Assembly (NCBI GenBank): GCA_017959385.1
Contig: JAGDAS010000142.1
Coordinates: 1-33,049, forward strand
Source of the DNA: Paludibacteraceae bacterium
Lineage (GTDB): Bacteria; Bacteroidota; Bacteroidia; Bacteroidales; Paludibacteraceae
Direction: 5' to 3'
DNA: 33,049 bases
Made by a program: the position numbers and the translations under genes. Under the pieces are notes generated by a model. The model searched no databases. It was given only the letters and a program-made list of their open reading frames with translations, and was not told the origin of the DNA. This document shows positions 1 through 33,049 of this stretch, one piece after another. The number at the start of each line of letters is the position of its first letter. Position 1 is the first letter of the stretch.

Positions 1-2
1 AG

Positions 3-536
<534 letters not shown>

Positions 537-557
537 TTGGAACATCCGCAATAACAG

Positions 558-596
558 GGAGGCCCGGCTGACTCAGTCGGGCCTCCTTATTTTTCC
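558..596 (+). terminator. Intrinsic terminator after nifJ
   Basis: A perfect 9-bp GC-rich stem (arms 558-566 and 578-586) encloses an 11-base loop that can itself pair further. It is followed by TTATTTTT. It separates the nifJ transcript from the lysC promoter. Confidence 0.9.
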
Positions 597-642
597 TACG
601 CACAAAAATCCGGCCAAACGATGTAAAATCCCGAATAATTCG

Positions 643-650
643 TAACTTTG
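643..650 (+). promoter_or_regulatory. Bacteroidota -7 promoter box (TAACTTTG) before lysC
   Basis: The 8-mer fits the TAnnTTTG consensus of the primary Bacteroidota sigma factor. It lies in the only AT-rich gap upstream of lysC, after the nifJ terminator, leaving 40 bases between box and start codon. I see no convincing -33 element. Confidence 0.65.
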
Positions 651-690
651 CACCTTGAAATTTTGTATACCAACTTAATCCACACAAGTT

Positions 691-2010
691 ATGAAAGTGC
701 TCAAATTCGGCGGCACATCCGTAGGTTCCGCCCAAAGAATGAAAGACGTGGCCAAGCTCATCTGCGACGGCCGTAAAAAAATCGTTGTGCTCTCTGCCAT
801 GTCGGGTACTACCAACACCTTGGTGGAAATTTCGGACTACCTGTACAAGAAAAATCCGGTCAGCGCCAACGAAGTCATCAACCATCTGGATGCCAAATAC
901 CAGCAGGTAATTGATGAACTTTACCAAAAGGAGGCGACCAAACAGCAAGCGCGCGAGACCCTGAAGACCAACTTCGACCTGCTCCGCTCCTTCACCAAAA
1001 GCGCCATCTTCACGCTGTTTGAAGAGAAAAGCATACTGTCGCAGGGTGAACTGATGTCAACCGCCATGGTGAACCTCTATCTGCAGGAGCAGGGCGTGAA
1101 GTCTGTACTGCTGCCGGCTCTGGAGTACATGCGCATCGACAAAAACGGAGAACCGGACAGCGCCTACATCCGCGAGCACCTGCAGAAGGAACTCGCCAAG
1201 CTACCCGACAACACGGAAATCTATATCACGCAAGGCTTCATCTGCCGCAACGCCTACAACGAGGTTGACAACCTGCAGCGCGGCGGCAGCGACTACACCG
1301 CCTCGCTGGTGGGTGCCGCCGTCAAAGCCGAGGAGATTCAGATTTGGACCGACATCGACGGCATGCACAACAACGACCCCCGTTTTGTGGAAGGAACCAA
1401 ACCGGTGGCGAAATTGAATTTTGAGGAAGCTGCCGAACTCGCCTATTTCGGTGCTAAAATTCTGCACCCCACCTGCATACAACCGGCCAAGTTGGAGGGC
1501 ATCCCCGTCCGCCTGCTCAACACCATGGACCCCCAAGCCCCCGGAACACTGATCTCCAACGAGATGATCCGCCACGAAATCAAAGCCGTGGCCGCCAAGG
1601 ACAATATCACTGTCATCAAGATCAAGTCGGGCCGGATGCTGCTGGCCTACGGCTTCCTGCGCAAGGTGTTCGAGTGCTTCGAAAGCAACAAGACCTCCAT
1701 TGACATGATCACCACCTCGGAGGTGGGTGTATCCATTACCATTGACAACACCAAACATCTGGACGAAATCGTCAACGAACTCAAAAAATTCGGTACAGTG
1801 TCCATTGACAAGGATATGGTCATCATCTGCGTAGCCGGTGACATGGACAGTGAGAACGTCGGGTTCCAAGCCAAAGTGGTCAACGCGCTTGCCGAAGTCC
1901 CCGTGCGGATGATCTCCTACGGCGGCAGCAACTACAACGTATCCTTTGTAGTCAAAGCCGGCGACAAGGTCCGTGCGCTTCAAGCATTGTCCTCCCACCT
2001 ATTCAACTAA
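691..2010 (+). CDS. lysC: Aspartate kinase (monofunctional)
   Basis: Phosphorylates L-aspartate, the first step of the aspartate pathway to lysine/diaminopimelate, threonine and methionine. The 439-residue length fits a monofunctional aspartokinase. The N-terminus carries the KFGGTSV signature (residues 5-11). A central kinase segment has GGSDYTAS and WTDIDGM (the nucleotide and aspartate site). The last 130 or so residues look like a pair of ACT domains, with an SIDMITTSEVGVSITID segment, so end-product feedback is likely, though the effector cannot be read from sequence. ATG at 691 is the first good start. The stop is 4 bases before lysA, so the two steps of lysine/diaminopimelate synthesis are co-transcribed from the box at 643. 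Confidence 0.95.
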   Translation: MKVLKFGGTSVGSAQRMKDVAKLICDGRKKIVVLSAMSGTTNTLVEISDYLYKKNPVSANEVINHLDAKYQQVIDELYQKEATKQQARETLKTNFDLLRSFTKSAIFTLFEEKSILSQGELMSTAMVNLYLQEQGVKSVLLPALEYMRIDKNGEPDSAYIREHLQKELAKLPDNTEIYITQGFICRNAYNEVDNLQRGGSDYTASLVGAAVKAEEIQIWTDIDGMHNNDPRFVEGTKPVAKLNFEEAAELAYFGAKILHPTCIQPAKLEGIPVRLLNTMDPQAPGTLISNEMIRHEIKAVAAKDNITVIKIKSGRMLLAYGFLRKVFECFESNKTSIDMITTSEVGVSITIDNTKHLDEIVNELKKFGTVSIDKDMVIICVAGDMDSENVGFQAKVVNALAEVPVRMISYGGSNYNVSFVVKAGDKVRALQALSSHLFN

Positions 2011-2014
2011 AGCA

Positions 2015-3169
2015 ATGAGCACACATTTCCCCATAGCCGCCCTGGCACAACACCCGACGCCGTTCTACTATTACGACATGGAACTGCTGCGGCGGACGCT
2101 TGCCCTGGTCAAGGAAGAAACGGCACGCTACGGCTTTGAAGAGCATTATGCCGTCAAAGCCAATGCCAACCCGGTCATTCTCAAAACCATTGCCGCCGCC
2201 GGATTCGGAGCCGACTGCGTGAGCGGCGGCGAGATCGAGGCCGCCATGGAGGCCGGTTTCCCCGCCTCCCGGATTGTTTATGCCGGTGTCGGCAAATCGG
2301 ATTGGGAGATCCGTTTGGCACTCAAGTGCGGTATTGCCTGCTTCAATGTGGAATCGGAGGCCGAGATGCAGGTCATTTCCGAAATCGCCGGCGAGCTGCA
2401 CACCACCGCCCCCGTTGCCTTGCGCGTCAACCCCAACGTGGACGCGCATACACATGCGAAAATCACTACCGGACTTTCCGAAAACAAGTTCGGCATCAAC
2501 CTCTCCATGCTGGAGCACGCCCTGCAGACCGCCCGGCAGCTGCCCGGTATCCGACTCAAGGGACTGCACTTCCATATCGGCTCCCAAATCACGGAGCTGG
2601 AGGTATTCCGCACACTGGCCGTCAAAGTCAACGCGCTGACAGCCGACCTGCGGAGCCGTGGGTATGCGTTTGAAACCCTCAATTTCGGAGGGGGTCTGGG
2701 CATTGACTACCAACATCCGGACACGGGCTGCATACCGGACTTCAAAGGCTACTTCGCTCTGTTCAACGAACTGATTGACCGCACGGACCATCCGGGCATC
2801 CACTTCGAACTCGGCCGCGCCATCGTGGCGCAATGCGGTTCACTGATCAGCAAGGTACTGTATGTCAAGGAAGGGGAAGTAAAAAAATTCGCCATTCTTG
2901 ACGCCGGTATGACCGACCTGCTCCGTCCGGCCATGTACGATGCCTTCCATGCCATCGAGAACATCAGCTCGACGCGTCCCCGCGAAACCTACGATGTGGT
3001 GGGGCCGGTCTGCGAGTCGTCGGATGTGTTCGGCAAAGACCGACAGGTGGCGGGAGCCGCACGCGGCGACCTGATGGCCATCCGAAGCGCCGGCGCCTAC
3101 GGAGAGGCCATGGCCTCCACCTACAACTGCCGTCCGATGCCCAAAGCCGTATTCAGCGATTCGATTTAA
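2015..3169 (+). CDS. lysA: Diaminopimelate decarboxylase
   Basis: Decarboxylates meso-diaminopimelate to L-lysine with pyridoxal phosphate. The 384-residue product has the fold III PLP signature YAVKANANP with the Schiff-base lysine at residue 48, then HIGSQ, the GGGLGI phosphate-binding glycines, ELGRAIV, and the active-site CESSDVF. It ends shortly after YNCRPMPK, which is normal for Bacteroidota versions as I remember them. The frame is open upstream to 1973, but ATG 2015 (N-terminus MSTHFPIAAL) is chosen because the upstream codons lie inside the lysC 3' end and give an atypical extension. It lies 4 bases after lysC and 6 bases before the next gene, so it is the middle gene of an operon. 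Confidence 0.95.
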   Translation: MSTHFPIAALAQHPTPFYYYDMELLRRTLALVKEETARYGFEEHYAVKANANPVILKTIAAAGFGADCVSGGEIEAAMEAGFPASRIVYAGVGKSDWEIRLALKCGIACFNVESEAEMQVISEIAGELHTTAPVALRVNPNVDAHTHAKITTGLSENKFGINLSMLEHALQTARQLPGIRLKGLHFHIGSQITELEVFRTLAVKVNALTADLRSRGYAFETLNFGGGLGIDYQHPDTGCIPDFKGYFALFNELIDRTDHPGIHFELGRAIVAQCGSLISKVLYVKEGEVKKFAILDAGMTDLLRPAMYDAFHAIENISSTRPRETYDVVGPVCESSDVFGKDRQVAGAARGDLMAIRSAGAYGEAMASTYNCRPMPKAVFSDSI

Positions 3170-3175
3170 TCCGTC

Positions 3176-4369
3176 ATGCAAGCGATATTCAACGCCATAC
3201 TCTCCTTTTTCACCCGGATGTCGATACCCGAATGGATCCTGCTGGGAACACTGACCGCCGCTTTCACGGTGCAAATGGTGTACTATTGGGGGTTCTATAC
3301 CGGATTGTCGCGCTACCGCCGGCGTGTCCGCAGAAGCAAAGAGAATTTCTCCACACAAAAGCCACCGGTATCGGTAGTGATCTGCTCCAAAAACGAGTTG
3401 GACAACCTGCACGACTTTCTGCCCTCCCTGCTGGAACAGGATTACCCGGAATACGAGGTCGTGGTGGTGGATGACGGTTCAACCGACGCAACGGCCGACG
3501 AACTGACACGACTCAAAAGCCTCTACCCGCATCTGCAGACCACCTTTGTCCCGCAGGAGGCGAAATTTATCAATTCCAAGAAATTTGCCCTGACACTCGG
3601 TATCAAAGCCGCCAAGCACGATCTGCTCCTGCTGACCGACGCCGACTGCCGGCCCGTATCCAAGCACTGGATCAGCGCCATGGTACGCAACTTTACGGAA
3701 GGAACCGACCTCGTACTCGGCTACAGCGGCTATAAGCGCGAACACACGCTTTTGAACTGCTTCATCTCGTACGACACCATGACCATAGCCATGCAGTACT
3801 TGAATTTCGCGCTGGCCGGTCATCCGTATATGGGGGTGGGACGCAACATGGCCTATCGCAGAAGCCTGTTTGTTGAAAACAAGGGATTCAACAGCCACCT
3901 CAACGTAAATTCGGGCGACGACGACCTTTTTGTCAACGAGGCCGGTACCGGACGAAACACTCGGATTGAAGCCTCACCGCTTTCCTTTACCGAATCCCTG
4001 CCCAAGACCACCTGGCACGACTGGTTCCATCAGAAGCGCCGCCATCTGACCACCGCATCGCGTTACCGCAGCGGAAGCCGCTGGCTGCTGGGCTGCGAAT
4101 ATGTCTCGCGCGCCGTCTTCTACATCGTACTGACCGCCACGCTGCTGCAAACCGGCAATCCGCCCCTGCAGCTGACCGCTGCCGCCTTCGGGCTCATCCG
4201 ATGGATCACCCAGTATGCAGTCATCAATTACAACGCCTATGCGCTGAACGAACGCAAATACTACTTCGGGCTGGTATTGCTGGACATCCTGCTGCCGCTG
4301 ATTCAAATCAAACTGAGCCTGGATCCGGTATTTGGAAAACGTTCGCGTAAAACGACGCCTTGGAAATAA
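3176..4369 (+). CDS. Membrane-anchored family 2 glycosyltransferase
   Basis: A 397-residue GT-A-fold glycosyltransferase. A hydrophobic segment lies at about residues 18-42. The catalytic domain starts with VSVVICSKNE and has the nucleotide-sugar DDGS at about 99-102 and the metal-binding DAD at 155-157. A later GVGRNMAYRR and a QKRRHL segment stand where processive family 2 enzymes carry Q/RxxRW. The C-terminus has two or three further hydrophobic helices. The protein probably transfers a sugar at the inner face of the cytoplasmic membrane; donor and acceptor cannot be told. It follows lysA by 6 bases, so it is probably co-transcribed, although no lysine link is obvious. An alternative start is ATG 3218, just before the first hydrophobic segment. 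Confidence 0.88.
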   Translation: MQAIFNAILSFFTRMSIPEWILLGTLTAAFTVQMVYYWGFYTGLSRYRRRVRRSKENFSTQKPPVSVVICSKNELDNLHDFLPSLLEQDYPEYEVVVVDDGSTDATADELTRLKSLYPHLQTTFVPQEAKFINSKKFALTLGIKAAKHDLLLLTDADCRPVSKHWISAMVRNFTEGTDLVLGYSGYKREHTLLNCFISYDTMTIAMQYLNFALAGHPYMGVGRNMAYRRSLFVENKGFNSHLNVNSGDDDLFVNEAGTGRNTRIEASPLSFTESLPKTTWHDWFHQKRRHLTTASRYRSGSRWLLGCEYVSRAVFYIVLTATLLQTGNPPLQLTAAAFGLIRWITQYAVINYNAYALNERKYYFGLVLLDILLPLIQIKLSLDPVFGKRSRKTTPWK

Positions 4370-4378
4370 AAAAAGTTG

Positions 4379-4386
4379 TATCTTTG
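4379..4386 (+). promoter_or_regulatory. Bacteroidota -7 box (TATCTTTG) immediately before bamD
   Basis: An exact TAnnTTTG match that begins 10 bases after the glycosyltransferase stop and ends only 7 bases before the bamD ATG. Transcription from it would start about at the initiation codon, giving a leaderless or nearly leaderless mRNA. Confidence 0.6.
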
Positions 4387-4393
4387 CCACTTG

Positions 4394-5200
4394 ATGAAAA
4401 AGGTATTGCTCACATGGTTGTTCTGCTTGTTCTGCGGCACTCCCCTCTTGTACGGGAGCGCCTATACCAAGCTGCTTAAAAACGGCTCGAACGAGGAAAA
4501 GTACCAGGCGGCGCAACAATTCTTCGCCAAGGGCGACTATGCCAAGACCATCACCCTGCTCGAACAGGTGTCCCGCTTTTACCGGGGGACCAAGGATGCC
4601 GAGAACGTGACCTATCTGCTGGCTACCTCCTACACCAAACGGAAGGATTACATCTCCGGCGCCCACTACTACCAGGGTTACACAACCCACTACCTGCAAT
4701 ATCCGCATTACCAAGAGTGCATGTACATGTTGGGATATTGTTACTTTCAGCTTTCGCCGGAAGCGGAACTCGACCAGAGCAATACGATGCAGGCTATTGA
4801 ACAATTCGAAGCCTACCTGGACCGTTTCCCGCACGACAAACACAGCGACGAAGTCCGCTCCCTGCTCTCGCAGCTCCGCGAGAAACTGGCCGAACGCGAA
4901 CTGGCGAACGCAAAACTGTACTACAACCTGGGCGACTACCGGGGCAACAACTACCGCGCAGCCATCATCACGGCGCAGAATGCGATGAATGACTACCCCG
5001 ACACCCGTTATCTGGAGGATTTCGCCTGGATTGTGGTACGTTCCAAGTACCAGGAAGCCATGCGGAGTGTGGAGGAAAAGAAGGACGCCCGCTGCGAAGA
5101 CGCCTACGACGAGTGTTACTATTTTCTGAAAGAATATCCCGAGACCAAACACGCGAAGGAAATAGAGAAATACACCAAACAATTGAAAAGACATTTTTAA
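4394..5200 (+). CDS. bamD: Outer membrane assembly factor BamD-like TPR protein
   Basis: A 268-residue BamD/YfiO-family protein, part of the BAM complex that inserts beta-barrel proteins into the outer membrane. After a signal peptide (MKKVLLTWLF...) come tetratricopeptide helices: AAQQFFAKGDYAKT, YLLATSYTKRKDYISGA, and DQSNTMQAIEQFEAYLDRFP, all typical of the Bacteroidota version, which is also followed by the omega-like gene. ATG 4394 is chosen over the 18-base-longer TTG start because it gives a normal signal peptide and lies after the promoter box. Odd: the cysteine I expect just before SxYxKLLK (the lipidation site in relatives as I recall them) is glycine 21 here. The two cysteines present (11, 14) both follow phenylalanine and make poor lipoboxes. 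Confidence 0.87.
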   Translation: MKKVLLTWLFCLFCGTPLLYGSAYTKLLKNGSNEEKYQAAQQFFAKGDYAKTITLLEQVSRFYRGTKDAENVTYLLATSYTKRKDYISGAHYYQGYTTHYLQYPHYQECMYMLGYCYFQLSPEAELDQSNTMQAIEQFEAYLDRFPHDKHSDEVRSLLSQLREKLAERELANAKLYYNLGDYRGNNYRAAIITAQNAMNDYPDTRYLEDFAWIVVRSKYQEAMRSVEEKKDARCEDAYDECYYFLKEYPETKHAKEIEKYTKQLKRHF

Positions 5201-5215
5201 ATTCAATACAACATT

Positions 5216-5542
5216 ATGGATTACAAGAAGACCAATGCTCCTACCAACACGATCACGCGCGACGTGAACAACCTGTGCGAAAACACCGGCAATGTGTATG
5301 AAACCATCGCCATCATCGCCAAGCGTTCCAACCAAATCGCCATGGAGATCAAGGACGAACTCAAGCACAAACTGGAGGAGTTTGCCGTCAACAACGTAGA
5401 CAATATGGAAGAGGTGTTCGAGAACCGCGAGCAGATCGAAATCTCGAAATACTACGAGCGGCTGGCCAAGCCGGTATTGCTGGCCACGCAGGAGTACATC
5501 GAGGATAAGATCTACTACCGCAACCCCGCCAAAATGAAATAA
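5216..5542 (+). CDS. RNA polymerase omega-like subunit (Rpb6/RpoZ type of Bacteroidota)
   Basis: A 108-residue protein matching the small Rpb6/omega-family protein that follows bamD in Bacteroidota. It has the N-terminal DYKKTNAPTNTITRD segment, a central ETIAIIAKRSNQIAMEIK helix equivalent to the omega region that latches the beta-prime C-terminus, and the ENREQIEISKYYERL and EYIEDKIYYRNPAK tail. It would help assemble RNA polymerase. It sits 15 bases after bamD and 7 bases before coaBC, in one operon. I leave the symbol empty because naming (rpoZ or omega-like) varies between annotations. Confidence 0.85.
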   Translation: MDYKKTNAPTNTITRDVNNLCENTGNVYETIAIIAKRSNQIAMEIKDELKHKLEEFAVNNVDNMEEVFENREQIEISKYYERLAKPVLLATQEYIEDKIYYRNPAKMK

Positions 5543-5549
5543 CAACACC

Positions 5550-6740
5550 GTGTTGCAAGGCAAACATATCGTAGTCGGACTGACGGGCAGCATCGCTGCC
5601 TACAAGACGGCTACGCTCGTCAGAGACCTGATCAAGGCGGGAGCCGAAGTGCAGGTGCTTATGACGGAAACCGCCAAGCAATTCATCACGCCCCTCACCC
5701 TGGCGACGCTTTCCAAACGTCCCGTACTGGTGGACTTCTTCGATCCGACCGACGGACGCTGGAACAGCCATGTATCGCTCGGACTATGGGCCGATGCCTA
5801 CCTGATCGCACCGGCCAGCGCCAACACCCTGGCCAAGATGGCCAACGGCATCGCCGACAACCTGGTGACCACCACCTACCTGTCGGCCCGTTGTCCCGTG
5901 TTTGCGGCTCCAGCCATGGTTCTGGACATGTACCGCCATCCACGCACCCAGGCCAATCTGGACACATTGCGTACAGACGGAGTCACCGTCATAGAGGCGG
6001 AAGAGGGCGAACTGGCCAGCGGATTGAGCGGGAAAGGACGCATGGCCGAGCCGGCGCACATCCTGCAGGTACTGGAACGGCATTTTGCGGAAGCCGGTGC
6101 CTTGACGGGCAAAAAAGTGCTGATTACGGCAGGCCCTACCTACGAAAAAATCGATGCGGTACGCTTCATCGGCAATTACTCGAGCGGCAAGATGGGGTTC
6201 GCATTGGCAGAAGCCTGTGCCGGCATGGGGGCCGAAGTAACCCTTATCACCGGGCCGACCGCCTGTCGGACCGCGCATCCCGGCATACAACGTATCGACG
6301 TGCAGTCGGCAGCGGAAATGTATGACGCCGCTGTCCGCGAATTCCCGCGGACCGACATGGCCATTCTGAGCGCGGCGGTGGCGGATTTCACACCGGACAC
6401 CTGTGCCCCCCTCAAAATCAACCGGGGCGAGCAGGGACTGCAACTGCACCTACAGCCCACCCGTGACATCGCCGCCACGCTGGGCGAATGCAAAAAATCC
6501 GGCCAGATACTGGTCGGATTCGCTCTGGAAACGCACGACGAAGAAGCGCACGCCCGCGGAAAACTGACCCGCAAGCATTTGGATTACATCGTACTGAACA
6601 GCCTGCAGGACGCCGGCGCCGGATTCGGGTGCGACACCAACAAAATCACTGTTTTCGATACCCGGGGCCATGTCACCCGCTTTCCGCTGAAAAGCAAAGA
6701 GGAGGTGGCCCGCGACATTGTCAACCTTGTTATTTCATGA
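5550..6740 (+). CDS. coaBC: Bifunctional phosphopantothenoylcysteine decarboxylase / phosphopantothenate-cysteine ligase
   Basis: Converts 4'-phosphopantothenate to 4'-phosphopantetheine in coenzyme A synthesis. The N-terminal FMN-dependent CoaC domain (about 1-185) has VGLTGSIAAYK and APASANTLAKMANG. The C-terminal CoaB ligase domain starts near residue 188 with VLITAGPTYEKID and has SSGKMG, AVADF and VGFALET. At 396 residues it is full length. Odd: the CoaC PxMNxxMW motif reads PAMVLDMY here, with valine at 124 where the catalytic asparagine is expected. No ATG is available; the start is GTG 5550 or TTG 5553. The stop overlaps the next start as ATGA. PanB, earlier in the same pathway, is encoded at 19321. 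Confidence 0.93.
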   Translation: MLQGKHIVVGLTGSIAAYKTATLVRDLIKAGAEVQVLMTETAKQFITPLTLATLSKRPVLVDFFDPTDGRWNSHVSLGLWADAYLIAPASANTLAKMANGIADNLVTTTYLSARCPVFAAPAMVLDMYRHPRTQANLDTLRTDGVTVIEAEEGELASGLSGKGRMAEPAHILQVLERHFAEAGALTGKKVLITAGPTYEKIDAVRFIGNYSSGKMGFALAEACAGMGAEVTLITGPTACRTAHPGIQRIDVQSAAEMYDAAVREFPRTDMAILSAAVADFTPDTCAPLKINRGEQGLQLHLQPTRDIAATLGECKKSGQILVGFALETHDEEAHARGKLTRKHLDYIVLNSLQDAGAGFGCDTNKITVFDTRGHVTRFPLKSKEEVARDIVNLVIS

Positions 6741-7633
6741 ACCGGCTGAGAAACATATGGATCTTTCTGCTCCTGCTCTCCCACCTGCTCACCGTGCAGG
6801 CGCAGGAACTGAACTGCAAGGTGACCGTCAATGCCGACCAGATCCAGGGCACCAACAAATCGGTATTCGAAACGCTACAGAAGTCACTGACCGAGTTCAT
6901 GAACGACCGCCGCTGGACGGAATACGAATACCAGACACACGAACGCATTGACTGCTCCATGCTGATTCTGGTCAACACGTATTCCGGCAACACGTTCAGC
7001 GCCGAGCTGCAGGTACAGGCCAACCGACCTGTATTCAACAGCAATTACAAGACCCCCATTTTCTCGTACAACGACAAAAACCTGGTATTCAGCTATAACG
7101 AAAACGACCCGCTCAGTTTTGACGAAACCTCCTTCGGCAACAATCTGACCGAAGTACTGGCCTTCTACGCGCTGGTCATCATCGGTACGGACAATGACAG
7201 TTTTTCGCGTCTGGGTGGAACCCCCTGTTTCAGACGGGCGGAGAACATCGTCAACCAGGCGCAGAGCACCAGTGAGGCCGGCTGGCGCGCCTTTGAGGAC
7301 AACCAGAACCGCTATGCGCTGATCAACAACCTACTCGATGATGTGGTTCGTCCATTCCGCGAGTTCTTCTACGAATACCATCGGCTGGGGTTGGACGAGA
7401 TGGGCATTTCGCCCGACAAAAGCCGGACCAAGATCGCCGAAGGGCTGCCCGTGCTGAAGACGGTGTACAAATCCCGTCCCTCTGTGATTATCGTATCCGA
7501 ATTTGTGGAAACAAAAATAGACGAAATCGTCAACATATTCTCGAAAGGAACCCCGGAGGAACGCAAAAACGCCTACGAGATTCTCAATTACATCGCACCC
7601 ACCATGCAGAACAAAACCGCTGCATTAAAATAA
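6737..7633 (+). CDS. DUF4835 family exported protein
   Basis: A 298-residue protein with a clear signal peptide (hydrophobic stretch at about 8-20, then VQAQE) followed by a mature chain typical of DUF4835: ELNCKVTVNADQIQGTN near the N-terminus, a central LSFDETSFGNNLTEVLAFYA segment, and an RP(F/S)REFFYEYHRLGLD and EIVNIFSKGTPEERKNAY tail. The family is restricted to Bacteroidota and nearly always lies between coaBC and recN. From memory, some resources link it to type IX secretion under the name PorD; I could not verify that. The start is the ATG of an ATGA overlap with coaBC, which implies translational coupling. The cleaved signal suggests a periplasmic or outer-membrane-associated location. 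Confidence 0.85.
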   Translation: MNRLRNIWIFLLLLSHLLTVQAQELNCKVTVNADQIQGTNKSVFETLQKSLTEFMNDRRWTEYEYQTHERIDCSMLILVNTYSGNTFSAELQVQANRPVFNSNYKTPIFSYNDKNLVFSYNENDPLSFDETSFGNNLTEVLAFYALVIIGTDNDSFSRLGGTPCFRRAENIVNQAQSTSEAGWRAFEDNQNRYALINNLLDDVVRPFREFFYEYHRLGLDEMGISPDKSRTKIAEGLPVLKTVYKSRPSVIIVSEFVETKIDEIVNIFSKGTPEERKNAYEILNYIAPTMQNKTAALK

Positions 7634-7639
7634 CACCCC

Positions 7640-9289
7640 ATGTTGCAATCGCTGCATATTGAAAATTACGTGCTCATCCGCGAATTGGACATTGACTTCA
7701 ACCGCGGATTTTCTGTCATAACCGGCGAAACCGGTTCCGGCAAATCCATTCTGTTGGGCGCTCTGCACCTATTGTTGGGCGGCCGCGCAGAGGGGAAGGT
7801 TATCCGCGACGGTGCGAAAAGATGCGTCGTCGAGGCTGTATTCGACCTACGGGGATATGGTATGGAGCCCTTCTTCAACGACCACGGGATGGACTATGAG
7901 GAACAGTGCATTTTGCGCCGCGAAATGACGGACAGCGGCAAGTCGCGCCTGTTCGTCAACGACAGTCCCTGCCCCGCCGGTTTGGTCCGGGAACTGGGCA
8001 GCCGGCTCATGGACATCCACTCGCAACACGCCAATCTCCTGCTCAAGGAAAGTTCCTTCCAGCTCTCCTTGCTGGACACGCTCGCGGGCAATAACGAACT
8101 GCTGGCCCGATGCAGCGAAGCTTACCGAAGCTGGCGCAACGCGCAAACCGAACTGCAGGAGGCTGTCGAGGCCGCACGCAGACACCGGGAGGATACGGAC
8201 TATCTGCGCTTCCAATACGACCAACTGACGGAAGCCGGCCTTACCGACGGCGAACAGGCCTTACTGGAAGAGGAACAGCAGACACTGGAGCATGCCACCG
8301 ATCTGCTTTCCGCTCTGGCACAGGCACATGCCGCCCTGCAGGATGAAGGTGGAGCACTTTCGTCACTCAACTTCGCCGACAGCCAGCTCCGCCCGTCATC
8401 CACATGGGGAGCACGCTACGGTGAATTGTACGAACGGCTGCACAGCGCCACCATCGAGTTGAAGGACATCAGCACCGAACTGGAACGGCTGCAGGAAAGC
8501 GTGGATGTGAATCCGCAGCGGTTGGAACAGGTGAACCAGCGGTTGGACCTCATCTACACGCTGCAGCAGAAGCATCAGGTGGACAGCATAGCGGGCCTGT
8601 TGGAAAAACAGCGCGAATTTGAACAAGCCCTGGCCGCCATCGACCATTGGGACGAGACGCAGGCGCGTTTGACCGAAGCGGTGGCACAGGCCCGTGCCAC
8701 GCTCGACAGCGTTGTAGGCGAACTTCACCGGCGACGTGCCGAAGTAATTGATCCGATTGTCGGGCAGCTCACCCGTCAGCTGGTTCCGCTGGGCGTACCC
8801 AACGCCCGGTTCGATATTCTGCTGGAGGAAACGGAGGTGGGTGCCATGGGGGCCGACCGCGCGGTCATCCGATTTTCGGCCAACCGGCAAATGGCGCTGC
8901 AACCCATCGCCCAAACGGCATCGGGAGGCGAAATTGCCCGTATTATGCTGTGTATCAAGGCTATGATAGCCAACTCCACCCAACTGCCCACCATCCTGTT
9001 TGACGAGATTGACACGGGAGTGTCGGGCGAAACCGCAGCCCGCATGGCCGGGATTCTACGGGAAATGGGCAACCGCACGCAGATTGTCTGCATCACCCAC
9101 CTGCCGCAGATTGCCGCCAAAGCCGACGTACATTACAAGGTGTACAAAGACGAAGGGGAACAAACCGAAACCCACATCCTTCAATTGGACGAAGCCGGCC
9201 GGGTGCAGGAAATCGCCAAAATGCTCAGCGGCGAATGCATCACGGACGAAGCGGTCCGCAACGCCCAATCCCTACTTGCCGGACGCTAA
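7640..9289 (+). CDS. recN: DNA repair protein RecN
   Basis: An SMC-like ATPase of 549 residues acting in double-strand-break repair. Walker A (GETGSGKS, residues 29-36) follows the usual N-terminus LxxLHIENYVLI. A long central coiled-coil region runs from about 150 to 350, rich in alternating Glu, Leu, Gln and Ala. The ABC signature appears as SGGEIARIM, and Walker B as ILFDEIDTGVSG with D455-E456, followed by ITHLPQIAAKAD. It begins 6 bases after the DUF4835 gene and is the last gene of the bamD operon. Its 3' end overlaps the convergent glycosyltransferase by 18 bases, leaving no room for a terminator between them. Confidence 0.95.
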   Translation: MLQSLHIENYVLIRELDIDFNRGFSVITGETGSGKSILLGALHLLLGGRAEGKVIRDGAKRCVVEAVFDLRGYGMEPFFNDHGMDYEEQCILRREMTDSGKSRLFVNDSPCPAGLVRELGSRLMDIHSQHANLLLKESSFQLSLLDTLAGNNELLARCSEAYRSWRNAQTELQEAVEAARRHREDTDYLRFQYDQLTEAGLTDGEQALLEEEQQTLEHATDLLSALAQAHAALQDEGGALSSLNFADSQLRPSSTWGARYGELYERLHSATIELKDISTELERLQESVDVNPQRLEQVNQRLDLIYTLQQKHQVDSIAGLLEKQREFEQALAAIDHWDETQARLTEAVAQARATLDSVVGELHRRRAEVIDPIVGQLTRQLVPLGVPNARFDILLEETEVGAMGADRAVIRFSANRQMALQPIAQTASGGEIARIMLCIKAMIANSTQLPTILFDEIDTGVSGETAARMAGILREMGNRTQIVCITHLPQIAAKADVHYKVYKDEGEQTETHILQLDEAGRVQEIAKMLSGECITDEAVRNAQSLLAGR

Positions 9290-10321
9290 CCGGCTGTATT
9301 GTCTGCGTCCCAACAGCATGGACTGTACCAATATGCTGTGCGGATAAACCGTAGGAATACGGTCCACCAGGCTCACCTCACGGTTCTGCCGGCGGGACGC
9401 CCGCATCTGCGCCTTCATCCTGTGGTAACTCCAACGCGCCCGGACTACCGCCAGAAAATCATGCGGATGCCCCTGCAGCAGGAAGGAAAGCGCCGCCGTC
9501 CAGTCGAGCACAAAGCGGACAGGCATCAGCCAAAGCAATTTTCCGAAAGGAAGGTTTTTATAGAGCATGAGCAGATTGTTGCGGAAATTCAGGTAGGTCT
9601 TGCGTGGATTTTCCTTGTTGAGCGTACCGCCTCCCACATGGAACACCTTGGACTGAGGAACGACCACCACCTCCCGTCCGCGCGACCACAGACGCCAGCA
9701 AAGGTCGATTTCCTCCTGGTGCGCGAAGAAACGGGGATCCAGTCCGCCGTAATCCACATAATCGTCCTGCCGGATGATCAGGCAGGCACCGGTAGCCCAA
9801 AAAACAGGGACCACCGTATCGTACTGACCGCTGTCGGTCTCCAGCGTATCCATGATCCTTCCGCGGCAGAAGGGATAACCCAAGTAATCGATAAATCCGC
9901 CACAGGCACCGGCAAATTCGAATCGTCCGTGATCGGCCGCCTGGAGGATCTTGGGCTGGCAGGCCGCCACGCGGGGATGCTTCTCCATATAGGCAATGGG
10001 AGCGTCCAACCAACCGGGTGTCACCTCGACATCCGAATTGAGCAGCACGACATATTCCGTATCCACCCGGTCCACGGCGATATTGTAACCTTCGGCAAAT
10101 CCATGGTTTTCCGCAAATTCAAACACCTGCACCTGAGGCATGGCCTGCTTGAGCCAGGCGACGGAACCATCGGTGGAACCGTTGTCGGCAACGATCACAT
10201 CGGCCATAGCCGGGTCGGTATGGGCGACCACCGAAGGCAGGTAGCGTTGCAAATAGGCCAATCCGTTCCAATTGAGGATGATGACCGATACCCTGTTCTG
10301 CGACTGACTGCTTTGTATCAT
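9272..10321 (-). CDS. Family 2 glycosyltransferase (rhamnosyltransferase-like)
   Basis: A 349-residue soluble-looking GT-A enzyme. It starts with SVIILNWNGLAYLQRYLPSV, has the ADNGSTDGS nucleotide-sugar motif, NSDVEV as the DxD-like metal site, and the late GLDPRFFAHQEEIDLCWR and SKVFHVGGGT segments typical of the rhamnosyl- or mannosyl-transferases often found in polysaccharide gene sets. A C-terminal amphipathic or hydrophobic stretch may touch the membrane. The start is set at 10321 because its ATG overlaps the stop of the upstream acyltransferase as ATGA; the 18-base-longer frame lies inside that gene. It is the third gene of a minus-strand operon for envelope lipid or glycan assembly. 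Sugar and acceptor are unknown. Confidence 0.88.
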   Translation of the reverse strand: MIQSSQSQNRVSVIILNWNGLAYLQRYLPSVVAHTDPAMADVIVADNGSTDGSVAWLKQAMPQVQVFEFAENHGFAEGYNIAVDRVDTEYVVLLNSDVEVTPGWLDAPIAYMEKHPRVAACQPKILQAADHGRFEFAGACGGFIDYLGYPFCRGRIMDTLETDSGQYDTVVPVFWATGACLIIRQDDYVDYGGLDPRFFAHQEEIDLCWRLWSRGREVVVVPQSKVFHVGGGTLNKENPRKTYLNFRNNLLMLYKNLPFGKLLWLMPVRFVLDWTAALSFLLQGHPHDFLAVVRARWSYHRMKAQMRASRRQNREVSLVDRIPTVYPHSILVQSMLLGRRQYSRLASGK

Positions 10322-11166
10322 GACTGAGCGTATTTCCAACGACGGTGTGACCAGAGGTACAACTCGGGCTGGCGGCGGATCGACGCCTCCAGCAAGCGGA
10401 TGTAGCGGGTGGTCAGGGTATGCTCCTCTTCGGCCGAAGCGTCGGCGGTCAGAGGGATGGTATGAACCCGATAGTGTCCACGGGACGTTTTTTCGATGTC
10501 AAAATACAGAATGGCACAGTGGAAATGCCTTCCGATCCGTTCGGCACCTTCATAGACCGGCGCCGTCCGGTGCATAAAATCGAGCGAGAATTTCGCCCGG
10601 TCCACCGCCTGGTCGGCCAGGAAACCGACGGCCACCTGCTGTCCGGCACCGATGTAGCCGGCAATGGTGTGGTAACCCTTGCGCGCCTCGACACTTTCCG
10701 AACCGAAACGCTCGCGCAAATCGTGCATCAAACGGTCGAAACCGGGGTTGTACAACTGTTTGTAAAGCTGGATCACATGGACATGGCGGGGCACATGCAG
10801 CGTATAGGACGGTATGTACTCCCAATTACCCATGTGGCCCATCAGCCCCAGCACCGAACGCCCCTCGGCATACCAACGCTCCACTTCGGGACAGGGCGGA
10901 AACTCCATCCGACGGCGGATCTCGTCCTCCGGCATAGAGAACAGTTTGACCGTCTCGACCAGCATATCGCAGAAGTGGCGGTAGAAGGCTTTTTCAATGC
11001 CGCGCCTTTCGGAATCCTCCTTTTCCGGAAAGGATTTCTCCAAATTGGCGCGCACCACCCCGCGACGATAGCCGACTAGGTAGTAAACCAATACGTAGAG
11101 TACATTGGAGATGCCGTACATCACCCCCCACGGCAGATGCGACAGGATGGAAAAAAATCGTTTCAT
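10318..11166 (-). CDS. Lysophospholipid/lipid A acyltransferase, LpxL (HtrB) family
   Basis: A 282-residue LpxL/LpxM-family acyltransferase, which adds a secondary acyl chain to lipid A (or a similar acceptor) at the inner face of the cytoplasmic membrane. It has an N-terminal membrane anchor (about 8-32), the HxxxxE catalytic pair as HMGNWE (H111, E116), a GFLADQ segment matching the usual P-loop-like third motif, and the C-terminal LYLWSHRRWK. Such N-terminally anchored proteins lack a cleaved signal, as here. It lies between the small acidic gene and the glycosyltransferase, with ATGA overlaps on both sides, so the three are translationally coupled. Substrate specificity cannot be read from sequence. 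Confidence 0.9.
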   Translation of the reverse strand: MKRFFSILSHLPWGVMYGISNVLYVLVYYLVGYRRGVVRANLEKSFPEKEDSERRGIEKAFYRHFCDMLVETVKLFSMPEDEIRRRMEFPPCPEVERWYAEGRSVLGLMGHMGNWEYIPSYTLHVPRHVHVIQLYKQLYNPGFDRLMHDLRERFGSESVEARKGYHTIAGYIGAGQQVAVGFLADQAVDRAKFSLDFMHRTAPVYEGAERIGRHFHCAILYFDIEKTSRGHYRVHTIPLTADASAEEEHTLTTRYIRLLEASIRRQPELYLWSHRRWKYAQS

Positions 11167-11486
11167 GAACGGTACAGCGACTCGTTGTAGGCGTACTCTG
11201 CGGCAAGGAAAGCGTCCACCACCGCCTCGTCAACATGCTCCTGTCCCTGCTTGCGTGCCGCCTTGAGCAGGTAGGCGGCCAATTCGTCTTCGTCAATTTC
11301 GATCACCTCGTCGGTATCGTCCAGGTACCCTTTTTCGTCATAGAAATCTAACTCAACATCGAGCAGATACTGCACATCGTCCTCATCAATGCGGCTGCGC
11401 ACCGCCTCAGGAACGTGCTTGAGAATGTAAGCGATGGCGGCGTCATCGTCACCGTTCAAAAAACGCGGGTCTTGCATATCGGCCAT
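11163..11486 (-). CDS. Small acidic protein of unknown function
   Basis: A 107-residue cytoplasmic-looking protein without a signal peptide or membrane segment. I recognise no named domain. It is strongly acidic: about 30 Asp/Glu against 9 Lys/Arg, with clusters such as DEVIEIDEDE. The helical C-terminal half (LAAYLLKAARKQG, then EHVDEAVVDAFLAAEYAY) looks folded rather than disordered. It has its own upstream TATCTTTG box and its stop overlaps the LpxL-type acyltransferase start as ATGA, so it is the first gene of that three-gene operon. A role near lipid A or glycan assembly is only suggested by the neighbourhood. Confidence 0.72.
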   Translation of the reverse strand: MADMQDPRFLNGDDDAAIAYILKHVPEAVRSRIDEDDVQYLLDVELDFYDEKGYLDDTDEVIEIDEDELAAYLLKAARKQGQEHVDEAVVDAFLAAEYAYNESLYRS

Positions 11487-11509
11487 AAGCGGAAAAGTTA
11501 AATTTGATA

Positions 11510-11517
11510 CAAAGATA
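11510..11517 (-). promoter_or_regulatory. Bacteroidota -7 box (TATCTTTG, minus strand) for the acidic-protein/LpxL/GT operon
   Basis: An exact TAnnTTTG match on the minus strand, 23 bases before the start at 11486, in the 153-base divergent intergenic region. It drives the leftward operon. Confidence 0.75.
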
Positions 11518-11603
11518 GAAAAAAAATCCGTTGCAGAAAAGCCCCATTTGCATTCCTGTTGAAAGAATTGAAAATCTAATTTTTCAGGTAATGGAATTTC
11601 TAT

Positions 11604-11611
11604 TAACTTTG
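11604..11611 (+). promoter_or_regulatory. Bacteroidota -7 box (TAACTTTG) before the giant repeat protein
   Basis: An exact TAnnTTTG match, 28 bases before the start at 11640. It faces away from the minus-strand box at 11510, so the 153-base gap 11487-11639 carries two divergent promoters and a long A/T-rich stretch between them. I see nothing else in the gap. Confidence 0.7.
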
Positions 11612-11623
11612 CGCCCGTATTAT

Positions 11624-11629
11624 AAGGAG
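11624..11629 (+). promoter_or_regulatory. Shine-Dalgarno-like AAGGAG before the giant repeat protein
   Basis: AAGGAG ends 10 bases before the ATG at 11640. Purine-rich ribosome-binding sites of this quality are absent before most other genes here and uncommon in Bacteroidota, so the site stands out and supports this start codon. Confidence 0.55.
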
Positions 11630-11639
11630 AAGTTTTTGC

Positions 11640-14600
11640 ATGAAGTCACTAAAAAAACTGATTACCCTCGGGTTGTCTGTACTGACATGCCTGTCCGCGA
11701 CCGGGCAGCAGATCAATTCGGATACGCCCAACCTAGACTTCTCCCTGGGCAATTTCGAGCACTGGAAACTCTACACCGGCTGGTTTGAACGCGACGATGC
11801 GGCCACCTATACCGACGACGAAGGTCTGCATGAGGTCTATTACTACGACGAATGGCAACCCTTCACCTGGGATCCCGCTTACGAAAACCTGCAAATTCCG
11901 CGTATCAGCCGTTTCCAGGCCATCAACACCCACTCGGCCGACCCGGTGCTCTCCTGCTACAACACGCTCTACACCACGCCGGAGGGCTATTCCTCCGCCG
12001 GACGTATCGGCGGTCCGACCCTGGCCGAAGGCAAAACTCCGGAAGGCGTATGCACCGAACATGCCGCCGCCGAAAAAATGGAATACGAATTTGAGATTAC
12101 GGAGAACACCGTATTGCTTACCTGCCAATACGCCTGTGCTCTGCAAGCTCCTGAAACACAAGGCGAGAACCACCGCGGACCGCGCATCCCCTACTTCCTG
12201 ATGAGCATCAACATCGTGGATCCGTCCTCGGGCGATGTAATCTCCAAGGCCACCTGCGGTGAATTCGTAGCCGACGCCGACTCGACCAAGACCGGCATCA
12301 TGACGCGCAACACGAACATCTGTCCGCTGGGGTCGCTGCAATCCATGACCCGGCAATCCTACTACGTCTATCGCGACTGGACTACCGAATACATCTATTT
12401 GGGCGACTACATCGGTCAAACGGCCCGCATCACCCTGATCACGCACGACTGTCTGCAGGGATTGGGCAGCGGGCATCCCAATGCAGGCAGCCACGAAGCC
12501 TACGGCTATTTCCGCGGCGAGACACGCTCCCTGGCGCTGACCCCTTACGCCTGCGGCGATGCCGACGCCACCATTTCGGCACCGGAGATGTTCGACTCCT
12601 ACCAATGGAGCCGGAGCGACAACATTCCCATCACGGTCGATCCCGCCCATCCGCATACGGTGACCATCCCGCGCGCCAGCATCACCGAAGGGGTGGTTTA
12701 CTACTGTAAAGTCACCAAAGGTTGTTTCACCACCACGCTTTCGACCGAACTCAATCCGGTCATTATCCGGCCCGATTTCACTTACGAGCAGCGCTGTCTG
12801 GGCGAAATCGCCTTTACCGACCAGACCACCGTGGAAAACGACATCATCACGCTGGCCATCTGGTACTACGGCGACGGCAGCGACGTGGACTACAATCCGG
12901 CACCGCAGCACAGCCACACCTACGAGAATCCGGGCAACTACACGGTGAAACTGACCCTCCAGACCAAGACCGGCTGCCAGATGGAGCGCAACTTCCTGGT
13001 CAATGTCAAGGCCTTCCCCGCCATCAGCATTGACGGCGAGGACCCCTGCTCCGGCGCACAGAACCGCATCTACCTCATTGGAGCAGGTTCCATGGCCCAT
13101 TGGAAATGGTACCGCAAAGGCGTGGAAATGACCGGACGCAACGACCGCACCTATGTGGACGACGTCCTCGTTTCGGACGACGGCATGACCGTGTACCGCG
13201 TAGTGGCACAAGATGCCGCCGGTTGTGAATACACCACCCAGAAGGAAATCACTCCGAAACAACTGCCCTCCGTCTATATTCAGGCCGATCCGCAGGTCTG
13301 CTTCGGGGATCCTGTCACCCTCACGGCCATCTCCAACGCCAATATCTACGATTGGATCTCGACCAATGTCACCACCAAAACGCTGACCACCACACCGTCC
13401 GACACCACCACTTATCAGGTTATCGTGACCGGTGCCAACAACTGTCAGGACACGGCCGCATGGACGGTCAACGTACTGGATCTGCCCACCTTGGAGATTA
13501 CCGGCAACACCACTTTTTGCGAAGGCACCTCCACCCAATGGACCGTATCGGGTGCGCGCAATTACTATTGGAAAAATGCATTGGGCGACATCGTTTCCAA
13601 CACCAACCGTCTGACTGTACTGACCGCAGGCCCCTACACCGTATATGCCACCGATGTCAACAACTGCAAGGCACAGTTGAGCAAAACCGCTTATGCCGTT
13701 CCCAGGCCGGAACTTTCGTACGATTACGAGCCGGCCTGCGTGGGCGACAACTACCGGGTCCGTCTGGAGGGTGCGGTCAGCTACCAGTGGTCGGACGGTT
13801 CGACCGACGAAATCCGTACCGACATCACAGCGGTCAACTCCATCCGGACCTACACGGTAGTAGGACGTGACGGTGACTGTGAATCAAGCCTCAACATCCG
13901 TTTGGACTACCATCCGCTGCCCCGCGTGCGGATCCAGGGCGATGACAAGATCTGCTACGGTTCGCCCGTACCCGCCGTACTGACCGCCTCCGGTGCCTCC
14001 CATTACCGCTGGGAGCACGGTACAATTGCCAACCCGGTACAGGTGTCGCCCTCCGACAACGCCACCTACACGGTGGTGGGTACCGACGCGAACGGTTGCC
14101 GGGGAACCGCCAGCTTCGATGTCACCGTTCTGCCGTTGCCTGTTGTATCCATCAGCGGTCCCGATTCGACCTGCTTCAACACCCACGTCAACCTGACCGC
14201 CTCGGGTGCCGCCACCTACACATGGACCACAGGAGAAACGGGTGCGGAATACCGTACCTCCGATCTGACCGCCACCCAAACCTTTACGGTTGCCGGCACC
14301 GACACCTACGGCTGCACCGCACGCTCCTCCCACCGGGTGATTGTGAAAACAAAGCCCACAGTCACGTTGACCGGCCTGACCAAAATCTGCGAAGGCGAAA
14401 CCTTCCGTATCAACGCATCATCGGCTACCGCCACCTCCTACCAATGGGAGGAGAACGGCACACCGCTGAGCAACCGTACCGCACTGTACACCCACTTGGC
14501 CGACAACAACCTGTCTCTTTCGCTGCAGGGTTTCCTGAAGGGTTGCCCTTCGGACAAAATCGACACGTTGTTGCTGGTGAAACGCAAACCCTTTGTCTAT

Positions 14601-17600
14601 ATCAACGGACCGGAGACCATCTGCCTGAACGACACGGCCCACTTCCATGCCTCCAATGCGGAGAGCTACCTGTGGCTGCACAACAACTCTCCGCTCGACT
14701 CGCTGGTGGTTTCGCCCATTTCGGCCACCTCGTACCGCTATACGCTACGCGGTACTACCGATGGATGTTCCAGAGACACCACGATCACACTGCAGGTACT
14801 GCCACTGCCGCAGTTCCGCGTGGAAGGCAACACCGAATACTGTCTGAACGAACAAATCAACCTGACGGCCACCGCCACCGAGGTATATACCTACACTTGG
14901 AAGGACTACGGAACCGGTGCGGAATTCCAAACCTACCCCGATGCCGTGGGTAACACCACCTACCAGGTCACCGCAACGGATCTGCACCAGTGTGCCTCCA
15001 GCAAACCCGTTACCGTACGTATCAAGCCCATTCCGGACGTGCAACTGACCGGTATCCCCGAAGTATGTGTGGGCGACTGGTTCCGTATCACCGCCAACAA
15101 CGCACAGTCCTACACCTGGCAGGACGGAAGCACCCAGGAATCTTATACGTTGCAGGCCGAAAAAGACTCACTGCTCAAGGTAACCGGTTGTTCCAACGGC
15201 TGTTGCGCCGAAGCCCGCATACAGCTGACCGCCAAGCCCAACCCAACGGTCACCATCAACGGCAAACAGCGTATCTGCTCGGGCGACGAGGTAACCCTGA
15301 CTGCCAGCAGCCTGACCGAAGTAGCCTTTGAGTGGTCGCACGGCCCCACGGGCGCCACCATTTCGGATGCGCTTTACTCCGACAACACCTACCGGGTACG
15401 CGCCACCGCACGCAACGGTTGCAGCGGCGAGGACACCTACACCATCCATGTGGATACGCTTCCGCAAATACGCATTTCGGGCAGAAGCTCCATGTGCAAC
15501 GGCGAAACGACCGATTGGGAGGCCAGCGGTGCGCAAAGCTACATTTGGGAACGGGGTACCAACACGGAATACGCCGGCGAGCGCTATCCCATCAACACCT
15601 CTGTCACACGCAGTTATTCGGTCTATGGTGTCGATGGAAACGGTTGCCGCAACACGGCGCAGAAAACCATGACCGTCATTCCGCTGCCCGTGCTCACCTC
15701 ATCGGGCAACACCATCATGTGCAAGGGCGACACCTTCCATATCGCTGTGCAGGGAGCCGACACCTACCTATGGCAGAATGGAAGTACCGAATCGACCTTC
15801 GAATACATTGCCGCCAAAGACACGCTTTGTTCCATCGTGGGAACCAAGAACGGATGCTCCAGCCAACTGGATGTACAGCTCTACTCGCTGGAGAATCCCT
15901 ATGTAACCATCACCTGCAGCGTCCCGGTCATCTGTGCCGGAGACACCACCACGCTCGAGGCGAACGGTGCCGACATTTACCGCTGGTTTGACGAAAGTAC
16001 GGACGACTACAACATTGTCACCACCAAGCAGAACACCACTTATACGGTAACGGGCTACAACATCTACAACGACTACGGCGGCAAGCAATGCAAGGGGACC
16101 GCCCGCTTCGACCTGCGTGTCAATCCGTTGCCCGAAGTGCTGATCCAGGGTCCCGACCACCTGTGCGAAGACGGTGAACTGACACTGACAGCCACGGGCG
16201 ACCCCGTACAGATGTACCTGTGGCAGGACAAAGTGCCCGGAAGCGAGCGCAGTTTCTACAATACACAGATTGACAACGGCGGCATCTACCAGGTCAAAAC
16301 CTACAGTGTCACCGGTACCGATGCCAACAACTGCTCTTTCACCACCCGGCACGAAGTAACGGTGTACGCTTATCCCGACATGGGCTACCTGGGACGTACC
16401 GACCTGTGCTACGGCGACTCGCTGCTGCTCACCATCACCGGCAATGCCGACACCTATTCATGGGCACACGACGGCTCCACCAGCGACTATCTGGCCACCA
16501 TTGCCCAGAATGTCACCCTCTACCAGGTAACCGGCACCCTCAACGGCTGCAGCACGCTGCAGGACATCCCGGTCATCATTCGTCCGCTGCCCATCGTACT
16601 GATTGACGGTGTATCCGAGATCTGCGCCGGCAACGACATCACCTTGTCCGCCAGCGGTGCCGCCACCTATTTGTGGAACACCTACACGCACGACACCACC
16701 GCCGACATCACCGTCCGCCCGCACGAGGAGGTCAACACCTACTCGGTGGTCGGATTCTCGGAATACAACTGCCAAAGTTCGCGCACCAAGCAGGTAGTGG
16801 TCCACCCGCTTCCCGTATTCCGCGTGGACGGTGACAAGAACATCTGCTTCGGTGGTGCCGCCACCATCCAGGCCATCGGCAATGCCGCCAGCTATACTTG
16901 GAGTACGGGAGAGGTGGCCGAAACCATCCATCCCGTCATTGACCAGACCAGCACCTTCCAGGTAACGGCCGTCAGTGAGCACAATTGTACCTCGGAATCC
17001 TCTTGGACCGTGGTGCCGGTGGAGGATCCCGAATTGGACTTCGGAGGAGAGACCGTGGTCTGCGTCGGCGACACCATCCACCTCATCGGACAGGGTGCCA
17101 CCTCCTACCGCTGGCCCGACGGCTCCACGGGTACGGAATACACCCAGGTGATGAAAGAAACCACCGACATCATCATGCAGGGAACCAAGCAGAACTGCAC
17201 GGTTTCGCTGCCCATCCATATTGAAGCCATGTCCACCCCCAACCTGATGGTCAGTGGTCCGGGTGCGGTATGCCGCAACCACGAGTTCACGCTTACCGCG
17301 GCGGGCGCAAAGTCCTTCAGTTGGAGCACCGGCGAACAGACGCCCGACATGACCACCGCCATCAACGTACCTTCGGTCTTCTTCGTAACCGGCCGGAGCG
17401 GCAACTGTTCGGCCACCGTCCAGGTGAATGTGGACCTGCTGCCCGCCCCCAAGACCTTCGTACGGCTGGATGACTTCAGCGTATGCCCCGGACGCGCCGA
17501 TTCCGTCATGCTTTCCGTTACCGGCGCCGACCGTTACGAGTGGTCGGCTCTGCCCGACAACGCAGCCGTTACCGCCACCATGTCCGACCAGGCGCGTGCC

Positions 17601-18230
17601 ACCATTCCCGGCCCCTCCTGGATTTATGTAGTCGGTTATTCGACAGACGGATGCGAAAAGAAGGACTCCATCTATATCGGCGAGCTGCCCGATCCCGAAT
17701 TCCATTTCGAAGTCAACCCGAACTGGATTGAAGAAGGCAACTCGACCGTACGTCTGACCGGTGTGCAGCCTGGAATCGGCAGCACCTGGTATTGGACACC
17801 GGGCGACCATACGCCCGAAATCGTCGGCCAGCAGTTGGAGCACACCTACGAACTGGACAAGGTGGACGAGGCCTTCCTGGTAACCGTGCTGGCGGTTGAC
17901 AAATACGGCTGCCGCTTTGAGGGCGAGGCACCTGTCTATGCCTGGAAGGAATTCTGGATGCCCAACGCCTTCACCCCCAACGATGACGGCACCAACGATG
18001 TGTTCCGTTTCTTCGGCGGGCGCTATGTAACCGAATTCTCCTACACCATCTTCAACCGTACCGGCGACATTGTTTTCCAGGGCAATGCCATGGACGACGA
18101 ATGGGACGGCACCTTTGAGGGGCAGAAATGCCCGAAGGGGGTGTATGGTTGGGCCGCCACCTTCAAGTGCGACGCCTACGGTTTGGTCAAAACCGGAACC
18201 CGTAAAGGACATGTCAATCTGATACGATGA
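11640..18230 (+). CDS. Giant cell-surface protein: PKD and 21 Ig-like repeats with T9SS type-B (gliding-motility-associated) C-terminal domain
   Basis: A 2196-residue secreted protein. Signal peptide 1-22 (basic start, hydrophobic core, cleavage near SATG/QQ). Residues 23 to about 300 form an N-terminal domain I do not recognise. A first Ig-like unit (about 304-375) is followed by a PKD domain (about 376-460: WYYGDGS, HTYENPGNYTVKL). Then 21 tandem Ig-like repeats of about 74 residues each span about 461-2022, each with one cysteine near the start (CxGD) and one near the end (NGC). Next is a PKD-like unit, then at about 2104-2196 the CHU_C/gliding-motility-associated domain (FWMPNAFTPNDDGTNDVF, then KGVYGW and KGHVNLIR). 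That domain targets proteins to T9SS through a SprF-type partner, and such a gene follows with an ATGA overlap. The protein is probably an adhesin or surface fibre; the ligand is unknown. Confidence 0.9.
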   Translation: MKSLKKLITLGLSVLTCLSATGQQINSDTPNLDFSLGNFEHWKLYTGWFERDDAATYTDDEGLHEVYYYDEWQPFTWDPAYENLQIPRISRFQAINTHSADPVLSCYNTLYTTPEGYSSAGRIGGPTLAEGKTPEGVCTEHAAAEKMEYEFEITENTVLLTCQYACALQAPETQGENHRGPRIPYFLMSINIVDPSSGDVISKATCGEFVADADSTKTGIMTRNTNICPLGSLQSMTRQSYYVYRDWTTEYIYLGDYIGQTARITLITHDCLQGLGSGHPNAGSHEAYGYFRGETRSLALTPYACGDADATISAPEMFDSYQWSRSDNIPITVDPAHPHTVTIPRASITEGVVYYCKVTKGCFTTTLSTELNPVIIRPDFTYEQRCLGEIAFTDQTTVENDIITLAIWYYGDGSDVDYNPAPQHSHTYENPGNYTVKLTLQTKTGCQMERNFLVNVKAFPAISIDGEDPCSGAQNRIYLIGAGSMAHWKWYRKGVEMTGRNDRTYVDDVLVSDDGMTVYRVVAQDAAGCEYTTQKEITPKQLPSVYIQADPQVCFGDPVTLTAISNANIYDWISTNVTTKTLTTTPSDTTTYQVIVTGANNCQDTAAWTVNVLDLPTLEITGNTTFCEGTSTQWTVSGARNYYWKNALGDIVSNTNRLTVLTAGPYTVYATDVNNCKAQLSKTAYAVPRPELSYDYEPACVGDNYRVRLEGAVSYQWSDGSTDEIRTDITAVNSIRTYTVVGRDGDCESSLNIRLDYHPLPRVRIQGDDKICYGSPVPAVLTASGASHYRWEHGTIANPVQVSPSDNATYTVVGTDANGCRGTASFDVTVLPLPVVSISGPDSTCFNTHVNLTASGAATYTWTTGETGAEYRTSDLTATQTFTVAGTDTYGCTARSSHRVIVKTKPTVTLTGLTKICEGETFRINASSATATSYQWEENGTPLSNRTALYTHLADNNLSLSLQGFLKGCPSDKIDTLLLVKRKPFVYINGPETICLNDTAHFHASNAESYLWLHNNSPLDSLVVSPISATSYRYTLRGTTDGCSRDTTITLQVLPLPQFRVEGNTEYCLNEQINLTATATEVYTYTWKDYGTGAEFQTYPDAVGNTTYQVTATDLHQCASSKPVTVRIKPIPDVQLTGIPEVCVGDWFRITANNAQSYTWQDGSTQESYTLQAEKDSLLKVTGCSNGCCAEARIQLTAKPNPTVTINGKQRICSGDEVTLTASSLTEVAFEWSHGPTGATISDALYSDNTYRVRATARNGCSGEDTYTIHVDTLPQIRISGRSSMCNGETTDWEASGAQSYIWERGTNTEYAGERYPINTSVTRSYSVYGVDGNGCRNTAQKTMTVIPLPVLTSSGNTIMCKGDTFHIAVQGADTYLWQNGSTESTFEYIAAKDTLCSIVGTKNGCSSQLDVQLYSLENPYVTITCSVPVICAGDTTTLEANGADIYRWFDESTDDYNIVTTKQNTTYTVTGYNIYNDYGGKQCKGTARFDLRVNPLPEVLIQGPDHLCEDGELTLTATGDPVQMYLWQDKVPGSERSFYNTQIDNGGIYQVKTYSVTGTDANNCSFTTRHEVTVYAYPDMGYLGRTDLCYGDSLLLTITGNADTYSWAHDGSTSDYLATIAQNVTLYQVTGTLNGCSTLQDIPVIIRPLPIVLIDGVSEICAGNDITLSASGAATYLWNTYTHDTTADITVRPHEEVNTYSVVGFSEYNCQSSRTKQVVVHPLPVFRVDGDKNICFGGAATIQAIGNAASYTWSTGEVAETIHPVIDQTSTFQVTAVSEHNCTSESSWTVVPVEDPELDFGGETVVCVGDTIHLIGQGATSYRWPDGSTGTEYTQVMKETTDIIMQGTKQNCTVSLPIHIEAMSTPNLMVSGPGAVCRNHEFTLTAAGAKSFSWSTGEQTPDMTTAINVPSVFFVTGRSGNCSATVQVNVDLLPAPKTFVRLDDFSVCPGRADSVMLSVTGADRYEWSALPDNAAVTATMSDQARATIPGPSWIYVVGYSTDGCEKKDSIYIGELPDPEFHFEVNPNWIEEGNSTVRLTGVQPGIGSTWYWTPGDHTPEIVGQQLEHTYELDKVDEAFLVTVLAVDKYGCRFEGEAPVYAWKEFWMPNAFTPNDDGTNDVFRFFGGRYVTEFSYTIFNRTGDIVFQGNAMDDEWDGTFEGQKCPKGVYGWAATFKCDAYGLVKTGTRKGHVNLIR
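13024..17708 (+). repeat. Array of 21 tandem Ig-like protein repeats (about 220 bases each)
   Basis: Each unit encodes about 74 residues with the pattern G-x4-C-x-G-[DE], then A-x-[ST]-Y-x-W, then T-Y-x-V-x-G-T-x-x-N-G-C, then V-x-P-x-P. I counted 21 units by their paired cysteines. Units 4, 7, 10, 13, 16 and 19 share a subtype: an x4 G-to-C spacing before the second cysteine and, in most, a DGST-like turn after the tryptophan. This points to a higher-order period of three. At DNA level the units are diverged; only short identities such as GGTGCCGCCACCTA (units 6 and 17) are obvious. Confidence 0.85.
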
Positions 18231-19240
18231 AGCGGGCGGGATGGTATAAATGGATCGTAGGGTGGCTGATGCTGTCGGTCGGATGGACCGTGCAGGCGCA
18301 GGACTATACCTTCTCCAACCACAACATCGTCCCCTTCAGCCTCAACCCGGCCACGGTGGGCGGTGCCTATGCCGTCCGGTTCGGGCTCAACTACCGGCTG
18401 CAATGGCCCATGCTCAGCAACCACTACCACACCGTCCGAGCCTCGTGGGATCAGAACGTGTACAAGCACATGTGCTCCGTAGGCGCCGCCTACACCTACG
18501 ACAACATGGCCGACGGCACCTTCCAATCGCACGAAATCGATGTCGTCTATGGCCATACCATCCGCCTGACCCGCGACCAGAAACACTTCCTGCGTTTGGG
18601 CATCCAAGGCACGCTGTTCGCCAATTTCGTGGATTTCTCCAAAATGGTTTTCACCGATCAGCTCAACCCCTACGACGGATCGGTCTATGCCAAGACGGTG
18701 GAGAGTTTTGAGACCGACAGCCGCTACTTCCCCGACTTTTCGGCCGGCATCAACTACCTGTTCGAACACCGGTTCAATGTCGGATTCGCCGTATATCACC
18801 TGGCCCAGCCCGACTGCGGCTTTGTGGAGAATGCGGAGTACCTGCCCCGCCGCTACGTCGCCACCATCCAGTTCACGCAGGACCTGCACACCAGCCGCGG
18901 CCTGCTGACCTACCGCAAATCGGACAGCTACTTCTTCGCCAACGCCAACTACCAGCACCAGGGCACCAAGCGGGGCAGCATGTACGAGTTCAAACAGCTC
19001 TACATCGGCGCGGGCATCTGCTTCCAGCCCATCATCGGCGGCGTGTCGTTCCGTACCGACTTCACCGACCTGCACACCGTGTCCTTCATGGTGGGCGGCT
19101 ACTACAAAGGCCTGCAACTCTACTACATCTTCGACCTGTATGCGTCGAGCAAGAAGAACGGCTCGTGGTCGAACGAGATTTCGTGCATTTACACCATTCC
19201 CACCAAAAAGAAGGACCTCTGCCCCGTCGTTTACTGGTAA
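18227..19240 (+). CDS. PorP/SprF family type IX secretion system outer membrane protein
   Basis: A 337-residue protein with a signal peptide ([15 protein letters not shown]..., cleavage near VQAQD) and the typical PorP/SprF start [22 protein letters not shown], close to the family's usual phrase of being seated a few residues after the signal and reading LNPAxxG. The rest alternates aromatic and polar residues as expected for an outer-membrane beta-barrel ([35 protein letters not shown]). SprF-type proteins are needed for secretion of individual type-B-CTD proteins. The ATG overlaps the stop of the giant repeat protein as ATGA, so the two are translationally coupled and this is very probably its dedicated partner. 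Confidence 0.9.
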
Positions 19241-19289
19241 CACACGATTTTTTCGTCTGTTCAGTGACCACTCCCCCGTTTTTATTTGC

Positions 19290-19297
19290 TACCTTTG
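19290..19297 (+). promoter_or_regulatory. Bacteroidota -7 box (TACCTTTG) before panB
   Basis: An exact TAnnTTTG match in the AT-rich gap after the PorP/SprF gene, 23 bases before the panB ATG. It shows that the longer open frame beginning at 19165 is not the real start. Confidence 0.75.
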
Positions 19298-19320
19298 CGG
19301 TGAATTTAAATCGTGAACCT

Positions 19321-20142
19321 ATGTCAGCCTATCAACAGGACAACCAACGCAAAGTCACCACACACCGGCTCTCGGAGATGAAAGCCCGCGGCGAGAAGAT
19401 CAGTATGCTCACCTCGTACGATTACTCCATGGCCAGCATTGTGGACCGCGCCGGTATCGATGTCATTCTGGTCGGTGACTCCGCCTCCAACGTCATTTGC
19501 GGCAACGTCACCACCCTACCCATCACACTCGACAACATGATTTTTCTGGCCCGCGCCGTAGCCAACGGTGTCAAGCGCGCACTGGTCGTGGTGGATATGC
19601 CTTTCGGCGAATGCTCGGGCAATCCGCGCCACTCGCTCGAATCGGCCATACGCATCATGAAGGAGACGGGCGCCGACACGCTCAAGATTGAAGGCGGCGA
19701 AGAAATTATCGAAGACATCCGCAAGATCATCAACGCCGGCATTCCCGTCATGGGACACCTGGGACTGATGCCGCAATCCATCAACAAATACGGCACCTAC
19801 ACCGTACGCGCCCAGGAGGAGGCGGAGGCGGAAAAACTCATCCGGGACTCCAAACTGCTGGAGGAAGCCGGTTGCTACGCCATTGTCCTGGAAAAGGTGC
19901 CGGCCGCCCTGGCCAAACAGGTGGCGGACATGATCCGGATACCGGTCATTGGCATCGGAGCCGGCGGCGGTGTGGACGGTCAGGTACTCGTTATCCACGA
20001 CATGCTCGGCATCAGCCAGGGATTCTCGCCCCGGTTCCTGCGCCGCTACGCCAATTTAAACGAAGAGATCACCAAAGCCGTCGGAAGGTATATTGAGGAC
20101 GTCAAAAACAAAGATTTCCCCAACGAAAGCGAGCAATATTGA
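19321..20142 (+). CDS. panB: 3-methyl-2-oxobutanoate hydroxymethyltransferase
   Basis: Transfers a hydroxymethyl group from methylene-tetrahydrofolate to alpha-ketoisovalerate, giving ketopantoate, the first committed step to pantothenate. The 273-residue product has the start [17 protein letters not shown] and [10 protein letters not shown]. Residues matching the E. coli active site can be placed: D53 (GDSASN) and D92 (VVDMPFG) as metal ligands, K122 (LKIEGG) and E191 (VLEKVP) as the catalytic pair, then [17 protein letters not shown] 19321 is chosen because it lies just after a promoter box and gives the canonical N-terminus. CoaBC of the same pathway is at 5550. It appears to be monocistronic. 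Confidence 0.95.
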
Positions 20143-20151
20143 TAATTTTCT

Positions 20152-20159
20152 TACATTTG
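20152..20159 (+). promoter_or_regulatory. Bacteroidota -7 box (TACATTTG) before the CAP-domain gene
   Basis: An exact TAnnTTTG match in the 35-base gap after panB, 18 bases before the ATG at 20178. Confidence 0.65.
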
Positions 20160-20177
20160 CAAAAACAAATTCCGACC

Positions 20178-20690
20178 ATGAGAAAACTGCTGTTCACCGT
20201 CTTTCTGCTCCTTGGAGCCGCAGGCCTGCATGCGCAGATTGACGAAGCCGCCCTGCTGGACATGATCAACCAGCTGCGCGCCGACGGATGCGACTGCGGG
20301 AACCGCCCGGTACGCCCCACCTCTGAAGTACATTGGAACGCCGAACTGGCGGAAACCGCCAAATCCTATGCGGAGTACCTGGAGGAGAACAACAACGAAC
20401 TGGTGGTCGGGCAGCACATGTTCCTGAGCCATGTCGGACTAGACGGCAGCACGCTTGAGGACCGCCTCCGCGACGGCGGTGTGCAGGCCCGTTACGCCGT
20501 GGAGAACCTGGCCTGCATCGAAAGCGACAAAGAAGTGATGGTCATGGACCATTGGCTCAACAATCCCGAATCCTGCCTCCACCTGATGGACCGCGACGTC
20601 AATATCGTGGGTGCCGGGCGCAGCGGTAAATTCTGGGTGATTATTCTGGCCCAGACCACCCTCAACAAAGACAAAGAGCAATACAAATAA
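20178..20690 (+). CDS. Secreted CAP-domain (SCP/PR1-like) protein
   Basis: A 170-residue protein with a signal peptide ([20 protein letters not shown]). The mature chain matches the CAP superfamily: [12 protein letters not shown] at the start, [21 protein letters not shown], a [17 protein letters not shown] segment, then VENLACIES, a [17 protein letters not shown] segment and a [13 protein letters not shown] end. The histidine and glutamate positions of the CAP cavity (H in SHVG, E in VENLA) are present. A DGCDCG motif near the N-terminus is a possible disulfide or metal site. CAP proteins are extracellular, but bacterial functions are mostly undefined. ATG 20178 follows a promoter box; the longer frame from 20139 would run through it. 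Confidence 0.85.
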
Positions 20691-20695
20691 CTTTT
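20688..20695 (+). promoter_or_regulatory. Possible weak -7 box (TAACTTTT) before pgk
   Basis: Seven of eight bases fit the placement of TAnnTTTG with the last G replaced by T. It overlaps the stop codon of the CAP gene and lies 17 bases before the pgk ATG, a normal distance here. pgk could instead be read from the CAP promoter. Confidence 0.3.
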
Positions 20696-20712
20696 ATAAA
20701 CCATTCATTATT

Positions 20713-21966
20713 ATGCAAACGATTGACAAATTCAACTTTGCCGGCAAAAAGGCAATCGTCCGGGTCGATTTCAACGTACCCCTGGATGAGAACGGTAAAA
20801 TCACCGACGACACCCGTATCCGCGGCGCCCTTCCGACGCTGAAGAAGATTCTCGCCGACGGCGGCAGCCTCATCATCATGTCGCACATGGGCAAGCCCAA
20901 AGGCAAAGTGAATGCCAAATTTTCGTTGAGCCAGATTGTTGACGCCGTTTCGGCCGCGCTGGGCGCCAAGGTGGCCTTCGCCCCCGACTGTGCCAAAGCC
21001 GCCGATGCCGCCAAGGCACTGAAACCCGGCGAGGTGCTGTTGCTGGAGAACCTCCGCTTCTATCCGGAAGAGGAAGGCAAGCCCGTAGGCATCGAGAAGG
21101 AAGATCCCGCATACGAAGCCGCCAAGAAGGAAATGAAGGCCAAGCAGAAGGACTTCGCCAAGACGCTGGCCTCCTACGCCGACTGCTATGTCAACGACGC
21201 CTTCGGCACCGCTCACCGCAAACACGCCTCCACGGCTGTTATCGCCGACTACTTCGATGCCGACAGCAAAATGCTGGGCTACCTGATGGAGAAGGAAGTA
21301 CAGGCCGTTGACAACATCCTGGGCAACATCAAGCGTCCGTTCACCGCTATCATGGGTGGCTCGAAGGTATCGACCAAGATCGGCATCATCGAAAACCTTA
21401 TGAACAAGGTGGACAACCTGATCCTCTGCGGCGGTATGACCTACACCTTTGCCAAAGCGCAGGGCGGCAAGGTCGGCAACTCGATCTGCGAGGAGGACAA
21501 ACTGGACCTCGCGCTGGACATCATCAAGCAAGCCAAGGAAAAGGGTGTGAACCTGGTATTGGGTACCGACTGCGTAGCAGCCGACAGCTTCAGCAACGAT
21601 GCCAAGACCCAAGTGGTTCCCGCCAACAACGTACCCGACGGTTGGGAAGGCCTGGATGCCGGTCCCGAGACCCGGAAGGCGTTCGCCAAGGCCATCGAAG
21701 GCGCCAAGACCATCCTTTGGAACGGTCCCGCCGGTGTATTTGAATTCGACAACTTCACGGCTGGTTCGCGTGCCATCGCCGAAGCCATCGCCAAGGCTAC
21801 CGCCAACGGTGCCTTCTCGCTCATCGGCGGCGGTGACTCCGTAGCCTGCATCAACAAGTTCGGCATGGCCGAGCAGGTTTCCTACATCTCCACGGGCGGT
21901 GGTGCCCTGCTCGAAGCTATCGAGGGCAAGGTATTGCCGGGTGTAGCCGCCATCAAAGGCGAATAA
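20713..21966 (+). CDS. pgk: Phosphoglycerate kinase
   Basis: Glycolytic enzyme transferring phosphate from 1,3-bisphosphoglycerate to ADP, in the cytoplasm. The 417 residues have the substrate-binding [10 protein letters not shown] near residue 17, [48 protein letters not shown] in the hinge and nucleotide region, WNGPAGVFE, and the GGGDSVA with STGGGALLE at the C-terminus. The length is normal for a bacterial enzyme. It lies 22 bases after the CAP gene and is followed by a strong terminator, so the transcript ends here. Confidence 0.97.
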
Positions 21967-21988
21967 ACGGCCCGCCTATATAAAAAAC

Positions 21989-22023
21989 AACGCCTGCCCT
22001 TGATTGGGTGGGCGTTATTTTTT
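21989..22023 (+). terminator. Intrinsic terminator after pgk
   Basis: An 11-bp stem (arms 21989-21999 and 22006-22016, with two G-U pairs), a 6-base loop, then ATTTTTT. It separates pgk from the outer-membrane-like gene at 22039. Confidence 0.88.
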
Positions 22024-22030
22024 ATCTTTA
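22023..22030 (+). promoter_or_regulatory. Near-consensus -7 box (TATCTTTA) at the end of the pgk terminator
   Basis: One mismatch from TAnnTTTG (final A). It overlaps the U-tract of the terminator and ends only 8 bases before the ATG at 22039, predicting a very short leader, as at bamD. Confidence 0.45.
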
Positions 22031-22038
22031 CCCTCGCA

Positions 22039-23076
22039 ATGCACAGCTTTCGCAAAATATTCCTCTGCGCGATCCTCCTCATTCAGGGAGCCGGCAGCGT
22101 TTCGGCCTCCGACCGGCACGGATTCTTCACCTACGCCCCCTACGGTCATCCGCTCTATGCCGATCTGCATCCCAACTGTGTCCGGCTGGATGTGGCCTGG
22201 GGGTCCAACCATCCGGCCTATGATTTTGCCGGTACCGGCAAAAACCATCGTTGGACCACGCAGGGTTGCTTCGGAGTCAACCTGCCTGTATGGCAGGGCG
22301 GATGGGCGGAGCAACGCTTTGGGCTCAACATCACCTGGGCCATGTCGGCACAACTCTGGCTGGACCTGTTCGAACCCGAAACGGCCCCCGTCATTGACAC
22401 CGACTACCGCATCGCACTACCGACGGCCACCTTCCTGCACCGGACCGACCGCGGTTTCCTGCGCAATTACTCGGTGGCCTGGACACCGTTCAAACATGAA
22501 TCCACCCACATCGGCGACGAACTGCAGATCCAACGTACCGAGGCCGGCTATGCCCTGCGGCGCGTCAACGTAAGCTACAACTACACCGAACTGGCCGTTA
22601 CGCTCAACGAGCCGGAAGACCGTATGCGCCAGCAGCACACCTTCCGACTGGGCCTCATGCTGCTGCTTTCTCCGAAAGACGGCTGGTACAGTGTCAAGGA
22701 GGCGTCCGGCGACGGGCAGTCGGCCTGTGCGCATCCGCGCCTTTCGCCCTGGGAGGCCTGGCTGCAATACCAGTACCAGAGCCCGAGTGCGCGCTGCGGC
22801 ATCCAGGGGATCGCCTCCTTGGAGGTGCGCAACCGGGCCGTGTACGGCTATGACCTGTTACAGAAAAACGACGGGGGCGAAACACCACCGGCCACGGAAT
22901 ACCGTCGTTTCACCTACCACCTGTTTGTCGGAATGCGCTACAACCTGCCCGGCTACGACGGTTATTTCTCGCGCTACGCCATCGGACTGCGCGCCTATTA
23001 CGGCAACTGCCCCTACGGACAGTTCCGCAGCATCGACGCCTACAGCCAGGTAGGCATTTCCATGATTTTTCAATAA
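22039..23076 (+). CDS. Outer-membrane beta-barrel-like protein, DUF1207-like
   Basis: A 345-residue protein with a signal peptide (MHSFRKIFLCAILLIQGAGSVSAS). The mature chain is rich in alternating aromatic and polar residues (FGLNITWAMSAQLWLDLF, YHLFVGMRYNLPGY) and ends in a strand with Phe-Gln (SMIFQ), as outer-membrane barrels do. The segments PLYADLHPNCVRLDVAWGS near the start, DTDYRIALPTATFLHR, and HESTHIGDELQI resemble the DUF1207 family as I remember it (PLxADPRxPR, DYxxGLPL, HxSSHLGDE); this is a weak call. No function is known. ATG 22039 is chosen because the longer frame from 22000 runs through the terminator and promoter box. The next gene starts 8 bases downstream. Confidence 0.7.
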   Translation: MHSFRKIFLCAILLIQGAGSVSASDRHGFFTYAPYGHPLYADLHPNCVRLDVAWGSNHPAYDFAGTGKNHRWTTQGCFGVNLPVWQGGWAEQRFGLNITWAMSAQLWLDLFEPETAPVIDTDYRIALPTATFLHRTDRGFLRNYSVAWTPFKHESTHIGDELQIQRTEAGYALRRVNVSYNYTELAVTLNEPEDRMRQQHTFRLGLMLLLSPKDGWYSVKEASGDGQSACAHPRLSPWEAWLQYQYQSPSARCGIQGIASLEVRNRAVYGYDLLQKNDGGETPPATEYRRFTYHLFVGMRYNLPGYDGYFSRYAIGLRAYYGNCPYGQFRSIDAYSQVGISMIFQ

Positions 23077-23084
23077 ACTCCGCT

Positions 23085-23777
23085 ATGAATCCGCAACACA
23101 TCATCCGGTTCCTTACCGAACTGGCAGCACACAACCACAAGACCTGGTTCGACGCCAACCGGGGCTGGTACCAGGAAGTCAAAGCCGAATTTTCGGAATT
23201 CACCGAACAACTGATCCAACGGGTGGCCGCATTCGATCCGCGCTGCCAGGGCCTCACCGTCCGCGACTGCACCTACCGGATCAACCGCGACATCCGCTTC
23301 TCGACCGACAAAAGCCCGTACAAGACCCACATGGGCGCCTACGTGTGCCCGCAAGGGAAAAAGTCGGGAATGGCCGGTTACTACTTCCACCTGCAGGCCC
23401 CCGATGTTGATTACCTCAACGGCAACCTGCTGGCCGTCGGGGCCTACAATCCGTCCAAAGAGGAACTGCAAAGCATGCGGGAGGAGATTTTCGAGAATGC
23501 GGAAGGGTTCAAGGCCGACCTGGCGCAAGCCGCCCCCTTTACCTTGGAGGGCGGGTTGAATGACAAACTGAAAAAGAATCCGCAGGGATTCCCGGCCGAT
23601 TTCGCCGACATGGAGCTGCTCAAGTACAAATCGTATTGTCTGGCATTCGAACTGACCGACCGGCAGCTTGCACAGGAACCGCTGGATGCGTGGGTGGCCG
23701 GTCAGTTCCGCCGCGCCTACGCCTTCAACGAACGGCTCAACCGGGCCATCCAGTTCGCACACGAGGAAATGCTATAA
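23085..23777 (+). CDS. DUF2461 family protein
   Basis: A 230-residue protein of the DUF2461 (TIGR02453) family, widespread and of unknown function. It has the family start IIRFLTELAAHNHKTWFDANRGWYQ, a FDPR segment, the conserved RINRDIRFSTDKSPYKTHMG block, GYYFHLQ, and the closing helix AWVAGQFRRAYAFNERLN. It has no signal peptide, so it is cytoplasmic. It starts 8 bases after the outer-membrane-like gene and is probably co-transcribed with it. Its stop overlaps that of the convergent HsdR-N gene by 6 bases (TAA on plus, TAG on minus). Confidence 0.9.
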   Translation: MNPQHIIRFLTELAAHNHKTWFDANRGWYQEVKAEFSEFTEQLIQRVAAFDPRCQGLTVRDCTYRINRDIRFSTDKSPYKTHMGAYVCPQGKKSGMAGYYFHLQAPDVDYLNGNLLAVGAYNPSKEELQSMREEIFENAEGFKADLAQAAPFTLEGGLNDKLKKNPQGFPADFADMELLKYKSYCLAFELTDRQLAQEPLDAWVAGQFRRAYAFNERLNRAIQFAHEEML

Positions 23778-24197
23778 GGCCCGGATCTCCTCCCATGTGG
23801 GAAGTTGGGGCAGGAAGGATACACCGTCCTCTCCGGTGCGCATGCAATAGGTCTGCAATCCATTGCTGACCACCATCAGAGGCACCTGCAGAACCAGATT
23901 GTAGCGGGCCACCTGCTCCACTACCCGCTGGTCAATGGTTACTTCGGGGCGTTTGTACTCCACCACCATGACGGGTTTGCCCGCGCAGTACACGAGCGTG
24001 TCGCAACGTTGCGGCTGCCCGTTGACAGGCACTTCCACCTCATTGGCAACCGCTACGGCGGGATAGCCCAACCGCTCCGTCAGCAAATGGCAGAAATACT
24101 GGCGGACCCGCTCCTCGGGGGTGGCCCGGAGCCACATTTTCCGAAAGGAGTCGTAAATCCACTCCACCCCGCGCTCTTTTTTCAACCGTATGTCCAA
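23772..24197 (-). CDS. HsdR-N-like (type I restriction R-subunit N-terminal) PD-(D/E)xK nuclease-fold protein
   Basis: A 141-residue single-domain protein matching the HSDR_N_2 type found beside holA in many Bacteroidota. The PD-(D/E)xK core is visible: E53 or so on the EVEVPVNGQPQR strand, D in RCDTLVYC, and VVEYKRPE with the ExK pair, then a QVARYNLVL helix and VVSNGLQTYC. It has no helicase or specificity subunit nearby, so it is not a restriction system by itself; its role is unknown. The start is TTG 24197, the only plausible upstream start, 29 bases after a minus-strand TACCTTTG box. It shares an overlapping bidirectional promoter with holA. Confidence 0.82.
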   Translation of the reverse strand: MDIRLKKERGVEWIYDSFRKMWLRATPEERVRQYFCHLLTERLGYPAVAVANEVEVPVNGQPQRCDTLVYCAGKPVMVVEYKRPEVTIDQRVVEQVARYNLVLQVPLMVVSNGLQTYCMRTGEDGVSFLPQLPTWEEIRAL

Positions 24198-24204
24198 ATT
24201 ATTC

Positions 24205-24236
24205 GTTATCTTTGTAGGTACGTACGCAAAGGTAAC
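24205..24236. promoter_or_regulatory. Palindromic bidirectional promoter between HsdR-N gene and holA
   Basis: An inverted repeat with 10-base arms (24205-24214 and 24227-24236, one mismatch) and a 12-base spacer. The left arm holds a plus-strand TATCTTTG box (24207-24214) for holA; the right arm holds a minus-strand TACCTTTG box (24227-24234) for the HsdR-N gene. Predicted start sites fall almost at the same place between the boxes, so one polymerase would cover both. The spacer includes the palindrome GTACGTAC (24218-24225). Confidence 0.7.
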
Positions 24237-24240
24237 TATT

Positions 24241-25251
24241 TTGGCTCAAAAAGAAAATCAATTCCAGCAAATCCTGCAACAGATGCAACTGCGTCAGTTT
24301 GCACCTTTCTACCTGCTTGCAGGAGCGGAACCCTACTTTATCGACCGGCTGGCCGGTTACTTGGAGGCGAATCTGCTCAACGGGGAGGAGAAACAGCTCA
24401 ACCTGACCGTCGCCTACGGCAAGGACGCTGACATGGACACACTCATCGCCACCGCCCGCGAATTTCCACTGCTGGCGGGACAACGGCTGGTGATGCTCAA
24501 GGAGGCGCAGACCATGGACCGCCGGGAGGAGAAACTGGCCAAATTGGAAGCCTACCTCCATCATCCCTGCCCCACCACCGTGTTTGTGGTCACTTACAAG
24601 GGAAGCACGCCCGACGCGCGTCACAAGTGGGTCAAAGCCGCCGCGCAGGTGGGTGTGTGCTACGAAGCGCCCGTCCTGTACGAGAGCGAGATGCCCGGTT
24701 GGATCCAAACACTGGCCAAGCAGAAGGGACTGACGCTGGAACCGGCCGCCCAGCAGATTCTGGTGGATTATTTGGGGACCGATCTGCAACGCATCGACAA
24801 CACACTCGAACGCCTGAAGGTGCAAACCGGCGGACGGACGGTCGGACGCGACGACGTAACGGCCTGCACGGGCATTGCCAAGCACAACAACGGATTCGAC
24901 CTGCAGGACGCGCTGATCGTCAAGGACCGGGCCAAGTGCATGCGCATCGCCATGAACAACACGGACGAGATCTATTCCATTACGGCGGTGCTGTCCGGCT
25001 ATTTCAGCCAACTGCTCGCCTACGAATACGCCCGTGACAAAAGCGAGGCCGGACTGCGCGCCAGCCTGCGGGTGTCGCCCTACCAGCTCCGCAAACTGCA
25101 GACCGGCGCCCGTTACTACAACCGGATGCAGACCTTCAAAGCCATCGGCTACCTGCGCGAATACGATGCCCGAAGCAAAGGATTCGGCGGCGTCAACGTC
25201 GATGCCGACATCCTGCTCCGTGAACTGGTGTACAAAATCCTGAATGCCTAA
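24241..25251 (+). CDS. holA: DNA polymerase III subunit delta
   Basis: A 336-residue clamp-loader subunit that opens the beta sliding clamp. It has the family start FAPFYLLAGAEPYFIDRL, LLAGQRLVMLKEAQ, an EKLAKLEAYLHHPCPTTVFV segment, the second-domain QILVDYLGTDLQRIDNTLERL, and the C-terminal FDLQDALIVKD and YQLRKLQTGARYYN helices. An open frame begins at ATG 24190, but that lies upstream of the TATCTTTG box (24207-24214); TTG 24241 gives the N-terminus AQKENQFQQIL expected from relatives, so it is preferred. It is first in a tight operon with the MgtC-like, Mur-ligase and chromate-transporter genes. Confidence 0.9.
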   Translation: MAQKENQFQQILQQMQLRQFAPFYLLAGAEPYFIDRLAGYLEANLLNGEEKQLNLTVAYGKDADMDTLIATAREFPLLAGQRLVMLKEAQTMDRREEKLAKLEAYLHHPCPTTVFVVTYKGSTPDARHKWVKAAAQVGVCYEAPVLYESEMPGWIQTLAKQKGLTLEPAAQQILVDYLGTDLQRIDNTLERLKVQTGGRTVGRDDVTACTGIAKHNNGFDLQDALIVKDRAKCMRIAMNNTDEIYSITAVLSGYFSQLLAYEYARDKSEAGLRASLRVSPYQLRKLQTGARYYNRMQTFKAIGYLREYDARSKGFGGVNVDADILLRELVYKILNA

Positions 25252-25261
25252 TCCATTGTAT

Positions 25262-25966
25262 ATGAATCACTTCTTCGACCTACTCTGCGCCCCCGACCTC
25301 ACAGCCTCCAGTGTGATGCTCCGCATGGCGGTCAGCCTGCTGCTCGGTCTGCTGGTCGGCTTTGAACGACAGCAGAAACGCGAGGGCGCCGGTATCCGCA
25401 CCTTCACGCTCATCAGCATCTCATGTACGGCGGCCATGTGTCTCTCCATCTGGATTCCCCAAAGCTATCCGCACCTGCTCAACGGCGACCCGGGACGTGT
25501 GGCCGCGCAGATCATCACGGGTGTCGGTTTCCTCGGCGCCGGCTGCATCATCCAAAGCAAAGCCTCCGTGCACGGCATGACCACCGCAGCATCGGTATGG
25601 ACCACAGCCATCATGGGCATGTGCATCGGAGCGGGACTGCTGCTTCCCGGCATCATTCTTGCGCTTTCCACCCTGTTCGTGCTGGTTGTGCTCAGCATCT
25701 TCGAACGGCGCGCCCGGCTGAACGGCGACATCAAAATCCTGTCGATCACTTTCAAGGGGGCCGATGCCGATTTCGCCACCATTGTACCGCTTATCCACCA
25801 GCACCATCTGCTGGTTCTGAACACCAACATCAGCAAGGACTACGTGCTCGACACCACCCGCTACGACCTGAAGGTGCAAGCCCTTCCCGGCAAAAGCTAC
25901 GACCGCTTCTTCCAAAACCTGCGGCAGCAGGCGGGCATTTTGTCGGCCACGTTAAGCAATTTATAG
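25262..25966 (+). CDS. MgtC/SapB family membrane protein
   Basis: A 234-residue inner-membrane protein. The N-terminal part has about five hydrophobic segments with the MgtC signatures LLLGLLVGFERQ (E35, R36), GAGIRTFTLIS, the GVGFLGAGCIIQ segment and MTTAASVWTTAIMGMCIGAG. The soluble C-terminal region (about 150-234) resembles the ACT-like domain of longer MgtC proteins. The family is linked to growth at low magnesium or inside macrophages; here it is uncharacterised. ATG 25262 gives a 10-base gap after holA; ATG 25244 would overlap the holA end by 8 bases and is possible. It is 4 bases upstream of the Mur-ligase gene. Confidence 0.88.
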   Translation: MNHFFDLLCAPDLTASSVMLRMAVSLLLGLLVGFERQQKREGAGIRTFTLISISCTAAMCLSIWIPQSYPHLLNGDPGRVAAQIITGVGFLGAGCIIQSKASVHGMTTAASVWTTAIMGMCIGAGLLLPGIILALSTLFVLVVLSIFERRARLNGDIKILSITFKGADADFATIVPLIHQHHLLVLNTNISKDYVLDTTRYDLKVQALPGKSYDRFFQNLRQQAGILSATLSNL

Positions 25967-25970
25967 AATC

Positions 25971-27347
25971 ATGAATCTCAACAACTTACAATCCTTCTTT
26001 TTTGTCGGCGCAGCCGGAACAGGCATGAGCGCCATTGCCCAATACCTTGCCGGCAAAGGAAAACAAGTGGCCGGTTCCGACCGCCAGTTCGCCCAAGGGA
26101 ACACCGAAATCAAAAAACAGTTGGAACGGGCGGGGATTGCCTGCCATCCCCAGGACGGAAGCGGCATCACCGCCACCACGCAGGCGGTGGTGGTTTCAAC
26201 CGCTATCGAGACCACCAACCCGGAATATCAGAAGGCGCTGGCGCTGGGTATTCCGGTCATCAAGCGCTCCGAACTGCTCGCCATGATTTCGGACAACGCA
26301 CGCACCATCGCCGTAGGCGGCACTTCGGGCAAATCCACCACCACGGCCATGATTTTCCACATCCTGCAGCAATGCGGCTGTGATCCATCGCTCATCACAG
26401 GAGCCGGGCTGACCCGTCTGCAGGCCGACGGCCGCATCGGCAACGCCTATGTGGGCCAAAGCGACTGGTTGGTCATTGAGGCCGATGAGTCGGACGGTTC
26501 CATTGTCGGATACCATCCTGAAATCGCCGTACTGCTCAACATGGAGCGCGACCACAAGGAAATGGAGGAATTGGAAACCTTGTTCGCCACCTTCAAGGCG
26601 CACACGCACAAGGCCTTTGTCGTCAATGCCGACAACGCACCGGCCGCCCGTCTGAGTGCGGGAGAAGCATTTGAATTCTCCACGCGGAAGCCGTCAGCGG
26701 GCGTTTGCGGAAGCGGTTTCAAACAAGAAGGTTTTTCCATCGCCTTCCAGGTCAATGGTCTTCCCTGCAGCCTGCCCCTCATCGGCCGGCACAACATGGA
26801 GAACGCGTTGGCGGCGCTGGCGGTGTGCTGTCAGGCGGGCGTCGCGCTGCAGAACGGTATCCGCGCCTTGGCCGGGTTCGACGGCATCTACCGCCGCACA
26901 CAGCTGGTCGGTCATGATTCGAAGCGCGACATCTACGTCATTGACGACTTTGCCCACAACCCCTCCGAGGTGGCCTGCGCCATCCGGGCATGCCAGGCGG
27001 TGGCTCCGCAGGTAACCGCCTATTTTCAGCCGCATGGATACGGTCCGCTGCGTTTCATGCACGAGGATCTGGCACGCGAAACGGCCGAAGCCCTGCGGGA
27101 GCAGGACGTGCTGGTGGTCAGCGACGTCTATTATGCCGGCGGTACCGTTGACCGCAACATCGAATCGGACGTGGTCAGCAATGCGGTCCTCAAGGCTGGG
27201 AAACAAGCGGTTTATACCGGCAACCGGGAGGAGACCCTCCAATGGCTTGCCTCCCATGCGGTGGACCACAGCGTCGTACTGGTCATGGGAGCCCGCGACC
27301 CCCGTCTGCCCGAACTGGCGAAACAAGTACTGGAGCGACTGGCATGA
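25971..27347 (+). CDS. Mur ligase family protein, MurC/Mpl-like
   Basis: A 458-residue ATP-dependent Mur ligase. Domain 1 is a Rossmann fold (FFVGAAGTGMSAIAQYL). The central ATPase has the P-loop GTSGKST at residues 117-123, the IEADESDGS segment and NMERDHKE. The RHNMENALAALAV motif and DDFAHNPSEV lie in domains 2 and 3. This pattern fits UDP-N-acetylmuramate:L-alanine (tripeptide) ligases; the GTSGKST loop differs from the usual GTHGKTT of canonical MurC. It may be Mpl-like, reloading recycled murein peptides onto UDP-MurNAc, but it lies away from any mur cluster. Its stop overlaps the first chromate-transporter start as ATGA. Confidence 0.85.
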   Translation: MNLNNLQSFFFVGAAGTGMSAIAQYLAGKGKQVAGSDRQFAQGNTEIKKQLERAGIACHPQDGSGITATTQAVVVSTAIETTNPEYQKALALGIPVIKRSELLAMISDNARTIAVGGTSGKSTTTAMIFHILQQCGCDPSLITGAGLTRLQADGRIGNAYVGQSDWLVIEADESDGSIVGYHPEIAVLLNMERDHKEMEELETLFATFKAHTHKAFVVNADNAPAARLSAGEAFEFSTRKPSAGVCGSGFKQEGFSIAFQVNGLPCSLPLIGRHNMENALAALAVCCQAGVALQNGIRALAGFDGIYRRTQLVGHDSKRDIYVIDDFAHNPSEVACAIRACQAVAPQVTAYFQPHGYGPLRFMHEDLARETAEALREQDVLVVSDVYYAGGTVDRNIESDVVSNAVLKAGKQAVYTGNREETLQWLASHAVDHSVVLVMGARDPRLPELAKQVLERLA

Positions 27348-27889
27348 TCAAACTGACGCTGCAGATCTTCATCACCTTTTTCCGCATCGGATGCTTCACT
27401 TTCGGTGGCGGTTATGCCATGATTCCGATCATCGAACACCACATCGTTGACAAACGCGGCTGGATGAACGAGGCGGAATTTATGGAAATGGTGGCCATCG
27501 CTCAAAGTTTCCCCGGCCCCATATCGCTCAATGTATCGCTCTACACCGGCTACCGCAAGGCGCGCTGGGCCGGTGGCGCAGCCGCTTTTCTGGGCATCAC
27601 GCTGCCCTCCTTCATCATCATGATGCTCATTGCCATGGTCTTTACCAATTTCCAGGAGAACGAAACGGTCGAAAAGGTCTTCAAAGGCATCCGTCCGGTC
27701 GTGGTCGCCGTCATTGCCGGCCCCCTGGTAAGAATGGCGAAAATTATGAAAATCAGTTGGAAAACCGTTTGGATTCCGGTGGCAACCGCACTCGTGGTCT
27801 GGCTGGCCGGATGGTCGCCGGTATGGGTGCTGCTCACGGCCGCCGCGGGCGGAATCGTCTGGCAGCGTTGGAAGGAGGGACGGGCATGA
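27344..27889 (+). CDS. Chromate transporter, half-size (CHR domain) subunit 1
   Basis: A 181-residue short-chain CHR protein. It has the CHR signature FFRIGCFTFGGGYAMIPIIE near the N-terminus, the EFMEMVAIAQSFPGPISLNVSLYTGYRK segment and three or more hydrophobic helices after it. Short-chain CHR proteins act as heterodimers that export chromate in some bacteria; in anaerobic gut-type Bacteroidota the real substrate is uncertain. The start is the ATG of an ATGA overlap with the Mur-ligase gene; the longer frame from 27242 runs inside that gene. The stop overlaps the second CHR gene the same way. Confidence 0.9.
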   Translation: MIKLTLQIFITFFRIGCFTFGGGYAMIPIIEHHIVDKRGWMNEAEFMEMVAIAQSFPGPISLNVSLYTGYRKARWAGGAAAFLGITLPSFIIMMLIAMVFTNFQENETVEKVFKGIRPVVVAVIAGPLVRMAKIMKISWKTVWIPVATALVVWLAGWSPVWVLLTAAAGGIVWQRWKEGRA

Positions 27890-28413
27890 ATCTGTATGTG
27901 TCACTTTTCCTGGCCTTCTTCAAAATCGGCCTTTTCGGTTTCGGAGGCGGCTATGCCATCGTCTCGCTGATTGAACACGAAACAGTGGAAAAATACCACT
28001 GGCTTACCACCAGTCAGTTTACAGACATTATGGCCATTTCGCAAGCCACTCCCGGGCCGATGGCCATTAACTGCGCCACGTTTGTCGGCTATACCGCCAC
28101 CGGCGGCAGCATCGGCGGTGCCGCGCTGGCCACCTTCGCCGTCTCGCTGCCCGCCATCATCCTGATCGGGTTGGTGGTCATCTTCCTACGCAAAGTGCGG
28201 GAAAACAAGTGGATACAGGCAGCGCTTTCGGGCATCAAGCCGGTCACGCTCGGCCTCTTCGGTGCGGCGGCGCTGGTATTGGCCACCCCCGCCAATTTCA
28301 TCGACTTGTACAGTTACCTGCTCTGCGCCGGAGCATTCATCGCATCGCTGTGCCGGGTCAACCCGGTTTATCTGCTGGCCATCGGCGGACTGACGGGTTA
28401 TTTCATCTATTGA
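27886..28413 (+). CDS. Chromate transporter, half-size (CHR domain) subunit 2
   Basis: A 175-residue partner of the preceding gene, with the same signature in variant form (FFKIGLFGFGGGYAIVSLIE), then DIMAISQATPGPMAINCATFVGY and several hydrophobic helices. The two proteins are homologous halves of the long CHR transporter and are coupled by an ATGA overlap, so a 1:1 complex is likely. It is the last gene of the holA operon; no clear terminator is seen in the 59 bases before the next gene. Confidence 0.9.
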   Translation: MNLYVSLFLAFFKIGLFGFGGGYAIVSLIEHETVEKYHWLTTSQFTDIMAISQATPGPMAINCATFVGYTATGGSIGGAALATFAVSLPAIILIGLVVIFLRKVRENKWIQAALSGIKPVTLGLFGAAALVLATPANFIDLYSYLLCAGAFIASLCRVNPVYLLAIGGLTGYFIY

Positions 28414-28440
28414 AAAACGCGCAACATGGCAAATTCTTTG

Positions 28441-28448
28441 TACCTTTG
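28441..28448 (+). promoter_or_regulatory. Bacteroidota -7 box (TACCTTTG) before the ammonia-lyase
   Basis: An exact TAnnTTTG match, 24 bases before the ATG at 28473, in the 59-base gap after the chromate transporter. Confidence 0.75.
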
Positions 28449-28472
28449 CACCCGATTTGAATCGAACCCGCT

Positions 28473-29984
28473 ATGAAACTCACTTTACAACTCCTGCACG
28501 ACCTGCTTTACACCGGCGCCCGTCTGTCGGTACCCGCCCAAACCTTGAACCAAGTGCAGGCCTGTTACGATTTTCTGGAAACCTTCTCCAACAATAAAAT
28601 CATCTACGGCATCAACACCGGCTTCGGTCCGATGGCCCAGTGGCGTGTGGACGACCAATACCTGAAGGATCTGCAGTACAACCTGATCCGAAGCCATGCC
28701 ACCGGTGCAGGCAAACCGCTGGAGGATGAATATGTCAAGGCGGCCATGGTGGCCCGTCTGGGTTCGTTCATTCAAGGCAAAAGCGGTGTGCATCCCGAAA
28801 TTGTCACGCTGCTGCAGGGATTCATCAACCGCAACATCATTCCGTTTGTACCGGAACATGGTTCGGTGGGGGCCAGCGGCGATTTGGTCCAACTCGCCCA
28901 CATCGGTCTGTGCCTGATCGGCGAAGGGAAGGTGCACTACCAAGGCGTATGGCGGCCGACGGCCGAAGTGCTGCGTGAGAACGGATTGCAACCGCTCAGC
29001 ATCCATATCCGTGAGGGGCTGAGCACCGCCAACGGCACTTCGGTAATGACCGGTATCAGCGGCATCAACCAGCTGCATGCCGAGAATCTGCTGCGTTGGG
29101 CCATCCTGACGAGTGTGTGGATGAACGAAATCGCCCAAAGCTACGACGACTGCATGTCGGAGCCGCTCAACAGCTGCCGCCGGCACAACGGACAGCAGTA
29201 TATCGCTGCCGAGATGCGCCGGATCGTCCAATCGTCCCAATGCCTGAAAAAGCGGGAACACGCCCTGTACGACAGCAGTCACAAGGACGAGAAGGTGTTT
29301 CACGCAAAGGTGCAGGCCTATTATTCGCTGCGCTGCACCCCGCAGATTCTGGGCCCCGTTTACGAAACGCTGATGAACGCCCGCGAAATCATCGAAGACG
29401 AGTTCAATTCGGCCAGCGACAATCCGATTGTCGATCCCGAAACCCGCAATGTCTATCACGGAGGCAACTTTCACGGTGACTACATTTCGCTGGAGCAGGA
29501 CAAGGTCAAAACGGCCTTGGTGCGCCTGACCATGACGGCCGAGCGCCAACTCAACTACCTGTTCCACGACCGGATCAACAACATCCTTCCTCCTTTCTTG
29601 AACCAGGGGACTCTGGGATTGAACTACGGCATGCAGGCTTGTCAGTTTACGGCCACTTCGACCACGGCCGAGAGCCAGACGCTGGCCATGCCCAACTATG
29701 TACACTCCATTCCCAACAACAACGACAACCAGGACATTGTATCCATGGGCACCAACTCCGCCCTGCTCTGCAAGCATGTCATCGACAATGCCTATCAGGT
29801 TATGTCCATCCTCGTCATAGCGCTGGCCCAGGCGACCGACTGCCTGCAGATGCGTCCGCGCCTGAGCGGAGAAACCGGCCGGGTATATGACGAGGTACGC
29901 CGGCTGACTCCCACCATTTCGGACGACACTCCCTTCTACGACGACATCGAACAGGTGGAGGCGTACCTGAGGAGTCGGAAATAA
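28473..29984 (+). CDS. Aromatic amino acid ammonia-lyase (HAL/PAL/TAL family), tyrosine ammonia-lyase-like
   Basis: A 503-residue member of the MIO-cofactor lyase family, which removes ammonia from histidine, phenylalanine or tyrosine. The MIO tripeptide is A134-S135-G136 (GSVGASGDL), the lid tyrosine lies in IYGINTGFGPMAQ, and the conserved FNSASDNPIV is present. From memory the chain is closest to Flavobacterium johnsoniae TAL: it shares LQYNLIRSH, STTAESQ, YVHSIPNNNDNQD and VSMGTNSA, where HutH proteins have different phrases. The selectivity pair at 74-75 is Ser-His, which taken alone would point to histidine. No hut genes (hutU, hutI, ftcD) are near. It is followed 10 bases later by miaA and has its own promoter. 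Product p-coumarate is the best guess. Confidence 0.85.
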   Translation: MKLTLQLLHDLLYTGARLSVPAQTLNQVQACYDFLETFSNNKIIYGINTGFGPMAQWRVDDQYLKDLQYNLIRSHATGAGKPLEDEYVKAAMVARLGSFIQGKSGVHPEIVTLLQGFINRNIIPFVPEHGSVGASGDLVQLAHIGLCLIGEGKVHYQGVWRPTAEVLRENGLQPLSIHIREGLSTANGTSVMTGISGINQLHAENLLRWAILTSVWMNEIAQSYDDCMSEPLNSCRRHNGQQYIAAEMRRIVQSSQCLKKREHALYDSSHKDEKVFHAKVQAYYSLRCTPQILGPVYETLMNAREIIEDEFNSASDNPIVDPETRNVYHGGNFHGDYISLEQDKVKTALVRLTMTAERQLNYLFHDRINNILPPFLNQGTLGLNYGMQACQFTATSTTAESQTLAMPNYVHSIPNNNDNQDIVSMGTNSALLCKHVIDNAYQVMSILVIALAQATDCLQMRPRLSGETGRVYDEVRRLTPTISDDTPFYDDIEQVEAYLRSRK

Positions 29985-29994
29985 CACCCGCACC

Positions 29995-30924
29995 TTGGCC
30001 AACGCATTCGACATCATCACGCTGCTGGGTCCGACCGCTTCGGGCAAAACATCGCTGGCGGTGGCGCTGGCGGCCGGTTGCGACGCTGAAATCATCAGCG
30101 CCGACTCCCGGCAGGTCTATCGCCGGATGGACATTGGAACGGGCAAGGATCTGGACGAGTACCGGGTCAACGGCCGGGTCATCCCCTACCATCTCATTGA
30201 CATCTGCGAACCCGGCACCCAATACAACCTGTTCGCCTACCAGCGCGACTTCCACCGGGTGTACCATGACATCCGCCTGCGCGGAAAAAACGCGGTGCTC
30301 TGCGGCGGTACGGGTCTGTACATCGAATCGGTACTGAAAGGGTTTCATTTGCCGGATGTACCGGCCAATCCCACCTTGCGCGGGCAACTCAAGGATAAAA
30401 CGCTGGCCGATCTGACCGAAATGCTGCGTTCCTACAAGACACTGCACAACACCACGGAGGTGGACACGGTCAACCGTGCCGTCCGCGCCATTGAGATTGA
30501 GGTCTATCTACAGGATCACCCGCAGGAGACCAGCCGCTACGCACCTCTCAACAGCCTCACCATCGGACTGATGCTGGACCGCGACGTGCGCCGCCGCCGC
30601 ATTACGGAGCGCCTGCACGAACGCCTCAGGGCCGGTATGGTGGACGAGATCCAGGCGTTGCTCGACAGCGGGATACCCGCCGAAAATCTGTTGTACTACG
30701 GCTTGGAATACCGCTTTGTCACCCGTTACCTGCTCGGTGAGTTGAGCTACAGCGACATGGTGTCCCAACTCGAAACCGGCATCCACCAGTTTGCCAAACG
30801 GCAGATGACCTGGTTCCGCGGCATGGAGAAACGCGGCCTGCCCATCCACTGGCTGGATGCTCTGGCTCCCCGATCGGAGCAACTGGAACAGATCCGGACA
30901 TGGATGGAATCGGGAAACGCATGA
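29995..30924 (+). CDS. miaA: tRNA dimethylallyltransferase
   Basis: Adds a dimethylallyl group to adenosine 37 of tRNAs that read UNN codons. The 309-residue protein has the P-loop GPTASGKT (residues 12-19), the SADSRQVYRRMDIGTGKD segment that binds substrate, LCGGTGLYIESVLKG, and a C-terminal YGLEYRFVTRYLLG and RQMTWFR. In the first of these segments GTGKD replaces the GTAKP of E. coli-type MiaA; I recall that some Bacteroidota have two MiaA types, and this may be the second. The start is TTG 29995: no ATG or GTG precedes the P-loop in this frame, so TTG is forced. It lies 10 bases after the ammonia-lyase. Confidence 0.9.
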   Translation: MANAFDIITLLGPTASGKTSLAVALAAGCDAEIISADSRQVYRRMDIGTGKDLDEYRVNGRVIPYHLIDICEPGTQYNLFAYQRDFHRVYHDIRLRGKNAVLCGGTGLYIESVLKGFHLPDVPANPTLRGQLKDKTLADLTEMLRSYKTLHNTTEVDTVNRAVRAIEIEVYLQDHPQETSRYAPLNSLTIGLMLDRDVRRRRITERLHERLRAGMVDEIQALLDSGIPAENLLYYGLEYRFVTRYLLGELSYSDMVSQLETGIHQFAKRQMTWFRGMEKRGLPIHWLDALAPRSEQLEQIRTWMESGNA

Positions 30925-30975
30925 CCCTGCCTGCAAATTACAGCCCAAGAATGCTGTTTTTTGGCACAAAAACCG

Positions 30976-30983
30976 TACCTTCG
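30976..30983 (+). promoter_or_regulatory. Near-consensus -7 box (TACCTTCG) before the DEAD-box helicase
   Basis: One mismatch from TAnnTTTG, in the 83-base gap after miaA, 24 bases before the TTG start at 31008, the same distance as for other genes here. Confidence 0.5.
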
Positions 30984-31007
30984 CACCAACATTAAAAACA
31001 TACGACA

Positions 31008-32330
31008 TTGACTTTCGACGAACTACAACTCAACGCCCAACTGCTGGAAGGCCTCGACGCCATGAATTTCAAACAGGCCACCCCGATTCAAGAACAAACC
31101 ATCCCGCTGATCCTCGAGGGGAAAGACCTGTTGGCCTGCGCCCAAACCGGCACCGGCAAAACGGCCGCCTACCTGCTGCCGGTTCTGAACATTCTTTGTG
31201 AAAACAAACTGCCGGAGGACAAAATCAACGCACTCATCATGGTCCCCACCCGCGAGCTGGCACAGCAGATTGACCAACAACTGGAGGCTTTTGCCTATTT
31301 CGTACCGGTCACTTCGGTGGCGGTATATGGTGGCGGCGACGGACAGACGTTCGGCCAGCAGCAGCGCGCCATGCAGAAGGGGGTGGATGTGGTGATCGCC
31401 ACGCCCGGCCGCTTGATCGCCCTGCTCAACATGGGCCACATTGATTTGTCGAAGGTCAGTTTCCTGATCCTCGACGAGGCCGACCGTATGCTCGACATGG
31501 GTTTTGTGGATGATATCATGCGGATTTCCTCCTACCTGCCCGCTCCCGGCAAACGTCAGACGCTGCTCTTCTCGGCCACCATGGCTCCGAAGATCGAGCA
31601 ACTGGCCAAGAAGGTGCTCTTCCAACCGGCCGAGGTCAAGCTCTCCACGTCCAAACCGGCCGAGAAGATCGACCAGTCGGCTTACATCTGTTACGAACCA
31701 CAGAAACTGGAGCTGATCAAGGACATCCTCAAATCAAACACGCCCGAAAAGGTTATCGTCTTCTCCTCCTCCAAACAGAAAGTGAAGGAAATGTACAAAA
31801 CCTTCCGCTCGCTCAAGGTCAAGGTAGCGGCCATGCACTCCGATCTGGACCAGAAGGAACGCGACGAAGTGATCCGCAATTTCAAGAACGGGCACATTCA
31901 GGTGTTGGTGGCCACCGACATCGTGGCCCGCGGCATCGATATTGAGGACATTGACATGGTGGTCAACTACGACGTACCGCACGATGTGGAGGACTACGTA
32001 CACCGCATCGGCCGTACGGCCCGTGCCAACAAGGGCGGTGTGGCCATCACTTTTGTCAACGAAAAGGATCAGTTCAGTTTCGGACAGATTGAAAAATTCA
32101 TCGAACGCGAGGTGCGCAAATCCGCCCTCCCCGATGCCTTGGGCGCCGGCCCGGCCTACAACCCCTCCAAGCGCTTCCGCGGCGAAGGCGGCGGCCACGG
32201 ACGCCCCCACGGCGACCCGCACCGCGACCGCCAGTCGTCCGACCGCAAATTCCACCACCGCCGTCCCAAACGCAACACCGACTCGTCGGGCAAACGCCCG
32301 CAAGGCGGCCAGCATCCGGCTGGCGCATAA
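31008..32330 (+). CDS. DEAD-box ATP-dependent RNA helicase
   Basis: A 440-residue RNA helicase of the RhlE type. All core motifs are present: Q motif (TPIQEQT), I AQTGTGKT (45-52), Ia PTRELA (80-85), Ib TPGR, II DEAD (156-159), III SAT (189-191), then in domain 2 the V segment ATDIVARGID and VI HRIGRTAR (332-339). The last 65 or so residues are a low-complexity basic tail rich in Arg, Gly, His and Pro, expected to bind RNA without sequence specificity. It probably helps ribosome assembly or RNA turnover. The start is TTG 31008; the first in-frame ATG would remove the phenylalanine upstream of the Q motif. Confidence 0.93.
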   Translation: MTFDELQLNAQLLEGLDAMNFKQATPIQEQTIPLILEGKDLLACAQTGTGKTAAYLLPVLNILCENKLPEDKINALIMVPTRELAQQIDQQLEAFAYFVPVTSVAVYGGGDGQTFGQQQRAMQKGVDVVIATPGRLIALLNMGHIDLSKVSFLILDEADRMLDMGFVDDIMRISSYLPAPGKRQTLLFSATMAPKIEQLAKKVLFQPAEVKLSTSKPAEKIDQSAYICYEPQKLELIKDILKSNTPEKVIVFSSSKQKVKEMYKTFRSLKVKVAAMHSDLDQKERDEVIRNFKNGHIQVLVATDIVARGIDIEDIDMVVNYDVPHDVEDYVHRIGRTARANKGGVAITFVNEKDQFSFGQIEKFIEREVRKSALPDALGAGPAYNPSKRFRGEGGGHGRPHGDPHRDRQSSDRKFHHRRPKRNTDSSGKRPQGGQHPAGA

Positions 32331-32387
32331 AGCGGGCTGGATTGCGGAAATGGGAATCGTTGAAACGTTACATACAGATAATCCCCA

Positions 32388-32420
32388 TAATAACATTATA
32401 TTCAAACCTTATTGTTATTA
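32388..32420. promoter_or_regulatory. AT-rich inverted repeat in the leader of the last gene
   Basis: Perfect 8-base arms (TAATAACA at 32388-32395 and TGTTATTA at 32413-32420) with a 17-base AT-rich spacer, in the 129-base gap between the helicase and the exported-protein gene. It could be an operator or a weak hairpin. A possible degenerate -7 element (TACCTTG, 32428-32434) follows it. No exact TAnnTTTG box is seen in this gap. Confidence 0.35.
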
Positions 32421-32459
32421 AACAGAATACCTTGTACCGATATTCCACATATCAAACGA

Positions 32460-33049
32460 ATGAAAAATAACATCAAGCTGCTGCCATTGCTGCTCGCCAT
32501 GCTGGTTGGGACCATCTCCACCCCAGTCACAGCTCAAGAACAAACGGCAGACAAAACCATTGAAAAAACCTTGCAGGAGGCTTATAATGCCTTGGAAGAG
32601 GCAGCCGGCTCCAAAATGGTCGACGTACTGGCCGGCGACACGCCCCTTATGCTACCCGTCGGAATCACCCAGACCATCGGCAACACACAAGTCACCATCG
32701 CCCTGTCGAAAGTAGGGGCCGGTGTGGACTTTGCCTGGGTCAACGTATATGCCAAAGTGGAACTGCAACTGCCTGGCACCGGCAACGGCGAAACCACCGT
32801 CCTCATGTTCGGTGCCGAGAACCTGAAATTCTCCTACCAGGGGCAGTTCGTCGGAGATGCCACCCTTTCGTTGCTGCACAACGCCGAGTTCAGACTCATG
32901 GATGGGAAATGCACCCTCACGCTGCTCGGAGGCATTGATAGCGAAGGCCACGGTCAAAAACTCACTTATGCCAACATCGGTTGCCAAGGCATCACCCGGT
33001 TTGGATTGGCTGCTTCCGTCACCTTCCCGACCGACCTGATCTGCCAGGC
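32460..33049 (+). CDS. Exported protein of unknown function, N-terminal part (3' end outside window)
   Basis: An open frame of 196 codons without a stop runs off the window; shorter open frames in the other phases are shadows. The N-terminus is a textbook signal peptide (MKNNIKLLPLLLAMLVGTIS, cleavage near VTAQEQ). The mature part starts with an acidic helix (KTIEKTLQEAYNALEEAAG), then a beta-rich region: DTPLMLPVGITQTIGN, VTIALSKVGAG, VNVYAKVELQLPGTG, LMFGAENLKFSYQG and LTLLGGIDSEG. I recall similar N-termini on long exported Bacteroidota proteins but cannot name a family. ATG 32460 is the natural start. Length, C-terminal sorting domain and function cannot be seen. Confidence 0.7.
   Translation, partial: MKNNIKLLPLLLAMLVGTISTPVTAQEQTADKTIEKTLQEAYNALEEAAGSKMVDVLAGDTPLMLPVGITQTIGNTQVTIALSKVGAGVDFAWVNVYAKVELQLPGTGNGETTVLMFGAENLKFSYQGQFVGDATLSLLHNAEFRLMDGKCTLTLLGGIDSEGHGQKLTYANIGCQGITRFGLAASVTFPTDLICQ

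Follow-up and report, generated by a model that had tools for sequence, protein, structure and literature searches.

Type-B substrates of the T9SS need cognate carriers for their export and remain bound to them (PMC12618676, PMC9143113). The closest described system is SprB/SprF of Flavobacterium johnsoniae, in which the 669 kDa SprB, a giant repeat adhesin with a type-B C-terminal domain (CTD), is encoded in one operon with its PorP/SprF carrier and has no PorE neighbour. This adhesin moves. The cysteines in the tail of SprF, arranged as C-x-C, form a disulfide with Cys343 of GldK by which the adhesin is fastened to the gliding track as it moves, and gliding depends on both cysteines. The exchange scheme proposed for F. 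johnsoniae needs an intramolecular disulfide in the donor, and the counterpart of GldK Cys343 in Porphyromonas gingivalis is Cys356 of PorK (Liu et al. 2025, PMC12635249). P. gingivalis also provides the PorP-PorE-PG1035 complex, in which a type-B protein is held on a PorP-family barrel and which includes the peptidoglycan-binding PorE. The Fjoh_3952/Fjoh_3951/Fjoh_3950 system of F. johnsoniae likewise combines a type-B substrate and its cognate carrier in one operon, includes a PorE homologue and is static. According to a hypothesis of Gorasia et al. (2022, PMC9143113), a type-B protein that moves has only its carrier to hold it, and one that stays in place is held by PorE in addition. In the work of Paillat et al. 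(2025, PMC12618676) a static example has a PorE neighbour where the moving ones have none.

The locus described here encodes a giant protein and a carrier which, as judged from their sequences, appear to form a single-cysteine variant of the SprB/SprF type and not to belong to the PorP-PorE class. Like SprB/SprF it joins a giant repeat adhesin with a type-B CTD to a PorP/SprF carrier, has a cysteine in the periplasmic tail of that carrier, keeps the partner cysteine in GldK/PorK and has no PorE gene beside it. Unlike SprF, the carrier has one tail cysteine (in CPVVYW) rather than C-x-C, and unlike SprB the giant is made of Ig_7 repeats with a lectin-like head and has 2196 aa; SprB is seen to move, and for the present fibre movement is plausible. 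It differs from PorP-PorE-PG1035 in its tail cysteine and in having no adjacent PorE gene, and in the latter respect also from the Fjoh_3952 system. The pairing of giant and carrier is itself already known to be common; what is new is the invariant single-cysteine tail, the fact that a gut lineage conserves it, the way it contrasts with the PorE class, and the accompanying set of gliding genes in the genome.

The giant protein and its gene

The window, a stretch of 33,049 nucleotides, is one whole contig (C133) of the assembly of a Paludibacteraceae gut bacterium. The pair and the parts of the giant are placed as follows.

11640..18230, + strand: gene of the giant type-B T9SS substrate, 2196 aa, coordinates and frame confirmed; the product consists of a signal peptide (recognised by inspection), the head domain, an Ig/PKD region, 21 Ig_7-like repeats and the type-B CTD
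11721..12545, + strand: N-terminal head domain of about 270-275 aa, kept across genera, a predicted CBM-like jelly roll
13023..17699, + strand: array of 21 Ig_7-like repeats (PF19081), residues 462-2020, about 70-83 aa each
17958..18227, + strand: type-B CTD (gliding-motility-associated C-terminal domain; TIGR04131, CHU_C), residues 2107-2196 of the giant
18227..19240, + strand: gene of the PorP/SprF-family outer-membrane carrier, 337 aa, 14 predicted strands

An earlier note on this DNA had described a 2196-residue protein with a type-B domain whose gene overlaps a PorP/SprF gene by ATGA, and the coordinates and frames are exact, with the shared ATGA located at 18227-18230. The giant scores 49.5 bits against TIGR04131 (cut-off 35) over residues 2107-2196, which places it among the type-B substrates, and it also exceeds the Pfam cut-offs for CHU_C, Ig_7 and PKD. 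These three are the only Pfam families matched, and no enzyme domain was found by Pfam. An Ig-like segment and the PKD domain precede the repeat array, in which most repeats have one cysteine near the start and another near the end, and one weak Ig-like segment lies between the array and the CTD. The CTD contains QKCPKGVYGW near its C-terminus.

The head domain is 94% identical in the nearest relative and 31-38% identical among the relatives, with an invariant core. Pfam and PDB sequence searches with this domain returned nothing usable, and it was comparison of folds alone that helped. Its structural model is a beta sandwich (pLDDT 83.7, pTM 0.86) whose structural neighbours, with Z scores of about 7-10, include CBMs (a porphyran-binding module, CBM61 and CBM16) and, in the same range, phage tailspike domains, MAM domains and the cleaved adhesin domains of Lys-gingipain. 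The head is therefore predicted to adopt a CBM/galactose-binding-like jelly roll fold. The beta sandwich is a common fold, and a sugar ligand is a reasonable guess from fold similarity alone. The N-terminal domain, which had earlier been called unknown, now has a predicted fold. The proposal of a fibre or adhesin made at the same time agrees well with the lectin-like head, the Ig repeats and the absence of an enzyme domain.

Two matches to the -7 promoter element of Bacteroidota bear on how the pair may be transcribed.

11604..11611, + strand: TAACTTTG, matching TAnnTTTG, 36 nt before the start of the giant
19290..19297, + strand: TACCTTTG, a TAnnTTTG element between the carrier gene and panB, probably the own promoter of panB

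The giant and carrier genes probably form a two-gene transcription unit of their own, because such elements stand before the giant and between the carrier and panB. The plus strand of the whole window has nine TAnnTTTG matches, and no canonical -33 element was recognised for TAACTTTG. Among the housekeeping genes of the window (panB, PGK, Mur ligase, DEAD helicase) there is an aromatic amino acid ammonia lyase at 28473-29984.

Linkage of giant and carrier in relatives

Relatives of the carrier were found in 43 of the 150 genomes of the family that were searched, and in 20 stretches around them each carrier of the subfamily lies directly behind a protein with a type-B CTD. The close relatives are MAGs of Paludibacteraceae or Bacteroidales, mostly from the rumen, hindgut or faeces of herbivores. 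When 84,980 species genomes were scanned with the head domain, 39 loci emerged, and where giants with this CTD at their end have enough DNA behind them, the carrier comes after them. The proteins in L116, L128 and L131 act as a natural control in that they have the head domain with another C-terminus and no carrier behind it. In these three the C-terminus is type-A-like, from which it follows that the head is exchanged between export classes. In L065 there is a frame break inside the giant.

The linkage is thus constant in relatives, as expected of the dedicated type-B substrate and carrier that the earlier note had proposed, and the unlinking in close relatives which it had named as evidence to the contrary is absent: every subfamily carrier with enough flanking sequence lies behind a giant. 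The distances between CTDs and those between carriers are correlated (Mantel r 0.93 for 36 pairs in two classes and 0.67 for 24 pairs of the class found in the window), which is as expected of cognate pairs but is partly inflated by shared descent. Quartets of paralogues agree between CTD and carrier in 21 of 26 cases. The CTDs paired with CPxxYW carriers have an invariant cysteine (in the Cx.GVYG[WY] region) which is not fixed in the CTDs of carriers that end in FFC[YHR].

Another part of that proposal, that the overlap would keep the two proteins in fixed proportion, finds no support. The junction between giant and carrier ranges from -4 to about +23 nt in those relatives where the start codon could be judged, so relatives do not keep the overlap as such, and in L105 and L113 a single carrier stands downstream of two tandem giants. 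A one-to-one proportion is consequently not general, and fixed stoichiometry by ATGA is rejected as a general feature. In L111, which like L105 and L113 comes from a Paludibacteraceae MAG, one giant is flanked by a carrier on each side.

Tail cysteine, PorK and PorE

The carrier scores 102.1 bits against PF11751 (cut-off 22.3) and 124.3 bits against TIGR03519 (cut-off 90.55). Its model is of moderate confidence (pLDDT 68, below 50 in the tail) and is a predicted barrel of 14 strands, the last of which ends at residue 325; it resembles OmpG, FadL and chain 8gl6_F of a T9SS complex. Both the profiles and the barrel agree with membership of the PorP/SprF family, and no sequence in the PDB was matched by the carrier profile. 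As the number of strands is even, the C-terminus should lie in the periplasm.

19205..19237, + strand: periplasmic C-terminal tail of the carrier, residues 327-337, with CPVVYW and the single invariant Cys332

The tail ends in CP[VIM]xYW in all 30 relatives compared, and among the complete carriers from another set of loci all 27 end in CPxxxW. An artefact of the search pattern is ruled out as the source of the motif, as the 30 loci were picked by whole-protein similarity alone. The carrier therefore has neither the twin cysteines of SprF nor the cysteine-free tail ending in PR[FY]F that is typical of the PorE class. Tail cysteines are present in other SprF-like proteins of the phylum too. In twelve further genomes of the family there is a second carrier type, with the ending FFC[YHR], which likewise stands behind a type-B protein.

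The partner cysteine is present as well: in an alignment with 9ots, Cys369 of the PorK encoded by this genome falls on Cys356 of P. gingivalis PorK and thus corresponds to Cys343 of GldK. With a single tail cysteine the exchange mechanism of F. johnsoniae cannot work unchanged, a problem that is shared by P. gingivalis PorG. The PorG of the present genome (L022:9897-10643) ends, like that of P. gingivalis, in a single tail cysteine (NKYCK), and P. gingivalis PorG is a precedent for a partner with one cysteine.

The relation between tail cysteines and PorE was surveyed in 13 other Bacteroidia genomes, using all of the 99 PF11751 matches that were listed for them. Each match was taken with 4 kb on either side, and it was recorded whether the tail contains a cysteine and whether an OmpA-domain (PorE-like) gene lies on the strand of the carrier; seven carriers in fused or cut frames were excluded. 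A tail cysteine is found in 4 of 30 carriers adjacent to PorE versus 39 of the 62 others (Fisher 6e-6; permutation within genomes 2.5e-4; the carriers are related to each other and both p-values are hence optimistic). The frequency of cysteine in the barrel core of the surveyed carriers is 0.24%, and 25 of the 30 PorE-adjacent carriers end in PRFF or PRYF. There is no PorE-like gene beside any of 51 CPxxxW carriers, the only OmpA-domain ORF being a distant one on the opposite strand in L112, and the window contains no OmpA-domain (PorE-like) ORF. No statement of the contrast between tail cysteine and PorE was found in the literature searched. In the survey, PorP/SprF domains also occur in unusually long frames of 452-1529 aa (L256, L257, L261, L265, L272, L277 and L298); the ends of L256 and L257 resemble the end of an OmpA domain, and these may be natural fusions of carrier and PorE.

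The genome under study (1,662,857 bases in 161 contigs, about 97% complete) has five PorP/SprF genes and eleven matches to the type-B CTD, nine of them over the cut-off. Contig C8 holds a second giant and carrier (L020:3-8188) which adjoin ATP synthase genes; this giant, cut by the start of the contig, has at least 2373 aa, and its carrier is 61% identical to that of the window with a tail ending in CPVTYW. The two giant-linked carriers have a tail cysteine, as does the carrier on contig C39, which has no type-B neighbour on the available contig. The tails of the PorP in the porPKLMN operon and of the PorP beside a PorE/OmpA-like gene on contig C104 have none.

The operon with porP, located on contig C44, has the order porP-porK-porL-porM-porN-porG, with porL assigned by position alone, and a GldM match is present. 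SprA is split into two pieces (C62:9489-13277 and C114:3504-4712) which both lie at contig ends and lack the middle of the profile, probably as a result of an assembly gap. In the C62 piece a TAG stop is found close to where the contig ends. An absence of core T9SS genes, which would have spoken against the original proposal, is contradicted by SprA, GldM, PorK, PorN and PorG. On other contigs GldD (203.7 bits, cut-off 120) is preceded by GldE (469.1, cut-off 376.05), and GldB (219.6, cut-off 190) and GldH (119, cut-off 78.7) also exceed their thresholds. One lipoprotein is GldJ-like: it gives a full-length match to TIGR03524 of 382 bits, short of the cut-off of 458, and scores higher with GldJ than with any other family, GldK included (245). 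Comparable GldJ-like hits are also seen in relatives that lack a carrier of the window type. Coverage of the GldJ match was dropped as a sign of gliding in relatives, since a match is represented by its best-scoring piece alone; that of the relative G145, listed as partial, turned out to be full-length when scanned whole. The earlier remark about the lack of gliding genes in the window holds to the extent that it was checked but carries no information, and to set gliding aside from the window alone was incomplete given a genome with GldB, GldD, GldE, GldH, a GldJ-like protein and GldK-N.

Proposed anchoring and possible movement of the fibre

It is proposed that the giant would be exported by Sec and then via the SprA translocon of the T9SS, where the SprF-like barrel would collect it through the type-B CTD and keep it. 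The product would be a fibre of about 24 Ig-type domains on the cell, possibly with the carbohydrate-binding-like head at its tip binding glycans. Cys332 of the carrier would most likely be disulfide-bonded to Cys369 of PorK, as SprF is to Cys343 of GldK, so that a covalent bond would connect the adhesin with the motor-driven PorKN(-GldJ) structure, be it a ring or a track, and not with peptidoglycan via PorE. This reading, an adhesin of the SprB/SprF type on its own carrier whose tail cysteine links it to PorK and the motor-driven structure, is probably correct, and movement of the fibre is plausible.

That the adhesin is static, exported and held by binding of the CTD to the barrel while the tail cysteine serves assembly, folding or a partner other than PorK, appears rather unlikely. 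It could draw on the static type-B substrates of F. johnsoniae (PMC12618676), on the presence of one cysteine in the tail instead of two and on the literature searched, in which no documented glider from Paludibacteraceae was found. However, the static example in F. johnsoniae has a PorE neighbour and the window pair has none, the tail is invariant with its one cysteine across genera, the cysteine class avoids PorE, and PorK retains the partner cysteine. It is less probable still that carrier and giant merely co-occur and that the carrier is a general type-B shuttle which also serves the other type-B proteins of the genome. The surplus of eleven type-B CTDs over five PorP/SprF genes would allow for it, and shared shuttles are known in F. 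johnsoniae (PMC12618676), but linkage is constant across genera, the CTDs of the paired giants are a class of their own which co-diverges with the carriers, and for the remaining type-B proteins the orphan carrier on C39 is the likelier partner.

The preferred reading, in which the fibre is joined to PorK, is compatible with a stronger form of itself in which the pair is a true counterpart of SprB/SprF and the cells glide, for example on plant fibre or mucus. The cysteine tail of the carrier and the combination of GldB, GldD, GldE and GldH over their cut-offs with a GldJ-like protein, GldK-N and SprA in one small genome point towards gliding, and GldD and GldJ occur in fewer human oral genera than the T9SS core does (PMC11705866). 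Against this, the GldJ-like protein remains below its cut-off, GldM and hits resembling GldJ are found widely across the family, also in genera without a carrier of the window type, and the gene set is read from a MAG alone, so that gliding proper is for now an unlikely outcome.

A wider interpretation can be put forward tentatively. Carriers across the Bacteroidota might fall into two anchoring classes, one cysteine-tailed and bound by a disulfide to the motor-driven PorK/GldK, the other partnered by PorE and bound to peptidoglycan, and Paludibacteraceae of the rumen and gut, which are not known gliders, might have carriers of the first class alongside a set of gliding genes and actively move giant lectin-tipped fibres. 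Beyond a few model species, little has been tested about how gut Bacteroidota anchor their long surface fibres. A tail cysteine or a PorE neighbour is a simple rule at the level of sequence that would allow a prediction of whether an adhesin is anchored to the T9SS motor or to the cell wall. In combination with GldB, GldD, GldE, GldH and a GldJ-like protein in a 1.66-Mb genome of the rumen type, this rule makes motor-driven movement of adhesins, and perhaps gliding, testable in the Bacteroidales of the ruminant gut.
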